Below are positions 1 through 64,000 of a stretch of DNA of 64,000 bases, one piece after another. Each line of letters begins with the position of its first letter. Position 1 is the first letter of the stretch. The DNA comes from Psychroflexus halocasei (lineage in GTDB: Bacteria; Bacteroidota; Bacteroidia; Flavobacteriales; Flavobacteriaceae). The stretch is taken from positions 124,001-188,000 of the forward strand of contig NZ_FNQF01000005.1 of assembly GCF_900107595.1 (NCBI RefSeq), written 5' to 3'. A program made the position numbers and the translations under genes. The notes beneath the pieces were generated by a model. That model made no database searches. It was not told the DNA's origin and was given only the letters and a program-made list of their open reading frames with translations.

Positions 1-1
1 T

Positions 2-625
2 AACGATGTGCTTGACTTTAACGGTGTTATTCTAACAAAACTTGATGGTGACACGCGTGGAGGTGCTGCAATTTCTATTAAATCAGTAGTTGATAAACCG
101 ATCAAATTTATCGGTACTGGTGAGAAAATGGATGCGATTGATGTTTTCCATCCATCACGTATGGCCGATCGTATTTTGGGAATGGGTGATGTCGTATCTC
201 TTGTTGAAAGAGCACAAGAACAATATGATGAAGAGGAAGCGAGAAAGATTCAAAAGAAAATTGCGAAAAACAAATTTGGTTTTGATGATTTCTTAAAGCA
301 AATCCAGCAAGTCAAGAAAATGGGAAGCATGAAGGATTTGATGGGAATGATCCCAGGTGCTGGCAAGATGATGAAAAACATGGATATTGATGATGATGCT
401 TTTAAGCATATTGAAGCAATTATTCACTCAATGACGCCAGATGAACGCTCAAATCCTAATGTGATTAACGCCAGCCGTAAAAGAAGAATTGGAAAAGGTT
501 CAGGAACTTCAGTTCAAGAAGTGAATCAGCTTTTAAAACAGTTTACTCAAATGAGTAAAATGATGAAGATGATGCAAGGCGGTGGTGGTAAAAAAATGAT
601 GCAAATGATGAAGAATATGAAGTAG
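2..625 (+). CDS. ffh: Signal recognition particle GTPase Ffh, C-terminal part
   Basis: This is the 3' end of the SRP54/Ffh gene; the reading frame is open at the left edge, so the 5' part is outside the window and the GTG at 8 is not a real start. The visible protein starts in the GTPase domain ([12 protein letters not shown], the G4/G5-side motif) and continues into the M domain, which ends in a methionine-rich tail (KMMKMMQ...[11 protein letters not shown]). The M domain binds 4.5S RNA and hydrophobic signal sequences, delivering nascent membrane proteins to FtsY and SecYEG. folD follows after 34 nt on the same strand and may be cotranscribed. Partial only because of the window edge. Confidence 0.96.
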
Positions 626-659
626 CAACTCCCGAAGAAACAACATAACACAACATAAC

Positions 660-1550
660 ATGACAATTTTAGACGGAAAAAAAGTAAGTAACGACATCAA
701 AAATGAGATAAAGGCTGATGTCGATCAAATGATTGCTAAAAATGAAAAAGTGCCTCACCTTGCAGCAGTTTTAGTTGGGAATGATGGTGCTAGCATGACT
801 TACGTGAACAGTAAAGTTAAAGCTTGCGAACGCGTTGGTTTTAAATCGACTTTAGTCAAATTGTCGAGCACAATCAGTGAGCTTGAGCTTTTAGAGCAAA
901 TCAAAAAATTGAATGAAGATGATGATATAGATGGCTTTATCGTTCAGTTACCCTTACCAAAACAAATCGATACGCAAAAAGTATTGATGACTGTTGATCC
1001 TGATAAAGATGTTGATGGTTTCCATCCAACAAACTTCGGTAAAATGGCATTGGATATGACAAGCTTCATTCCAGCAACGCCATTTGGAATCTTAGAATTA
1101 CTTGAGCGCTACAATGTAGAGACTAACGGAAAACATACAGTTGTGATTGGAAGAAGTCACATTGTTGGTAGACCGATGAGTATTTTGATGGGACGAAAAG
1201 GCTTTCCTGGAAACTCAACTGTTACTTTAACGCACAGTCACACCAAAAATATCACGCAAATTATCAGTCAAGCTGATATTGTTATTTCGGCTTTAGGGAA
1301 ACCAAATTTTTTAAAGGCAGAGATGGTTAAAGACGATGTTGTTGTGATTGACGTCGGTATTACACGTGTGCCTGATGAAACTAAGAAAAGAGGTTACAGA
1401 ATTACTGGTGATGTAGATTATGAAAATGTGAGCAAAAAAGCATCTCACATCACGCCTGTTCCTGGCGGCGTCGGACCAATGACAATTGCGATGTTATTAA
1501 AAAACACGCTTTTGGCACGCGAACTTCATCGTATACGTCAAAATTCTTAA
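660..1550 (+). CDS. folD: Bifunctional methylene-THF dehydrogenase/cyclohydrolase
   Basis: FolD interconverts 5,10-methylene-THF and 10-formyl-THF using NADP+, supplying one-carbon units to purine and formyl-Met synthesis in the cytoplasm. The 296-residue protein has the usual length and all signatures: YVNSKVKACERVG with the catalytic Tyr48 and Lys52, QLPLP, DKDVDGFHP, the Rossmann-side VIGRSHIVGRPM and the C-terminal PGGVGPMT. It lies 34 nt after ffh. There is no clear terminator before the convergent gene at 1578. Identification is secure. Confidence 0.97.
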   Translation: MTILDGKKVSNDIKNEIKADVDQMIAKNEKVPHLAAVLVGNDGASMTYVNSKVKACERVGFKSTLVKLSSTISELELLEQIKKLNEDDDIDGFIVQLPLPKQIDTQKVLMTVDPDKDVDGFHPTNFGKMALDMTSFIPATPFGILELLERYNVETNGKHTVVIGRSHIVGRPMSILMGRKGFPGNSTVTLTHSHTKNITQIISQADIVISALGKPNFLKAEMVKDDVVVIDVGITRVPDETKKRGYRITGDVDYENVSKKASHITPVPGGVGPMTIAMLLKNTLLARELHRIRQNS

Positions 1551-1577
1551 AAAACTTTATATTTTATAAAATAGCAC

Positions 1578-2021
1578 CTAGTCAATTGATATTTCAGTTG
1601 ACTCAGGTTGCTCTTTTGCCCAAGCTCTATAACTTTCAATATCGTCTCCGATAAATTTTAGCGCAAAATTCACGATTGTAATATCATCTAAATAACCAAG
1701 AAATGGGATGAAGTCGGGAACTAAGTCAAGCGGATTAAGGATATATAATAGACTAAAAGCAATAGCTGAAACCGTTTTCCAAGGCAAGTCTTTATAATGT
1801 CCATTTTTATAGTCAAGCAACATTCTTAAGAGCGTTTTGACATCTTCTTTAAGAGGTGCCCAATTTCTGTTCTTGATTTTATCTAAAATCCCTTCAGAAC
1901 TATCAACCGCTTTGTCAATATCATCATGTGATATTTTTTTAGATTCAGCAGAAAAATATTCTTCATCAATATTTTCATTGTTCTTTTTGTTCTGGTACTG
2001 ATTCTTCTGGTAAGTCTTCAT
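1578..2021 (-). CDS. DUF1232 (YkvA-like) membrane protein
   Basis: A 147-residue protein with the DUF1232 signature near residues 85-120: NPLDLVPDFIPFLGYLDD, followed by a hydrophobic stretch. DUF1232 proteins are small membrane-associated proteins of unknown biochemical role. The N-terminal 50 residues are charged and low complexity (KNQYQNKKNNEN). The start codon lies inside the end of the upstream permease gene (47-bp overlap), so the two are probably translationally coupled. A shorter start is possible, but no better-placed ATG was seen before the domain. Confidence 0.85.
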   Translation of the reverse strand: MKTYQKNQYQNKKNNENIDEEYFSAESKKISHDDIDKAVDSSEGILDKIKNRNWAPLKEDVKTLLRMLLDYKNGHYKDLPWKTVSAIAFSLLYILNPLDLVPDFIPFLGYLDDITIVNFALKFIGDDIESYRAWAKEQPESTEISID

Positions 2022-3054
2022 TCAATTCTTTTTTCTGTTTTTTATTTTCAATTTCACCATATTCTTTTTTGTAAATTTTGACAATTAAAAAGAAAAGTGA
2101 TAGTAATAGTGGACCAAAAATCAAGCCAATAAACCCGAAAAGTGGCACACCGATCACAACACCGATAAGCGTGATTAAAGGGTGTTCATCAGCCATACGT
2201 TTTAGCACATATAATCTTACTAAATTATCTGAAGAGCCGACAATAACAAAACCATAAATAATCATTCCTACAGCAGCGGCAGCATCACCTTGATAAAATA
2301 GTAAAACTGTTGCGGGAATAATCCCTATCGCTGTACCAATAAAAGGAATCATGGAGCCAATGGCGGTAATAACAAACCAAAAAAACGGTTCTGGCACGCC
2401 AAATATCCAAAATCCAATCAGAGAGATTAAGCCTTGAAATAAAGCAACTAAGGGAATACCAATGGCATTTGCTTTTACTTTTTCGCCAGATTCTTTAGCA
2501 ATTAATAAAAGGTTATCGGTGCCAATCGGAATGTAAGTTTCTAAAGAACTCGATAGTTTTTCTTGATTGAGTAACATGTAATATAAAAGGAAATACATGA
2601 TACTGATCGCTATAAAAATTTCAAAAGTACTACCTGCAAAACCTTGTAAATTTTGAGTCAGCCAAGAGGTAATTGTACTAGGGTCTAAACTGGCAGCAAT
2701 TTGATAATCTGTTAATTTTTCAATTTCTGCTATCTGAGAGTTTAAGGCATTGACTAATTTTTCTGAATTAGAAACAACTTTACTGATTTTCGTACTTAGC
2801 ATCCATGCGACTCCTAGGAAGGGAAGAAGAATTAAAATGAAAGATGAGACCAATAAAATAGTGACAGAGATCGATTCGTTTATACCTCTGTTTGTCATTT
2901 TTTTCATCACACGACGTAATAAAACATAAAATGTAATAGCGCCCAAAATTCCTGATAAGTAAGGAATAATTTCTTTGAAAATTAAGGAACCCAAACTGAT
3001 GATCAAAAAGAGGATGAACAGTTGGCGTACGAGTTTTGGAGAAAGTGATTTCAT
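1975..3054 (-). CDS. AI-2E family transporter (PerM/UPF0118)
   Basis: A 359-residue polytopic membrane protein with the organisation of the AI-2E exporter/PerM family: N-terminal hydrophobic helices, an extracytoplasmic stretch around residues 80-135, then further membrane segments including GIPLVALFQGLISLIGFWIFGVP-type helices and the conserved FIGTAIGIIPA region. The charged C-terminal tail overlaps the DUF1232 gene. Members have been linked to autoinducer-2 export or Na+/H+ antiport; the substrate here cannot be told. Its ATG directly follows the TAA of the VOC gene, so these genes form one operon. Confidence 0.9.
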   Translation of the reverse strand: MKSLSPKLVRQLFILFLIISLGSLIFKEIIPYLSGILGAITFYVLLRRVMKKMTNRGINESISVTILLVSSFILILLPFLGVAWMLSTKISKVVSNSEKLVNALNSQIAEIEKLTDYQIAASLDPSTITSWLTQNLQGFAGSTFEIFIAISIMYFLLYYMLLNQEKLSSSLETYIPIGTDNLLLIAKESGEKVKANAIGIPLVALFQGLISLIGFWIFGVPEPFFWFVITAIGSMIPFIGTAIGIIPATVLLFYQGDAAAAVGMIIYGFVIVGSSDNLVRLYVLKRMADEHPLITLIGVVIGVPLFGFIGLIFGPLLLSLFFLIVKIYKKEYGEIENKKQKKELNEDLPEESVPEQKEQ

Positions 3055-3477
3055 TTATTTTTCGAATAATTGATTCATATTTCTGAAACTCTTAAACTCT
3101 AAAGCATTGCCGCTTGGATCCTTAAAAAACAATGTTTTTTGCTCGCCTGGTTTATCCTTAAATCTTACATAAGGTTCAATAATAAATTGGATCTCTTTTC
3201 TTTTTAAATGTGTTGCAAATCTGTCAAAAACATCCCATGGTAAAACCACGCCAAAATGTGGTACTGGTACTTGATGTGCATCTACCTTGCCATAAGCTTC
3301 ATCAAAATGGTAATCTGAACTTTCATGAATGACAAATTGATGTCCAAAAAAATCATAATCTACCCAATGTGAGCTGCTTCTTCCTTCTTCAAAGTTTAGA
3401 ACCTTTGTGTAAAATGCTCTACTTTCAGCTAAATTTTTGACAGGAACAGCTAAATGGAAAGGTGTCAGATGTTTCAT
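3055..3477 (-). CDS. VOC (glyoxalase/bleomycin-resistance fold) protein
   Basis: A 140-residue vicinal-oxygen-chelate fold protein. It has the paired beta-alpha-beta-beta-beta modules: FHLAVPVKNLAESRAFYTKVL at the start, then QVPVPHFGVVL and a C-terminal FFKDPSGNALEFKSF. Candidate metal ligands are His8, His75-region and the Glu of NALEFK. VOC enzymes include dioxygenases, isomerases and fosfomycin-type resistance proteins; the substrate is not predictable here. The stop codon abuts the start of the downstream permease. Confidence 0.85.
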   Translation of the reverse strand: MKHLTPFHLAVPVKNLAESRAFYTKVLNFEEGRSSSHWVDYDFFGHQFVIHESSDYHFDEAYGKVDAHQVPVPHFGVVLPWDVFDRFATHLKRKEIQFIIEPYVRFKDKPGEQKTLFFKDPSGNALEFKSFRNMNQLFEK

Positions 3478-3558
3478 AAGTGGTTGATTTTAGGTGTCTA
3501 AAAATAGAGATATTTTTTTAAACCTTAGCTTAATTTTATGTTTTTCAAAGCGTTGATT

Positions 3559-4443
3559 CTATTCGTTTGAATCATTTTCTATAAAAGAGATAATTTTCTG
3601 ATCAACATCCGCATTATACAAGGAATGACCGAAGCCTTCTGTGATTAATAATTCTGAATTTTTTAAAGATTTATCAATTGCATAAGCTGAAGAAACAGCT
3701 GCTATTTTGTCACTCTTATCATGAACAACTAAACTTTTTGTTGAGATATCTTTAGCAAATTTTGCCATTGAGAATTCTTTATAAGTAAATCCGAACTTTT
3801 CCTTAAAAAAGCCTTCTAAATCTCGGATGAATGAATCACTTAAACTCAATATGTTTTGGTAATCACCAACAATATCAAGCATTTCAGAAGGCGCTCCCAA
3901 GAGCACGTTTTTCTTTATGTTTTGTTGGCCATATAAATGCTGATTGTAAATGACTGTCATCGCGCCCATGCTATGTCCGATAAGAAAATCAGGCTTGTAT
4001 TTCTCAATCACATCTTTTAGAACTTTCGCATAAAGCGGCACATTGAGCGTTTTTCCGCTAGAATAGCCATGAGCTGGCGCATCAAAAGCATAAATATCAA
4101 ATCCTTTTCTCTGAAATTTTTGAATCAAGTTTTTCCAACGATTCGTATTGCTATCCCAACCATGCACAAATAAAATTCGTGGTCCAGAATTCTCCCAATG
4201 ATAAGTTTGTATCTCGTGTGAATGTGAAGAAATAACTTCTTTTTTGTGTGAATTTAGAAAGTCAATCTGATGTGGTTTTACATCGCCTCGTCTTGGCGTT
4301 GCAAATAAGGCGTAAGCAGTCTGCATCGCTTTCTTTTTGTTGACTAAGCGCTGTGTTTTTAATTTATAACCGATTATTTTCGGTAAATATTTATTTAGTT
4401 TCTTCTTCATTAATGCTGTCGTTAATAAGATCAATCGTTGCAT
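3559..4443 (-). CDS. Alpha/beta hydrolase
   Basis: A serine hydrolase of the alpha/beta fold. It contains the oxyanion-side LFVHGWDSNTNRW, the nucleophile elbow LIGHSMGAM (Ser of GHSMG), a late Asp region (VVHDKSDKI) and a C-terminal catalytic His in EGFGHSLYN. The substrate is unknown. The longest frame starts at 4443 with MQRLILL; an internal ATG at 4410 (MKKKLNKYLPKI) gives 283 residues and reduces the overlap with the upstream pyrophosphatase gene from 53 to 20 bp, and I think it is the likelier start. Either way the genes overlap and are probably cotranscribed. Confidence 0.88.
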   Translation of the reverse strand: MQRLILLTTALMKKKLNKYLPKIIGYKLKTQRLVNKKKAMQTAYALFATPRRGDVKPHQIDFLNSHKKEVISSHSHEIQTYHWENSGPRILFVHGWDSNTNRWKNLIQKFQRKGFDIYAFDAPAHGYSSGKTLNVPLYAKVLKDVIEKYKPDFLIGHSMGAMTVIYNQHLYGQQNIKKNVLLGAPSEMLDIVGDYQNILSLSDSFIRDLEGFFKEKFGFTYKEFSMAKFAKDISTKSLVVHDKSDKIAAVSSAYAIDKSLKNSELLITEGFGHSLYNADVDQKIISFIENDSNE

Positions 4444-5002
4444 TTTCGTCGTACCAGCCTAAAATATCAACGTCATCATCACTGTAGTTTTCAAACCAAA
4501 GTTGGATGATGCGTCTGGCACTTCTATAATCTGTTGAAAAATCTTTAAAATTCTCGGCTGAAATGATTTTTAATTTTTCATCAATGGGAACACCGATGAT
4601 TTTGATATCCAACTCGCCTTCATCTCGCAATTTAAGATATCCTAAAGGTTTGAATTGAACAATTGTGCCAGTTTTAAGTTTTTTGCTAATCAGCAGAACA
4701 TCAAGCGCATCACCATCACCACCCTCTTTTTTAGATTGAACGCTGTGCGGAATGAAACCGTAATTGCCTGGGTAACTCAGATAATTAATGTAACGATCTT
4801 TGCCGTTTTTTTGATCGATTTTAAAATCTTTCAGTTCTTTATTGTATTCGATTTTTGCGTTTGTTCCGCTCGGAATTTCAACTAACATCTGGAAAATACC
4901 TTCAGATGTTTGCGCTTTAATTTCTTTTAAAGAAATCTTTTTTTGACAAGAGAAACTGATCAGTGCAAAAACTGATACAAGAATCATTTGATTAATTCTC
5001 AT
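4391..5002 (-). CDS. Inorganic pyrophosphatase, family I, predicted lipoprotein
   Basis: The protein hydrolyses pyrophosphate to phosphate if the fold is active. Family I signatures are visible: VEIPSGTNAKIEYNK, DRYINYLSYPGNYGFIP, the metal-binding GDGDALDVL (three Asp) and DEGELDIKI. Unlike the usual cytoplasmic enzyme, it begins with MRINQMILVSVFALISFSC, which looks like a lipoprotein signal peptide with Cys19 as the lipidated residue, so it should sit outside the cytoplasmic membrane. The active-site Lys in the usual FEHYKD-like motif appears as Ser here (FENYSDD). The upstream lipoprotein gene ends 2 nt before this start, which suggests joint function. Confidence 0.88.
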   Translation of the reverse strand: MRINQMILVSVFALISFSCQKKISLKEIKAQTSEGIFQMLVEIPSGTNAKIEYNKELKDFKIDQKNGKDRYINYLSYPGNYGFIPHSVQSKKEGGDGDALDVLLISKKLKTGTIVQFKPLGYLKLRDEGELDIKIIGVPIDEKLKIISAENFKDFSTDYRSARRIIQLWFENYSDDDVDILGWYDENATIDLINDSINEEETK

Positions 5003-5004
5003 CT

Positions 5005-5568
5005 TTATTTTTCTTCAGTAAAAGAAAACCAGAAATATTTAAAGGGCGCATCATCAGGAATTTGTGTCTTGCTTATTTTTGATGAAGAATCGTACTTTAA
5101 TGAGCTTGGCAAATGCTTCTTGTCAATGACAACATAAATACCAGAATCTTTTAAATCAACGATCACATTTTTTAAGCTGTTTTGGATGAAATTGATTTTG
5201 TAGTTTTCATACAGATCTTTAAAAGTACTGCTTGCATTTAAGCCTTTATCAGTTTTGTAAGCAGAGTTTAAAATTTGGATTTCACTGATGTAACTTGTAC
5301 TATCTTGAGCTTTACGTGGCTGAATTTTTAAAGCCAATTCGCCATTTTGATATACGTAATAATCATTATCTACCGCACGGAATCTATTTTTTAAGTCAGG
5401 TTTGACAATTGAATCTTGACTGAAAATACTTTCTAACTCATGCACTTCAGTTTGAGCCTTAATCTGGCCAACTTGATTTTGGCCGATTTTAAATTCATTT
5501 TGACTTTCTTGACAAGAGCTTAGGAATATTAAACTAAGAAGGAAACCGAACTGAACTATTTTTTTCAT
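5005..5568 (-). CDS. Predicted lipoprotein, unknown function
   Basis: A 187-residue protein not recognised by me. It starts with a clear lipoprotein signal (MKKIVQFGFLLSLIFLSSC, Cys19), and the rest is soluble and mixed alpha/beta with no obvious catalytic motif. It is the first gene of a unit with the lipoprotein pyrophosphatase, 2 nt apart, so the two may act together in the periplasm or outer membrane. The coding region is continuous and has codon use like its neighbours. Confidence 0.75.
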   Translation of the reverse strand: MKKIVQFGFLLSLIFLSSCQESQNEFKIGQNQVGQIKAQTEVHELESIFSQDSIVKPDLKNRFRAVDNDYYVYQNGELALKIQPRKAQDSTSYISEIQILNSAYKTDKGLNASSTFKDLYENYKINFIQNSLKNVIVDLKDSGIYVVIDKKHLPSSLKYDSSSKISKTQIPDDAPFKYFWFSFTEEK

Positions 5569-5672
5569 GCTAAATTTTTTCCAAAAATAATTAATCTTAG
5601 ATCATAAGACTATTTTATCTAAAAAATATTGAGCTTATAAAGCTTTCAGGCAAGCATGCGAGAAATAATATT

Positions 5673-5680
5673 TACCTTTG
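5673..5680 (+). promoter_or_regulatory. Bacteroidetes -7 promoter element of queE
   Basis: TACCTTTG fits the TAnnTTTG consensus exactly. It ends 4 nt before the queE ATG, so the transcript may be leaderless or nearly so. No convincing TTG was seen at the -33 spacing. Confidence 0.5.
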
Positions 5681-5684
5681 CGGC

Positions 5685-6317
5685 ATGTTGAAAAAAGAGA
5701 TCGAAAACTTAGTTGATAAAGGCGAAATGTTGCCTTTGATGGAGCAATTTTATACAATTCAAGGTGAAGGACATCACACAGGTAAAGCTGCCTATTTTAT
5801 TCGTGTGGGTGGCTGTGATGTTGGTTGCCATTGGTGTGATGTGAAGGAAAGTTGGAATCCGGATACGCATCCGCCAACGCATATTGACGAAATTGTTTCG
5901 CAAGCTAAAAGTTACAGTAATACCATTGTGATTACTGGTGGCGAGCCACTTACGTGGAATATGCAGCCCATCACATCGGCTCTTAAAAAAGAAGGTTTAG
6001 ATATACATATAGAAACTTCTGGCGCTTATCCGCTCACTGGTATTTGGGATTGGATTTGCCTCTCGCCAAAGAAAATGAAATTGCCTCAACCTGAGGTTTA
6101 TGAAAAAGCAGACGAACTTAAAGTGATTGTTTTTAATAAACACGATTTTAAATTTGCTGAAGAACAAGCCGCAAAAATCTCAGGTAATTGTCAACTTTAC
6201 TTACAACCAGAATGGAGCGTGAGAGAGAAAATGATGCCGTTGATTGTGGATTATGTCATGAAAAATCCGAAATGGAAAATTTCACTCCAAACACATAAAT
6301 ATCTAGAGATTCCTTAA
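5685..6317 (+). CDS. queE: 7-carboxy-7-deazaguanine synthase
   Basis: QueE is a radical-SAM enzyme that converts 6-carboxytetrahydropterin to 7-carboxy-7-deazaguanine in queuosine biosynthesis. The 210-residue protein has the unusual cluster motif GGCDVGCHWCD (CxxxCxxC), the N-terminal FYTIQGEGHHTGKAAYFIR and the SAM-binding TGGEPL. Length and motif match the Bacteroidetes form. The start is fixed by the adjacent promoter element. No other queuosine gene is in the window. Confidence 0.94.
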   Translation: MLKKEIENLVDKGEMLPLMEQFYTIQGEGHHTGKAAYFIRVGGCDVGCHWCDVKESWNPDTHPPTHIDEIVSQAKSYSNTIVITGGEPLTWNMQPITSALKKEGLDIHIETSGAYPLTGIWDWICLSPKKMKLPQPEVYEKADELKVIVFNKHDFKFAEEQAAKISGNCQLYLQPEWSVREKMMPLIVDYVMKNPKWKISLQTHKYLEIP

Positions 6318-6416
6318 AATAAGAAGCTTTATTTTAGACGGAATTCAATTTTAATAAAAATTCATTCACTGTATTCTTAGAAAATTACTTAATATTATAC
6401 TTTGTAAAGTTGTTTT

Positions 6417-7169
6417 ATGAAGTCTAATAAATTTTTGTGCGCTTTAGTTTTTGTGTTCACTATCCAGTCAATGGTTAAGAATGAAATTAAAGTCATAAAA
6501 ACTACCCTTGTATGGGTAGTTTTACTTTTCTCCACCCAAGTATTTTCTCAGTCTGGGACAGTTAAATATAACAACGAGGCAGAAATGTCATATTATTACA
6601 GTAATTTAAAACAAAATTATCCTGAAAAATTTAAGAAAATTCAACACTTTGCAACTTATGAGAAAAAAATGTTGAATCAAATCAATTATAAACTCGTTTT
6701 TTCCGAACATAAATCTATTTTTAAACCTATTGTTAAGAATAATGAAGAGAAAATGATTTTAACAACTCAAAAAGAAGGAGGTGTTTATTATAAAGATTCA
6801 GTATCAAATTATTTTAATACCATTAGGCGTTCTGAAACTTTTGATGTTCAACTCGCAGAAATAAAATGGGAAATTACGAGTGATTCCAAAGAGATTTTGG
6901 GTTATAAATGCTTTAAAGCAATAGGTCGTAAAAATGATATTGATTCTTTTGATTCAAGTTCTAAAATTGAAGCTTGGTTTACTGAAAAAATTAATTTATC
7001 ACATGGACCAATGGGAATTAATGGATTGCCTGGCTTGGTTTTGGAAGCACACTTTGATCATTATCATTTTTACGCAACAGAAATTAAATTTGAATCTCAC
7101 AAAGAAATCTCCAAGCCCATTGAAGGTAAATCAATCGACGAAAATCAATACATCAAACTTATTAGATAA
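6417..7169 (+). CDS. GLPGLI family secreted protein (copy 1)
   Basis: First of nine GLPGLI-type genes. The family (TIGR01200/Porph_ging type) is Bacteroidetes-specific, secreted, and of unknown function. The core is present: WEITSDSKEILGYKCFKAIG, an EAWFTEKI strand, GPMGINGLPGLVLEA and a C-terminal tail. The longest frame starts at 6417, but a better signal peptide starts at ATG 6471 (MVKNEIKVIKTTLVWVVLLF...VFSQ), giving 232 residues. A terminator-like 10-bp hairpin lies inside the signal-peptide codons (6498-6523), which leaves the start and the 5' end in some doubt. The next GLPGLI gene begins 5 nt downstream. Confidence 0.85.
   Translation: MKSNKFLCALVFVFTIQSMVKNEIKVIKTTLVWVVLLFSTQVFSQSGTVKYNNEAEMSYYYSNLKQNYPEKFKKIQHFATYEKKMLNQINYKLVFSEHKSIFKPIVKNNEEKMILTTQKEGGVYYKDSVSNYFNTIRRSETFDVQLAEIKWEITSDSKEILGYKCFKAIGRKNDIDSFDSSSKIEAWFTEKINLSHGPMGINGLPGLVLEAHFDHYHFYATEIKFESHKEISKPIEGKSIDENQYIKLIR
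6498..6523 (+). other. Perfect 10-bp hairpin inside the signal-peptide codons
   Basis: AAAACTACCC, a 6-nt TTGTAT loop and GGGTAGTTTT form a perfect inverted repeat followed by a short pyrimidine-rich run. In an untranslated region it would be called an intrinsic terminator. Here it sits in the frame of the first GLPGLI gene and could act as an attenuator or be a relic. Confidence 0.5.
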
Positions 7170-7174
7170 TTAAA

Positions 7175-7918
7175 ATGAAAAAATTACTATTTATTACAGG
7201 AATCATCGCACTAACTTTTCAATTTTCACAAGCTCAAAGTGCTAAAATTACTTATAAAAATGAATTAACAGTCACTAAAGAATTGGAAGAGCTGAAAGAA
7301 AAGGATCCAAAAAAGTATGAACGATATTCATTTATGATTAAAAAAATGAATGAAAGAACAAAGCAATTAAGGTATACGCTTAAATTTAATGATCTTCGAT
7401 CAGAATTTAAAACAAATCCGAAGATGGCAAAAGGTGATGATGCTGTTTCAAATATGTCTATATCGCAGAGCGAATATTTTTATGACTTGAGTAATAATAA
7501 GCGTTATCAAAAAAATAATATTTCGGGTAAAGAGCTTTTAATAAATAAAGAATCTATTTCATGGGAAATTTTGCCAGAAACAAAAGTTATCAGGGGTTAC
7601 AAGGTTAGAAAAGCAGTAGCTGGTCAAACATTTTTTAGCATTGATAGAGAAAGTGGAGAATTGAAAGAAAAAGAACAGCCAGTCACGGCGTGGTTTACGA
7701 CACAATTGCCATTTGCTTATGGGCCAGAAAATTACGGAGGCTTGCCAGGTCTAATTTTAGAGCTGAAAACTCAAGGAAAAAATTATAGCGTAGAGAAATT
7801 AGAAATTGATGAGGATAAAGATTTAGAAATTAAATTTCCGAATTTAGATAAAGCTTTATCAGAAAAAGAAGCAGCATTAATGATGCATAAAGCTGCTGCC
7901 AAGATGTTTGGAAGATGA
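7175..7918 (+). CDS. GLPGLI family secreted protein (copy 2)
   Basis: A 247-residue member of the array. It has a signal peptide (MKKLLFITGIIALTFQFSQAQ, cleavage near residue 21), a lysine/glutamate-rich N-terminal domain, WEILPETKVIRGYKVRKAV, the TAWFTTQLPFAYGPENY strand and the signature GGLPGLILEL. The C-terminal helix ends in KAAAKMFGR. It begins 5 nt after the copy 1 stop, so both are probably on one mRNA. Function is unknown. Confidence 0.9.
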   Translation: MKKLLFITGIIALTFQFSQAQSAKITYKNELTVTKELEELKEKDPKKYERYSFMIKKMNERTKQLRYTLKFNDLRSEFKTNPKMAKGDDAVSNMSISQSEYFYDLSNNKRYQKNNISGKELLINKESISWEILPETKVIRGYKVRKAVAGQTFFSIDRESGELKEKEQPVTAWFTTQLPFAYGPENYGGLPGLILELKTQGKNYSVEKLEIDEDKDLEIKFPNLDKALSEKEAALMMHKAAAKMFGR

Positions 7919-7948
7919 TAATGACGAGATAATTAAAACACATCAACA

Positions 7949-8644
7949 ATGAGATACCTCATCATATTTTTAATTTCCTTTCAATGCTTTTCGCAGAATG
8001 GCATTGAAGTGATTTACAAATACGAATCTAATTTTCAAAAAGAAATTCCTGAAGATGCTTTTTATGGAAAAGTTTTAAAAGCTGCCAAGAAAATATTACC
8101 TAATTATGATTTTAAGCTATTGGCAAATGAAAATAAGTCTATTTATTTTTTGAAAAAAGGAATGTCTAATGATGCTTATCCTGAAAAGTTTGAAGCAATG
8201 ATTTTGGGTACAGCAAACTCTAATAGCGTATTTTATGCGGATTTATCTCAAAATACTTTTGTCGAGCAAAAAAACGCTTTTGGTAAATTGTATAAAATAA
8301 TTAGCGATTTTGATATTTATAACTGGAAAATTGTTGATGAGTTTAAAACAATATCAGGCTTTAAAGCACAAAAAGCAACATTGAGTTATAATGTAGGAAA
8401 TGGACAAAATAAAAAGCAAAACAGAGAGATCGTGGCTTGGTTTGCGCCAGAAATCAATTACCCTTTTGGTCCTGTCGGATTTAGAGGTCTACCAGGCTTG
8501 ATTTTGGAATTAAATGTCAATTGGGATTATGCTTACAGATTTAAATTGAATAAAATTGATTTTACTGATTCAAAATTAGAAATCAATAAACCTGAAAAAG
8601 GTGAACTTATCAATCTTGAAGATTTTAAAAAATTAAAAAGATGA
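7949..8644 (+). CDS. GLPGLI family secreted protein (copy 3)
   Basis: A 231-residue family member. It has a short signal peptide (MRYLIIFLISFQCFSQ), a middle NWKIVDEFKTISGFKAQKA strand pair, a REIVAWFAPEINYPFGPVGF strand and GLPGLILEL. The DNA around its start (about 7930-7990) is nearly the same as around the start of the broken copy at 13103, evidence for a recent duplication within the array. Stop at 8642-8644, with copy 4 starting 44 nt later. Confidence 0.9.
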   Translation: MRYLIIFLISFQCFSQNGIEVIYKYESNFQKEIPEDAFYGKVLKAAKKILPNYDFKLLANENKSIYFLKKGMSNDAYPEKFEAMILGTANSNSVFYADLSQNTFVEQKNAFGKLYKIISDFDIYNWKIVDEFKTISGFKAQKATLSYNVGNGQNKKQNREIVAWFAPEINYPFGPVGFRGLPGLILELNVNWDYAYRFKLNKIDFTDSKLEINKPEKGELINLEDFKKLKR

Positions 8645-8688
8645 AATAGTAAAAACTTCTTCTAACTTTTTATTAATAAGAAATCCCT

Positions 8689-9384
8689 ATGAAATATCTA
8701 ATAATCACTTTCTTTATCTTGATGGCTAGCTTAACAATGCAAGCGCAAAACTATGAACTAACATACATAGCTAGTTTTGATAAAGAGGTTATGCTTGATA
8801 GATTAGATAAAACTGAAAAAGAATTAAAAGAAAAATCAACGACAAGAAGATTTTTTAAGGAAGCACAGCCGATCGAATTTAAAATAATTGCGAACTCAAA
8901 AGCGGCATATAGTTATAGAGAGAGCCAAATGGAGTCAGACCATATTAAGATTAATATCAACAACGCACTTTATAATGAGAATAATAAATACTATTTAAAC
9001 TTCACAGAGAATGAATATGTTTTTAAAAAACGCCATAGTTCAAAAGTTTATCGTGTTAGTTTTCAGCCTCATGAATATGAGATATTAAGCGATAAAGCTA
9101 AAGTAATCAATGGTTTTAATTGTCGTTTGGCTCTTGTGAAAGATGAAAACATCAAAGTTTGGTTTACCATGGATTATCCTCTTAACATCGGCCCTAAGAA
9201 ATACATCGGTTTACCAGGTTTAGTTGTGAAAGTTTTAGAAAATACTATGATTAATTATGAGCTAAAATCTATCAAAGAAACAAAAACACAAATTAAAACA
9301 TTTGACCCAACCCAAGAAGTGATAACCGAAAAAGAATATAAGGAGATGATGGATAAAATGAGTCAAGGTTTGTTTGAAAAATAA
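8689..9384 (+). CDS. GLPGLI family secreted protein (copy 4)
   Basis: A 231-residue member with a signal peptide (MKYLIITFFILMASLTMQAQ), YEILSDKAKVINGFNCRLAL, IKVWFTMDYPLNIGPKKY and IGLPGLVVKV. It is the last gene before the first structured leader repeat, about 80 nt downstream. No strong terminator was found after it, so read-through into the leader is possible. Confidence 0.9.
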   Translation: MKYLIITFFILMASLTMQAQNYELTYIASFDKEVMLDRLDKTEKELKEKSTTRRFFKEAQPIEFKIIANSKAAYSYRESQMESDHIKININNALYNENNKYYLNFTENEYVFKKRHSSKVYRVSFQPHEYEILSDKAKVINGFNCRLALVKDENIKVWFTMDYPLNIGPKKYIGLPGLVVKVLENTMINYELKSIKETKTQIKTFDPTQEVITEKEYKEMMDKMSQGLFEK

Positions 9385-9462
9385 TTTTTCACTAAACTAT
9401 ACTTTAACCAGTATTTCTTTTAATAAAACGTTGATGATTAAGCGTTGAAAAACACATCAAGA

Positions 9463-9804
9463 ATGTTAAAAAATTAAAAAACATACATTTAACATTTAAA
9501 GTTGTCTTAAATCGTTTTTTTTTTTTAGGTTAGCTAACTCTAGCCAAAACATATCAAATGTTCTTCTAATTAATATAAAGAGGAAACGCTTTTCAAGATG
9601 AAAAGCGCTCCACAGATTAAGACATGAAAAATCACATCTCTAAGCGAATACAAAGTTACTGATTTTTCATGAAGATAAGGACAGCTTTTAGCTGAGATTT
9701 GGTCTAAGCGACCATAAAAATTTAAATATTTTAAGATAAATAACATGAAAAAGTTTTTTTCAATAATCGCAATTGGTGCGATGACAATAGGAATGAGTAG
9801 TTTT
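9463..9804 (+). repeat. Structured leader repeat, copy 1 (paired with 11836-12180)
   Basis: A long direct repeat that covers the spacer upstream of the 81-residue peptide gene and its signal-peptide codons. From 9527 to 9744 it is 218 nt long in both copies with no indel, and I count about 12 differences. It holds a T12 run (9515-9526), the palindrome GTTAGCTAAC (9529-9538) and four hairpins described in the ncRNA entry. Copy 2 has the same order. The similarity ends just after the shared signal peptide, where the two mature peptides become unrelated. Confidence 0.85.
9528..9744 (+). ncRNA. Candidate structured 5' leader RNA, copy 1
   Basis: Four successive inverted repeats can fold: CGCTTTTC/GAAAAGCG (9587-9594 and 9600-9607, 5-nt loop), CATGAAAAATCA/TGATTTTTCATG (9623-9634 and 9660-9671, 25-nt loop), CAGCT/AGCTG (9682-9694) and TGGTC/GACCA (9700-9714). 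A fifth pairing, GGTTAG with CTAGCC (9528-9533, 9540-9545), contains one G-U. Compared with copy 2, no base of the four stems changes, while loops and linkers do. A possible promoter is TTG (9502-9504), 21 nt, TAGGTTAG (9526-9533). The RNA could control expression of the downstream peptide gene; this is inference. Confidence 0.5.
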
Positions 9805-9990
9805 GATTCCGAAGAAATATATCAAGAAGATTGTGATGTTGCTTATAATGAATTACATGATTTTGCCGTCAATAATGGAGCAACTGATGAAAGTGCTAAA
9901 GCAGCAGCTGGTAACTATTGGGCTAATTGTGTTAATAACGGAGGTAGTTCTGCGATTATGGATGCATTGAAATTTATTGGTCTAAGATAA
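9745..9990 (+). CDS. Small secreted two-cysteine protein A
   Basis: An 81-residue protein not recognised by me. It has a signal peptide (MKKFFSIIAIGAMTIGMSSF) nearly identical to that of the 74-residue protein at 12121, then an acidic mature part with EDC at 28-30 and a second Cys at 62 (31 residues between), likely forming a disulfide across two helices, and a Gly/Ser-rich stretch before KFIGLR. A GLPGLI-type gene starts 22 nt after the stop. The pairing suggests that the GLPGLI protein acts with or on the peptide. It could be a signalling, antimicrobial or structural peptide; nothing in it decides. Confidence 0.75.
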   Translation: MKKFFSIIAIGAMTIGMSSFDSEEIYQEDCDVAYNELHDFAVNNGATDESAKAAAGNYWANCVNNGGSSAIMDALKFIGLR

Positions 9991-10012
9991 ATTTTGTAAA
10001 TCAAATTCATTT

Positions 10013-10753
10013 ATGAAAAATCACTTTATTATAATTGTCCTTTTATTCAACTTAGTGAGTTATGCTCAGAGTTATCAAATCGAGTATCAGGCAAAGGTTG
10101 AAGGTTATGATCTTGACACAAAGAAAGGACGAGAACTGAGTAGTTCAGTGAGAACTTACTTGTTGAATACCAATCAAAAGATGCAACAAATATCGGAAGT
10201 GCTTGTGATAAAAGTTGTTTCTGAGTCTGATAAATATCATTTATCCTATCCTAATATTATGATGAAAGACGGCTTGTCAGATTTTGATTTAACATCAACT
10301 CAAAGTTGGATTTCAATTTTTCCTGAAATTTATTATGAAGACAATACGTCTTATGGTATTTCAAAATCCTATAGTGATTGGGTGGTAAAGTCAAAATCTC
10401 AACAGTATTTTAAGTGGGACTTAACTTCTGAAACTAAATCAATACTGGGCTTTAAGTGCTATCGTGCAGTTCCTATCATGAAAGATGGTTTGAAAAAACC
10501 AGATAATGCTTACATACCTGAGGAGGTTTGGTATGCACCAGCGTTAAATTTCAGAGCTGCTCCAGCTTTATTTGCTGATGTGCCAGGAGCGATTTTGGAA
10601 TACAATACCAATTCAGCAAAAATAAAGGCGATTTCTGTAAATCAAGTTGATAAAAAAGTGAAAAGGCCAAATTTTAGAAAGTATGAAATTATTGATTATA
10701 AAACATTTAATAAGAGAGTTCGTGAAGAATCTCAAAAATTCATAGGTAATTAA
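10013..10753 (+). CDS. GLPGLI-like secreted protein, variant VPGA type (copy 5)
   Basis: A 246-residue homologue of the array genes with a signal peptide (MKNHFIIIVLLFNLVSYAQ), WDLTSETKSILGFKCYRAV and EEVWYAPALNFRAAP. The family signature is altered to ADVPGAILEY in place of GLPGLILE. The copy at 11031 shares this variant and the ...FxAxP segment, so the two form a subgroup. It is paired with small protein A, 22 nt upstream. Function is unknown. Confidence 0.85.
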   Translation: MKNHFIIIVLLFNLVSYAQSYQIEYQAKVEGYDLDTKKGRELSSSVRTYLLNTNQKMQQISEVLVIKVVSESDKYHLSYPNIMMKDGLSDFDLTSTQSWISIFPEIYYEDNTSYGISKSYSDWVVKSKSQQYFKWDLTSETKSILGFKCYRAVPIMKDGLKKPDNAYIPEEVWYAPALNFRAAPALFADVPGAILEYNTNSAKIKAISVNQVDKKVKRPNFRKYEIIDYKTFNKRVREESQKFIGN

Positions 10754-10764
10754 AAAATAAAAAC

Positions 10765-10965
10765 ATGAAAACAACAATATTAATATTAAGTATATTTTTC
10801 TTGAGTTCTACTCCCACTAACCAAACTTTAAGAGATTGTGATGAAGAAGCTTCAAGAATTTTTGATTACACCTTCCATACATCAGGTGGAGATATAATTT
10901 ATTCATTTATTCAATCGAATGAATGGAGAACTTTTTGTGAAATGGATAATGAAACTGGATTTTAA
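10765..10965 (+). CDS. Small secreted two-cysteine protein C
   Basis: A 66-residue protein, unrecognised, starting 11 nt after the preceding GLPGLI-like gene. The hydrophobic N-terminus (MKTTILILSIFFLSSTP) is a likely signal peptide. The mature part has RDC at 23-25 and Cys58, 32 residues apart, the same two-Cys spacing pattern as proteins A and B despite little other similarity. It lacks the long leader repeat. A 9-bp hairpin follows its stop, then the next GLPGLI-like gene. Confidence 0.65.
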   Translation: MKTTILILSIFFLSSTPTNQTLRDCDEEASRIFDYTFHTSGGDIIYSFIQSNEWRTFCEMDNETGF

Positions 10966-10992
10966 TTCTTTTTTGATAATTTATTTTAACCA

Positions 10993-11017
10993 CAAGGCGG
11001 CTTTTTAAGTCGCCTTG
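10993..11017 (+). other. Hairpin between small protein C and its GLPGLI-like partner
   Basis: CAAGGCGGC, a 7-nt TTTTTAA loop and GTCGCCTTG pair over 9 bp with one G-U. There is no T-run after it, so it is a weak terminator at best. It lies 13 nt before the next ATG and could set relative expression or mRNA ends of the pair. Confidence 0.5.
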
Positions 11018-11030
11018 AATATTCAAAAAC

Positions 11031-11738
11031 ATGAAAAAATTTACATTAATAATTTACTTATTCAGCATTTTTGCTGTTGCTCAAAACCACGAGATCACAT
11101 ACACTTATAAAGTTGAAGAGTTTGGAGCTATGGAAGGTGTTGAAAAATACATCGTTGATCACTTTAAAAATGAAGTTAAAAAGTATAATAAAATGGCTGA
11201 GTTTTTAAAACTAAAAACGATTTCTAACGGAGAGACTTATTCAACGCGATTTAATAAAATGATGCAATCAGACGAATATACCAATACAGACCTGATGTCT
11301 GTCAAAACTTTGGTGTCTTCTGTTCAGCCTATTTATTACGATAAAGGAACAAGTTTAGCTTACAACTCTGCTATTTCTAGCGTTGTTATCGAGGTGATTA
11401 ATAAAGATTATGTGACTTGGGAAATCCAAAATGAAACAAAAAATATTTTAGGAATTCAATGCTATAAAGCAACACCTCAAAATAAAAATGCTAAAGCAAA
11501 ATTGGTTCCTGAATATGTTTGGTTTGCACCAAGTCTCAATTTTAAAGCAAGTCCGAGTGTTTTTGGTAATTTGCCAGGCGCAGTTTTAGAAGCCAAAAAA
11601 CATAATGCGCTCATTACAGCTGTCGAAATTAAAGAAACTAATAAAGAACCTAAGAGAGTCGAGCCAAAACCAGGTCAAAAGGTAATGACTTATGAAGGTT
11701 TATCAACACAAATTCTACAAACTTTGGGTAAAAACTAG
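11031..11738 (+). CDS. GLPGLI-like secreted protein, variant LPGA type (copy 6)
   Basis: A 235-residue member with a signal peptide (MKKFTLIIYLFSIFAVAQ), WEIQNETKNILGIQCYKAT, PEYVWFAPSLNFKASPSVF and GNLPGAVLEA in place of GLPGLILE. It is closest to the copy at 10013. Its last codons and the following 50 bp reappear, degraded, at 13826-13890 without a gene attached. Partner of small protein C. Confidence 0.85.
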   Translation: MKKFTLIIYLFSIFAVAQNHEITYTYKVEEFGAMEGVEKYIVDHFKNEVKKYNKMAEFLKLKTISNGETYSTRFNKMMQSDEYTNTDLMSVKTLVSSVQPIYYDKGTSLAYNSAISSVVIEVINKDYVTWEIQNETKNILGIQCYKATPQNKNAKAKLVPEYVWFAPSLNFKASPSVFGNLPGAVLEAKKHNALITAVEIKETNKEPKRVEPKPGQKVMTYEGLSTQILQTLGKN

Positions 11739-11835
11739 ACTTTTAATGAACTAGTTTAAAAATTGATAATTTAAACTTTACTAAATATAACTTTTAATGA
11801 AATATGAATTGATAGAACATGATAGTAAATTTAAG

Positions 11836-12180
11836 ATGTTAAAAAAATAAAAAAACATACATTTAACATATAAAGTTATCTTAAATCGTTTTTTTTTTTT
11901 TTAGGTTAGCTAACTGTAACCAAAACATATCAAATGTTCTTCTAATTAAATTAAAAAGGAAACGCTTTTCAAGATGAAAAGCGCTCCACAGATTAAGACA
12001 TGAAAAATCACATCTCTAAGTAAATACAAAGTTACTGATTTTTCATGAAGATAAGGACAGCTTTTAGCTGAGATTTGGTCTTAGCGACCAAGAGAATTTA
12101 AATATTTTAAGACAAATAACATGAAAAAGTTTTTTACAATAATCGCTTTAGGAGCGATGACAATAGGAATGAGTAGTTTT
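11836..12180 (+). repeat. Structured leader repeat, copy 2 (paired with 9463-9804)
   Basis: The second copy of the long direct repeat, ending in the signal-peptide codons of the 74-residue protein. The T-run here is 14 long (11889-11902) against 12 in copy 1. The palindrome GTTAGCTAAC is at 11905-11914. The rest of the spacer after copy 6 (11739-11835) holds AT-rich sequence with no gene. Confidence 0.85.
11904..12120 (+). ncRNA. Candidate structured 5' leader RNA, copy 2
   Basis: The same four stems as copy 1: CGCTTTTC/GAAAAGCG (11963-11970, 11976-11983), CATGAAAAATCA/TGATTTTTCATG (11999-12010, 12036-12047), CAGCT/AGCTG (12058-12070) and TTGGTC/GACCAA (12075-12091, one pair longer than in copy 1). 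The upstream GGTTA/TAACC pairing replaces a G-U of copy 1 by A-U. Preservation of stems with drift in loops supports an RNA function, though two copies are few and recent duplication could also explain it. Confidence 0.5.
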
Positions 12181-12345
12181 GAAATTAATGAAAATGTAGC
12201 AGGTGTGAACCATGAAAACAAAGACGATTGTTTTTGGGAGGCACGACAAACAAGTCATGCTTTATTTGACAGTGGATTGATTCAGCCAGATTCAGCATAC
12301 AATAGAATGCGTTTAACCTTGGCTATAGCAGATGTAGAATGTTAA
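12121..12345 (+). CDS. Small secreted two-cysteine protein B
   Basis: A 74-residue protein with the same signal peptide as protein A (MKKFFTIIALGAMTIGMSSF) but an unrelated mature sequence: KDDC at 34-37, a helical middle, and a second Cys as the very last residue (74). The two cysteines are 36 residues apart. The 3' end overlaps the ATG of the following GLPGLI gene by 7 nt, which points to translational coupling of the pair. Function is unknown. Confidence 0.75.
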   Translation: MKKFFTIIALGAMTIGMSSFEINENVAGVNHENKDDCFWEARQTSHALFDSGLIQPDSAYNRMRLTLAIADVEC

Positions 12346-13073
12346 GAAACGAAATAAAGATTACTTTGATAGTGATTTTAATATCGCATTGTGCAGCTCT
12401 TGCGCAATGCGATTTTCAAATCAAGTATAAAGCCTCAATTAACGAGATAGTCATAGAAGATTCTATACGGCAAACAGATCAAGAAAAGCATTTTGTTTTT
12501 GCTCAAAAAATGCGAGTTAAAATCAATGCCATGTATAAAGACAAATCTTTTACCTTAGATGTTAAAAATGATGCCTCTATTTTTAAACCACCAACTTTTA
12601 TGGAAGTTGATAATTCAACTGTGCTAAAATTGGCAGATCTCTTTTTAAGTTTTCCTAAAAAAGTTTATATCAATAAGACTCAAAATCTTTGTATAGAAGA
12701 AACAGATTTAGGCTTCGAGAAAGTTTATTATGAGAATAAGCAAGATATAAAGTGGCAAATATTAAAAGAAGAAAAACAAATATTAGGCTACACCGCTCAA
12801 AAAGCAATAGCTCAAGTTGATGTCAAATTTAAAGAGGACGAGACACAGGAGTTTGAAGTATGGTTTACAAAAGAGATACCCTGTGGCTTTGGTCCTTCAA
12901 ATATTCACGGTTTACCAGGTTTAATATTAGAAATTAATACAAAAAATTATAATTTAAAAGCACATCAAGTTATCACACCAGCTAAGGAAACTCCAAAACC
13001 ATTAAGTGAGGATTTAGTCGATAAAAATTATTTTATAAAAATGAATGACAAAGTAAAAGAAATGAAATATTGA
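12339..13073 (+). CDS. GLPGLI family secreted protein (copy 7)
   Basis: A 244-residue member with a signal peptide (MLRNEIKITLIVILISHCAALAQ), WQILKEEKQILGYTAQKAIA, EFEVWFTKEIPCGFGPSNI and the classic HGLPGLILEI. It overlaps the end of small protein B. It carries the classic signature even though the copies paired with proteins A and C carry variants. The mature part has two extra cysteines (C25 after the signal, and IPCGF). Confidence 0.9.
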   Translation: MLRNEIKITLIVILISHCAALAQCDFQIKYKASINEIVIEDSIRQTDQEKHFVFAQKMRVKINAMYKDKSFTLDVKNDASIFKPPTFMEVDNSTVLKLADLFLSFPKKVYINKTQNLCIEETDLGFEKVYYENKQDIKWQILKEEKQILGYTAQKAIAQVDVKFKEDETQEFEVWFTKEIPCGFGPSNIHGLPGLILEINTKNYNLKAHQVITPAKETPKPLSEDLVDKNYFIKMNDKVKEMKY

Positions 13074-13102
13074 ATATCTATTACAATTAAAACACATCAA
13101 CA

Positions 13103-13792
13103 ATGAGATACTTCATCATATTATTAATTTCCTTTCAGTGCTTTTCACAACAAACATTTGTGTATAAAACAAGTGCTGAAGTTGATTATGAATCTATTAA
13201 ATTAGATGAAGTAAAAAAATTAATGAGAAACGTTGAGAGTGAATTAGATGAAAATAAATTTATATTGAGCGTTTTAGATAATCAGTCTCAATTCTCTGTT
13301 TCTGCAGCCTTGAACAAAGATTCTCAAAATCTTCAGGCTCTAAAAATTGCAGAAGCAATGAGTTATGTTAGTGATCAATGGTTTTATAATTCCTTTAATG
13401 GAAGTTTGTATTTACAAACCTCTTTTATGAATTAGATATTCAATGTTCAGTTTAAAGAATTGCCAAGATGGCAGATTAAAAATGAACACAAAGTTATAGG
13501 TAAATACAAAGTAACAAAAGCAGTGACATCCAGAAAATTTATTGGATCAAATGGTGTTAAGGAAAAAGAAATTGAAGCTAGGTTTTGTAAAGACATACCT
13601 GTTTATCATGGGCCAATGGGCGCAGTTGGTTTGCCAGGCTTAGTTGTTCAATTAAGATTTCAAAATACAATTTACACTTTAGACAGTGTTGAAAATACAG
13701 TAAATCCATTAAAAAAAATTAATCAAAATGAAGTTATTTGCTCTGAGAAATTCTATGATTTAGTTGATGAAAAACTCCAAAATTATCGATAA
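13103..13792 (+). pseudogene. GLPGLI family gene interrupted by an in-frame TAG (copy 8)
   Basis: Two open stretches, 13103-13435 and 13460-13792, lie in the same reading frame and are separated only by a TAG at 13433-13435. Read through, they give a normal 229-residue family protein: signal peptide MRYFIILLISFQCFSQ, then WQIKNEHKVIGKYKVTKAV, a HGPMGAVGLPGLVVQL signature and a C-terminal tail. The break falls about 110 residues in, before the conserved strand pair. It is most simply a recent nonsense mutation; stop-codon read-through or a sequence error are alternatives. No other damage was seen. Confidence 0.85.
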
Positions 13793-13825
13793 AACAAAAA
13801 TTTTAAAGTGATAGTATATTAAGTA

Positions 13826-13890
13826 AAACAAACTTTCGGTAAAAACTAAACTTTTAATGAACTGGATTAAAAATTGATAATTTAAACTGA
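13826..13890 (+). repeat. Orphan duplicate of the 3' end of copy 6
   Basis: About 65 bp here (from ACAAACTTTCGGTAAAAACT on) match 11717-11785, which is the last codons of the GLPGLI-like gene at 11031 and its downstream spacer, with a handful of mismatches. No gene body precedes it here. It looks like a leftover of a duplicated and then deleted array unit. Confidence 0.65.
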
Positions 13891-13947
13891 ACATTGAGAA
13901 TCTAACGGATCAGTTCCTAGTTTACCAACAGTAGTTAATTAATAATT

Positions 13948-14694
13948 ATGTTACAAAAAATATCATTCTGCGTTTTTTTTATATTTTTTTCTTTGACCAA
14001 TAAAAGCTTTAGTCAAGATTTAATTGTAGAATATCAAAAGAGTAATTTACCAGCTTTTTTAAAGATACACGATTCAATTTCACCCAATAAAAAAGGTCAA
14101 TATCTCAATTTAAGGAAAAGGATAAGTAGAAATATCGGTAAGTTCAAGTATAAGCTTGAAATCGATTCTGATAATCAGACTTCACACTTTAGCGTTATTG
14201 AAAAAATGAGTGTTAATAATCAAGAGCGTTTTGATAATCAATTAAAAGGTTTCTTATATGGTCGCTTTCCTCATTTTACAAGTCTTAAAAAAGATAGTAT
14301 TTTTAACGATGTCAATTACAGAGGCCAAAACTACTTTATAAGATTAGCTAACCCATATTACAATTGGGAATTAAAAAATGAAACAAAAATTATTAATGGA
14401 TTTAAATGCTATTTGGCTACTGGTGAATTTATTGAGAAAGATGCTTTATTCGCGTTTAATAATAACAAAAAAGAAGTTTTACATGCTTGGTATGCGCCAG
14501 AACTTCCATCTGGTTATGGTCCATCCAGGTTTACAGGTTTGCCAGGAATGGTACTCCAAGCTGGAAATCAATATTTTGAATATTCTGTTACAAAAATTAA
14601 AGAATCAGATGTCAATGTGCAATTACCATCTAAACCATCAATAACTGAAAAACAAAAAAATAGTTTACTTAAGAAACGTTATCTTGGACAATAA
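13948..14694 (+). CDS. GLPGLI family secreted protein (copy 9)
   Basis: A 248-residue member with a signal peptide (MLQKISFCVFFIFFSLTNKSFSQ), WELKNETKIINGFKCYLATG, LHAWYAPELPSGYGPSRF and TGLPGMVLQA. It is the last of the array, 84 nt before the outer-membrane barrel gene on the same strand. Function is unknown; position suggests it belongs with the barrel. Confidence 0.9.
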   Translation: MLQKISFCVFFIFFSLTNKSFSQDLIVEYQKSNLPAFLKIHDSISPNKKGQYLNLRKRISRNIGKFKYKLEIDSDNQTSHFSVIEKMSVNNQERFDNQLKGFLYGRFPHFTSLKKDSIFNDVNYRGQNYFIRLANPYYNWELKNETKIINGFKCYLATGEFIEKDALFAFNNNKKEVLHAWYAPELPSGYGPSRFTGLPGMVLQAGNQYFEYSVTKIKESDVNVQLPSKPSITEKQKNSLLKKRYLGQ

Positions 14695-14718
14695 ATAATG
14701 CAGAATGATATTTTATTA

Positions 14719-14752
14719 AGACCACGAATTTATGTTTGAGGTCTGTTTTTTT
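14719..14752 (+). terminator. Weak terminator or attenuator before the TonB-type receptor
   Basis: AGACC and GGTCT (14719-14723, 14740-14744) enclose a 16-nt loop and are followed by a T-rich run. The stem is only 5 bp, so termination is probably partial. Confidence 0.35.
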
Positions 14753-14778
14753 AAATAAACCTATTTGCTAAAATCAAT

Positions 14779-17460
14779 ATGACAAAAAAACTCACAAGTC
14801 TCCTCATTTTTATTTTTACAATCACAGCAGTTTCCGCTCAAACTGTTCAACTCAAAGGTTTTATTACTGATAGCGTCCAGAATCCGCTGCCTAATACTAA
14901 CGTGATTGCCACCTCTTTGCAAGATGCCAATGCGCAGATTAAATTTAGCATCAGCAGCTCAAAAGGTGAATACAAATTACAGCTGAGCGAGAATCAGCCT
15001 TACCTTATTGAAATCACGCATTTAGGTTTTAAAAAGATTGAAGACACCATTGATTTATCTGAAGATGTCTCCAGAAATTTCATCATGCAAGAAAGCACTG
15101 AATCTCTGGAGGAAATCATCATTCAACAAGAAATGGCGGTTATCGTCAAAGAAGACACCATCACTTATAAAACAGATCGATTTAAAACAGGCGAGGAAAG
15201 AAAGCTGAGAGATATTATTAAAAAGCTGCCAGGCATGGAAGTTGACCGCGAAGGTAATGTGACTGTCAACGGAAAACCTGTTACAAAATTAATGGTCGAT
15301 GGCAAGGTTTTCTTTACAGGTGATGAAAAATTGGGCGTTAATAATATTCCTGCAGATGCTGTTGATGAAATTGAAGCACTTGATAATTATAGCGAAGTTG
15401 CCTTCCTAAAAGGTCTCGAAGACAGCGATAAAATGGCGCTTAATATTAAGCTTAAAGATGGTAAAAGGAAATTTGTTTTTGGAGATGTTGAAGTCGGTGG
15501 CGGCATTGAAGATCGCTTTTTATTTTATCCTAAACTGTTTTACTACAGCCCAAAAACCGCAGTTAATGTCATCGGAGATTTCAATAACACAGGCAAGAAA
15601 TCTTTTACACTTAAAGATTATCTAGATTTTGAAGGCGGCATGGCCTTGGCTCTGGAAGATCGTGAGGCTTACTCTAAATTATATAGCGATGATTTTGCGC
15701 AGTTCTTAAGGCAAGAAGATTTTGTTTCTAATAAAAATGATTTCGGTGCCGCCAGTCTTTCGCAAGAATTGGGCGGTAACTTTAGTTTAGACGCTTATAG
15801 TATTTTTAATAAAAGTAAATTAAGAACACAAAGCCGCGAAAATTTCGCTTACCAAACAACTGAAGCACCTGATGAACTGAGAACACAAGAGAGTCAAAAC
15901 GATTTTCTTTTTAGCATTAGCAAAATAAAGCTGAGGTATGATAATAGCGATGACACAGATTTAAGAGCGAATACAAATTTTAAATACAACACAGCTGAAG
16001 CGGAATCCTTATTAAATTCTGAAGTTGGTAATGAAAACCGTTTTGTGAATACAAATGCACAACCTGAGAATTTTGAGTTTTTGCAAACTTTCAATCTTAA
16101 CAAGCAATTTTCATTTAAACACACTTTAAAAGTTGAAGCAAAAATTAAAAGTGCTGACCAAACAACATCAAGACTATGGAGTTTTAATCAGCCGCTTTTT
16201 ACAGATATCATTCCTTTGATTGATGAAGGAGATGATTTTAATTTGAATCAACTCAACAAGAAGCAAGTGACAAATGTAAGCCTGAATGCCAAGCATTATT
16301 GGGTTTTGGCCGATTTTCACCATATTTATCCTATCGTGAATCTTGATTATTTTAATTTTGATTTTAGCACACTTGATGAGCAACTTCTTAATGATGGCAG
16401 CATCAATAGTTTTGAGTCTGCAGGTTTTAATAACCAAATGGATTTTGAATTGTTTAAAGCTGGACTTGGTTTTCAGTACAAAACTCAAATCGGGAATTTG
16501 GTTTTGAGACCAGGTTTAGTTGTTCAGAATTACAACTGGAATATTTCACAGTTTGATGAAGAGTTGATCAATTCACAAACGGCAGTTTTATTACCCGAAT
16601 TTTTTGCAGAATACAAGTTTAAAAATTCAGCAAAGCTTAAACTGAAGTATAATCGTCACACAGGTTTTGGCAATCACGCGAATTATGCCAACCGTTTAAG
16701 CTTACAAAGTTTTAATCAAATTTCACGTGGAAATGAAAATCTTGAAAACCAGATTTTTCATCAAGCGAGTTTATTTTATAGTCACTTTAGTATGTTTAAA
16801 GGCATGTTTTATAACTTGGGTTTGACGTATTTGCGTAAAGAAAACAGCATCACTCGCCAAACAGAAATTGAAGGTATTGACCAAATCAGCACAAGTATTT
16901 TAACCGATTTGCCAGAAGACAGATATTCTTTTAATGCTGGCGTTTCAAAACGCATCCCGAATTTTACAATTTCTTTAAATGGAAATGCAAGTCTCTCAGA
17001 ATATTCAAGAATTATTAATGATGAAGTTTTTGATTATGAAAACATCAGTTTTGGTTACCGTGCAAGTGTGCGAACACGTTTTAAAGATTTACCAAATATT
17101 GATGTTGGCGTGAATCAGAATTTTTCTCAATTGCATTCAAACACCATTGAAAACGACTTTAGCATCCTGTCGCCTTATGCAAATTTAGAATATGATTTTG
17201 GTAATTTCATTTTTGACTTCAATTACGATTACAATTATTTTAAAAATCAAACAACAGGCGATGCCAACCGTTTTGAAATGGCAGATGCATCTTTGTTTTA
17301 CGGAAAAGAATCTTCAGCTTGGGGTTTTGAGCTGAGTGCGACCAATTTATTTAATATCGATTTTAAAAGACAAAATTCAGTCAATGAATTCATTGTGACT
17401 GATCGTAAAACTTTTATACAACCGAGAATTGTGATGTTTAAAGTGATTTATAAATTATAA
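14779..17460 (+). CDS. TonB-dependent receptor-like outer-membrane protein
   Basis: An 893-residue outer-membrane protein. It has a signal peptide (MTKKLTSLLIFIFTITAVSAQ), a CarboxypepD_reg-like beta-sandwich (about 22-105, LKGFITDSVQNPLPNTNV), a plug-like domain (about 125-230, LRDIIKKLPGMEVDREGNVTVNGKPV) and a long barrel of alternating strands to the C-terminal VIYKL. It resembles the outer-membrane proteins found beside GLPGLI genes in other Bacteroidetes, as far as I recall. It may move a substrate or insert in the outer membrane together with GLPGLI proteins. No SusD-like partner is present. Confidence 0.88.
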   Translation: MTKKLTSLLIFIFTITAVSAQTVQLKGFITDSVQNPLPNTNVIATSLQDANAQIKFSISSSKGEYKLQLSENQPYLIEITHLGFKKIEDTIDLSEDVSRNFIMQESTESLEEIIIQQEMAVIVKEDTITYKTDRFKTGEERKLRDIIKKLPGMEVDREGNVTVNGKPVTKLMVDGKVFFTGDEKLGVNNIPADAVDEIEALDNYSEVAFLKGLEDSDKMALNIKLKDGKRKFVFGDVEVGGGIEDRFLFYPKLFYYSPKTAVNVIGDFNNTGKKSFTLKDYLDFEGGMALALEDREAYSKLYSDDFAQFLRQEDFVSNKNDFGAASLSQELGGNFSLDAYSIFNKSKLRTQSRENFAYQTTEAPDELRTQESQNDFLFSISKIKLRYDNSDDTDLRANTNFKYNTAEAESLLNSEVGNENRFVNTNAQPENFEFLQTFNLNKQFSFKHTLKVEAKIKSADQTTSRLWSFNQPLFTDIIPLIDEGDDFNLNQLNKKQVTNVSLNAKHYWVLADFHHIYPIVNLDYFNFDFSTLDEQLLNDGSINSFESAGFNNQMDFELFKAGLGFQYKTQIGNLVLRPGLVVQNYNWNISQFDEELINSQTAVLLPEFFAEYKFKNSAKLKLKYNRHTGFGNHANYANRLSLQSFNQISRGNENLENQIFHQASLFYSHFSMFKGMFYNLGLTYLRKENSITRQTEIEGIDQISTSILTDLPEDRYSFNAGVSKRIPNFTISLNGNASLSEYSRIINDEVFDYENISFGYRASVRTRFKDLPNIDVGVNQNFSQLHSNTIENDFSILSPYANLEYDFGNFIFDFNYDYNYFKNQTTGDANRFEMADASLFYGKESSAWGFELSATNLFNIDFKRQNSVNEFIVTDRKTFIQPRIVMFKVIYKL

Positions 17461-17580
17461 GATATTAGAAATTCATAAAAGGTTCAACTTTTCAAGAAAT
17501 TTAAAATAATTTTCAGATTGAAATCTTGATTTGAATGGATAAAAGTGTCAACTTTGTGAGCTAATTTAGCCTCATTTTTT

Positions 17581-17588
17581 TACTTTTG
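17581..17588 (+). promoter_or_regulatory. -7 promoter element of guaA
   Basis: TACTTTTG matches TAnnTTTG, 3 nt before the ATG at 17592. It shows that an upstream TTG at 17586 is promoter, not a start codon, and that the guaA mRNA has almost no leader. Confidence 0.55.
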
Positions 17589-17591
17589 TCC

Positions 17592-19121
17592 ATGCAAAAA
17601 AACGTACTTATCTTAGACTTCGGATCGCAGTACACACAGCTTATCGCTAGGCGTGTGCGTGAATTAAACATCTATTGCGAGATCCATCCCTTCAACAAAA
17701 TCCCTGAAGATTTAAAAGAATTTAAAGCCGTTATTTTATCAGGAAGTCCATTTTCTGTTCTTAATCCTGAAGCGCCTCAACCTGATTTAAGCCAAATTAA
17801 AGGTCAGTTTCCTTTATTAGGTGTTTGTTTTGGTGCGCAGTTTATGGCGCATAATTATGGCGGTGAAGTGGCTTCATCAAACACAAGAGAGTTTGGTAGA
17901 GCCAATTTGAATTTTATAAAAGAAGACTCTGATCTTTTTCAAAATATCGATGAACATTCACAAGTGTGGATGTCACACAGTGATAGCATCAAAGCTTTGC
18001 CTGATAATTTTGAATGCATTGCGAGTACTTTTGAAGTCAAAAATGCAGCTTACAAAATAAAAGGTGAGCAAACTTACGGCATCCAATTTCATCCAGAAGT
18101 TTACCATTCAACAGATGGGAAACAACTTCTCGAAAACTTTTTAGTCAATATTGCTGAGGTGCCGCAAACCTGGACACCAGCAAAATTTGCTGACATGACG
18201 ATTGCCAGTTTAAAAGAAGAAATCGGTGATGATAAAGTTGTTTTAGGCTTAAGTGGAGGCGTTGATTCTACTGTGGCAGCTACACTTTTGCATCAAGCTA
18301 TTGGCAAAAATCTTTATTGTATTTTTGTGAACAATGGTTTATTAAGAAAAAATGAATTTGAATCAGTTCTCGATCAGTACAAACACATGGGTCTGAACGT
18401 GAAAGGCGTTGATGCTTCTGATTATTTCTTAGATAAATTAGCAGGCGTTTCTGATCCTGAGAAAAAAAGAAAAATAATCGGGAATGCTTTTATTGATATT
18501 TTTGATCAAGAAGCTGGTGATATTACAAATGTGACCTATCTTGCTCAAGGCACAATTTATCCTGACGTGATTGAATCTGTTTCTGTCAACGGGCCTTCAG
18601 CGACAATTAAATCTCACCATAATGTGGGTGGTTTACCTGACTTTATGAAGTTAAAAATCGTTGAACCTTTACGCATGCTTTTTAAAGATGAAGTAAGACG
18701 CGTTGGCGCAGAATTAGGGATTGATGCGAAGTTATTAGGGCGTCATCCTTTCCCAGGGCCAGGTTTGGCGATCAGAATTTTAGGTGATATTACCAAAGAA
18801 AAAGTGCGTGTGATTCAAGAAGTTGATGCTGTATTTATACAAGCACTTCGCGATTGGGATTTATATGAAAAAGTATGGCAGGCAGGCGCAATCTTGTTGC
18901 CCATTGATTCAGTTGGCGTAATGGGAGACGAGCGAACTTATGAAAAAGTTGTAGCTTTAAGAGCCGTTGAATCGACTGATGGAATGACGGCAGATTGGGT
19001 AGATTTGCCTTATAAATTTTTACAAACTGTTTCTAACACAATAATAAATAAGGTTAAAGGCGTTAATAGAGTGGTGTACGACATCAGTTCAAAACCACCA
19101 GCAACAATTGAATGGGAATAA
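17592..19121 (+). CDS. guaA: GMP synthase (glutamine-hydrolysing)
   Basis: GuaA converts XMP to GMP using ATP and glutamine. The 509-residue protein has a class I amidotransferase domain with catalytic Cys79 (GVCFGAQ) and the FHPEVYHS His/Glu pair, then the ATP pyrophosphatase PP-loop [12 protein letters not shown] near residue 220, and the dimerisation domain ending in [11 protein letters not shown]. The ATG at 17592 is chosen because the alternative TTG at 17586 lies in the promoter. The LysM gene follows 2 nt downstream. Confidence 0.97.
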
Positions 19122-19123
19122 TT

Positions 19124-20983
19124 ATGAGAATCTTAATCATATCTTTAATCTTCGCTGTTTTTAGTTTCACGGCATCTGCACAAAAGTTCTCGACTTATAC
19201 TGTAGAAGATCAGCAAGATTTAAAAACTGTCGCTCAAAAATTTGATGTTTCTGTCACAGATATTTTAAATTTTAATCCAGATATTTCACGCTATAAAAAG
19301 CTTGAAGGCGAAACATTAGTCATTCCATTATCTGATGCTGAAGACAATATATCGCGTTTTGAATCTTATGAAGTTGAGCCAAAAGAAACTTTATACAGTA
19401 TTTCAAAAACATATCAAGTAGAGGTTGAAACGATTATTAGATATAATCCATTTCTGAAAACACGCGAGTTGAATTCAGCTGATGTTTTGGAAATTCCGAT
19501 TTTAAAAAGACCGACAGATATTTCAAACCAGAGTGTTAAAAACTCAACTTTCTCGAATTTGAAACACTTGGTGCAGCCCAAAGAAACAAAGTATGGTATT
19601 GCTAAAGATTATGGATTAACGGTTGAAGAATTAGAAGCCTTAAACCCTAATGCTGATGTGATTCACCCTGGTGATTATTTAATTATAGAAAGAAAGAAAA
19701 AGCAAACCCCGGAATTACCTGAGTCTAAAGAATATAAATATGTCAAAGTCGATTCAGAATCTGACTTAGATGCTTTGCAGAAAAGCTTTAAGGTGACAAA
19801 TGAATTGGTTGAAAAACTCAACCCTGCTTATCAATATACAGGCGTTGGTAATGGTATTGTTCTGAAACTTCCTGCAGATGCAAAAGGAAAAGATAAACGC
19901 TTGGATTTAAGCAGTAACTTTTCAGATCCATCTCAGAAACAGATAGGCTTATTTCTTCCTTTTAATTTAGAAAAATTTAAGGCTAGCAAAAAAACAATGA
20001 AAGAGGAGTTGATGGATAATCGTATTTCTCGTATAGCTATCGATTTATATGAAGGTGCATTGGCAGCAGTTGATTCTGCTCAAAAATTAGGGATCAATGT
20101 TAATTTACGAACTTTTGATACTGGGATGAGTGCTGAAGGCATGGAACAATTAATCAATAATAATGATTTAAGTCAATTACAAGCAGCGATTGGGCCTGTG
20201 ATTCAACCTAATGTGAGAAAGTTAAGTCAACATTTATCTAAAGATTCAATTCCTATAATTTTGCCAATTACTGAAGCTTCTATGTCAGGGACTCAGATTT
20301 TCAACTCTTTGCCAAGTCGAGCTTTAAAAGAGGAGATGATCACGACTTATATCCATCAGAATATAACGGATGATGTTAATTTAAGCTTGCTTTCTGATGC
20401 TCAAAATAGTCATTTCAAGCAAGTCATCGATAGAACTTTTCCAGGAACGAAACATGTGAGTATGAGTGAATCATATTTGCAAATGAATGAAGTTGGTGCC
20501 GTTTTGCAAAAGGGGAAAACCAATTGGTTTATCCTCGATACTGATAAGATTGGTATCGCGGAGTCAACTGTTTCTTTTCTTGAAAGCTACAGAAAAAAAG
20601 ACTATGATATCAAGTTGATCATGCCTTCAAAATCAGCTTTAAGAGATGATATTTCAAATACTTACTTATCAAATTTAAAGCTGCTTTATACTGATTCAAA
20701 TTATGATGTTTCAGAGTATAAATTAAAAGATGAAGATGATATTTTAAAGTCAAAATACTTCTTACGTGGTTTTGATGTCACAATGGATGTCATTTTAAGA
20801 TTGGCTTATGTTGGTGATTTTTATGATACTGTGAAGCTTGATGGCTTTACAGAATATTATCAAAATAAATTTCAATATCAGTATGATGTTTTTGAGAAAA
20901 TATATCGCAACACCGCAGTTTATTTAATCGAATATCAAGATGATTTAAAGCTTAATGTGATTGAGCTTTTACCTCAAGATTAA
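19124..20983 (+). CDS. LysM-repeat protein with periplasmic-binding-protein-like domain
   Basis: A 620-residue exported protein. After a signal peptide (MRILIISLIFAVFSFTASAQ) there are three clear LysM repeats (about 24-65, 84-128, 146-190) and a fourth weaker one (about 200-245). They bind peptidoglycan. The remaining 360 residues look like a type I periplasmic binding fold (QIGLFLPFNLEKF, IAIDLYEGALAAVDSA), as in LpoA-type or ABC-transporter substrate-binding proteins. It probably links the cell wall with a ligand or partner. ATG 19124 lies 2 nt after the guaA stop; a start at 19112 would add MGII and overlap guaA. Confidence 0.88.
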   Translation: MRILIISLIFAVFSFTASAQKFSTYTVEDQQDLKTVAQKFDVSVTDILNFNPDISRYKKLEGETLVIPLSDAEDNISRFESYEVEPKETLYSISKTYQVEVETIIRYNPFLKTRELNSADVLEIPILKRPTDISNQSVKNSTFSNLKHLVQPKETKYGIAKDYGLTVEELEALNPNADVIHPGDYLIIERKKKQTPELPESKEYKYVKVDSESDLDALQKSFKVTNELVEKLNPAYQYTGVGNGIVLKLPADAKGKDKRLDLSSNFSDPSQKQIGLFLPFNLEKFKASKKTMKEELMDNRISRIAIDLYEGALAAVDSAQKLGINVNLRTFDTGMSAEGMEQLINNNDLSQLQAAIGPVIQPNVRKLSQHLSKDSIPIILPITEASMSGTQIFNSLPSRALKEEMITTYIHQNITDDVNLSLLSDAQNSHFKQVIDRTFPGTKHVSMSESYLQMNEVGAVLQKGKTNWFILDTDKIGIAESTVSFLESYRKKDYDIKLIMPSKSALRDDISNTYLSNLKLLYTDSNYDVSEYKLKDEDDILKSKYFLRGFDVTMDVILRLAYVGDFYDTVKLDGFTEYYQNKFQYQYDVFEKIYRNTAVYLIEYQDDLKLNVIELLPQD

Positions 20984-21017
20984 AATAATTAATTTATCAA
21001 AGTAACTTTTATAAATT

Positions 21018-21054
21018 AAAAAAAGGTCTCGTTAATGAAATGAGACCTTTTTTT
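21018..21054 (+). terminator. Intrinsic terminator after the LysM gene
   Basis: AAAAAAAGGTCTC and GAGACCTTTTTTT pair around an 11-nt loop. It lies between convergent genes and can serve both strands. Confidence 0.85.
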
Positions 21055-21075
21055 AGGTATAAATTTTATTAAAAT

Positions 21076-22026
21076 TTAGAGTTGAGCAACTCTTTTTTTA
21101 GCTTCTTCTAACTCTGATATGATATTTTTAACGATATCTGCAGCGGGAAGTATGTCAGAAATTAAGCCTGATATTTGTCCGATTTCAAGTTCACCTTCTT
21201 CTAAATCACCTTCAAACATGCCTTTCTTTGCTCTTGCGCGACCGAGAAGTTTTATTAATTCCTCTTTGGTAGGTGTTTGTTGATACAATTCTTGAACATC
21301 ATTAAAAAACTTATTTTTTAAAAGACGAACCGGCGCTAATTCTTTTAATGTTAATTGTGTGTCGCCTTCTTTAGCCTTGACAACTTCATTTTTAAAATTT
21401 ATATGTGATGAAGCTTCATGAGAAGCAACAAATCGCGTCCCGACTTGTACAGCCTCAGCACCTAATATCATCGTTGCAAGCATTGCATCACCATTGGCGA
21501 TTCCGCCAGCTGCAATTACAGGAATTTTGAGCTCTTTTGTAATCATCGGGATTAAGGTCAGTGTTGTTGTTTCGTCACGACCATTATGTCCGCCAGCTTC
21601 AAAGCCTTCAGCAACAACGGCATCGACGCCAGCTGCTTCAGCTTTTAAACCAAATTTGACACTGCTCACCACATGCACAACTTTAATATTATGATCTTGT
21701 AAATGCTTTGTCCAGGTTTTTGGATTTCCAGCTGAGGTAAAAACGATTTCAACGTCTTCCTCAATAATAATTTCCATGATTTTTTCAATATCAGGGTAGA
21801 GCATAGGCACATTCACTGCAAAAGGCTTGTCAGTCGCTTTTTTGCATTTTTGAATGTGTTCTCTCAATACATCAGGATACATTGAACCTGCACCAATAAT
21901 CCCTAAAGCGCCAGCATTACTGGCTGCACTTGCAAGTTTCCAGCCACTTGCCCATATCATTCCTGCTTGTATTAGCGGATATTTTATATTGAATAATTTT
22001 GTAATTCTGTTATTTTGCATGTACAT
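21076..22026 (-). CDS. Nitronate monooxygenase / FabK-like FMN enzyme
   Basis: A 316-residue FMN-dependent TIM-barrel enzyme of the nitropropane dioxygenase family. It shows the N-terminal YPLIQAGMIW, the phosphate-binding AAGGIANGDAM and GAEAVQVGTRF, and AEGFEAGGHNG with the catalytic-region His. The family includes nitronate monooxygenases and enoyl-ACP reductase II (FabK); sequence alone does not decide. A second ATG at 22020 is an equally good start. mnmA ends 5 nt upstream on the same strand, so the two are likely cotranscribed. Confidence 0.87.
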   Translation of the reverse strand: MYMQNNRITKLFNIKYPLIQAGMIWASGWKLASAASNAGALGIIGAGSMYPDVLREHIQKCKKATDKPFAVNVPMLYPDIEKIMEIIIEEDVEIVFTSAGNPKTWTKHLQDHNIKVVHVVSSVKFGLKAEAAGVDAVVAEGFEAGGHNGRDETTTLTLIPMITKELKIPVIAAGGIANGDAMLATMILGAEAVQVGTRFVASHEASSHINFKNEVVKAKEGDTQLTLKELAPVRLLKNKFFNDVQELYQQTPTKEELIKLLGRARAKKGMFEGDLEEGELEIGQISGLISDILPAADIVKNIISELEEAKKRVAQL

Positions 22027-22031
22027 ATATT

Positions 22032-23216
22032 TTAAGCAATCACACCAGAGCCAAGTAATTCGTCATCTTGATACCAAGCGACAAATTGCCCTTCGGTAAT
22101 TGCAGATTGATTGTTCTCAAAGATAACAAATAGGCTGTCTTTTGTTTGGTGTAAACTTGCTTTTTCGAGAGGTTGTCGATAACGTATTCTCGCCTGAACT
22201 TCCATTGTTTCGCCTTCTTTTAGTTTTAAATCTTCACGAATCCAATGTATATCTTTGGCTTTTACCTCTAGACCACGCTTCAGTAAGCCTGGATGATCTT
22301 TGCCTTGTCCTGTATAAATGATATTCTCTTTAACGTCAGTATCAATCACAAAAAGCGGTTCTTTAGTACCACCAACTGCCAATCCTTTACGTTGTCCTTT
22401 GGTAAAGAAATGTGCACCATCATGCGTCGCAACAACTTTACCATCAGATTTTTGATACTTTATTTTCTGACTTAATTTATAAATGTCGTCAGAAGTATCA
22501 TTTTCTTTTTTATCATTATATAAAGGGCTATCAGCAGGAATCTCAACGATATCGCCTTTTTTGGGTTTGAGTTGTTGTTGAAGGAAATCTGGCAATCGCA
22601 CTTTACCTATAAAACATAAACCTTGTGAATCTTTTTTATCAGCAGTGATCAAATCTTGCTCAGCCGCAATTCGTCGTACTTCAGACTTTTGAAGATCACC
22701 AACAGGGAATAAAGCTTTTGATAATTGTTCTTGAGAAATTTGACACAAGAAGTATGATTGATCTTTATTTCCATCTTTTCCTGCCAAAAGTTGATATTTC
22801 TTTTCACCATTGATTTCTATTTCCTCTTTTCTACAATAATGTCCAGTTGCGACATAATCAGCACCTAAAGATTCAGCAATTTTCAGAAATTCATCAAATT
22901 TAATTTCTCGATTACAGAGAACATCTGGATTAGGCGTTCGTCCATTTTCATATTCTGAAAACATATAATCGACAATTTTCTTCTTGTATTCTTTACTTAA
23001 ATCAACCGTTTGAAAGGGGATACCTAGTTTTTCAGCAACCAACATCGCATCATTACTATCTTCTAGCCAAGGGCATTCATCACTGATTGTTACTGAATCG
23101 TCATGCCAGTTTTTCATAAAAAGGCCAATAACTTCATAACCTTGTTGTTGACATAAATATGCTGTAACACTTGAATCAACACCACCACTTAAACCAACAA
23201 CGACTCTCTTTTTCAT
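22032..23216 (-). CDS. mnmA: tRNA-specific 2-thiouridylase
   Basis: MnmA makes 2-thiouridine at the wobble position of tRNAs for Lys, Glu and Gln. The 394-residue protein has the PP-loop GLSGGVDSS (8-16), the catalytic cysteine in [12 protein letters not shown] and the second in SQGLCFIGK. The ATG at 23216 is chosen because the longer frame starts with a TTG at 23246 that lies upstream of the -7 element. Two tRNA-Lys(TTT) genes, whose products are likely substrates, are in this window. Confidence 0.96.
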
Positions 23217-23234
23217 ATTCTTTAAATCTTGCTG

Positions 23235-23242
23235 CAAAAATA
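23235..23242 (-). promoter_or_regulatory. -7 promoter element of mnmA
   Basis: On the minus strand this reads TATTTTTG, a perfect TAnnTTTG, about 18 nt before the ATG at 23216. Confidence 0.5.
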
Positions 23243-23380
23243 GCAAATTGTGTATTCAACTTAAGTCATCATTCTCGTAATTTTAATAAATAGGTTTTGT
23301 TTAATGAAAATTAACAAAGATTAAACAAAATTAAATCATTAAGGTTTTAAATTTACCACGAACAAAAAAATATAACTATC

Positions 23381-25138
23381 ATGATTAAAAGAATCCTATT
23401 ATTATTTTCCATCATTTTGCTTGCTTCGTGTAGCGATGATGACGATGCAGGACAACCTGTTGTCGAGGAATTTACAACCTTTGAAACAATTGCAAATAGC
23501 CCAGATCATGAGATGCTTGAGCAAGCATTGATTGATACTGGTCTAGATCAGGTTTTAAATTCAGATACATTTACAGTATTTGCACCAACCGATGCGGCTT
23601 TTGCGAATATAGATGTAAGTGGATTGTCAACTAACGAGTTGAAAAATATTTTATTGAATCATGTTATTACTGGTGCAGCGATGTCAACTGATCTTACAAA
23701 CGGATATATTGACACGAATGCTAAAAATTCAGATGATGACATCATTAATATGCATGTCAGTACTGACGGAGGCGTTACTTTAAATGGTATGTCTTCAGTC
23801 ATAACTGCAGATGTTACAGCTTCTAATGGTGTTGTGCATATTGTTGATGAAGTCATTACGATTCCTTCAGTTGCAACTTTTGCAACAGCTGACAATAATT
23901 TCACTGGATTAGTTGCTGCATTAACTAGAGAAAGTAGTTTTACTTTTGTTGATGTTTTAAGCAGTACTGATGTGCCAGCTCCTTTTACAGTGTTTGCACC
24001 AACAAATGCAGCTTTTAGTGACTTTTTGGACGAATTGGGATTATCTTCTTTAGCAGATGTGCCAACTTCAGCTTTAGAAGCGACTTTAAACTCACATGTA
24101 ATTGCAGGAGCCAATGTTCGTTCTGAAGACCTAACAGATGGTACAGTAAATACTTTAGGTGATCCTATTGAAATTGATGCTGAAAATGCTGTAATTACTG
24201 ATCAAAATGGAAGAATGATCAACATTACTGTGACTGATGTTCAAGCAGGAAATGGTGTTATTCACGTGATTGATAAAGTTATTGCTCCAGATAATGTTAT
24301 TGAAACAACTTATGAAATTATTTCAGAAAGCCCTGATCATACAGTTTTAGCACAAGCATTGATGGATGCTGATTTGGTTTCTGCTTTAAATTCAGATGAG
24401 TTTACTGTATTTGCTCCAACTGATGCGGCTTTTGGAAATATTGATATTTCTGGATTATCAGCTGAAGAAGTTAAAAATGTATTGATGAATCATGTTGTTG
24501 CTGGAACAAATATGTCAGCAGACTTGTCTAATATGTATGTCAATACATTAGCTACAGAAACAATTTCAGGTGATGCTAATAATTTGAGTTTATACATTAA
24601 TATAGATAGTGGCGTAATGTTGAACGGAATGTCAACAGTGACAGTTGCTGATTTAGAGGCGACAAATGGCGTTGTGCATGTTGTAGATGAAGTCATTACA
24701 ATTCCTGATGTGACAACTTTTGCAACAGCTGATCCTAACTTTTCAATTTTAGTTGATGCCTTAACACGTGAATCTAGCTTCACTTACGTGAACACATTAA
24801 GTAGCTTTGATTCTCCAGCACCATTTACAGTATTTGCACCAACCAATGATGCTTTTGTAGATGTGTTAGGTGAATTAAATTTTGCCTCACTTAATGATAT
24901 TCCTACAGCAACCTTAGAAGCAACCTTAAATACTCATGTTGTTGCTGGTGCTAATGTCACATCGAACACAATTTCTTCTGGAGTTGTATCAACTTTAGGT
25001 GACGATATTACTTTAGATGCTGCAGGAGGAACAATTGAAGATCCTAATGGAAGAACTTCTACAATTGTAAAATTTGATGTTCAAGCTGGTAACGGTGTTA
25101 TTCACGCGATTGATACAGTTCTATTACCAGAATTATAA
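23381..25138 (+). CDS. Lipoprotein with four fasciclin (FAS1) domains
   Basis: A 585-residue surface lipoprotein. The signal MIKRILLLFSIILLASC gives a lipidated Cys17, followed by an acidic SDDDDAG tether. Four FAS1 domains follow (about 30-160, 165-297, 303-440, 445-585), each with the FTVFAPTxAAF motif and VIHVID-type H2 strand. Domains 1-2 and 3-4 are close copies of each other, so the gene arose by doubling a two-domain unit. FAS1 proteins mediate adhesion. It is followed by a strong terminator. Confidence 0.95.
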   Translation: MIKRILLLFSIILLASCSDDDDAGQPVVEEFTTFETIANSPDHEMLEQALIDTGLDQVLNSDTFTVFAPTDAAFANIDVSGLSTNELKNILLNHVITGAAMSTDLTNGYIDTNAKNSDDDIINMHVSTDGGVTLNGMSSVITADVTASNGVVHIVDEVITIPSVATFATADNNFTGLVAALTRESSFTFVDVLSSTDVPAPFTVFAPTNAAFSDFLDELGLSSLADVPTSALEATLNSHVIAGANVRSEDLTDGTVNTLGDPIEIDAENAVITDQNGRMINITVTDVQAGNGVIHVIDKVIAPDNVIETTYEIISESPDHTVLAQALMDADLVSALNSDEFTVFAPTDAAFGNIDISGLSAEEVKNVLMNHVVAGTNMSADLSNMYVNTLATETISGDANNLSLYINIDSGVMLNGMSTVTVADLEATNGVVHVVDEVITIPDVTTFATADPNFSILVDALTRESSFTYVNTLSSFDSPAPFTVFAPTNDAFVDVLGELNFASLNDIPTATLEATLNTHVVAGANVTSNTISSGVVSTLGDDITLDAAGGTIEDPNGRTSTIVKFDVQAGNGVIHAIDTVLLPEL

Positions 25139-25172
25139 GCATTTATAATTCTATAAATTTTTAAATTGAATT

Positions 25173-25209
25173 AAACCGTCTCATTACTTTTAATGAGACG
25201 GTTTTTTTT
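25173..25209 (+). terminator. Intrinsic terminator of the fasciclin gene
   Basis: AAACCGTCTCATTA and TAATGAGACGGTTT form a 14-bp perfect stem with a CTTT loop, followed by a T-run. Confidence 0.92.
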
Positions 25210-25535
25210 GAAATTGATTGTGATGAGTTTCTTTTCTCTTTTTATTCGAGATAATGTATTTGTTTATTTAAGAAATCACTGTTACTTGTATAAGCTAATA
25301 CTTCTTTGAATTAATTCTCATTATGAGTTAATGTAAAAGAAATATCAATGCGTATTAACTACATAATGAGTCCATGTTTTTATGATAAATATTGGACTTA
25401 CTATGGAGTGATAGTAAACTCACCATGGAATCATGTTAATGCTGAATTCCTTAAGCATCTCTTATTCTAAACTTATAAAATGATTAATTTACTTAGATAT
25501 TTGTAATTATAATCGAATGCTTGAAGTCATAATAC
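25210..25535. other. Gene-free AT-rich spacer
   Basis: This stretch between two terminators holds no frame, hairpin or promoter that I can support. Confidence 0.6.
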
Positions 25536-25537
25536 AA

Positions 25538-25571
25538 AAAAAGCTGTCTCATTTATTTGAGACAGCTTTTT
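25538..25571 (-). terminator. Intrinsic terminator of yidC
   Basis: AAAAAGCTGTCTCA and TGAGACAGCTTTTT are perfectly complementary around TTTATT. A T-run on each side makes it usable in both directions; yidC on the minus strand ends 27 nt away. Confidence 0.88.
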
Positions 25572-25598
25572 GTTTTTCTAGTTTTATAATCAAGAGTT

Positions 25599-27500
25599 TT
25601 ATTTCTTCTTATTCTGCTTTTGTTGTTCTTCCGCTTGTGCCATAATATCTTGAAACTTACGTGCAAACTTACCTTTCTTCTTAGGTTTCTTCTTTTTCTG
25701 TTCAATCTTCGCATGGATTTTCTTTTCATCAACAATCACATGTTTAATGACAAGCATAATTCCGATGGTAATTAAGTTAGAGATGAAATAGTACAATGAT
25801 AATCCACTCGCATAATTATTGAAGAAGACGAGCATAAATAGAGGAGATAAATACATGATAAATTTCATGTTTGGCATCCCTGGTTGCTGTGCTTGTTGCA
25901 TATTTTGACCAGTGGTCATTGTCATGTAAATGAAAATTGCAACAGATGCTAAAATCGGGAATAAACTCACGTGATTTCCATAAATCCACGAGATTAAAGG
26001 AATATTAGCATCCCACTCAAAAATAACATCATAACTCGATAAATCCTCAGCCCATAAAAAGCTTTTTTGACGTAAATCAAAAGCACTTGGGAAGAATTGG
26101 AATAAAGCATAGAAAACAGGAATCTGGAGTAGGGCAGGAATACAACCCGCTAACGGACTCACACCAGTTTTACTGTAAAGCTTCATTGTTTCTTGCTGCT
26201 TTTTCATCGCATTGTCCTCGTACTTTTTATTAATCTCATTGATCTCAGGACGTAAAACTTTCATTTTAGCTTGAGATAAGTATGATTTATAAGTGACGGG
26301 AGAAAGCACAATTCTTACCATAATTGTCATCACAATAATCGCAAGACCATAATTCCCTAAAGTACTGCTTAAAAAGCCGAATAATGGAATAAATACATAT
26401 TTGTTAATCCACCCGAATATTCCCCAACCCGTCGGAACAATTTCATCTAAATTCTTTTCATAAGTTGTCAGTAACTGATAATCTGCTGGTCCAAAATAAA
26501 GATTCATATTCTCAGAAAACTCGTTGTTGTGGAGTTTTAAAGGAATATCAGCAACAAATCTTTTTGTGTAAAGCGTATCAACTTGTTCATCTTGAACAAG
26601 GTTGTATGAAGTGAATTTCCCTTTTTCAAAAGAGTTATCGGTTAATAATATCGTTGTAAAGAAGTGTTGTTTATAAGCAAACCAATCAATTTTGTTAGCT
26701 TCCTCACTTGCTTCATCGCCTTGACCTGTGTAGTCGTCCTTGCCATCTTCATACTGAAAAACAATTTCTGTATATCTGTTTTCATAAGAGATACTTTTTG
26801 CTCGACGATAAGCTTTTAAGTCCCAAGTTAAATCAGCCTTATTGTTATTGATAACATTATTAAGACCTTGAGATCTTAAAGTGAAATCAAGCATATAATC
26901 ATTTGGCTTTAATGTGTAGGCAAACTCCAGATATTCGCTTTCAGAAGTTTTAGCACGCATCATCAATTTCTGAGAATCTCCGACCTCTGTAAGTTCAGGG
27001 ATAAACATTAAGTTTTTGGTTTCGATGTTACGATTATCGTTCGTCTGAAATTTAATGTTAAACTCAGAGTTCCCATCCTTAACAAGGTAAACAGGTTTCC
27101 CGTCAAAAGTGTTATGTTCTTTTAATTCGGCAGAAACAACTTGTCCACCTCTATTGGCAACTGTAATTTTAACAACCTCATTCTCAAAAGTTGTTGTTTC
27201 TTGCTCCAATTTTTGTGCTTCAACAACAGAGTAACCAAAAGCACCATATTGTTGTTGCGCCATACTTAAAGCTAAGGAATCATTTCCATTTGCAGTAAGC
27301 TGGCTTGTTTCCTTTTGTTGAGATAAGTTTGGTTTTTCTACTTCAGTTTGTTTGTCATCAGTAGTGACTTCAGTATTCGTTTGGTTATTTACTTCTTTTG
27401 GAGCTTCTTCAGGTCTAAAATACAACCATGAGAGTAGAATAGCGCCAATCAACAAAAAGCCAATGATCGAATTTTTATCAAAATTTCCTTTTTCTTCCAT
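25599..27500 (-). CDS. yidC: Membrane protein insertase
   Basis: YidC inserts and folds inner-membrane proteins with or without SecYEG. The 633-residue protein has the Gram-negative layout: N-terminal anchor (NSIIGFLLIGAILLSWLYF, about 10-28), a low-complexity Thr/Gln/Glu linker, a large periplasmic beta-sandwich (about 100-340), and the conserved insertase core with GWGIFGWINKYVFIPLF, the coiled hairpin KMKVLRPEINEINKKYED and the helix FPSAFDLRQKSFLWAEDL. The tail is Lys-rich (KKKKPKKKGKF), typical for ribosome contact. pyrG lies 93 nt upstream on the same strand. Confidence 0.96.
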   Translation of the reverse strand: MEEKGNFDKNSIIGFLLIGAILLSWLYFRPEEAPKEVNNQTNTEVTTDDKQTEVEKPNLSQQKETSQLTANGNDSLALSMAQQQYGAFGYSVVEAQKLEQETTTFENEVVKITVANRGGQVVSAELKEHNTFDGKPVYLVKDGNSEFNIKFQTNDNRNIETKNLMFIPELTEVGDSQKLMMRAKTSESEYLEFAYTLKPNDYMLDFTLRSQGLNNVINNNKADLTWDLKAYRRAKSISYENRYTEIVFQYEDGKDDYTGQGDEASEEANKIDWFAYKQHFFTTILLTDNSFEKGKFTSYNLVQDEQVDTLYTKRFVADIPLKLHNNEFSENMNLYFGPADYQLLTTYEKNLDEIVPTGWGIFGWINKYVFIPLFGFLSSTLGNYGLAIIVMTIMVRIVLSPVTYKSYLSQAKMKVLRPEINEINKKYEDNAMKKQQETMKLYSKTGVSPLAGCIPALLQIPVFYALFQFFPSAFDLRQKSFLWAEDLSSYDVIFEWDANIPLISWIYGNHVSLFPILASVAIFIYMTMTTGQNMQQAQQPGMPNMKFIMYLSPLFMLVFFNNYASGLSLYYFISNLITIGIMLVIKHVIVDEKKIHAKIEQKKKKPKKKGKFARKFQDIMAQAEEQQKQNKKK

Positions 27501-27593
27501 TACTTATATAATCACGAATGTTAAAAATTTTTTTGCAAAAGTCCGTAAATAGTTTGACTTAGGCTTATAAAACGATAGTTTTTGTCAAATTAA

Positions 27594-29511
<1,918 letters not shown>

Positions 29512-30705
29512 ATGAATTTACACGAATATCAAGGCAAAGAAATATTAAGTAGCTTCGGCGTCAACGTTCAGCGTGGTATCGTTGCTACAACACCAGAAGA
29601 AGCAGTAGATGCTGCTAAGAAATTAACCGAAGAAACTGGCACAGGTTGGCACGTGATTAAAGCGCAAGTGCACGCAGGTGGTCGTGGAAAAGGTGGTGGT
29701 GTTAAACTTGCCAAAAACCTTAAAGAGGTTGAAGAAATCGCAGGAGAAATTATCGGAATGGATTTGGTAACACCGCAAACTTCTAAAGAAGGTAAGCGCG
29801 TTCATCAGGTTTTAGTTTGTGAGGATGTTTATTATCCTGGCGACAATGAGCCTGAAGAGTACTATATGTCTGTTTTATTAAATAGAGCAACTGGTCGTAA
29901 TATGTTGATGTATTCTCCAGAAGGAGGGATGGACATTGAAACTGTTGCGGATGAAACGCCAGACAAGATTTTCACTGAAGAAATTGATCCAGCAACAGGT
30001 ATTTTACCTTTTCAAGCACGCCGTGTTGCATTCAACTTAGGTTTGTCAGGAAAAGCTTTTAAAGAAATGGTTAAGTTCGTTATGTCATTATATACAGCTT
30101 ACGACAAATCAGATTCTTCTCTTTTCGAAATCAACCCTGTTTTAAAAACAAGTGATGATAAAATTTTAGCTGTTGACTCTAAAGTCTCTTTAGATGATTC
30201 TGCTTTATTTAGACATAAAGATTACCAAGAAATGCGTGACATCCGTGAGGAAGACCCGACGGAAGTTGAAGCTAAAGAAGCTGGCTTAAGCTATGTTAAC
30301 CTTGACGGAAACGTTGGTTGTATGGTAAATGGTGCTGGTTTAGCAATGGCAACAATGGACTTGATTAAGTTTGCTGGTGGTGAGCCTGCTAACTTCCTTG
30401 ACGTTGGTGGTACTGCTGATGCAAAAAGAGTTGAAGAAGCTTTTAGATTAATCTTAAAAGACGATAAAGTTGAAGCAATTTTGATTAACATTTTCGGAGG
30501 TATCGTTCGTTGTGATCGTGTTGCTGAAGGTGTTGTTGAAGCTTATAAAAATTTAGGTGACCAAATTAAAGTGCCTATTATCGTGAGATTACAAGGAACG
30601 AATGCAGAGATGGCTAAAGAATTAATTGACAATTCTGGATTGGCTGTTGAAAGTGCAGTTCTTTTCCAAGAAGCTGCTGATAAAGTACAGAAAGTATTGA
30701 GCTAA
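29512..30705 (+). CDS. sucC: Succinyl-CoA synthetase beta subunit (ADP-forming)
   Basis: SucC with SucD makes succinate and ATP/GTP from succinyl-CoA in the TCA cycle. The 397-residue protein has the N-terminal ATP-grasp domain (MNLHEYQGKEIL, KAQVHAGGRGKGGGVK, LLNRATGRN) and the CoA-ligase domain (GAGLAMATMDLIKFAGGEPANFLDVGG, INIFGGIVRCD). sucD is not adjacent; a terminator follows directly, so the alpha subunit must lie elsewhere. Confidence 0.96.
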   Translation: MNLHEYQGKEILSSFGVNVQRGIVATTPEEAVDAAKKLTEETGTGWHVIKAQVHAGGRGKGGGVKLAKNLKEVEEIAGEIIGMDLVTPQTSKEGKRVHQVLVCEDVYYPGDNEPEEYYMSVLLNRATGRNMLMYSPEGGMDIETVADETPDKIFTEEIDPATGILPFQARRVAFNLGLSGKAFKEMVKFVMSLYTAYDKSDSSLFEINPVLKTSDDKILAVDSKVSLDDSALFRHKDYQEMRDIREEDPTEVEAKEAGLSYVNLDGNVGCMVNGAGLAMATMDLIKFAGGEPANFLDVGGTADAKRVEEAFRLILKDDKVEAILINIFGGIVRCDRVAEGVVEAYKNLGDQIKVPIIVRLQGTNAEMAKELIDNSGLAVESAVLFQEAADKVQKVLS

Positions 30706-30743
30706 GTTGATTTTAGAATCTTAGTTTATATTATATATTCAAT

Positions 30744-30772
30744 AAAAAAGCCTGCAAATTGCAGGCTTTTTT
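30744..30772 (+). terminator. Intrinsic terminator of sucC
   Basis: AAAAAAGCCTGCA and TGCAGGCTTTTTT form a 13-bp stem with a 3-nt loop. It lies between convergent genes and can act for both. Confidence 0.9.
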
Positions 30773-30800
30773 GTTGTAAAAATAGACTTGAAGTTTTAAT

Positions 30801-31988
30801 TTAAGATTCAAGTAATGCTTTAATACGTTTCATGGCTTCAATAATTTCTTCTTCACTTGCAGCATAAGAAATACGAATACAGTCAGGGTTACCAAATGCT
30901 TCTCCTGTCACTGTCGCAACAAAAGCTTCTTCTAATAAAAGCATAGAGAAATCAGTTGCGTTTTCAATTTTACGGCCTTTAACCGTTTTTCCAAAAAAAG
31001 AATTGACATTAGGGAAAACATAAAAAGCACCTTCTGGTTCATTACATTCAAAACCTTTGATGTCATTCAGTAAGTCTAAAATCAATTGACGTCTTGACTT
31101 GAATTTGTTAATCATATAATCCAATTCACCAACATCAGCTTGCAAAGCAGTAATCACAGCACGTTGAGCGATACAGTTTGCTCCACTTGTGACTTGACCC
31201 TGTAATTTTGTACAAGCTTTAGCGATTTCTTCTGGTGCACCGATATAGCCAATTCTCCAACCTGTCATAGCAAATGCTTTAGAAACACCGTTGACAGTCA
31301 CAGTTCTATCTTTCATGCCTTTAATGCTTGCCATAGAAAAATGCTGATGACCAAAATTAATATGTTCGTATATTTCATCACTCACGACGACAATATGTGG
31401 GTGATCAGCCAATACTTCTGCTAAAGCTTCTAATTCCTCTTTTTGGTAAACAGATCCACTTGGGTTACATGGAGAACTATACCAAATCATTTTTGTTTTT
31501 GGCGTAATCGCATTTCTAAGCTGATCAGCCGTCATTTTGAAATCTTGATCAATGCTGGTTTCGACTTCAACAGGAACTCCCTCGTTTAATTTAACGATGT
31601 CTTTATAGCTCACCCAATATGGGCAAGGTAAAATGACTTCATCACCAGGGTTAATAATTGCTGCAGCGACATTATATAATGCTTGCTTAGCGCCTGTTGA
31701 AACAACAATTTGTTTGTCAGAATAATCAAGGTCATTATCGCGTTTGAATTTTTTCTGAATCGCAGCTTTTAGTTCTGGGTAACCATCAACAGGTGTGTAA
31801 GTGTTGTAGTTGTCCTCAATAGCTTCAATCGCAGCTTTTTTAATAAATTCTGGCGTGTTAAAATCTGGCTCGCCTAAGCTTAATCCGATAATTTTGTGGC
31901 CTTCAGCTTTCAGTTCACGTGCTTTTGCAGCCATCGCTAAAGTTGCTGAGGTCTCTAATTTTTCGACTTTGTCAGATAATTTGATCAT
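30801..31988 (-). CDS. Class I aminotransferase (aspartate aminotransferase type)
   Basis: A 395-residue PLP enzyme of the AspB/type Ib group. It has the PLP-lysine motif NGVSKAFAMTGWRIGY, the Asn/Asp/Tyr cofactor residues in SPCNPSGSVY and VVSDEIYEHINF, and the substrate-binding Arg in CIRISYAAS near the C-terminus. It probably transfers amino groups between aspartate and 2-oxoglutarate, though tyrosine or prephenate activity is possible. The desaturase gene lies 16 nt upstream on the same strand. Confidence 0.92.
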   Translation of the reverse strand: MIKLSDKVEKLETSATLAMAAKARELKAEGHKIIGLSLGEPDFNTPEFIKKAAIEAIEDNYNTYTPVDGYPELKAAIQKKFKRDNDLDYSDKQIVVSTGAKQALYNVAAAIINPGDEVILPCPYWVSYKDIVKLNEGVPVEVETSIDQDFKMTADQLRNAITPKTKMIWYSSPCNPSGSVYQKEELEALAEVLADHPHIVVVSDEIYEHINFGHQHFSMASIKGMKDRTVTVNGVSKAFAMTGWRIGYIGAPEEIAKACTKLQGQVTSGANCIAQRAVITALQADVGELDYMINKFKSRRQLILDLLNDIKGFECNEPEGAFYVFPNVNSFFGKTVKGRKIENATDFSMLLLEEAFVATVTGEAFGNPDCIRISYAASEEEIIEAMKRIKALLES

Positions 31989-32004
31989 TCTAAATATATA
32001 TTTT

Positions 32005-33102
32005 TTAAGAAGCCAGCTCTGGCTGAGCTCCTAATTTTTTCAGGTAATTAAAATGTGATTTAATCGCTGAGCGTGTAGTTTCATATTCATTGTAAGGCAA
32101 ATTAAATTCTTGTGCAGTTTCCTTTACAATTTCAGCAATTTTATCATAGTGAATATGACTGATGTTTGGAAAAATATGGTGTTCCACTTGATGATTTAAA
32201 CCGCCAGTAAACCAATTGACAATCTTGTTCTTTGTCGCAAAGTTTGTTGTCGTAAAGAGTTGGTGAATTGCCCAAGTGTTTTTCATTTCACCTTTTTCAT
32301 TCGGCATAGGCATTTCATTATCCTCTAAAACATGAGCTAATTGAAAGATCACACTTAAGATTAATCCAGCGGTGTAGTGCATCACAAAAAAACCAAGAAT
32401 AACTTTCCACCACGTAATACCAATCAACATCGGAATAATCAACCAAACAGTGATATAGATTGATTTTGTAATGGCTAAGGTGCTCCATTGTTTCCACTTG
32501 CTCGGCATTTTTCCGTAAGATAATTGACGCTTCAAATAATTTTTTGTCTGTATAAAATCTGTCGTTAAGGCCCAGTTAAAAGTCAATAAACCATATAAGA
32601 AAACAGAATAGATGTGTTGAAACTTATGGAATCTTCTCCATTTTGCATGTTTCGAAAATCTGATGATTCTACCAGCATCGATATCTTCATCATGACCGTG
32701 AATATTCGTGTAAGTATGGTGAAGGACATTGTGCTGTACTTGCCAGTTATAAACATTTCCGGCTAAAACATAAATGCTACTTCCCATAAATTTATTAACC
32801 CATTTCTTTTTTGAGTAAACGCCATGATTTCCATCATGCATCACATTCATGCCAACGCCAGCCATGCCAACGCCCATTAAAACTGTGAAAAGCAGCTTCC
32901 ACCAGTCTGAAATATCGAGAAATAAAATGAGGAAGTAAGGTGTTAAAAATAATGAGAACATGATCACTGCTTTTAGATGCAGCTTCCAGTTACCGGTTTT
33001 TTGAATGTTGTTTTCCTTAAAGTAAGAGTTGACGCGCTTATTTAATGTTCTAAAAAATTTGTGCGGGTCTTTGCGTGCAAACTTGATTGTTGGGTTTGTC
33101 AT
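32005..33102 (-). CDS. Acyl-CoA/acyl-lipid fatty acid desaturase
   Basis: A 365-residue integral membrane di-iron desaturase. The three histidine boxes are present: HDGNH (89-93), HNVLHH (124-129) and HQVEHH near residue 309, the last of the QxxHH-type seen in front-end (delta-5/6-like) and linoleoyl-CoA desaturases. Hydrophobic segments flank the boxes (about 45-62, 70-88, 175-240). There is no fused cytochrome b5 domain, so electrons come from another donor. Regiospecificity cannot be assigned. A minus-strand TATTTTTG lies at 33124-33131. Confidence 0.92.
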   Translation of the reverse strand: MTNPTIKFARKDPHKFFRTLNKRVNSYFKENNIQKTGNWKLHLKAVIMFSLFLTPYFLILFLDISDWWKLLFTVLMGVGMAGVGMNVMHDGNHGVYSKKKWVNKFMGSSIYVLAGNVYNWQVQHNVLHHTYTNIHGHDEDIDAGRIIRFSKHAKWRRFHKFQHIYSVFLYGLLTFNWALTTDFIQTKNYLKRQLSYGKMPSKWKQWSTLAITKSIYITVWLIIPMLIGITWWKVILGFFVMHYTAGLILSVIFQLAHVLEDNEMPMPNEKGEMKNTWAIHQLFTTTNFATKNKIVNWFTGGLNHQVEHHIFPNISHIHYDKIAEIVKETAQEFNLPYNEYETTRSAIKSHFNYLKKLGAQPELAS

Positions 33103-33456
33103 GTATTCTAAAATTTATAATCGCAAAAATACAATTAATTTTCAGAGGCATTATGTGTTTTTTGTTAATTTGGGCAGCTTCTTTAGGTTTGTTTAAACCT
33201 AAAGAAACAGGCTTTTCATTGCAATGCTTCAGCTAGAAAAGCTAATTTTGCTAATCAATACAAGGCTTTCAGGTTATCAAGCTTGCCTTGATGTAAAATT
33301 TAAGCTATCTATCTTCCAGGATTCTTTTTTCAATCCTTGCTGCGTAAATATTGTGCTTTCTTAAAACATCATTAACAAATTTATTGATGGATAAAAGCTT
33401 CATGTCAAGCTGAAAATCTATTTTTGCATAAACTTAGTGACTGAAAATAAATAAAT
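33103..33456. other. Divergent spacer with three hairpins
   Basis: The 354-bp spacer holds a minus-strand -7 element for the desaturase (33124-33131), a plus-strand TATTTTTG for rsmG (33419-33426), and three consecutive inverted repeats: TTCTTTAGGTTT/AAACCTAAAGAA (33179-33206), GCTTTTC/GAAAAGC (33211-33242) and CAAGGC/GCCTTG (33261-33290). A small RNA is possible. No small frame with supporting features was seen. Confidence 0.5.
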
Positions 33457-34089
33457 ATGTATTCAATTATTACCAAGCATTTTCCTGACTTGACTGATGA
33501 GCAGCTTGGACAATTTAAAAAAATTGCAGAGGTTTATAAAGACTGGAATCAAAAAATAAATGTTGTTTCTCGTAAAGACATTGATGAGATTTATACACGA
33601 CATGTATTGCATAGTTTGGCTATCGCCAAGATTCAACGATTTAAACCAGGATCACATATTTTGGATGTTGGCACAGGTGGAGGTTTTCCAGGTATTCCTT
33701 TAGCGATTCTACATCCTGAAACTAATTTTACTTTAGTTGACAGTATCGGTAAAAAAATTAAGGTTGTTGATGAGGTTGTGCAAGCTTTGGGTTTAAAGAA
33801 TGTCAAAACCGTTAATGCTCGTGTTGAAACTATAGATCAACAATTTGATTTTATTGTCAGTAGAGCAGTGGCAGCAATGCCAACTTTCGTACATTGGGTA
33901 AAAGGTAAGATTGCTAAAAAATCTAATCACGAACTGAAAAACGGTATTCTATATTTAAAAGGAGGTGACTTGTCAGAGGAATTATCAACTTATCAAACGG
34001 CAGAAATATTTGATCTTGTTGAGATTTTTTCAGACGATTTTTTCGAGACAAAAAAAGTTGTTTATCTCCCAATAAAATATAAAGGTTAA
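33457..34089 (+). CDS. rsmG: 16S rRNA (guanine-527-N7) methyltransferase
   Basis: RsmG (GidB) methylates G527 of 16S rRNA; loss gives low-level streptomycin resistance in other bacteria. The 210-residue protein has KDWNQKINVVSRKD at the start, the SAM-binding ILDVGTGGGFPGIPLAI and the conserved FIVSRAVA. It ends in front of a perfect terminator. Confidence 0.95.
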   Translation: MYSIITKHFPDLTDEQLGQFKKIAEVYKDWNQKINVVSRKDIDEIYTRHVLHSLAIAKIQRFKPGSHILDVGTGGGFPGIPLAILHPETNFTLVDSIGKKIKVVDEVVQALGLKNVKTVNARVETIDQQFDFIVSRAVAAMPTFVHWVKGKIAKKSNHELKNGILYLKGGDLSEELSTYQTAEIFDLVEIFSDDFFETKKVVYLPIKYKG

Positions 34090-34118
34090 TAAATTTTGCC
34101 TATGTATGAATTAAAAAC

Positions 34119-34154
34119 AAAAGAAGCTGTTTCGATATCGAAACAGCTTCTTTT
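34119..34154 (+). terminator. Bidirectional intrinsic terminator
   Basis: An 18-bp perfect palindrome, AAAAGAAGCTGTTTCGAT with its complement and no loop spacer, followed by T8. It separates rsmG from the convergent dehydrogenase gene. Confidence 0.92.
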
Positions 34155-34172
34155 TTTTATAAAAAAGCTTGA

Positions 34173-35804
34173 TTATTCTTTATCCATAAATGGGTATCTA
34201 TAATCAGTGGCTGGCACAAAAGTTTCCTTAATTAGTCTTGGAGATGTCCAACGTAACAGATTTAGTTTAGAACCTGCTTTGTCATTTGTACCGCTATTTC
34301 TAGCACCACCAAATGGTTGTTTGCCAACAACAGCTCCTGTACATTTATCATTGATGTAGAAGTTTCCTGCTGCATCTTGTAATATTTCAGTAGCTAAAGT
34401 AGCAGCATAACGATCCGTAGAAATGATAGATCCTGTCAATGCATACTGACTTGTTTCATTGCAAAGGTGTAGAGTTTCTTCAAACTTCTCGTCTTCATAA
34501 ACATAAACAGTTAAAACTGGACCGAATAATTCAGTTTCCATTGTTGTATATTTAGGATCTGTTGTGACAATTACAGTAGGATCAACAAACCATCCTTTAG
34601 ATTTGTCATAAGTACCACCAACAATAATTTCAGCTTGATCATCTTTTTTGGCTTGATCGATATATTTCGCTAATTTATCAAACGATTTTTCATGGATAAC
34701 AGCTGTGAAGAAATTTTCGAAGTTTTCTGGACTGCCAATTTTGAAAGACTTAATATCTTCAACAAGATATTTTTTTACTTCTGGCCAAATACTTTTTGGG
34801 ATGTATGTTCTTGAAGCTGCGCTGCATTTTTGTCCTTGAAACTCAAAAGCACCTCTTGATAACGCTGTTGCGATAACTTTAGGACTTGCAGAATTGTGAG
34901 CTACGATGAAATCCTTACCACCAGTTTCTCCTACAATTCTCGGGTAAGTTTTATAGTTGTGAATGTTCTCGCCGATTTTCGACCAGATGCCTTTGAAAAC
35001 ATCAGTACTTCCTGTAAAGTGAACACCAGTAAAGTCTGGGTGTGATAAAATGGTATCAGTAATCATTTCAGGATCTCCCATGACCATATTAATGACGCCA
35101 TCAGGAACACCAGCTTCTTTAAAAACTTCCATAATGACTTGAGCGGAGAACATTTGAGAGTCACTTGGCTTCCATACAGCAACGTTACCCATTAAAGCAG
35201 CACTTGCTGGTAGGTTCCCGGCAATCGCTGTAAAGTTAAATGGTGTAATTGCATATACAAAACCTTCAAGCGGCCTGTGTTCAACACGGTTCCATGCTGA
35301 TGAGTCAGACTCTGGTTGCTCTTCATAGATTTGCGTCATATATTCAACGTTAAACCTTAAAAAGTCAACGATTTCACATGCTGAGTCAATTTCTGCTTGA
35401 AATATTGTTTTTGATTGCCCAATCATTGTTGAAGCATTCATTTTGTCTCTGTAAGGTCCAGCAATAAGATCAGCAGCTTTTAAGAAAACCGCAGCGCGTT
35501 GTTCCCATGGTAAGTTAGCCCATTTTTGGCGTGCTTCAAGTGAACTTTTAATAGCTTCTTCAATGTGTGTTTTTTCAGCTTTGTGGTAAACACCAACTTC
35601 GTGCTGGTGATCGTGAGGAGGTCTTATACTTCCTGTGTTTCCAGTTTTAATTTCTTTTGATCCTATATATAAAGGAACTTCAGTTTTTTGATTGTAAAGT
35701 TCTTTATATTTTTTTAAAACTGATTCTCGTTCAGGAGTACCAGGCGCGTACGATTTAATTGGCTCATTAATCGCAGGTGGCACTTGAAAAAATCCTTTGC
35801 CCAT
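34173..35804 (-). CDS. pruA: L-glutamate gamma-semialdehyde (P5C) dehydrogenase
   Basis: It oxidises glutamate semialdehyde/pyrroline-5-carboxylate to glutamate in proline breakdown. The 543-residue protein has the ALDH fold with AITPFNFTAIAGNLPAS, the catalytic GQKCSAASRTYIP Cys, the GETGGKDF Glu motif and ATYRYPFMDKE-like C-terminus. Length and N-terminus match the monofunctional enzyme, not the bifunctional PutA. No putA/prodh gene is adjacent. Confidence 0.94.
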   Translation of the reverse strand: MGKGFFQVPPAINEPIKSYAPGTPERESVLKKYKELYNQKTEVPLYIGSKEIKTGNTGSIRPPHDHQHEVGVYHKAEKTHIEEAIKSSLEARQKWANLPWEQRAAVFLKAADLIAGPYRDKMNASTMIGQSKTIFQAEIDSACEIVDFLRFNVEYMTQIYEEQPESDSSAWNRVEHRPLEGFVYAITPFNFTAIAGNLPASAALMGNVAVWKPSDSQMFSAQVIMEVFKEAGVPDGVINMVMGDPEMITDTILSHPDFTGVHFTGSTDVFKGIWSKIGENIHNYKTYPRIVGETGGKDFIVAHNSASPKVIATALSRGAFEFQGQKCSAASRTYIPKSIWPEVKKYLVEDIKSFKIGSPENFENFFTAVIHEKSFDKLAKYIDQAKKDDQAEIIVGGTYDKSKGWFVDPTVIVTTDPKYTTMETELFGPVLTVYVYEDEKFEETLHLCNETSQYALTGSIISTDRYAATLATEILQDAAGNFYINDKCTGAVVGKQPFGGARNSGTNDKAGSKLNLLRWTSPRLIKETFVPATDYRYPFMDKE

Positions 35805-35917
35805 AATTAATAATTTTTTTAGTAGTTTTTAATGAGGTTAAAGATACTTAAATTGTTCAGACTGATAAGTGTCAAAAAAATAAGATTTTATTAATATATG
35901 TTAATATATGTCAAAGT

Positions 35918-37165
35918 CTATTTTTTGATATTTCTACTGATTAAATGCCCTGTTCCTATGACCTTGTCGTATCTTGTTCCAACAGGTCTATAGTAAACAA
36001 TAATTGAATATAAGTTCTCGGTTTCTGTGTGACTTCCAGAAATCTTAATATCGTTAAAGCCTTTTTCCTGACTCCAGAAAACATATTTGTAATTATAAAA
36101 ACCTTGTTTAAAAAGCATGCTGTTTTCGTAAGAACCTGTATTTGGATTTAATTTAAGCATGGTGTCATCATTTAATGTGTAATTATTAAATTTTCCGTAA
36201 ACATGAACTTCACCGTCGCTTAAATCTTGATTTGTTTGAAGTTTAAAATGAACTCTTGTGTAGTCAGCTTCCTTGTCCAGCTGATCAGCATTAATGACAT
36301 TGAGTAAAAAGCTGCCATTAATGTCTGGATTATATGTATATTCCTTGGTGCTACGATCGTAATCTTTAAATAAATATGAATTATAAATATCTGTGAGTTC
36401 AACACGACGGATTTGAGATGTTCCTAAGCGGATGTCTTTTGTGTCAAAGTTTCGGTATTCGTTTCCGCCCCAAAAAGAACTTTCGTCATTGTGTCTGTAA
36501 ATCAATATGTTACCTTGGTTGTACTGCGGTTTTAAATTATAAATGCCATTAGAAAAATCATTGTTTTTTATCAAAACAACTTTGACGCTTTGTTTAGGGT
36601 TTTTAAAGAAAAAATCATCTTGACCAATTTCAAAATTGATAACTTGCTTTTGATTGGCATAGTCTAATCTGCGGTCTTCTAAAACAGACATTTTTACTTT
36701 AACTTCATTATTAACGACAATAAATTTTCTTGTAAAAACGACTTGACCAGCATCGTTTTTGATTTTTAAAAGATAATTCCCTGTTTTTTTAAAAGCGCGC
36801 GTATCCTTATTAGGGAGATTTAGAGAATAATTAGTGTAAGATTGTAATGTGTTAAAAGAGTTTTGGAAATTTAGAATTCTTAAATCATCAAAGCCTTCTA
36901 AATATTCACTTTTTGAAAGATCAGATTTGGTCCAATCAAAATTGTAATGTTCAATTTCATAATAATAATCGCTTTCTGCGCCTTTTAAATCGTCAAATTT
37001 CAAAATAAGACGATCATTCATTTTCATGATCGGTGTTCCGCTAAATTCATCGCTTGATGATTGAAAAATTATTGTTTTTATGTTTTCTGTGGGAGGTGTT
37101 TCATAAACTTGAGAAAAACTGACGTAAAAACTTAAAATGAATACGATAAGATAAGATGTTTTCAA
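35918..37165 (-). CDS. Type IX secretion system plug-like protein (DUF5103)
   Basis: A 415-residue exported beta-rich protein with signal peptide MKTSYLIVFILSFYVSFSQ. It has the DUF5103 landmarks: SDYYYEIEHYNFDWTKSDLSKSEYLEGFDD, NYSLNLPN and a C-terminal immunoglobulin-like VYGKFNNYTLNDD domain. In Flavobacterium the Plug protein blocks the periplasmic end of the SprA translocon; I infer the same family here from memory. It is divergent from the nqr operon. Confidence 0.85.
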   Translation of the reverse strand: MKTSYLIVFILSFYVSFSQVYETPPTENIKTIIFQSSSDEFSGTPIMKMNDRLILKFDDLKGAESDYYYEIEHYNFDWTKSDLSKSEYLEGFDDLRILNFQNSFNTLQSYTNYSLNLPNKDTRAFKKTGNYLLKIKNDAGQVVFTRKFIVVNNEVKVKMSVLEDRRLDYANQKQVINFEIGQDDFFFKNPKQSVKVVLIKNNDFSNGIYNLKPQYNQGNILIYRHNDESSFWGGNEYRNFDTKDIRLGTSQIRRVELTDIYNSYLFKDYDRSTKEYTYNPDINGSFLLNVINADQLDKEADYTRVHFKLQTNQDLSDGEVHVYGKFNNYTLNDDTMLKLNPNTGSYENSMLFKQGFYNYKYVFWSQEKGFNDIKISGSHTETENLYSIIVYYRPVGTRYDKVIGTGHLISRNIKK

Positions 37166-37269
37166 ACTTTTTTTATCAAATATAATAAAGTCTTAGTATA
37201 TTTGTTTAGAATCGATATAAATAGTGTAACTATAAGAATGGTTTAATGAGTAATTGAAACTATGATTAT

Positions 37270-37277
37270 TATATTTG
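37270..37277 (+). promoter_or_regulatory. -7 promoter element of the nqr operon
   Basis: TATATTTG fits TAnnTTTG, 28 nt before the nqrA ATG. No TTG is found at the expected -33 distance. Confidence 0.5.
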
Positions 37278-37305
37278 CCATCCAATTTAAAACTCTACGT
37301 TGAAA

Positions 37306-38649
37306 ATGTCTAAAAGCGTTAAAGTTAAGAAAGGATTAAAACTTCCTTTCAAGGGTGAGGCGGAGAAAATTCTCGAAGTTGTCCCGTTGTCAAACACCTA
37401 TTCCGTTAAGCCACCAAACTTTTACTCGGTTGTACCGAAGATGCTACTTAAAGAAGGAGCTCGTGTGAAAGCTGGTGATGAACTGTTTTTCTCAAAATAT
37501 GCTGACCAAACGAGATTTGTCTCTCCAGTAAGTGGTTTGTTGAAAGAAATTGTTCGAGGGGCTAAAAGAAGAATTCTTGAAGTCATTATCGAGGCAGATA
37601 AAGAAATCGAATATAAAGATTTTGGTTCTCTTTCAACTGAAAGTGCATCTTCTGAAGATGTCAAAGCGAAATTGTTCGCAACCGGTTTGGGGGCTTTCAT
37701 AAAGCAAAGACCTTATGATGTGTTGGCAGATGCTGAAGATACGCCGAAAGCGATATATGTCTCTGCTTACAATACAGCGCCTTTAGTTGCTGACTTAGAG
37801 TTTGTTTTAAAAGATAAAATCGAATTTTTTCAAGAAGGAATTAATGTGCTTAATAAATTGACTGAAGGTCATGTTTATTTAGGTGTTGATTCTCATTCTA
37901 CTTCTGCATTGAAAGATGTGAAGAATGCTGAAATTCTTTCTGTTTCTGGACCACATCCAGCAGGTAATGTCGGAACTTTAGTTCATGAAACAGAGCCAAT
38001 GAATTCAGGTGAAAAAGTCTGGGCGGTTGGAGCTGAAGATGTTGCTATTATCGGAGAGCTTTTTAAAACAGGTCGCTTCAATGCTGAACGAACCGTAGCT
38101 GTTACTGGACAATCTGCACAAGATAGAAAATACTACAAAACAATTATCGGTGCTCAAGTCGGATCTTTTGTGAAGGCTTTTGATGATAACTCTCGATTTA
38201 TTTCTGGTGATGTTTTAACAGGAGAGAAAATCGATTCTGACGGACACATGAGTTTTTATGACAATGAATTGACCATCATTCCTGAAGGTGATTCTTACAG
38301 AATGTTCGGGTGGATTCCTTTTAAGGATAATCATGTGCATTCAATGTCAAAGACTTCTTTGTCATGGTTGTTTCCGAATCGTAAATACGATGTCAATACT
38401 AACCTTAATGGCGAAGAGCGTTCTTTAGTTGTGACTGGTGAAATGGAGGAAGTGATGCCTTTAGATATTTTTCCTATGGAATTATTGAAAGCGTGTATGG
38501 CTGGTGATGTTGAAAAGATGGAAAACTTAGGAATTTATGAAGTGATTCCTGAAGATTTTGCATTAGTTGACTATGTAAATACTTCTAAAGTTGAGGCACA
38601 GCAAATTATAAGAAACGGTTTAGATATAATGATTACTGAAGTAGGATAA
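37306..38649 (+). CDS. nqrA: Na+-translocating NADH:quinone reductase subunit A
   Basis: NqrA is the cytoplasmic subunit of the sodium-pumping NADH:ubiquinone/menaquinone reductase, binding the quinone site region. The 447-residue protein starts MSKSVKVKKGLKLPFKGEA, keeps LFFSKYADQTRFVSPVSG and the Rnf-like VDSHSTSALKDV, and ends TSKVEAQQIIRNG. The ATG at 37306 is preferred to a TTG at 37300. First gene of a complete six-gene operon. Confidence 0.95.
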   Translation: MSKSVKVKKGLKLPFKGEAEKILEVVPLSNTYSVKPPNFYSVVPKMLLKEGARVKAGDELFFSKYADQTRFVSPVSGLLKEIVRGAKRRILEVIIEADKEIEYKDFGSLSTESASSEDVKAKLFATGLGAFIKQRPYDVLADAEDTPKAIYVSAYNTAPLVADLEFVLKDKIEFFQEGINVLNKLTEGHVYLGVDSHSTSALKDVKNAEILSVSGPHPAGNVGTLVHETEPMNSGEKVWAVGAEDVAIIGELFKTGRFNAERTVAVTGQSAQDRKYYKTIIGAQVGSFVKAFDDNSRFISGDVLTGEKIDSDGHMSFYDNELTIIPEGDSYRMFGWIPFKDNHVHSMSKTSLSWLFPNRKYDVNTNLNGEERSLVVTGEMEEVMPLDIFPMELLKACMAGDVEKMENLGIYEVIPEDFALVDYVNTSKVEAQQIIRNGLDIMITEVG

Positions 38650-38659
38650 AAAAATTGTT

Positions 38660-39823
38660 ATGAGTTGGATTAGAAAAAAATTAGACAAAGTTAAGGAGCC
38701 ATTTCAGCCAGGTGAAAAGTTTGAAAAATACGCACCAGCTGTTAATGCGCTTGATACCTTTTTGTTTGTGCCTAATCACACAACACAGAAAGGAGCTCAC
38801 GTTCGTGATGCGGTTGATTTAAAAAGAACAATGATCACAGTTGTGTTGGCATTGATTCCTGCTTTAATCTTCGGGATTTGGAATGCAGGACATCAGCATT
38901 TTGTTCAACTTGGTGAAGAAGTTGGTTTTTTAGAAGCTTTCTTGCATGGTTCATATAAAATTGTTCCTATGATCATCGTTTCATACGGTGTTGGTTTAGC
39001 AATCGAGTTTTTGTTTGCAATCTTGCGCGGTCATGAAGTTAATGAGGGTTACTTAGTAACTGGACTTTTAATACCGATGATTATGCCAGTTGACATTCCT
39101 TTATGGATGGTCGCTTTAGCTGTTATATTTTCAGTTGTTATTGGTAAAGAAGCTTTCGGAGGAACAGGAATGAATATTTTGAACCCAGCATTGACGGCAA
39201 GAGCTTTTGCTTTCTTTGCATATCCGACTTATATGTCTGGCAATAAAATATGGGTTAGTGAAGCGTCAGATGTTGACGGTATTTCTGGTGAAACTATTTT
39301 AGGTGCTTTAGCGGAAGGTAAAGATGTTGCTTATTCTTCAATGGATATGTTCAGCGGATTGATTCCGGGATCAATTTCAGAAACATCCACATTATTAATT
39401 TTAGTTGGTGCGCTGATTCTTATCATGACTAAAGTAGGAAGCTGGAGAATTATTGTCAGTGGTTTTATAGGAGCCGCTGTGATGGGACTCATCTTTAATG
39501 CATTGAATATTGAAGGAAATGGTTTAACAAATTTCCCTTGGTATAATCATTTGATCGTAGGAGGTTTAGCATTTGGGATTGTCTTTATGGCAACAGATCC
39601 TGTGAGTGCTGCGCAAACAACGCGTGGTAAATTGATCTATGGTTTCCTTATTGGTTTGTTAGGTGTGATGATTCGTGTTTTCAACCCGGCTTACCCTGAA
39701 GGAATCATGTTAGCAATCTTGTTGATGAACGTTTTTGCTCCAACAATTGATTACTATGTGATTCAAGGAAATATTAAGAAAAGAAAAAAGAGGCTAAAGC
39801 TTAAAACAGAAAAAACAGCTTAA
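38660..39823 (+). CDS. nqrB: Na+-translocating NADH:quinone reductase subunit B
   Basis: NqrB is a polytopic membrane subunit with about ten helices that carries a covalently bound FMN and riboflavin and takes part in Na+ passage. The 387-residue protein shows the helix-rich layout (about 55-75, 100-185, 250-350), the GTGMNILNPALTARAF loop and the flavinylation-region GISGETILG, which is SGET where the classic motif is SGAT. It is 10 nt after nqrA. Confidence 0.94.
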   Translation: MSWIRKKLDKVKEPFQPGEKFEKYAPAVNALDTFLFVPNHTTQKGAHVRDAVDLKRTMITVVLALIPALIFGIWNAGHQHFVQLGEEVGFLEAFLHGSYKIVPMIIVSYGVGLAIEFLFAILRGHEVNEGYLVTGLLIPMIMPVDIPLWMVALAVIFSVVIGKEAFGGTGMNILNPALTARAFAFFAYPTYMSGNKIWVSEASDVDGISGETILGALAEGKDVAYSSMDMFSGLIPGSISETSTLLILVGALILIMTKVGSWRIIVSGFIGAAVMGLIFNALNIEGNGLTNFPWYNHLIVGGLAFGIVFMATDPVSAAQTTRGKLIYGFLIGLLGVMIRVFNPAYPEGIMLAILLMNVFAPTIDYYVIQGNIKKRKKRLKLKTEKTA

Positions 39824-39826
39824 GAA

Positions 39827-40585
39827 ATGGATAAAAATGGTAATGCATATACGTTTATTTTTGCAATTGCAATGGTAATTGTTGTGGGTGTAGCGCTTTC
39901 TTTTACTGCAACACAATTGAAGCCACTGCAAGATGAAAACGTGCGACAAGAGAAAATGCAAAATATACTTTCAACTTTTGTTGGTGAAAAAATTAATGTT
40001 GAAGGTGAAGAGAAAGAGTTAACACGTGATGTTGCTTCTGAAGTCTATGGAGAATTTGTTTCAGAAGAAATTTCTCTAGATAATAAAGGTAATGTCAAAA
40101 AAGATGTTGATGCCTTTAAAGTTAATCTAGCAAAAGAACTTTCAAAACCTAATGATGAAAGAACTTACCCATTATATGTTGCAAATTATGGTGAAGATAA
40201 GTTTTACATTGTTCCTTTAAGAGGAAGCGGTCTTTGGGGACCAATTTGGGGTTACATTGCTTTAAAAGATGATATCAATACAATCAAAGGTGTTGTTTTT
40301 GATCACGCTGGTGAAACAGCTGGATTAGGAGCAGAAATCACAACAGATTGGTTTATGGAAAGATTTACTGATGAGGTTATTTATGACGCTGATGGTAGTT
40401 TGATAGGTGTTGCTGTTGTAAAAGGTTACAGCGGTGGTACAGATAAATCAGATAATGCTGTTGATGCCATTTCAGGTGCAACAATTACCGGTGATGGTGT
40501 GTCAGATATGATTCAAAATATCTTGAAAAACTATGAACCTTATTTTAAAGAATTAAAAAAATCTGATAAAGTCGCAATTCGTTAA
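39827..40585 (+). CDS. nqrC: Na+-translocating NADH:quinone reductase subunit C
   Basis: NqrC carries a covalent FMN in the periplasm, attached to Thr of SGATxT. Here the motif is AISGATITGDGV in a 252-residue protein with a single N-terminal membrane helix (YTFIFAIAMVIVVGVALSF) and a soluble FMN-binding domain. It is followed by nqrD after 2 nt. Confidence 0.95.
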   Translation: MDKNGNAYTFIFAIAMVIVVGVALSFTATQLKPLQDENVRQEKMQNILSTFVGEKINVEGEEKELTRDVASEVYGEFVSEEISLDNKGNVKKDVDAFKVNLAKELSKPNDERTYPLYVANYGEDKFYIVPLRGSGLWGPIWGYIALKDDINTIKGVVFDHAGETAGLGAEITTDWFMERFTDEVIYDADGSLIGVAVVKGYSGGTDKSDNAVDAISGATITGDGVSDMIQNILKNYEPYFKELKKSDKVAIR

Positions 40586-40587
40586 TT

Positions 40588-41337
40588 ATGGATACAAAGA
40601 AAAATCAAGATAACGCAATGAAGGAGACAGAGAAAAAGAAAGAACTGATGATGTTTCTTTCTGGTTCTGAAGAAAAAGAGCACTTTTTATCAAGTGCCAA
40701 TCGTAAGATATTGTCAGATCCTTTAAACGATGATAACCCAATTACAGTTCAAGTTTTAGGAATTTGTTCTGCATTAGCGATTACAGTTCAGTTAAAACCT
40801 GCAATAGTTATGTCTTTAGCTGTTGTTTTTGTAATGGCTTTTAGTAACGTTATTATCTCATTATTGAGAAACTCAATTCCGGGTCGTATTAGAATTATTG
40901 TTCAATTAGTTGTCGTTGCGGCGATGGTTATTTTAGTTGATCAAATATTAAAGGCTTACGCCTATGATGTCAGTAAACAACTTTCCATTTTTATTGGTTT
41001 AATTATTACTAACTGTATTATTATGGGACGTCTTGAAGCATTTGCTTTGGGTAATGGTCCTTATAAATCACTTTTAGATGGAATTGGTAACGCAGCAGGG
41101 TACGGTTTGATTTTGATCATTATTGCTTTCTTTAGAGAGTTATTAGGCTCAGGTAAATTGTTAGGATATGAAGTTTTAGGTCATAAAGGCTTAACACTTG
41201 CTGATTCAACTGGACTTTATGCATTAGGTTATGAAGATAACGGATTCTTCTTGTTATCACCCATGGCCTTAATTGTAGTGGGGGTTATCATCTGGGTTCA
41301 GCGTTCTCGTAACCGTAAATTAATTGAAGAAAATTAA
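40588..41337 (+). CDS. nqrD: Na+-translocating NADH:quinone reductase subunit D
   Basis: NqrD is a six-helix membrane subunit that with NqrE holds the intramembrane iron-sulfur centre. The core runs from [26 protein letters not shown] and includes the FeS ligand cysteines [10 protein letters not shown] and ITNCIIMGR. The 249-residue frame has an extra charged N-terminus of about 40 residues ([20 protein letters not shown]). An internal Met at 12 would shorten it slightly. The extension is a feature of this copy. Confidence 0.92.
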
Positions 41338-41351
41338 TAAATCATAAGAAA

Positions 41352-41966
41352 ATGGATTTAGTAAACTTATTTGTAAAAAGTATATTTGTTGAGAACATGG
41401 TTTTTGCCTATTTCTTAGGAATGTGTTCTTATTTGGCTGTATCAAAAACAGTAAAAACAGCTGTTGGTTTAGGTGCAGCGGTGATCTTTGTTCTTTTGAT
41501 TACTGTACCTGTGAATTATCTTATTGATAATTATATTCTTCAATCGGGTGCTTTAAGTTGGTTAGGATCAGAGTTTGCAGATGTTGATTTAAGCTTCTTA
41601 AGTTACATCATGTTTATTGCTGTGATTGCATCAATGGTACAATTAGTTGAGATGATTGTTGAGAAATTTGCTCCAGCATTATATGGCTCTTTAGGTATTT
41701 TCTTGCCTTTAATTGCTGTAAACTGTGCGATTTTAGGAGGGTCTTTATTTATGCAACAAAAAGATTTTAACGGAATTTCAGAAGCTGTGACTTACGGAGC
41801 AGGAAGTGGAATCGGGTGGTTCTTGGCTATCCTTGCAATTGCTGCTATTCGTGAAAAAATTGCCTACTCTAATGTCCCAGCACCCTTAAAAGGTTTAGGT
41901 ATTACTTTTATAATCACAGGTCTCATGGCTATTGGCTTCATGAGTTTCATGGGAATTGAACTTTAA
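41352..41966 (+). CDS. nqrE: Na+-translocating NADH:quinone reductase subunit E
   Basis: NqrE is the six-helix partner of NqrD. The 204-residue protein has [21 protein letters not shown] and a second half repeat with [14 protein letters not shown], both carrying the cysteines that bind the intramembrane FeS centre. Length is normal. The gene overlaps no neighbour; nqrF starts 11 nt later. Confidence 0.95.
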
Positions 41967-41977
41967 AAAAATATAAT

Positions 41978-43267
41978 ATGATTGTTATAATTTCAAGTGT
42001 CGTTGTCTTTTTAATTCTAATACTTTTGTTAGTTATATTATTATTGACAGCTAAAGCAAAACTTTCTCCTTCAGGTCCTGTTACAATTAACATCAACGAT
42101 GAGAAAGATATAGAAACGGGCTCAGGGTCTACTTTACTTTCGACTTTAGGAGACAATAAATTGTTTTTACCTTCTGCTTGTGGTGGTGGTGGAACATGTG
42201 TTCAGTGTAAATGTATTGTTGAAGACGGTGGTGGTGCAATTCTACCAACTGAAGAGCCTCACTTTACTAGAAAAGAAATCGCTGAAGGCTGGAGACTTGG
42301 TTGCCAAGTAAAGGTTAAAGAAGATATGAAAATCCAGATTCCTGAAGAGGTATTTGGTATTAAAAAATGGGAGGCGACTGTTGTTTCCAATTATAATGTA
42401 GCTTCATTTATTAAGGAATTTGTTGTTGAAATTCCTGAAGATATGGATTACAAAGCTGGGGGTTATATCCAGATTGAAGTTCCAAAATGTACTGTTGATT
42501 TCAAAGACATGGATATCACAGCTCACCCAGAGGAACATCCTGATGATCCTCAAAAGTTTAAACAAGAGTGGGATAATTTTAAGCTTTGGCCTTTGACAAT
42601 GAAAAATACCGAAACTGTTGAGCGTGCTTACTCAATGGCTTCTTACCCAGCTGAAGGTCGTCGTGTAATGCTTAACGTGCGTATTGCAACGCCTCCTTTT
42701 GATAGAAGTAAAGGAGATTGGATGAGTGTTAATCCAGGTGTTGCTTCGTCATACATTTTTAATTTAAAAGAAGGTGATAAGTGCATTATTTCAGGACCTT
42801 ATGGTGAATTCTTTATCAATGAAAGTGAAGCAGAAATGCTTTATGTCGGAGGTGGAGCAGGAATGGCGCCAATGCGTTCTCATTTATATCATTTATTTAG
42901 AACATTAAAAACGGGTCGTAAAGTTTCATATTGGTATGGTGGTCGTTCTAAAAGAGAATTATTCTACTTAGAGCATTTTAGAGCTTTAGAAAGAGATTTT
43001 CCAAATTTCAAATTTCATTTAGCTCTCTCTGAACCAATGGAAGAAGATAACTGGAAAGAAAAGAAAAGTATTGATGATGAAGGAGATGGATTCGTCGGAT
43101 TTATTCACCAGTGTGTAATTGATAATTATTTGAATCATCACGAAGAGCCTGAAGAAATCGAATTATATTTCTGTGGACCTCCATTGATGAACCAAGCTGT
43201 TCAGAAAATGGGTGAAGATTTTGGTATACCAGATGAAAACATCAGATTCGATGATTTCGGTGGATAA
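41978..43267 (+). CDS. nqrF: Na+-translocating NADH:quinone reductase subunit F
   Basis: NqrF takes electrons from NADH via FAD to a [2Fe-2S] centre. The 429-residue protein has an N-terminal helix ([17 protein letters not shown]), a plant-type ferredoxin domain with [12 protein letters not shown] and a later CQV cysteine, then the FAD domain (RAYSMASYP) and the NADH site ([22 protein letters not shown]). It ends the operon before a terminator. Confidence 0.96.
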
Positions 43268-43292
43268 ACATCAAAATTATATTATATATCTT

Positions 43293-43318
43293 AAACCCGA
43301 GATTCTTCTCGGGTTTTT
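43293..43318 (+). terminator. Intrinsic terminator of the nqr operon
   Basis: AAACCCGAGA and TCTCGGGTTT pair around TTCT, followed by T-rich sequence. Confidence 0.92.
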
Positions 43319-43642
43319 TATTTTATATAGAGAATTGAACTCTGTTAAGAGTAGTTTAAATTGAGAAATTATAAAGGACTATTGATAGTCATAGATATGT
43401 TTAATTATAAAGTTTTGTCTTTCTTTATTATTTTTTAATCATTATTAAAGTTTCATAAGAATATCACTTCTTAAAATTGCCTTTTTAGATCAGGTAGCTT
43501 TAGCTGTTTTTGCGCTAACTATGTGACTTCCTACAGATATTAGCAAGTATGTGTCTAATTCTAAACAAAAGATTTCAATCATCTTTTTAATTTCAAGACG
43601 TGTTGAAGTTTATGCAATCCGTTTTGCTATAGATTTAATTTT
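43319..43642. other. Gene-free AT-rich spacer
   Basis: The stretch between the nqr terminator and the WG-repeat gene shows no frame, strong hairpin or promoter that I can support. Confidence 0.55.
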
Positions 43643-44242
43643 TCATTCATCCAATTTATAAATCGTGTAGGTACCGTTTTTCTCTTTTACTGCGATAAGT
43701 CTATCGCTAATAAATTGAGATGCTATGTTGGGTTGGTTTTGCTTTGACTTTAGATTTTTGAAAAGTAAGGTGTTTGGACCGCGGAGATGTTGTACTTTTT
43801 TATTTTTTGTGTCAATAACCAATTCATTATAGCTATAATTTACGATTGTTTTACCTAATGCATTTGTAGCGTTTGTTTTTGATTTGTAATATTTAATGAC
43901 TCTTGCATATCCATTTTTAAATGGCGTAGCAGCAATATATTCTGTCGGAATTACTTTTTCTCCCATCTTGTTAATGTAGCCATAAAAAGTGATACCATCT
44001 CTTACTTCTTGAATTAAACAGAGGCCGTTGTTAAAAACGGGATGTTCTCCTGAAAAAGCAACTACATCTTTTCTGTAATCAATAATAAGTGTTCCTTCGC
44101 TGTTAATAAACCCCCACGAATTATTTTTTTCTACAGCTCCAAGACCTTCTTGAAAAGGGGTTACTTTATCAATCTTTGAGAGGACCTGCGCATTTGTGAT
44201 TAAAGGGAAACAGGTTAAGAGTATTAATATTAATTGTTTCAT
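43643..44242 (-). CDS. WG-repeat protein, exported
   Basis: A 199-residue protein with a signal peptide (MKQLILILLTCFPLITNAQ) and about two WG beta-hairpin repeats: NNSWGFINSEGTLIIDY (about 40-56) and FYGYINKMGEKVIPTEY (about 87-103). WG repeats are found in bacterial surface and periplasmic proteins of unclear role. The gene stands alone on the minus strand with long AT-rich flanks. Function is unknown. Confidence 0.75.
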   Translation of the reverse strand: MKQLILILLTCFPLITNAQVLSKIDKVTPFQEGLGAVEKNNSWGFINSEGTLIIDYRKDVVAFSGEHPVFNNGLCLIQEVRDGITFYGYINKMGEKVIPTEYIAATPFKNGYARVIKYYKSKTNATNALGKTIVNYSYNELVIDTKNKKVQHLRGPNTLLFKNLKSKQNQPNIASQFISDRLIAVKEKNGTYTIYKLDE

Positions 44243-44478
44243 AATAAGCTTGTTTTATCTAATGATTTCCTAAATATAGCTTTTATATAATTGTTTTAAC
44301 ATGATAATAATCAGTATTTTATAATCTTTTTATTGTCTTTTTTGATATTATAGCGCCTTACAATTGAGAGAGTTTTTCAATCCCATAAAAAGTATTAAAT
44401 TTGATGTTCGTATGGGTTAAGTGTTTAGTTTAACTTATCCTAATTCTAGTTTAAATTCGGTTTTTATATTATCTTCAT

Positions 44479-44841
44479 ATGGCACTTCTTAATGATCAAC
44501 AATTACATAATTTGGCGATGAACATTGCTGGCAAGGATTTGGAGTCCATGGGGTATGAGTTTTTAGGTGTCAATAGTAAAATTGGAAAGAATCCTCAATT
44601 CGTCGCAATAAAAGATTCTAAGCTGATATTTGTTTTGGTGCGTGCCATCCAATATCCTGACAATCCCGTATTTTACGATAAAGCTTTAGCTGAAAAAGTT
44701 CGTGATCATGGAGAAAAGCATAAAGCAAGAACTTATTATGCAGGTGTAGGTCTTGCAAATTCGCTTGACTATGACTTGCCTATAGATTCTGATCAAAATT
44801 ACATTGTTAATTATACAGGTTTAATTGAAATTAAACCTTGA
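44479..44841 (+). CDS. Small conserved protein with degenerate YraN-like fold
   Basis: A 120-residue protein. I recall similar proteins in Flavobacteria being labelled NqrF, but it has no FeS, FAD or NADH motif. The arrangement GKDLESMGYEFLGVNSK ... PQFVAIKDSKLIFVLVRA resembles YraN/UPF0102 (PD-(D/E)XK nuclease-like), with the catalytic ExK replaced by LVR. If that match is right, it is a non-catalytic relative. Its 3' end overlaps the convergent methyltransferase gene by 11 bp. Function is unknown. Confidence 0.7.
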   Translation: MALLNDQQLHNLAMNIAGKDLESMGYEFLGVNSKIGKNPQFVAIKDSKLIFVLVRAIQYPDNPVFYDKALAEKVRDHGEKHKARTYYAGVGLANSLDYDLPIDSDQNYIVNYTGLIEIKP

Positions 44842-45598
44842 TGCAAACAGGAATCACTTCATTTTTATTGATGCGGTAGCGTTCGATTTCTTCATCTGTC
44901 ATATTCTCAGCATAAGCAATTTGCTTAACAGTAAAACCTAGCTTTTCTAATTTCTTGTAGTAATCTATTCCGTAAACTCTCACATGGTCATATTGACCAA
45001 ATATTCTTGTTCGTTCATCTTTATCTATGATAGTGTCATCTTCAAAAGTAACTTCTCTTGAGCTATCAATAGGAATTTGAAGTATCGCTATTCCGCCAGG
45101 TTTTAAAACACGATAAAGTTCTTGCATCGCTTTAGTATCATCAGGAATATGTTCTAAAACATGATTACAAAGAATGAAATCATAGCTGTTTTCATCAAAT
45201 GGTAAATCACAAATATCGGCCTTAACATCAGCTAAAGGAGATTCGAGATCAGTTGTTGTATAAGTGATGTTTTTTGCTTTTCTAAAACGCTTGTAAAAAG
45301 CTTGTTCTGGAGCAACATGCAGCAGCTGAGATTCTTTTGTAAATAAATCGGTTTCATTAATCAAATAAAGCCATAATAGGCGGTGTCGTTCTAATGATAA
45401 AGTGGAAGGAGATAAAACATTTTCTCTAACCTTATCATAACCGTAAGGAAGCATTGTTCTAAAGCTTTTGCCATCAATAGGATCCTGATATTTTTGACCT
45501 GAATAATAGAAAACTAAAAAAGGCCTAAATAAATAACTAATTTTAATGAGTAAAGGTCTGGGAACTAAATTTAGGAAGAATTTGAAAATTTTTTTCAT
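44831..45598 (-). CDS. Class I SAM-dependent methyltransferase
   Basis: A 255-residue protein of the Methyltransf_11 type. It has the acidic motif TTTDLESPLADVKADICDLPF, the CNHVLEHIPDDTKAMQELYRVLKPGG post-II block and a hydrophobic N-terminal segment (about 8-30), which may anchor it to the membrane. The substrate, perhaps a lipid or glycan, is unknown. The tRNA cluster lies just upstream. Confidence 0.83.
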   Translation of the reverse strand: MKKIFKFFLNLVPRPLLIKISYLFRPFLVFYYSGQKYQDPIDGKSFRTMLPYGYDKVRENVLSPSTLSLERHRLLWLYLINETDLFTKESQLLHVAPEQAFYKRFRKAKNITYTTTDLESPLADVKADICDLPFDENSYDFILCNHVLEHIPDDTKAMQELYRVLKPGGIAILQIPIDSSREVTFEDDTIIDKDERTRIFGQYDHVRVYGIDYYKKLEKLGFTVKQIAYAENMTDEEIERYRINKNEVIPVCIKV

Positions 45599-45616
45599 CA
45601 GAAAGGAAACCTAAAG

Positions 45617-45700
45617 TGCCCAGAGCGGGAGTCGAACCCGCACGCCCTAATGGACACATGGCCCTCAACCATGCCTGTCTACCAATTCCAGCACCTGGGC
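45617..45700 (-). tRNA. tRNA-Leu(GAG)
   Basis: An 84-nt gene on the minus strand. The acceptor GCCCAGG pairs with TCTGGGC, the T-loop is GTTCGA and the long variable arm is typical of leucine tRNAs. The anticodon loop TTGAGGG gives GAG. The CCA end is not encoded. Confidence 0.94.
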
Positions 45701-45725
45701 GTTAACTTTTATAAGTAAAAAGCAG

Positions 45726-45798
45726 TGATCTGGCTGGGGCTCGAACCCAGGACCCTCTCCTTAAAAGGGAGATGCTCTACCAACTGAGCTACCAGATC
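45726..45798 (-). tRNA. tRNA-Lys(TTT), copy 1
   Basis: A 73-nt cloverleaf on the minus strand starting GATCTGG, with anticodon stem TCTCC/GGAGA and loop CTTTTAA, so anticodon TTT. It is identical to the copy upstream (45818-45890) and lies 19 nt from it. Confidence 0.95.
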
Positions 45799-45817
45799 GT
45801 TGGTAATAATTAAAAAG

Positions 45818-45890
45818 TGATCTGGCTGGGGCTCGAACCCAGGACCCTCTCCTTAAAAGGGAGATGCTCTACCAACTGAGCTACCAGATC
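45818..45890 (-). tRNA. tRNA-Lys(TTT), copy 2
   Basis: The first gene of the three-tRNA unit, identical in all 73 positions to copy 1. Duplication of the most used lysine tRNA fits the high Lys content of the predicted proteins. Confidence 0.95.
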
Positions 45891-45921
45891 TTAAAAAAAA
45901 AGAACATTTTTTATGCGGGTG

Positions 45922-45956
45922 CAAATATACTATCTTAATTTATTTTATCAAGTCAA
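45922..45956 (-). promoter_or_regulatory. Promoter of the tRNA cluster
   Basis: On the minus strand: TTG (complement of 45949-45951), a 19-nt spacer and TATATTTG (complement of 45922-45929). Both elements match the Bacteroidetes consensus. On the plus strand TAAATTTG at 45964-45971 may serve aroK. Confidence 0.65.
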
Positions 45957-45997
45957 TTTCAATTAAATTTGAAACAAATTTTAATTTTTTTTATTTT

Positions 45998-46528
45998 ATG
46001 TCTAAAATCATCTTACTCGGCTATATGGGCGTTGGAAAATCAACACTTGGAGAGTTGTTATCAAAAGTCAATCGGCATCATTTTTTTGATTTAGATGCTC
46101 AAATAGAAGAATCTTTTGGGCTTTCAGTTCAAGATATTTTTAAATCAAAGGGAGAGTTAGCGTTTAGAAAAGAGGAAAAGCGTCAATTACATCAAATTAT
46201 GAATATGGATACTGATATTGTTTTAAGCTTAGGAGGCGGAACACCTCTTTATTATAATAATGCGGATTTCATTTTTGATACTGAATCTTTCAAGACTGTT
46301 TACCTCACTTCAACATTAAACCACCTCGTCAAAAGATTATTAAATGAAAAAGAGCAACGTCCTCTTATTTCTCATCTTAAAACAGAAGCTGAATTAGAAG
46401 ATTTTATCAGAAAGCACCTTTTTGAGCGGCACCATATATATGATCGTGCACGATATCAATTAAATGTTGATGATAAATCACCAAGTGAATCTGTTGATGA
46501 ATTACTTAACTTACTAAATGTGCACTAA
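45998..46528 (+). CDS. aroK: Shikimate kinase
   Basis: AroK phosphorylates shikimate on the way to chorismate and aromatic amino acids. The 176-residue protein has the Walker A GYMGVGKST (8-16), the shikimate-binding FFDLDAQIEESFG, the LSLGGGTPLY motif and KEQRPLI with the lid Arg. Its last codons overlap the convergent phosphoribosyltransferase gene by 23 bp. Confidence 0.95.
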   Translation: MSKIILLGYMGVGKSTLGELLSKVNRHHFFDLDAQIEESFGLSVQDIFKSKGELAFRKEEKRQLHQIMNMDTDIVLSLGGGTPLYYNNADFIFDTESFKTVYLTSTLNHLVKRLLNEKEQRPLISHLKTEAELEDFIRKHLFERHHIYDRARYQLNVDDKSPSESVDELLNLLNVH

Positions 46529-47012
46529 ATTCTTCTTGTTCATTTTGGCTCACTTCAACATGACTCAGCATTGTCGTTGATAGAGACAGTCCTTTAAAAT
46601 CAGCCTGAATTGGGAATTTCTTGTGAGCTCTATCAATAAGAACAACTGTTTTAAGCTGTTTTAAATTTGTCTTTAAAAAATGATTGACGGAATAAATAAG
46701 CGTACTTCCTGATTTGAGAACATCATCTACAATAATAACAGATTGATCTCGGTATTCATCTTCATCTATGTCAATAGAAACAGAATTAATGGGTGACTTT
46801 TTATCAATTTCGATTTGACATAATCTGACATCTAAATCGCTTATTTCTTTTAGGAAGTCAGAAATGATTTTTGCTATATGATATCCATTTTCACAAATAC
46901 CAGCGACAATAATATGTTTTTCATTGATGTTGCTTTCAAGAATTTGATAGCTCATGCGCTTAAGTTTTTGCATGATTTCCTGATGATTTAATATCTTTAC
47001 TCTATCTGTCAT
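46506..47012 (-). CDS. Phosphoribosyltransferase-fold protein
   Basis: A 168-residue type I PRTase protein with the PRPP loop VIIVDDVLKSGSTLIYS and the adjacent hood residues. Substrates of this group include pyrimidine and purine bases; it may instead be regulatory, as PyrR is. ATG 47012 (MTDRVKILNHQ) is the start I prefer; the longer frame from 47048 lies in the S4 gene. The start overlaps the upstream S4 gene by 11 bp. Confidence 0.85.
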   Translation of the reverse strand: MTDRVKILNHQEIMQKLKRMSYQILESNINEKHIIVAGICENGYHIAKIISDFLKEISDLDVRLCQIEIDKKSPINSVSIDIDEDEYRDQSVIIVDDVLKSGSTLIYSVNHFLKTNLKQLKTVVLIDRAHKKFPIQADFKGLSLSTTMLSHVEVSQNEQEEFSAHLVS

Positions 47013-47403
47013 TTTCAGTATCTTTTTCTTGTTTTTTAATCGGATCAAGCCATTCGTCTAATTCACGTCTGTCTTTTTTTGTTGGTCTTCCTGTTCCTTT
47101 TTCTCTGTAATATTTCTGTGAATCTTTTAATAATTCTAATTTTTCAAAGGCTTCTTTAGGTGTTTTATCAAGACAGTAAATATTAACCAATTTGGCTCCA
47201 ACTCTTGATTTAGGCAAATCTAAGACTTCAATTTTATAATTGATTTGATTCTTTCTCACTTCAAGTTCATCCGTCGGATAAACTTCTCGTGATGGTTTGA
47301 CAATTTCATCTTTTATACGAACATGTCCCTTTCTACAAGCTTTCGTAGCAATGTTTCTTGTTTTAAAATATCTGACGCACCATAAATATTTGTCAACTCT
47401 CAT
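47002..47403 (-). CDS. S4-domain RNA-binding protein (Hsp15-like)
   Basis: A 133-residue protein of the HslR/Hsp15 type, which binds 50S subunits carrying stalled nascent chains in E. coli. The S4 domain is at the N-terminus (MRVDKYLWCVRYFKTRNIATKACRKGHVRI), and the C-terminus is highly charged (REKGTGRPTKKDRRELDEW). It overlaps the next gene by 11 bp, so the two form an operon. Confidence 0.9.
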   Translation of the reverse strand: MRVDKYLWCVRYFKTRNIATKACRKGHVRIKDEIVKPSREVYPTDELEVRKNQINYKIEVLDLPKSRVGAKLVNIYCLDKTPKEAFEKLELLKDSQKYYREKGTGRPTKKDRRELDEWLDPIKKQEKDTENDR

Positions 47404-47480
47404 AATAATAATTAGATTCAGTAGTTCTTGATAGACAAAAATAACAGAAAATTGTATCTTGCGGCGTAAAAATTAGTTTA

Positions 47481-48371
47481 ATGAAAAATCTTAGTTTATT
47501 AATGATGATGCTTCTCATTTTTTCTGCATGTAGCAGTGATGATGATGGAGGTGGAATCAAGTTGAGAGATGCGGAAGAAGTGAAAGAAGAAAACGAGGCT
47601 TCTATTCAAGACTTTTTGTCAACTCATTATTACAAAATGGAGTCAAATCCTAGCAATCCAAACTTTGATCGTATCGTTTTTGATTCGATTTCAAATGGAG
47701 AGGAGGCAATTATTGACTCTGAGTTTTTAAAAACAAAAACTGTCACTAGAAACGATATCGATTATGAAATTTTCTACCTTAAATTTAGAGAAGGAGCAGC
47801 TTCAGAAAGACATCCAACCTTTGCGGATTCAACTTTAATAACTTATGAAGGTTTCACTTTATCCAATAAAATTTTTGATGTTTCTCCAAATCCGGTTTGG
47901 TTTGATTTGACGCAGATTATTCCTGGATTTTTTGAAATTATGCCTGAATTTAGAGGCGGAACAGGTTTCGTTGAAAATCCTGATGGAACAGTTACTTTTA
48001 ATGATGATTTTGGTATTGGAGCGATGTTTATTCCTTCTGGACTAGGTTATTTTGCTAACCCACCAGTTGGTTCAAAAGTTTCAGCGTATTCTCCAATTAT
48101 TTTCACTTTTCAATTGTATAAATCAAAAGAAACTGACCACGATGGTGATGGTGTGCCAACTTGGATGGAAGATGTCAATGAAAACCATAATTTAAATGAT
48201 GATGACACAAACGGAAATCGTGTCCCTAATTATTTAGATCCTGATGATGATGGTGATCGTGTACCAACACGTGAGGAAATTATTATCAATGAAGATGGTA
48301 CGATTGAGTTTCCAGATTCAAATGGAAATGGAACTCCTGATTATCTAGATGAATCTTATCCTTTAGAATAA
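47481..48371 (+). CDS. Lipoprotein with FKBP-like and Ca-binding repeat regions
   Basis: A 296-residue lipoprotein: MKNLSLLMMMLLIFSAC gives Cys17, with an SSDDDGGG tether. The middle (about 90-215) resembles an FKBP-type peptidyl-prolyl isomerase (TLITYEGFTLSNKIFD, GSKVSAYSPIIFTFQL), though the typical active-site residues are not clear. The C-terminal third has acidic DxDGDG repeats (DHDGDGVPTWMED, DPDDDGDRVPTREE, DSNGNGTPDYLDE) like EF-hand/thrombospondin type 3 Ca-binding sites. It probably sits at the cell surface. The FKBP label is uncertain. Confidence 0.75.
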   Translation: MKNLSLLMMMLLIFSACSSDDDGGGIKLRDAEEVKEENEASIQDFLSTHYYKMESNPSNPNFDRIVFDSISNGEEAIIDSEFLKTKTVTRNDIDYEIFYLKFREGAASERHPTFADSTLITYEGFTLSNKIFDVSPNPVWFDLTQIIPGFFEIMPEFRGGTGFVENPDGTVTFNDDFGIGAMFIPSGLGYFANPPVGSKVSAYSPIIFTFQLYKSKETDHDGDGVPTWMEDVNENHNLNDDDTNGNRVPNYLDPDDDGDRVPTREEIIINEDGTIEFPDSNGNGTPDYLDESYPLE

Positions 48372-48391
48372 AATAGGTTTTATAAACTCAC

Positions 48392-48429
48392 AAAAAAATC
48401 CGATTGCAATTAAGCAATCGGATTTTTTT
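48392..48429 (+). terminator. Bidirectional intrinsic terminator
   Basis: AAAAAAATCCGATTGC and GCAATCGGATTTTTTT form a 16-bp stem around AATTAA. It separates convergent genes. Confidence 0.92.
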
Positions 48430-48450
48430 GTAAATTATATTTTGTCTAAA

Positions 48451-49767
48451 TTAAACTGTTTGTTCAGGATCAAAACCTTCTAAGTATTGTGCAACGCGTT
48501 GAACAAACTGTCCGCCTAAAGCGCCGTTGACAACACGATGGTCATAACTATGTGATAAGAACATTTTATAACGAATACCGATAAAGTCACCTTCAGGAGT
48601 TTCAATCACTGCAGGAACTTTTCTGATTGCTCCAAGTGCTAAAATACCAACTTGTGGCTGATTGATAATTGGTGTTCCGAAAACGCTGCCAAAAGTACCC
48701 ACATTAGTCACTGTGTAAGTTCCGCCTTGAGTTTCATCAGGTTTTAATTTACCAATTCTAGCACGATTAGCTAGATCATTTACCTTCTTAGCCATGCCTA
48801 ATAAGTTCAATTGATCTGCATTATGAATGACAGGAACAATTAAATCTCCATTAGGAAGTGCAGCTGCCATTCCTAAATTGATATTTTTCTTTTTGATGAT
48901 TTGCGTTCCATCAACTTGAATATTAACACCTGGGAAATCTTTGATTGCTTTAACAACAGCTTCCATGAAAATAGGCGTAAAGGTTAACTTTTCACCTTCT
49001 CTATCTTGAAATGCTTTTTTGTGTTTGTTTCTCCAATTCCAAATATTAGTAACATCAACTTCAATAAAAGATTGAACGTGAGCTGACGTTTGCTTACTAT
49101 TTGTCATGTGGCTCGCAATCATTTTGCCCATACGTGTCATTTCAACAATCTCATCTTCTGCATTAATATTGACAGGTGTTTTTGCTTTCGGAAGTTCTTG
49201 TGCAGCAGGTTTTCGAGCTGCTTTTGTTTCCTGAGTTGTTTTTTGTTGAGCCTGCTGTCCGCGGTTTTTGACGTAAGTCAGCATATCATCTTTAGTGACG
49301 CGGCCTTCTAGACCTGATCCTTCTACTTCTTCTAATTCATCAAGAGAAATACCTTCTTCTTTAGCAATATTTTTAACCAAAGGAGAGTAAAAACGAGATG
49401 CATCAGCGAAATTAGTTGATGTTGTCTCTTTTGCAGCTGCGATGTCATTTTCAATACTCTCTGCAGCTTGCTGAGTTGTTTCTTTTTCTTCAGTTGCGTC
49501 ACTTTTTGAAGTGTTTTCTGACTCACCTTCAATTTCAATGATTGCGATCGTTTGTCCAACTTGAACCACATCATCAACCTCAAAAAGTTTTTCTTTTAAA
49601 ACGCCATCAACTTCACTTGGAACTTCGGAGTCAACTTTGTCAGTTGCAATTTCTAAAACTGCTTCATCAGCCTCAATCGTATCACCAACTTCTTTTAGCC
49701 AATTGGTTATGGTTGCCTCAGCAACACTTTCTCCCATCTTAGGAAGTTTTAGTTCGATATTTGCCAT
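48451..49767 (-). CDS. 2-oxoacid dehydrogenase E2 (dihydrolipoyl acyltransferase)
   Basis: A 438-residue E2 subunit. It has an N-terminal lipoyl domain with lipoyl-lysine K44 (IATDKVDSE), an Ala/Pro/Gln-rich linker (about 85-125 and 170-200), an E1/E3-binding domain (FYSPLVKNIAKEEGISLDEL, GRVTKDDML) and the acyltransferase core (PIINQPQVGILALGAI, SYDHRVVNGALGGQF). The HxxxDG active-site motif reads HRVVNG, with Asn413 in place of Asp. It belongs to a branched-chain or pyruvate-type complex; no E1 is adjacent. Confidence 0.92.
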   Translation of the reverse strand: MANIELKLPKMGESVAEATITNWLKEVGDTIEADEAVLEIATDKVDSEVPSEVDGVLKEKLFEVDDVVQVGQTIAIIEIEGESENTSKSDATEEKETTQQAAESIENDIAAAKETTSTNFADASRFYSPLVKNIAKEEGISLDELEEVEGSGLEGRVTKDDMLTYVKNRGQQAQQKTTQETKAARKPAAQELPKAKTPVNINAEDEIVEMTRMGKMIASHMTNSKQTSAHVQSFIEVDVTNIWNWRNKHKKAFQDREGEKLTFTPIFMEAVVKAIKDFPGVNIQVDGTQIIKKKNINLGMAAALPNGDLIVPVIHNADQLNLLGMAKKVNDLANRARIGKLKPDETQGGTYTVTNVGTFGSVFGTPIINQPQVGILALGAIRKVPAVIETPEGDFIGIRYKMFLSHSYDHRVVNGALGGQFVQRVAQYLEGFDPEQTV

Positions 49768-49844
49768 ATAATTATTGTAATACTTGTTTTAAATGATTTT
49801 TTTGCGAATTTACTAAATAAAAGCCGTTTATGGTTTTAATTTTA

Positions 49845-50969
49845 TCATAAATCTAAGCTTAGCATTTCTCCCTGCTCGTCTTTTGAATCACTCCCAACAC
49901 AAAAATTAATGCCTTCGGGTCTAATTCTGATCTTTGCAGGAATGTCTCGCCAATTTACAATTTTTTCTATAACTTCCATATAACGCATTGTACTCATATC
50001 AAATATGATGTACTTTTTTCTTAAGGTAGATAAATTTATTGTTGAAATTTCTCTTTTTGTATAAAAATAAACTTTGTTGAATTTCTTTTCTAAGCCTTTG
50101 AAATTGTTTTGTTGATCAGTGATTATAATTGCTTCATGATAAGTTTCAGTGGTTTGGTTTTTCTTCTTCTGTGAAGCTGTTGATTTTAGGAAACCTAAAG
50201 CAAATTTTAAACTGTATTCAAGGAGTTTATTGTTGTAATGCTTCTTATAAAAAATAAGCATGGCTCCAAAAAATCGATCATAATATTGTTTATTCTTAAC
50301 TGTACTTTCTCCCTTGAAATGAATTGTTTTTATATTTCCAGCATAATAGTTATCGCGCTTGTTTTTAAGAAGTTTGTAACTTAAATCAATATCTTCACCG
50401 TACATGAAGAAATCTTCATCAAAACCTTTTACAGTCAAATAATCTTGACGTTTCAGAAACATGAATGCACCAACAAGAACATCAGTCTTCCCATTTTCAT
50501 GAGTTTGAAGATTGTTGTTGTAATAATCTTTATCTTGACCTATAAGTTTTTGAAAAGCAACTTTTGGATTGGGAATATTGCGTTTCGATTCTGGTAAAAA
50601 ATATCCCTTTCCATCGATTAACTGAGTGCCAATTGCACCTAAATTTTTCTTGCTTTTGTAAAGCTTTAAAAGTTTTTCAAAACAGTCTTCAGCAACAACT
50701 GTGTCAGGATTTAAAATGCAGAGATATTCTCCTTTTGCTTGTTTGACAGCTAGATTATTTGCTTTAGAAAATCCTGCGTTTTCTTTATTTGCGATAGTTT
50801 TAACTTCAGGAAAATGATGATGTGTTAGAGCTAGACTTTCATCTTCTGAGTTATTATCGATAACGATAATTTCAGCTTTCATATTTTTGATAGCCTTACT
50901 CACACTTTCAAGGCAGAGCATGAGATAATGAGGGACTTTATAGTTCAGGATCACGACGCTGAGTTCCAC
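49845..50969 (-). CDS. Family 2 glycosyltransferase
   Basis: A 374-residue GT-A enzyme. It starts ELSVVILNYKVPHYLMLCLESV, has DNNSEDESL, the NPDTVVAED and the metal-binding region, and FDEDFFMYGEDIDLSYKL (EDxD-like). This resembles rhamnosyl- or related transferases of cell-surface polysaccharides. The C-terminal 100 residues are Lys-rich with no recognised domain. It begins 3 nt after the recR stop, an operon. Confidence 0.9.
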   Translation of the reverse strand: MELSVVILNYKVPHYLMLCLESVSKAIKNMKAEIIVIDNNSEDESLALTHHHFPEVKTIANKENAGFSKANNLAVKQAKGEYLCILNPDTVVAEDCFEKLLKLYKSKKNLGAIGTQLIDGKGYFLPESKRNIPNPKVAFQKLIGQDKDYYNNNLQTHENGKTDVLVGAFMFLKRQDYLTVKGFDEDFFMYGEDIDLSYKLLKNKRDNYYAGNIKTIHFKGESTVKNKQYYDRFFGAMLIFYKKHYNNKLLEYSLKFALGFLKSTASQKKKNQTTETYHEAIIITDQQNNFKGLEKKFNKVYFYTKREISTINLSTLRKKYIIFDMSTMRYMEVIEKIVNWRDIPAKIRIRPEGINFCVGSDSKDEQGEMLSLDL

Positions 50970-50972
50970 AAT

Positions 50973-51590
50973 TTAAGCTTTTAAGGATTTTTCAAAAGGA
51001 ATACGGTGCACAATACTTCTACCTAAAGTGACTTCATCGGCAAATTCTAGCTCATCACCAACAGAAATGCCACGTGCAATAGTTGACATTTTTATATCAA
51101 AATTTTCTATTTGTTTATAAATATAAAAATTTGTGGTGTCGCCTTCCATGGTGCTGCTCAATGCGAAAATAATCTCATTAATCTGACCTTCTTTGGCCTT
51201 CTGAGTTAAGCTTTCAATGGTTAAATCGTTGGGTCCGATGCCTTCAATGGGATTGATTTTTCCGTTCAAAACATGATAAACACCTCTATATTGCTCGGTG
51301 TTTTCAATGGCCATAATGTCTCGAATGTCTTCAACCACACAAACGATGCTTTGATCTCTTTTAGGATTTGCACAAATATCGCAAATCTCACTATCAGAAA
51401 TATTGTGGCAATTTTTACAACGCTTGATTTTCAATTTTAAATCTAATAATGACTTCGCTAAATCTGTGGTGACTTCTTGATCTTGATTGAGTAAGTGTAA
51501 AACGAGTCGTAATGCAGTCCTTTTTCCTATACCTGGTAAAAATGAAACCTGTTCAACAGCTTCTTGAAGCAATTTGGAAGAAAATTCCAT
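50973..51590 (-). CDS. recR: Recombination protein RecR
   Basis: RecR with RecF/RecO loads RecA at gaps. The 205-residue protein has the helix-hairpin-helix [18 protein letters not shown], the zinc finger [16 protein letters not shown], the Toprim domain [15 protein letters not shown] and the Walker-B-like [11 protein letters not shown]. Length is normal. Confidence 0.95.
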
Positions 51591-51656
51591 TTGAAATTAT
51601 TTTTTAGGCTTTGCTGTAAAGGTAAATTTTTAATCTTAGATAAACCTTACTTTTTG

Positions 51657-51664
51657 TACTTTTG
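51657..51664 (+). promoter_or_regulatory. -7 promoter element of the symporter gene
   Basis: TACTTTTG matches TAnnTTTG exactly, 17 nt before the ATG. Confidence 0.45.
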
Positions 51665-51681
51665 GCGACTAAATTAAAAAT

Positions 51682-53151
51682 ATGCAGCCAAGTCTGATTC
51701 TTTTATTAATCGCACTTTACTTTGGTGTTCTTATCGCGATTTCTTTTTTGACAAGTCGAGGAAATAAAACTTCTGAAAATGCTGATTTTTTTGTAGCAAG
51801 TCGTCAATCACCTTGGTATTTGGTTGCTTTTGGGATGATAGGTGCTTCTTTAAGCGGCGTAACTTTTATTTCAATTCCTGGGACAATTGCAGATACAGGC
51901 TTTGGTTATTTCCAGGTTGTTTTGGGTTATACTTTGGGTTACGCAGTGATTGGTACCGTTTTACTTCCTTTATATTATCGATTAAACTTAACATCCATTT
52001 ACACTTATCTAGAAACGAGATATGGAGATTATGCTTACAAAACTGGCGCAAGTTTCTTCGTTTTATCAAGGTTAGTTGGGTCGAGTTTTAGATTGTTTTT
52101 AGTGGCCAACGTTTTACAGTTAATTGTTTTTGATGAGCTCAATGTTCCTTACTATGTGACGGTAACGATGACTATCTTTTTAATTTGGCTTTATACTTTT
52201 AGAAGTGGTATTAAAACAATTGTGTGGACAGATACTTTACAGACACTTTTTATGTTAACTGCTATGCTTTTTGCCGTTGGTTTGTTGATGCAGAACTTAG
52301 ATGTTTCTTTTTTTAATGTTTCAGTATATCTCAATTCTCATGAAGAATTCCACATTTTCTTTTTTGAAGATTTAAAAAGTAGCAACTATTTCTTTAAACA
52401 GTTTATTTCAGGTGCTTTCATTGCGATCGTTATGACGGGATTAGATCAAGATATGATGCAGAAAAACCTGACTTGTCGAAGCTTGAAAGATGCACAGAAA
52501 AACATGTTTTGGTTTACAATTGTGTTAGTGATTACAAATTTTTTGTTTCTTTTTCTTGGTCTTTTATTAATGGATTATGCAAATCAAAATAATTTTACTG
52601 AAATTGGAGATGCTCTTTTTCCAGCGATTGCAACTTCTGGAGATTTAGGTCTTGGCTTGGCTATTTTGTTTTGTATTGGCTTAATTGCTGCAGCTTATTC
52701 AAGTGCAGATTCTGCTTTGACTTCATTAACAACTTCAATTAGTATTGACTTGGTTCAAATACAGAAGAAATACGATCAAAAGAAACAAGTTATTGTACGT
52801 AAAAGAATTCATGTTTTTGTGACTTTACTGCTTATTGTGATCATGATGGTTTATAAATATGCCATCACAGATACGAGTTTGATTTACACACTTTTTGAAT
52901 TCGCAGGTTATACTTATGGACCTTTGCTTGGTTTATATGCTTTTGGGCTTTTCACAAAACTAAAAGCCGCAGATATATGGATTCCTTTTATTTCGATAGG
53001 TGCCGTTGTGCTCACATTTTTCTTCAGTCTGTATTTAGAGTCGATTCACGATTTTGAACTTGGTTTTTTTGTGTTAATTGTGAATGGAGCTTTAAGTTTT
53101 GTTGGCTTAATATTGTCCAGTTTGAAGCAGGACCAAAGTGCAAGCATTTAA
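51682..53151 (+). CDS. Sodium:solute symporter (SSS family)
   Basis: A 489-residue inner-membrane transporter with about 13 hydrophobic helices. It has the family hallmarks: FFVASRQSPWYLVAFGMIGASLSG in helix 2, ISIPGTIADTGFGY and a C-terminal AAAYSSADSALTSLTTSISID segment with Na2-site Ser residues. It brings in a solute, perhaps a sugar, amino acid or sialic acid, with Na+. The Na+ gradient could come from the NQR complex in this window. Its 3' end overlaps the convergent CoA-binding gene by 45 bp. Confidence 0.92.
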   Translation: MQPSLILLLIALYFGVLIAISFLTSRGNKTSENADFFVASRQSPWYLVAFGMIGASLSGVTFISIPGTIADTGFGYFQVVLGYTLGYAVIGTVLLPLYYRLNLTSIYTYLETRYGDYAYKTGASFFVLSRLVGSSFRLFLVANVLQLIVFDELNVPYYVTVTMTIFLIWLYTFRSGIKTIVWTDTLQTLFMLTAMLFAVGLLMQNLDVSFFNVSVYLNSHEEFHIFFFEDLKSSNYFFKQFISGAFIAIVMTGLDQDMMQKNLTCRSLKDAQKNMFWFTIVLVITNFLFLFLGLLLMDYANQNNFTEIGDALFPAIATSGDLGLGLAILFCIGLIAAAYSSADSALTSLTTSISIDLVQIQKKYDQKKQVIVRKRIHVFVTLLLIVIMMVYKYAITDTSLIYTLFEFAGYTYGPLLGLYAFGLFTKLKAADIWIPFISIGAVVLTFFFSLYLESIHDFELGFFVLIVNGALSFVGLILSSLKQDQSASI

Positions 53152-53469
53152 ACATTTGATATTGTTGTTTTCTAATAAATGCTGAAAATCATTATTCTCA
53201 GCACCTGGATTAAATATCACACGCTTTGGATTTAGCTTAAGGATATAATCTATAAACTCTTCCTGGTTTTTAGGATTCAAATAAACAGTGACAGTATCAA
53301 TGTTTTTTAATGCAATTTGTTTGTCATAAACTTGAAATCCATCAATTTGAAATTCTTTTTTACCAATGCCAACTGCTTCAAAATTATATTTTTTAAGAAA
53401 TTTTAAAGCAAGATTTGAGTATCGATTTGGCTTATCTGATGCGCCAATAACAAGTGTTTTTTTAGACAT
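53107..53469 (-). CDS. CoA-binding domain protein
   Basis: A 120-residue single-domain Rossmann-type CoA-binding protein (CoA_binding_2). It starts KKTLVIGASDKPNRYSNLALKFL, with the following YGxK-like region GIGKKEFQ and PNPGAENNDF-type turn (FNPGAENNDF). Family members are small cytosolic proteins that bind CoA and have no firm role. It is a single gene between fabH and the symporter. Confidence 0.85.
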   Translation of the reverse strand: MSKKTLVIGASDKPNRYSNLALKFLKKYNFEAVGIGKKEFQIDGFQVYDKQIALKNIDTVTVYLNPKNQEEFIDYILKLNPKRVIFNPGAENNDFQHLLENNNIKCLNACTLVLLQTGQY

Positions 53470-53600
53470 AAGATAGAAGTATTATTTTTACTTAAAGTGA
53501 AGTTGAAATGGATGTTAAACTCTGTTAATGCATGTAACAAATTAGCATTTTGAGCGTTTAATAAGATAGGGAACGTTTATTCGTTAACTATAAAAACTTT

Positions 53601-53670
53601 GATTGCCTGTTGCAGTGTTTCATGGTTAGATTAGGTTAGGTTAAATTTGTTGTGCAGCAGGCAATTTTTT
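53601..53670 (+). terminator. Long-loop hairpin with T-run between fabH and the CoA-binding gene
   Basis: ATTGCCTGTTGCA and TGCAGCAGGCAAT pair over 13 bp with one G-U around a 38-nt loop that holds GGTTAGATTAGGTTAGGTTA. A T6 run follows on the plus strand, where no annotated gene ends nearby. It may be the end of a small plus-strand RNA or act for fabH on the minus strand. Confidence 0.5.
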
Positions 53671-53675
53671 ATTTG

Positions 53676-54677
53676 TTACCACTTTATGATACAACTTCCC
53701 CATGTAAAACCACTTCCGAAAGCGGCCAAAACAACAATATCACCTTTCATAATTTTCTTTTCTTCCCAAGCCTCAGTTAAAGCAATCGGTATAGAAGCTG
53801 CAGTCGTGTTACCGTAGCGTTGAATGTTATTGTAAACTTGATCATCAGAAAGTTGAAATTTCTTCTGAACAAACTGTGATATTCTTAAATTCGCTTGATG
53901 AGGAATTAGCATATTGATATCATCTTTCTTTAAGCCATTTTTTTCTAAGCCTTCATTAATCACTTCAGAAAAACGAACAACGGCATGCTTAAAAACGAGT
54001 TGACCATTCATGTATGGAAAATATGGGATATCTTCTTGAGGATTTTCAGCAATAATTTCAGGTACCCAATGTTCAGTTGAAGGACCTATCAGGGATAACT
54101 CTTTAGCGAATTGACCTTGAGAATGTAAATGTGTTGATAGTATTTGACTGTCATCTTCACTTCTGCTCAAAACAGCTGCACCAGCGCCATCTCCAAATAT
54201 GACAGAAACACCCCTGCCACGTGTTGTCATGTCTAAACCGCCACTATGATTTTCACTTCCTATGACAAGAACATTTTTGTACATTCCAGTTTTAATAAAT
54301 TGATCAGCGACAGAAATGGCATAAATAAAACCGCTGCACTGATTCCTAACATCCAATGCTGGACAAGTTTTAATGCCTAACATATCATGTACAATAACTC
54401 CGCTTCCTGGAAAATAATAATCAGGACTTAAGGTTGCAAAAACAATAAGATCAATATCGTCTTTGTCAATTTTTGCGCGTTCAATTGCAATTTTGGCTGC
54501 TTTAACACCCATTTTTGCCGTTGAGTCATCACTTTTTTCAATGTGACGTCTTTCTTTAATGCCTGTACGTTCTTGTATCCATTCATCACTTGTGTCCATG
54601 ATTTTTGATAAATCATTGTTGGTCACAACATTTTCAGGAACATATTTTCCGAGGCCAATTATTTTAGAACTATACAT
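53676..54677 (-). CDS. fabH: 3-oxoacyl-ACP synthase III
   Basis: KAS III condenses acyl-CoA primers with malonyl-ACP at the start of fatty acid synthesis. The 333-residue protein has the Cys-His-Asn triad: Cys114 (RNQCSGFIYA), His in MLIPHQANLRI (about 258) and Asn in YGNTTAASIP (about 290), plus SGGLDMTTRGRGVSVIFGDGAG. In Bacteroidetes it likely uses branched primers. The gene stands apart from any fab cluster. Confidence 0.92.
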   Translation of the reverse strand: MYSSKIIGLGKYVPENVVTNNDLSKIMDTSDEWIQERTGIKERRHIEKSDDSTAKMGVKAAKIAIERAKIDKDDIDLIVFATLSPDYYFPGSGVIVHDMLGIKTCPALDVRNQCSGFIYAISVADQFIKTGMYKNVLVIGSENHSGGLDMTTRGRGVSVIFGDGAGAAVLSRSEDDSQILSTHLHSQGQFAKELSLIGPSTEHWVPEIIAENPQEDIPYFPYMNGQLVFKHAVVRFSEVINEGLEKNGLKKDDINMLIPHQANLRISQFVQKKFQLSDDQVYNNIQRYGNTTAASIPIALTEAWEEKKIMKGDIVVLAAFGSGFTWGSCIIKW

Positions 54678-54713
54678 AAAAGGAATTTATTGCAATATAC
54701 ATAATTAAAAAGC

Positions 54714-54744
54714 ACAAGCCGCAGCTTAAAAGCTTGCGGCTTGT
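54714..54744 (-). terminator. Terminator after the ABC1 kinase gene
   Basis: ACAAGCCGCA and TGCGGCTTGT pair around an 11-nt core that can continue pairing with one bulge (GCTT/AAGC). On the minus strand it is followed by a T-run (GCTTTTTAAT). Confidence 0.75.
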
Positions 54745-54781
54745 TATTTAAAATGAATTTATTTTTCTAAAAAACTATATC

Positions 54782-56089
54782 TTAATTATAAAGCTTATAA
54801 TTAACCGTTTTGATCTGAGCTTTTAAGTCATTTAATAAATTATAAAGTCCAAAGAAAGTCCTATTCATATAGATAAAGTGTTGACTTCCTCTATTACTAT
54901 TCATTTTTCTTAATTCTTTATCACTGCTATATTTTTTACTTAAATTTTGAACTTTATCCCAAAATTCTTGGTTACCAAAATCAAAATCAACTTCATGTAG
55001 AGGGGATGTAAATAGGCTTAACATTTCATGAAATAAATCAGAAAAATATTCAATTTCTGCTTCATTATCATCCTCTCTTAGTATTTCGAGCTCTCTTAAT
55101 TTTTGCTGAAATACTTCTCTGTTGTTGATGTTTTCAGGTTCTGCTAATTCAAAATAAGGCTCATAAAATTCATTAGGTATTTTTTTAACACAGCCAAAGT
55201 CAATCGCGATTAAATCATCATTTTCATCAATTAAGAAGTTTCCAGGATGCGGATCTGCATGCACTTCGCGCAAGTTATGCAATTGATGCATGTAAAAATC
55301 CCAAAGGGCTTGACCTATTTTGTTACCTTGCTCTTGCGTGAAATCGGTTTTTGTAAACTCGCTTAAATGCTTGCCGTGCATCCAATCCATCGTGATGATT
55401 TTTTCACTTGAGAGCTCTTTATAATATTTAGGAAATCTCAAGTGTGGAATATGTGCACAAGCTTCTGAAATTCTTTCGCTTTGCTCAAGCTCCAAGATGT
55501 AATCGGTTTCTTCTAAAAGTTTACCTTCTATTTCCTGAAAATATCTATCATTATCTTGTCCTTGTAAGTTAAACATTCTGATTGCAATGGGTTTGACCAT
55601 TGCTAAATCTGAACTGATACTATCTGCAACACCAGGATATTGAATTTTGACAGCTAATTCACGATCATCTTTTTTGGCTTTATGAACTTGACCAATACTC
55701 GCTGCATTGATAGAATCTTTCGAAAACTCATCAAATAAATCTTCTGGATATTGACCGATATATTTCTTGAAAGTTTTGCGAACTAAAGGTGCAGAAAGTG
55801 GAGGGACGCTGAATTGAGATAAACTAAATTTTTCAACATATGCGCTAGGTAACAAGCTTTTTTCCATCGAAAGCATTTGTGCAACTTTTAAGGCGCTACC
55901 TTTCAAGTCTTTTAAGCTGTCGTAAATATCAGAAGCATTGTCTTTATTGAGCTCTTCTTTATCTAAAGAAGGATTAAAAGCTTTTTTGCTATAATATTTG
56001 AGGTAATTTCCACCAATCTTAGCTCCAGTTGAAACTAACTTGGAGGTTCTGTTGAATTTACCAGTAGGTATTTTGTCTATGGTTTTCAT
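54782..56089 (-). CDS. ABC1/UbiB-family atypical kinase
   Basis: A 435-residue ADCK/UbiB-like kinase. The A-rich loop KxGQ region reads LKVAQMLSMEKSLLP (the Gly of KxGQ is Ala). The lysine of AVKIQYPGV, LLEETDYILELEQSE, the catalytic HADPHPGNFLID and the AIDFGC metal site follow. UbiB kinases support quinone synthesis by an unclear mechanism. The upstream TetR gene abuts it with no spacing, so the regulator and kinase form an operon. Confidence 0.9.
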   Translation of the reverse strand: MKTIDKIPTGKFNRTSKLVSTGAKIGGNYLKYYSKKAFNPSLDKEELNKDNASDIYDSLKDLKGSALKVAQMLSMEKSLLPSAYVEKFSLSQFSVPPLSAPLVRKTFKKYIGQYPEDLFDEFSKDSINAASIGQVHKAKKDDRELAVKIQYPGVADSISSDLAMVKPIAIRMFNLQGQDNDRYFQEIEGKLLEETDYILELEQSERISEACAHIPHLRFPKYYKELSSEKIITMDWMHGKHLSEFTKTDFTQEQGNKIGQALWDFYMHQLHNLREVHADPHPGNFLIDENDDLIAIDFGCVKKIPNEFYEPYFELAEPENINNREVFQQKLRELEILREDDNEAEIEYFSDLFHEMLSLFTSPLHEVDFDFGNQEFWDKVQNLSKKYSSDKELRKMNSNRGSQHFIYMNRTFFGLYNLLNDLKAQIKTVNYKLYN

Positions 56090-56752
56090 TTACTTAAGGA
56101 TTTCTTTGTATAAAAATTTACCCAAATCGAAAACGCGTTCTAAAGCGGAATTATCTAAAATGTCAAAAATTGTATTGACTGATTTTTCAATGGCGACATC
56201 TGTTTTTTCAAATGAAGCCGAGTCATCTTCTTTCCAGAATTTTAATAAGAATAAAAATTGTAGCCAAGTGCCTTCAGCATAAATCTTTTTGTTTCTCTGA
56301 AGGAATTTAATATTTTGTTCGTCGTTTTCATCTTCAACCAAGTCGCTAGCAAAATTTAAAATATGCTTTCTTAAATCTTTAAGTTGTTTTAAATTTTTTA
56401 ATTCTTGATCATTTTCATTTAAAACATATAAAACATAACTTCGGTTGGCAGTCAAAATTTCAAAAAGCGTATAAAAGAAAGTCAGTAATTTATCTCTGTT
56501 ACTTGCTTCTTGCAATTCTGCACTTCCTTTAATGAGTTCTGCGGCATTGTTATAAAATTGAACCCAAATGTCTTTCTGCAAGGCTTCTAAACTTCCATAA
56601 AAACTATAGAATTGTTCTTCAGAAATTTTATTTTCTTTCGCAAATTTATAAACAGATTTTGGATATTTTTCGTTTTCTAAAACGCTGTCCATATACATGC
56701 TGACAATACCAGCTTGCGTAATTTTTTTCTGTGATTTTACTTGTTTTGCCAT
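56090..56752 (-). CDS. TetR-family transcriptional regulator
   Basis: A 220-residue protein with an N-terminal three-helix DNA-binding region (ITQAGIVSMYMDSVLEN, EEQFYSFYGSLEAL) of TetR type and an all-helical ligand domain. The HTH is poorly matched to the consensus, so a degenerate TetR-like fold is possible. It directly precedes the ABC1 kinase gene, with which it is cotranscribed, and may control that operon. Confidence 0.78.
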   Translation of the reverse strand: MAKQVKSQKKITQAGIVSMYMDSVLENEKYPKSVYKFAKENKISEEQFYSFYGSLEALQKDIWVQFYNNAAELIKGSAELQEASNRDKLLTFFYTLFEILTANRSYVLYVLNENDQELKNLKQLKDLRKHILNFASDLVEDENDEQNIKFLQRNKKIYAEGTWLQFLFLLKFWKEDDSASFEKTDVAIEKSVNTIFDILDNSALERVFDLGKFLYKEILK

Positions 56753-56909
56753 GAGATGTGTTTTGTTACAAAGATAAGATTGTTTAATCTTTCAAGTCAA
56801 TAATTAAACAAAACTTTCTGTTAAATTATATCTTGCATTATCTGTCAAGATGTCAGAAAGTTAAGATTGGTATTTAGTTTGACTTACACGTATTCAAAAT
56901 ATTAAAATT

Positions 56910-58808
56910 ATGGCAAAAGGAAATATCAATGTTTCTGTCGAAAATATCTTCCCTTTAATTAAGAAATTTTTGTACAGTGATCACGAAATCTTTTTAAGAG
57001 AATTGATTTCGAATGCAACAGATGCAACTTTAAAGTTAGAACATCTCGTTAGAATTGGAGAGGCTAAAATTGAAACTGGTCAACCTAAAATTGAAGTCAA
57101 AATCAATAAAGAAGACAATACACTTCATATTATTGATGAAGGTGTTGGGATGACGCAAGATGAAGTTAAAAAATACATCAACGAAGTTGCTTTTTCTGGC
57201 GCAGAAGAATTTTTAGAAAAGTATAAAGATTCTGATGCTAAAGAAACTGGCATTATCGGTCATTTTGGTCTAGGTTTTTACTCAGCCTTTATGGTGGCAA
57301 ATAAGGTTGAAATCTTTACAAAATCTTGGAAAGATGAACCTGCTGCGCATTGGACATGTGAAGGAACTACTGAGTTTTCTCTTGAAGAATCTGACAGAAC
57401 GACACGCGGAACAGAAATCGTTTTACATATCAATGACGATGAAAAAGAGTTTTTAGAAGATGCGCGCATTGATGAGCTGTTGGTGAAGTATAACAAATTT
57501 ATGCCTGTCCCAATTAAATTTGGAACTAAGGAAAAAGAATTACCACTTCCTGATGATGCAAAAGAAGATGAAGAGCCTAAAAAGGTTACAGTTGATAAGA
57601 TTATCAATAACCCAGATCCGGCTTGGACAAAACAACCAACTGAATTAGAGGAAAAGGATTATAACGAGTTTTATAGAGAGCTTTATCCAACTCAGTTTGA
57701 AGAGCCGCTTTTTCATATTCATTTAAATGTTGATTATCCATTTAACTTGACAGGAATTTTATATTTCCCAAAACTGTCAAATGATATGGCAATGCAAAAA
57801 GATAAAATTCAGCTTTACCAAAATCAAGTTTTCGTAACAGATAATGTTGAGGGTATTGTGCCTGAATTTTTAACGATGCTAAAAGGTGTGATTGATTCGC
57901 CTGATATCCCTCTGAATGTATCGCGTTCATACTTACAAGCGGATGGTGCTGTTAAAAAGATTTCAAGTTATATCACAAGGAAAGTTGCTGATAAATTAAA
58001 GTCATTATTTAATAATAATCGTGAAGATTTTGAGATAAAATGGAACGATATTAAAGTTGTGATCGAATACGGAATGTTAACTGAAGATAAGTTTTTTGAC
58101 AAAGCTCAAAAATTTAATCTCTTCCCAACCGTTGATGACACTTACTTGACTTATGAAGAACTTGAAGGGAAAATCAAGGCGAACCAAACTGATAAGGATG
58201 ATAAGCTAGTTGTGTTATACGCTTCCAATAAAGAAGCGCAACACGGTGCAATTAAATCAGCTAAGGATAAAGGCTACGAAGTCTTACTGCTTGATTCTCC
58301 AATTGTTTCTCATTTAATTCAGAAAATTGAAACAGAAAAAGAAAATAAAGTTTCATTTGTGAGAGTTGATAGTGATCACATTGATAACTTAATTAAAAAG
58401 GACGAAGAGCAAGCTTCAAAATTAAATGATGAAGAAAAAGAGAAGTTAAAAGAAAGCTTTGAAACTGTTGTGCCAAAAGAAAAGTACACAGTTCAGGTTG
58501 AAGCATTAGCTTCAGATTCTGCACCAGTGATGATTACGCAGCCTGAATTTATGCGTCGAATGAAAGAAATGCAGCAAAGCGGCGGTGGCGGCATGTTTGG
58601 TATGGGTAATATGCCAGAGATGTACAACTTAGTTGTGAATGCAAATCACCCATTGGCTAGCCAAATTTTATCAGCAGATAAGAAAGAAGATTCAGAAGGA
58701 ATGATCAAGCAAAGTTTAGATTTAGCACTTCTTTCACAGGGGATGTTGAAGGGTGAAGCCTTGACAAATTTTGTTAATGCTAATTTTGATAAATTGCAGA
58801 ATTCATAA
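56910..58808 (+). CDS. htpG: Chaperone HtpG (Hsp90)
   Basis: HtpG is the bacterial Hsp90 chaperone. The 632-residue protein has the GHKL ATP-binding domain (LIRELISNATDATLKLEHL, DEGVGMTQDE, GIIGHFGLGFYSAFMV), the middle domain with LYFPK and SPDIPLNVSRSYLQ, and a C-terminal dimer domain with EFMRRMKEMQQSGGGG. The last 60 residues include a Gly/Met-rich stretch. It is followed by a terminator. Identification is secure. Confidence 0.97.
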   Translation: MAKGNINVSVENIFPLIKKFLYSDHEIFLRELISNATDATLKLEHLVRIGEAKIETGQPKIEVKINKEDNTLHIIDEGVGMTQDEVKKYINEVAFSGAEEFLEKYKDSDAKETGIIGHFGLGFYSAFMVANKVEIFTKSWKDEPAAHWTCEGTTEFSLEESDRTTRGTEIVLHINDDEKEFLEDARIDELLVKYNKFMPVPIKFGTKEKELPLPDDAKEDEEPKKVTVDKIINNPDPAWTKQPTELEEKDYNEFYRELYPTQFEEPLFHIHLNVDYPFNLTGILYFPKLSNDMAMQKDKIQLYQNQVFVTDNVEGIVPEFLTMLKGVIDSPDIPLNVSRSYLQADGAVKKISSYITRKVADKLKSLFNNNREDFEIKWNDIKVVIEYGMLTEDKFFDKAQKFNLFPTVDDTYLTYEELEGKIKANQTDKDDKLVVLYASNKEAQHGAIKSAKDKGYEVLLLDSPIVSHLIQKIETEKENKVSFVRVDSDHIDNLIKKDEEQASKLNDEEKEKLKESFETVVPKEKYTVQVEALASDSAPVMITQPEFMRRMKEMQQSGGGGMFGMGNMPEMYNLVVNANHPLASQILSADKKEDSEGMIKQSLDLALLSQGMLKGEALTNFVNANFDKLQNS

Positions 58809-58831
58809 TTTATTTATCTCTAAATTATACG

Positions 58832-58867
58832 AAAAACCATCAATTCTTAAAGATTGATGGTTTTTTT
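58832..58867 (+). terminator. Intrinsic terminator of htpG
   Basis: AAAAACCATCAAT and ATTGATGGTTTTT form a 13-bp stem around an 8-nt loop, with T continuing after it. Confidence 0.88.
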
Positions 58868-58932
58868 ATGTGTCAATCTTTTTGAAAATTGCATTTTTGA
58901 GATGTCAATATTAATTTTTGAAAATACAGTTT

Positions 58933-59577
58933 ATGAAAATGACGCTGCGTTTAAGTTTTCTAATGTTTTTTTTTATTTTGATGTCTTGTCAAAATAAAAC
59001 TGAAGAAGATAAAAAAGAGAAGAGTACAACTCCGGAGAAACAAGAAGTCAGAAAGCTAACTGAAAATGATCAGTTACTCCAAAACCTCATGTACGCGCAT
59101 CAAACTGAGAAATTTCAACAGAAAGATCGAGTTGAGTTTATGTTGCGCCTTAAAAAGGAAGATAATGAAACCATTAAAACAATTGTTAAGTCCAACACTT
59201 TTGAAGTTAAGTTTCCGAATGATTCTATTAAAAAAGAAGATAAACTTTTCGCTAGACTTTTTACATTACCTCACAACTTGAATTATGATGATGACGAAAT
59301 AGAATTGATAGAACAAAAAGAAATTGATGGTGTTGATCAAGATGTTTTTAAGATTGTCAAACAAAGTGATAAAACACTTGATTTAGTAAGAATTCAAACG
59401 CAATCAAAGACGCATTTAATTAAGTCGATCACCCTAAAAGATGATGGGCAGTTAAAGAAATTCATCTATCGAAAATACATCAGCGTCAGCGGTATCACCA
59501 TTCCAATCCAAATTGATTACTATCAAGAAGAAGAATTAATTCAGCAATTATCAATACAAAGAATTAGTTTTAAATAA
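58933..59577 (+). CDS. Predicted lipoprotein, unknown function
   Basis: A 214-residue protein, not recognised. The ATG at 58933 gives MKMTLRLSFLMFFFILMSC, a lipoprotein signal with lipidated Cys19, followed by a highly charged tether (KTEEDKKEKS). The remainder is rich in beta-strand and ends IPIQIDYYQEEELIQQLSIQRISF, like outer-membrane lipoproteins with a LolA-like sandwich, which is only a guess. A TTG at 58918 is a worse start. Confidence 0.75.
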   Translation: MKMTLRLSFLMFFFILMSCQNKTEEDKKEKSTTPEKQEVRKLTENDQLLQNLMYAHQTEKFQQKDRVEFMLRLKKEDNETIKTIVKSNTFEVKFPNDSIKKEDKLFARLFTLPHNLNYDDDEIELIEQKEIDGVDQDVFKIVKQSDKTLDLVRIQTQSKTHLIKSITLKDDGQLKKFIYRKYISVSGITIPIQIDYYQEEELIQQLSIQRISFK

Positions 59578-59707
59578 AATATTTTGATGGGAGTTGTTTA
59601 AAAGATTTAAATATTAATTTTCAATGAATTATTTTTATTGACCATTTATATTTTTTTGTTTTTAATGAACTTTTATAAGTTTATTAATTAAAGCATATAT
59701 TTAATCC

Positions 59708-60904
59708 ATGAACACTTTCAACGACATAAAAGAATTAGTTTCCACTTTGAAAAGAGAGGAAAAACTAATTGCTGAAATGTTTAGTAAACGAAAATCTATC
59801 GACTATAAATACAGTGATGCCATAGAATTGGTGGATAGCGATGAAGGTCGATTGGATTTTTTAAAAGACAGAGGGGTCATTCGAGAAAATGGAAATTATT
59901 TAGAATTAGACGATTATTTTCTGGAGTTTTTTGAACAGATTTTAGATGTTAATGAAGAAATTAACCTTTCTTACATTGATGAAAATATCAAAAACATAAA
60001 AGAAAATATTGATTATTTTCTCAATGAAAACAATGAAAATAGAAGATACTCCTATCTCAAGTTTATAAAAAAAACCCTTCGGAAAATCGGAATAATTACT
60101 TTTAAAAGTGTGATAGATATTCGACGAAATGTAGAAAACACATTCAAGAATGAAGCGAATTATAAAAACAAACAGCTCAAACTTCAAAATCTAGATGAAA
60201 AAAGAACGCTTGTCAAACGATTGATTGAACAAACTTTACACTTAGTGACTGCTGAGGAACACACTTTTTTCAATAGGGCTTTGGATGAAGAGCTAAATCG
60301 AATTATTGTTGATTTAAAATTTCAGCTCAGAGAATGTTCGCACAACATCATTGAAATTGAAAAACAAATTATTGATTATCTCAATCAAATTAAACATCAA
60401 GGTGAATTTTTAGAAAAACTACGCAAATTAAAATACCTCAAAGACCATTTTACAATTGAAGCAGAAACCGATATAAAACAATTGTTGACACAACAGAATC
60501 AAGTGCTTTTCGAAAAGAGAATCAGTGAACCTTTAAATCTTTCTCTTGATTTTATTAGAAATGATGAAAAAGCTTTTGAATCGATTAAAAAAATGGCTAA
60601 AAAACAAAAGGACAGAAAATTATTTCAACCTGAAATTGCCGATCGCATTTCCGATGATTTTTTAGAAAATAAAACAGAGGAAGAAATAATGATTAACTTG
60701 GAGGAAATTCGCAATCAATTTTCTGCTACCAGTGATCATTTATTCAATTTCATAATGAATTATGACTTTCGAAAACCTGTTGATTTTAGTGAAAGGGTTA
60801 CTCTTTTTTGTCAGGTTTCTTCTCAATACGAAAAAGACTTAAAAGTGGAAGATCATTTTCAAACACATAACGGAGTCGAATTCGCATTAGTTTATCCAAA
60901 ATAA
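59708..60904 (+). CDS. JetA/MksF-like subunit of an SMC defence system
   Basis: A 398-residue, mostly helical protein that starts the operon of a Wadjet/MksFEB type SMC system. The N-terminus looks like a winged-helix (YKYSDAIELVDSDEGRLDFLKDRGVIRENG), and the middle and C-terminus are long helices, as in kleisin-like JetA/MksF. In Wadjet the JetA kleisin bridges the SMC heads and recruits the nuclease. The assignment rests on gene order and size and not on a clear domain match. The next gene begins 5 nt after its stop. Confidence 0.6.
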   Translation: MNTFNDIKELVSTLKREEKLIAEMFSKRKSIDYKYSDAIELVDSDEGRLDFLKDRGVIRENGNYLELDDYFLEFFEQILDVNEEINLSYIDENIKNIKENIDYFLNENNENRRYSYLKFIKKTLRKIGIITFKSVIDIRRNVENTFKNEANYKNKQLKLQNLDEKRTLVKRLIEQTLHLVTAEEHTFFNRALDEELNRIIVDLKFQLRECSHNIIEIEKQIIDYLNQIKHQGEFLEKLRKLKYLKDHFTIEAETDIKQLLTQQNQVLFEKRISEPLNLSLDFIRNDEKAFESIKKMAKKQKDRKLFQPEIADRISDDFLENKTEEEIMINLEEIRNQFSATSDHLFNFIMNYDFRKPVDFSERVTLFCQVSSQYEKDLKVEDHFQTHNGVEFALVYPK

Positions 60905-60909
60905 GGCTT

Positions 60910-61482
60910 ATGATTACAAAATACACTTCAGAAATATTTGATGTCTTGCGAAAAGGACAATTTATTTGTTCCAATAGTCCAGACTTACATATTCAAACGC
61001 TTTACAAGATATTAGAAGAAGAAAATACCTTTAATGAACTGCACGAGTATTTCTATCAAATCAATTACATTTTAGAACATGGAAATGAGTATTTTTATTT
61101 TAGCCGTGAAGAGAAAAATGTTGATTTAGACCGAAAAATAGAAAAGACTTTTGCATGGATAGATTTGCTCGATTTCTTCAAAACTTTTGACTCTTCTTTT
61201 GATGTCGGATATCGGTTTTCACCAGCGGATGTTGTTAATCAACTCAAAAATAATGCTGACTTAACATCAAAACTAGAGGGGCTAAAAAAAATAACAGGAA
61301 GTAAAATAAGTCACGCCGATAAAATCAAGAGAATCATTGAAAAACTAGAGAAGGAAAACTTTATCACTTTGGAAGATGAGATTTCGGAAACCTATAAGGT
61401 TTTAACTTCCTTCCATTACCTCAAAGATATGGTTACAGCTATTAACATTCCCGAAGACGTAGAAAATGAGATACCTGAATAA
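60910..61482 (+). CDS. JetB/MksE-like subunit (DUF4194-like)
   Basis: A 190-residue, helical, winged-helix-like protein (YTSEIFDVLRKGQFICSNSPDLHIQTLYKILEEE) of the size of JetB/MksE, the KITE-type partner of the kleisin. The 3' end overlaps the start of the SMC-like gene by 17 bp, so translation is probably coupled. Function follows from position; the domain match is inferred. Confidence 0.6.
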   Translation: MITKYTSEIFDVLRKGQFICSNSPDLHIQTLYKILEEENTFNELHEYFYQINYILEHGNEYFYFSREEKNVDLDRKIEKTFAWIDLLDFFKTFDSSFDVGYRFSPADVVNQLKNNADLTSKLEGLKKITGSKISHADKIKRIIEKLEKENFITLEDEISETYKVLTSFHYLKDMVTAINIPEDVENEIPE

Positions 61483-64000
61483 GATCGTTTTTATCAATAG
61501 TGCCACGGTAAAATATGCCGAAATCGAATTGGACGGAAATGTGCATTTAATCGGTACGCAAGGTGTTGGAAAAAGTACATTATTGCGTGCCATTTTGTTC
61601 TTTTATAATGCCAACAAATCTAAACTCGGCATTCCGAGAGAAAAGAAAGGATTTGATGATTATTATTTTCAATACCAAAACTCTTATATCATTTATGAAA
61701 TTATAAAAGACGGCATTCCTTTTTGTGTTTTGGCCTATAAAGTCAATGGAAAAGTAGCGTTTAGATTTTTTAATTCTGGCTATAAAAGAGAGTTGTTTAT
61801 CGATCAAAACAATAGAGCTTTTGAAAGTTGGGATAAAATTAGAAATGCTTTCGGCAAAGAAATTCACTACTCAAATATTGTGGCGAGTTATACTGATTTT
61901 CGTAAAATTATTTATGGAGATAACAAAGGATTAAAACCCGATTTTAGAAAATATGCCTTAATTGAGAGTAAACAATATCAGAATATTCCACTTACGATTC
62001 AAAATGTTTTGTTGAATTCTAATTTGGAAGCAAAATTCATTAAAGATACCATCATAAACTCTCTAAGCGAAGAAGAGTTTTCTATTGATTTAGAGAATTA
62101 TGCTAAAGGACATTTACAAGGTTTTGAAAGTCAGATTAATGATATCCAAATATGGTTTAAGAAAAATAGAAAGGGAGAAGTTACCGTCCGAAAACAAGCA
62201 GATAAAGTCATTGACCAATACCGAATATTTAATCATCTCCAAAGAGAAAAAAGTGAACTGGCCAATGATTTAAGTTTACGAATGCAGTTTATAGATCGTG
62301 AAAAACCATTATTTCTGTCTGAACTCACTAAAGAAAAGAATGCGCTGGCTGAATGGTTTAAAAAACAAGAAAATCTTAAAAAGACCCAACAAAATAGAGA
62401 ACAAAGAATTGTTTCTGAAATAACATACCTCAAAAAAGAATTAGAAAAAGCCGCAGAAAAAGAAACGGACTATCAGCGTCAAAATATTACGAAAATCATT
62501 CAACGAGTAGCGAATAAAACAACTTTAGAAAAAGAGCTCAAAGCTCTAGAAGAAGAGCGGAATTTACTTAAATCTGCCTTTGGAGAAATCAATCAAAAGT
62601 ATGAGGCTTTAATTACACAAGCGGAAAACCAACACGAAAAATTTGTCAACAGCCAACAATCGGAAATCAATACACTCAAAGCAAATTTCGCAGAACGTAA
62701 AAGTGAAGTTTTTGAAACCTATCAAAAATTGATTGATCAAGTAAAAGAAGATCATCAATTGGAAAAAGATAAAGCGGAAAATGAAATCACTGCTTTAATT
62801 GACAAGGAACACGGATTAAAAAACAAAAAATCGGAATTAAAACATCAGACTTTTTTCAAAGAGGAAATTGAAGCCTCCAAAATAGAAAGGTTGGCGATTG
62901 AAGAAAAACTATCCACAGCAAAAAGTAAGATTCAAAATGCCAAGAATGAAACAGCAACCATTCGCAAAGAATGGGAATTGGAGGAAAAAGAAATTGAGCG
63001 CTCAACAGAAATTAAGATTTCAAAAACGGATAAGAACATTCAAAAAGTAGTTGAAGAAATTGAAAGTATTGAGCGGAAAATCAATCAGAGTAAAGCATCT
63101 TTTTACGGCTGGTTAAATGAAAACATCCCCAATTGGGCAGCATCCATTGGAAAGGTAATTGATGAAGAAAATGTGCTTTTTAATACTGAACTCCACCCGA
63201 AATTAGTCAATGATAACAGCACTTCTTTTTTTGGAGTAGAATTGAATTTGAACACCTTAGAAAATCGTGTAAAAACGGTGTCAGAATACAAGGAAGAAAT
63301 TAAATCTTTAACTATTCAAGCCGAAGATTTACGCAAAGCCTTGCATCAAATTAATAAAGGAAAGGAAGACGATTTGCGTAAACTCAAAATCAAATTCAGA
63401 AAAAAGTTAAATCAACAAAAAGAAATTGTTTCCGACAATGATTATCAAATAAATCAAGCCGAGCAGCAACTGAAAAAGAATGATGTAGAACGAGAGGAAT
63501 GGACTGAAAAATCAAAGTCCGAAAAGAAAAGGAATTTAGAAAAAATTGAAAATGATTTGAATGCTGTTGCTGACCAAAAGCAAAAAGCGAATACACAATT
63601 AGCAAATATTAAACAGAATATAAAACGCAAGATAACGCTTAAAGAAAATGAAAGGAATGCCGAAATATCAACTTTAGAAGAAAACACAACTACTAAAATT
63701 GAATCGATTAAATCTGTTATTTCTTCTAACGAAAAAGAAATAAAACAACGGATTTATGACCTGAAAAAAGATCAAAACCATGAATTAGCAGATAAAGGAG
63801 CCGATACAAAAAGAATTGCTGTCATTGAAAACAAGACTGATTCAATTGAAGAAAAACTTGCTTACATCAAACAACATGAAGCTTTGGTGATTGAATACAA
63901 TAAAGACAAACGTGAAGTTTTTGATAAAGTACCGGAATGGAAAACAAAGCGTTTGAGTTTAGAAAAACAAAAAGATGCAATAGTTCAGGAACATCAAGTT
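61466..64000 (+). CDS. JetC/MksB-like SMC ATPase, N-terminal 845 residues
   Basis: The gene starts at ATG 61466 and is open to the window edge. Walker A is GTQGVGKST (30-38) after a short beta strand. A head domain (about 1-190) follows, then long coiled coils rich in Glu/Lys (about 250-530), then a globular hinge-like patch (FYGWLNENIPNWAASIGKV... SFFGVELNL, about 545-590), and further coiled coil to the edge. The Walker B half lies outside. This layout is that of SMC-like JetC/MksB. A jetD-like nuclease gene is expected just downstream. Confidence 0.75.
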   Translation, partial: MRYLNKIVFINSATVKYAEIELDGNVHLIGTQGVGKSTLLRAILFFYNANKSKLGIPREKKGFDDYYFQYQNSYIIYEIIKDGIPFCVLAYKVNGKVAFRFFNSGYKRELFIDQNNRAFESWDKIRNAFGKEIHYSNIVASYTDFRKIIYGDNKGLKPDFRKYALIESKQYQNIPLTIQNVLLNSNLEAKFIKDTIINSLSEEEFSIDLENYAKGHLQGFESQINDIQIWFKKNRKGEVTVRKQADKVIDQYRIFNHLQREKSELANDLSLRMQFIDREKPLFLSELTKEKNALAEWFKKQENLKKTQQNREQRIVSEITYLKKELEKAAEKETDYQRQNITKIIQRVANKTTLEKELKALEEERNLLKSAFGEINQKYEALITQAENQHEKFVNSQQSEINTLKANFAERKSEVFETYQKLIDQVKEDHQLEKDKAENEITALIDKEHGLKNKKSELKHQTFFKEEIEASKIERLAIEEKLSTAKSKIQNAKNETATIRKEWELEEKEIERSTEIKISKTDKNIQKVVEEIESIERKINQSKASFYGWLNENIPNWAASIGKVIDEENVLFNTELHPKLVNDNSTSFFGVELNLNTLENRVKTVSEYKEEIKSLTIQAEDLRKALHQINKGKEDDLRKLKIKFRKKLNQQKEIVSDNDYQINQAEQQLKKNDVEREEWTEKSKSEKKRNLEKIENDLNAVADQKQKANTQLANIKQNIKRKITLKENERNAEISTLEENTTTKIESIKSVISSNEKEIKQRIYDLKKDQNHELADKGADTKRIAVIENKTDSIEEKLAYIKQHEALVIEYNKDKREVFDKVPEWKTKRLSLEKQKDAIVQEHQV

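Follow-up and report, generated by a model that had tools for sequence, protein, structure and literature searches.

The window analysed here, a 64,000-nt stretch of the Psychroflexus halocasei genome (contig NZ_FNQF01000005.1, positions 124,001 to 188,000), carries two copies of a repeat, each ahead of a gene for a secreted-type peptide that is followed by a gene for a GLPGLI-family protein. In window coordinates the cassette is made up as follows:

9515..9526, plus strand: T-tract of 12 T, copy 1; in copy 2 it lies at 11889-11902 and has 14 T
9745..9990, plus strand: secreted-type peptide 1, 81 aa, two Cys (ORF list)
10013..10753, plus strand: GLPGLI-family protein (TIGR01200) after peptide 1 (profile match)
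10765..10965, plus strand: small peptide 2, 66 aa, without the repeated element in front; a GLPGLI gene follows at 11031-11738
12121..12345, plus strand: secreted-type peptide 3, 74 aa, two Cys (ORF list)
12339..13073, plus strand: GLPGLI-family protein after peptide 3 (profile match)

The five neighbouring GLPGLI reading frames given all exceed the NCBIfam cut-off of 50 for TIGR01200 (69.5-109.7 bits). A sequence-only reading of this DNA had described the repeat as a 218-nt structured leader RNA, 9527-9744 and 11903-12120, with about 12 differences between copies. There are exactly 12, and the full repeat is longer: 292 nt (9515-9806 and 11891-12182), 94% identical, adjoined by a 68-nt block that is 90% identical between the copies. 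As had been noted, the signal-peptide codons are common to both copies (57/62 nt identical), similarity ends directly after them, and the hairpin stems are unchanged between the copies. The extra pairing said to change from G-U to A-U fits a G to A change at 9543 in the 5' hairpin; by eye, this hairpin has no counterpart in the sequences of relatives. Folded as plus-strand RNA, both copies are better than their shuffles (z -3.1 and -2.9). A scan of the window at Rfam thresholds returned three tRNAs only, and the repeat matches no Rfam family.

The element has homologues, and their stems covary through compensatory changes, which the sequence-only reading had named as support. Within the genus, search model R3 gave 48 matches in 16 of 27 genomes (E <= 0.001); up to six or seven copies occur in Psychroflexus relatives. 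Outside it, R3 matched in 10 genomes from 8 other genera among the 397 family genomes searched. Many matches sit in the search models by construction; specifically, 7 of the 10 outside-genus loci were already in the R3 model and 3 were not. Outside-genus matches of model R1 are weak (14 genomes, E 8e-4 to 9e-3) and no conclusion rests on them; in genome G000, R1 has one more match, its third there, which is weak as well (E 0.026). Matches of R2 at L182, L186 and L187 and of R1 at L105 resemble ordinary terminators and were left out; L178 and L180 have no match to the DUF805b RNA motif. An exact-pattern scan for the first stem in the named genomes found none, a looser pattern found 11 stretches, in Psychroflexus only, and a plasmid search gave no match. 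The place of the element is constant: a same-strand gene lies downstream in 46 of 52 copies and is 105 aa or shorter in 39 of them; in 34 of these 39 a GLPGLI gene comes next. Peptide and GLPGLI gene co-diversify.

The main hairpins prefer the strand opposite to the peptide genes. The minus-strand features are:

9574..9646, minus strand: predicted sRNA of about 73 nt, copy 1, start near 9646 and terminator end near 9574, both set from the -7 box and the terminator; R3 match, the copy itself being in the model
9583..9611, minus strand: terminator-like hairpin, copy 1, holding the 8-bp stem of the earlier description
9619..9640, minus strand: hairpin SL1, copy 1, GAGAUGUGA-UUUU-UCAUGUCUU, from the fold and as a minus-sense helix
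9651..9658, minus strand: -7 promoter box TAACTTTG, copy 1; no good -33 element here
11950..12022, minus strand: predicted sRNA of about 73 nt, copy 2, start near 12022; R3 match
11959..11987, minus strand: terminator-like hairpin, copy 2 (terminator scan)
11995..12016, minus strand: hairpin SL1, copy 2 (fold)
12027..12034, minus strand: -7 promoter box TAACTTTG, copy 2 (promoter scan)

The terminator scan found the first stem to be terminator-like on the minus strand in both copies. It gave four sites, all on minus (two first stems and two P3 hairpins, described below), against 1.3 +/- 1.4 in shuffles. Counts over copies (A5) used 38 of 51 matches; 13 were dropped, namely 7 that were weak or truncated or lacked a peptide gene, 4 near-duplicates and 2 with a 36-nt insertion. 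Among the 38, the plus strand shows 41 A-C off-pairs in the first stem, each of which reads as G-U on minus, against 12 that are G-U as they stand. The approximately 40 nt adjoining this stem fold better on minus in 38/38 copies and the 73-nt region in 37/38 (mean -24.9 against -14.9 kcal/mol on plus). For the 73-nt core of window copies 1 and 2, z is -5.35 and -6.10 on minus against -3.47 and -4.22 on plus. In an alignment of 27 sequences the minus-sense structure has 88.7% of cells paired (terminator helix 94.1%, SL1 helix 79%), both partners changed in 16 of its 19 pairs, and a score of 0.429 against 0.251 +/- 0.014 when shuffled and at most 0.177 when slid.

The minus strand also carries a match to the Bacteroidota housekeeping promoter consensus, taken here from PMC6847099 and PMC9723704. 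The -7 box TANNTTTG is exact in 24 of 38 copies and has one mismatch in the other 14; TTG stands 19 nt ahead of an exact box in 8 of the 38 and 18 nt ahead in 2. Two marks of a cis-encoded sRNA were found: a promoter of its own opposite the strand of the neighbouring gene, with the -33 element absent or weak in class 1, the window copies' own subclass, and an intrinsic terminator at the 3' end, seen in the terminator scan and in helix pairing. Plus-strand promoter matches in a similar scan are scattered, none at a consistent place.

We therefore regard each repeat as containing a candidate complete non-coding RNA gene of about 73 nt on the minus strand, which lies either back-to-back with the peptide gene's 5' untranslated region or antisense to it, and put the probability of this at roughly three in four. 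What speaks for it in the sequence is the strand preference of the hairpins, the terminator, the promoter box, the constant place ahead of peptide genes and the copying with the cassette. The gene would be laid out as promoter box, SL1, linker, and a second hairpin with U's that would end transcription. The repeat looks less like a structured sense leader than like an opposite-strand regulatory RNA gene, copied together with fast-changing secreted peptides in the marine genus Psychroflexus and some relatives. The earlier proposal of a new cis-regulatory RNA in a duplicating cassette thus holds for a structured element with homologues that is tied to secreted peptides, and is not supported for the main stems in a sense leader, since the terminator-like stem, G-U use and folding favour minus; the regulatory role is presumptive.

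We infer that the sRNA is transcribed and acts in cis. Provided that transcription of the peptide mRNA begins upstream, its complementary leader would be bound by the sRNA in competition with the A:B pairing there (see below), and expression of the sRNA's own cassette would fall; we offer this tentatively, at somewhat less than even odds. Every duplicated peptide/GLPGLI pair would thus bring its own off-switch. Action in trans on start codons was considered and rejected: CAUGAAAAA starts are complementary to the loop of SL1, UUUUUCAUG, but the start codon of the adjacent mRNA is matched no better than others (mean -10.3 for 35 cognate starts, -11.1 for random starts and -11.6 for ATGAAA starts; median rank 0.57).

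The sense strand has features of its own, listed here together with hairpin P3:

9623..9634, plus strand: segment A, CATGAAAAATCA, complementary to the loop of SL1 and to part of its arm
9660..9671, plus strand: segment B, TGATTTTTCATG, inverted repeat of A, inside the spacer of the minus-strand promoter
9682..9694 (copy 2, 12058-12070), no strand assigned: hairpin P3, CAGC-TTTTA-GCTG, which folds, is helix 3 of the covariation set and is terminator-like on minus
9700..9714 (copy 2, 12076-12090), plus strand: hairpin P4, TGGTC-TAAGC-GACCA, which folds; at this place an H-type pseudoknot is seen in 23 of 38 copies, the window's two not among them

Segments A and B are near-invariant in sequence. 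Within the genus only 1 of the 8 pairs of the 12-bp sense stem A:B is changed on both sides (38 copies); in the 51-row set 4 of 8 are, by one cell each. At outside-genus loci exact complementary runs of 9-10 nt occur in 4 of 9, a length of 9 being reached by 67 of 1800 mononucleotide shuffles; the remaining five have 5-7 nt, within chance. A minus-strand RNA by itself leaves this complementarity in other genera unexplained; either a sense helix or an operator in the DNA would account for it. Wobble use in P3 is even (2 G-U and 2 A-C in 15 class-1 copies). The plus-strand H-type pseudoknot ahead of the start codon was picked by eye in its 23 copies, where 87% of cells are paired and the score is 0.387 against 0.179 +/- 0.026, two of five measures lying within shuffles; its tail stem, counted on plus, contains 16 G-U cells and 2 A-C cells. 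In the two window copies this place is taken by a plain hairpin. In many relatives the pseudoknot, directly ahead of the start codon, might be the translational part of the control.

These observations bring in a broader reading which includes the minus-strand gene: both RNAs may be real, a sense leader and a cis-antisense sRNA, and the sRNA, by binding A, would free or trap B and so switch the leader. All the support for the minus-strand sRNA counts here, together with A:B and the pseudoknot, and on the gene side of 8 of the 10 outside-genus sRNA loci there is a pseudoknot like that of DUF805b (22.9-32.1 bits, below the cut-off of 35.6). However, plus-strand promoter matches fall at no consistent place and the switching is conjectural, so we hold this to be possible but not quite an even bet.

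That a sense-strand leader alone explains the repeat, with all stems forming in the peptide mRNA and controlling its expression, appears unlikely. The stems are conserved and covary strongly when counted on plus as well, because both strands of paired DNA must do so, and the pseudoknot, its tail stem and the A:B runs at four outside loci fit such a leader. Against it, G-U pairs in the strongest helix and in SL1 appear mostly in the minus-strand reading, the terminator-like site and the TANNTTTG box lie on minus, A:B covaries little in the genus, and the window copies are without the pseudoknot. Still less probable is a DNA-level element only, i.e. an operator or a recombination platform in which the inverted repeat A/B aids duplication of the cassette: the near-invariance of A and B and the abrupt end of the repeat after the signal-peptide codons would suit it, but an RNA is indicated by the compensatory changes and by the strand bias in G-U use. 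A leader-peptide attenuator reading from the ATG within CATGAAAA is hardly credible and was rejected. As read by eye, that ATG (9624 in copy 1) begins a frame of 12 codons plus a stop in copy 1 and of seven codons plus a stop in copy 2, and several class-1 relatives have short frames like it; but neither frame nor length is kept across copies, since the window copies differ in length, some class-1 copies lose the frame through one-base shifts, and no stop is shared within class 2. The ATG, moreover, belongs to SL1.

With the minus-strand sRNA gene as the preferred reading, what was taken for a leader RNA becomes a family of candidate sRNA genes whose strand, start and end are defined, and the peptide/GLPGLI pairs are flagged as a diversifying secreted system in Flavobacteriaceae. 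The orphan pseudoknot motif DUF805b would, in a few other genera, be tied to a divergent or antisense sRNA. It is conceivable, albeit rather doubtful, that a portable two-RNA module of antisense sRNA and pseudoknot leader spreads with hypervariable secreted peptides and matched GLPGLI partners, each new variant with its own silencer, and that DUF805b in other genera is the sense half of such modules.

Among known systems, DUF805b (RF02914, a model of 35 positions) is alike in having an H-type pseudoknot directly ahead of the start codon on the gene strand. Its model gave no match up to E 10 in 20 Psychroflexus leaders, and R2 found the sRNA at none of the 30 DUF805b loci searched in relatives, the best E being 1.6; the sRNA therefore does not belong to DUF805b in general. 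Rfam membership of the leaders was discarded, nothing exceeding a cut-off and sensitive scans giving only matches far below it. SAM-II matches of L063 and L065 lie elsewhere than the element. As described in PMC9723704, Rfp18 of Flavobacterium psychrophilum is likewise a structured Flavobacteriaceae sRNA linked to secreted proteins, although it is an independent transcript. According to PMC9723704, which cites Cao et al. 2016, polysaccharide loci of Bacteroides have cis-encoded sRNAs, which also lie opposite surface-system genes, but of another gene class. FopS and GibS of Bacteroides, as presented in PMC11697453, form a multi-copy Bacteroidota sRNA family with housekeeping promoters, and 4 of 14 FopS are classed there as antisense RNAs. 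The GibS model reached at best 25.5 bits in the 20 leaders (E 2.2, cut-off 115). According to the same source FopS act on other mRNAs, at their start codons; no specific signal for such action was found for the Psychroflexus sRNA, which, unlike FopS and GibS, has a fixed place ahead of secreted-peptide genes.

The two leaders noticed in the sequence-only reading are each 218 nt long with 12 differences between them by sequence comparison, and they sit within a longer 292-nt repeat of 94% identity whose end point is the signal-peptide codons. The features discussed are as follows.

9527-9744 and 11903-12120, plus strand: leaders before secreted-peptide genes
9646 to 9574 and 12022 to 11950, minus strand: predicted sRNAs of about 73 nt
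9682-9694 and 12058-12070: P3, a small hairpin (CAGC-TTTTA-GCTG)
9623-9634 and 9660-9671, plus strand: A:B, segments of an inverted repeat

No Rfam family matched the leaders. The DNA search found two full copies of the element in the window's genome, and R1, the first of three successive covariance models, gave a third, weak match there (E 0.026). T-tracts at equivalent positions before both copies differ in length (12 T at 9515-9526, 14 T at 11889-11902); slippage in them could vary expression. Beyond this genome, the DNA search gave matches in 16 of 60 genomes including the window's own, every one Psychroflexus and some of the matches short and weak, and R1 matched 19 of 27 Psychroflexus genomes, again including the window's own (E ≤ 0.1). 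When the 51 matches aligned from the fetched loci were counted in the plus sense, both sides had changed in 19 of 24 pairs, and the covariation score was 0.369 as compared to 0.141 ± 0.008 for shuffled and at most 0.108 for slid controls. The element is therefore a structured nucleic acid, more than a duplicated stretch.

Terminator, G-U use, fold stability, promoter box and minus-sense covariation point to an sRNA gene on the minus strand as the most likely identity of the main element. An A-run precedes the first stem (the 8-bp stem of a terminator-like hairpin) on the plus strand, so that the minus reading gives a hairpin with a stretch of U's after it. A consensus terminator scan listed four sites, none on the plus strand: the first stem on minus in both window copies and, for the remaining two, the P3 hairpin on minus. 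G-U pairs are tolerated in RNA stems and appear as A-C on the opposite strand. Read as plus, the first stem has 12 G-U versus 41 A-C cells in the 38 copies kept from the alignment, the A-C cells clustering at two pairs. SL1, the sRNA's other hairpin (about 40 nt beside the first stem), folds more stably on minus in all 38 copies, and the whole region of about 73 nt does so in 37; fold z values of the window copies are −5.35 and −6.10 on minus and −3.47 and −4.22 on plus. In the minus-sense structure both sides changed in 16 of 19 pairs (27 sequences). Immediately upstream of the sRNA on minus lies TANNTTTG, exact in 24/38 copies and with one mismatch in 14/38. TTG precedes an exact box by 19 nt in eight of the 38 copies and by 18 nt in two, none of these from the window's class. 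PMC6847099 gives TTTG/TANNTTTG as the Bacteroidota −33/−7 consensus, and the same −7 box appears in PMC9723704.

Further putative structures lie before the start codon. P3 is located between the sRNA promoter and the peptide start codon, and its wobble pairs (two G-U and two A-C in 15 class-1 copies, the subclass of the window; one and none in eight class-2 copies) favour neither strand. In 23/38 copies, chosen by eye, an H-type pseudoknot occupies the same interval; its strands co-vary (GTTA/TGAC, GGTA/TGCC, GGTA/TACC, CTTA/TGAG, GCAA/TTGC) and its tail stem, read as plus, has 16 G-U versus 2 A-C cells. In these 23 copies it scores 0.387 as compared to 0.179 ± 0.026, yet two of five measures fall inside the shuffled range. 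The remaining 15 copies, among them both from the window, show either a plain hairpin or no clear structure at this site. The long sense pairing A:B, with four single both-side changes in the 51-match set, carries little information because it is near-invariant across Psychroflexus.

What the sequence of these copies shows is the marks of an sRNA gene in a constant position; its transcription, its action in cis and the direction of regulation are what we infer. We favour a mechanism in which the sRNA would pair antisense with the leader of the adjacent cassette and repress that cassette. Targeting of start codons in trans by the sRNA found no specific support.

GLPGLI-family genes (TIGR01200) occur near the element in the window, where all five ORFs tested matched, and the element precedes two of the three small peptide genes of the neighbourhood and is absent before one. 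One GLPGLI-type gene (13103-13792) is split by a stop into same-frame ORFs, 13103-13435 and 13460-13792. A 61-nt piece near the 3' end of gene 11031-11738 is repeated at 13828-13888. Gene 14779-17460 has a CarboxypepD_reg-like match above cut-off and an outer-membrane-barrel match slightly below it.

Cassettes were counted in 52 copies, the 51 aligned matches and locus L155; L092, L093 and L135 match weakly and probably do not belong to the family. A same-strand gene lies downstream in 46/52 copies and was not found in six. It encodes at most 105 aa in 39, with a GLPGLI gene next in 34 of these; in seven copies the downstream gene is longer, and by eye several of those seven resemble lipoprotein genes. 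Among 28 non-redundant pairs drawn from these 34, mature-peptide similarity correlates with that of the GLPGLI partner (Mantel r 0.645, 0/2000 permutations), therefore peptide and partner travel as pairs. Exactly two cysteines occur in 29 of the 39 small peptides, four in six and one in four (one of the latter cut by a contig end). The two are spaced about 30–40 residues apart in peptides viewed by eye, possibly forming a disulfide-bridged fold.

In other species, palindromes such as TTACGGTTTAACCGTAA, seen by eye upstream of class-1 copies (L063, L064, L068, L069, L070, L072), may be the binding site of a regulator. L071 has, at about 9590-9760, a copy without peptide gene followed by a GCGCATAACG...GTTATGCGC arrangement, which we take to resemble an integron attC site. 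SAM-II riboswitches above the Rfam cut-off lie near two arrays (L063 18730-18788, minus; L065 1556-1612, plus).

Searching 397 genomes with R2 and then the minus-sense R3 placed the sRNA in ten genomes of eight other genera; seven of these ten loci were part of R3 and three were independent of it. Just past the sRNA promoter, on the opposite strand, eight of the ten carry a match to DUF805b (RF02914, a pseudoknot motif) of 22.9–32.1 bits, in every case short of the 35.6-bit cut-off. DUF805b formed no part of R3, and one of the three independent loci has the match. By eye, the genes that follow have secreted-protein- or lipoprotein-like starts. None of 20 Psychroflexus leaders gave a DUF805b match. 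Elsewhere in the window's genome a DUF805b-like match reaches 34.3 bits, slightly below cut-off (contig C21, 8475-8511).

Literature listings on Psychroflexus riboswitches and sRNAs, DUF805b and GLPGLI show no account of an element like this one. Families of sRNAs are already known in Bacteroidota, e.g. FopS (PMC11697453).
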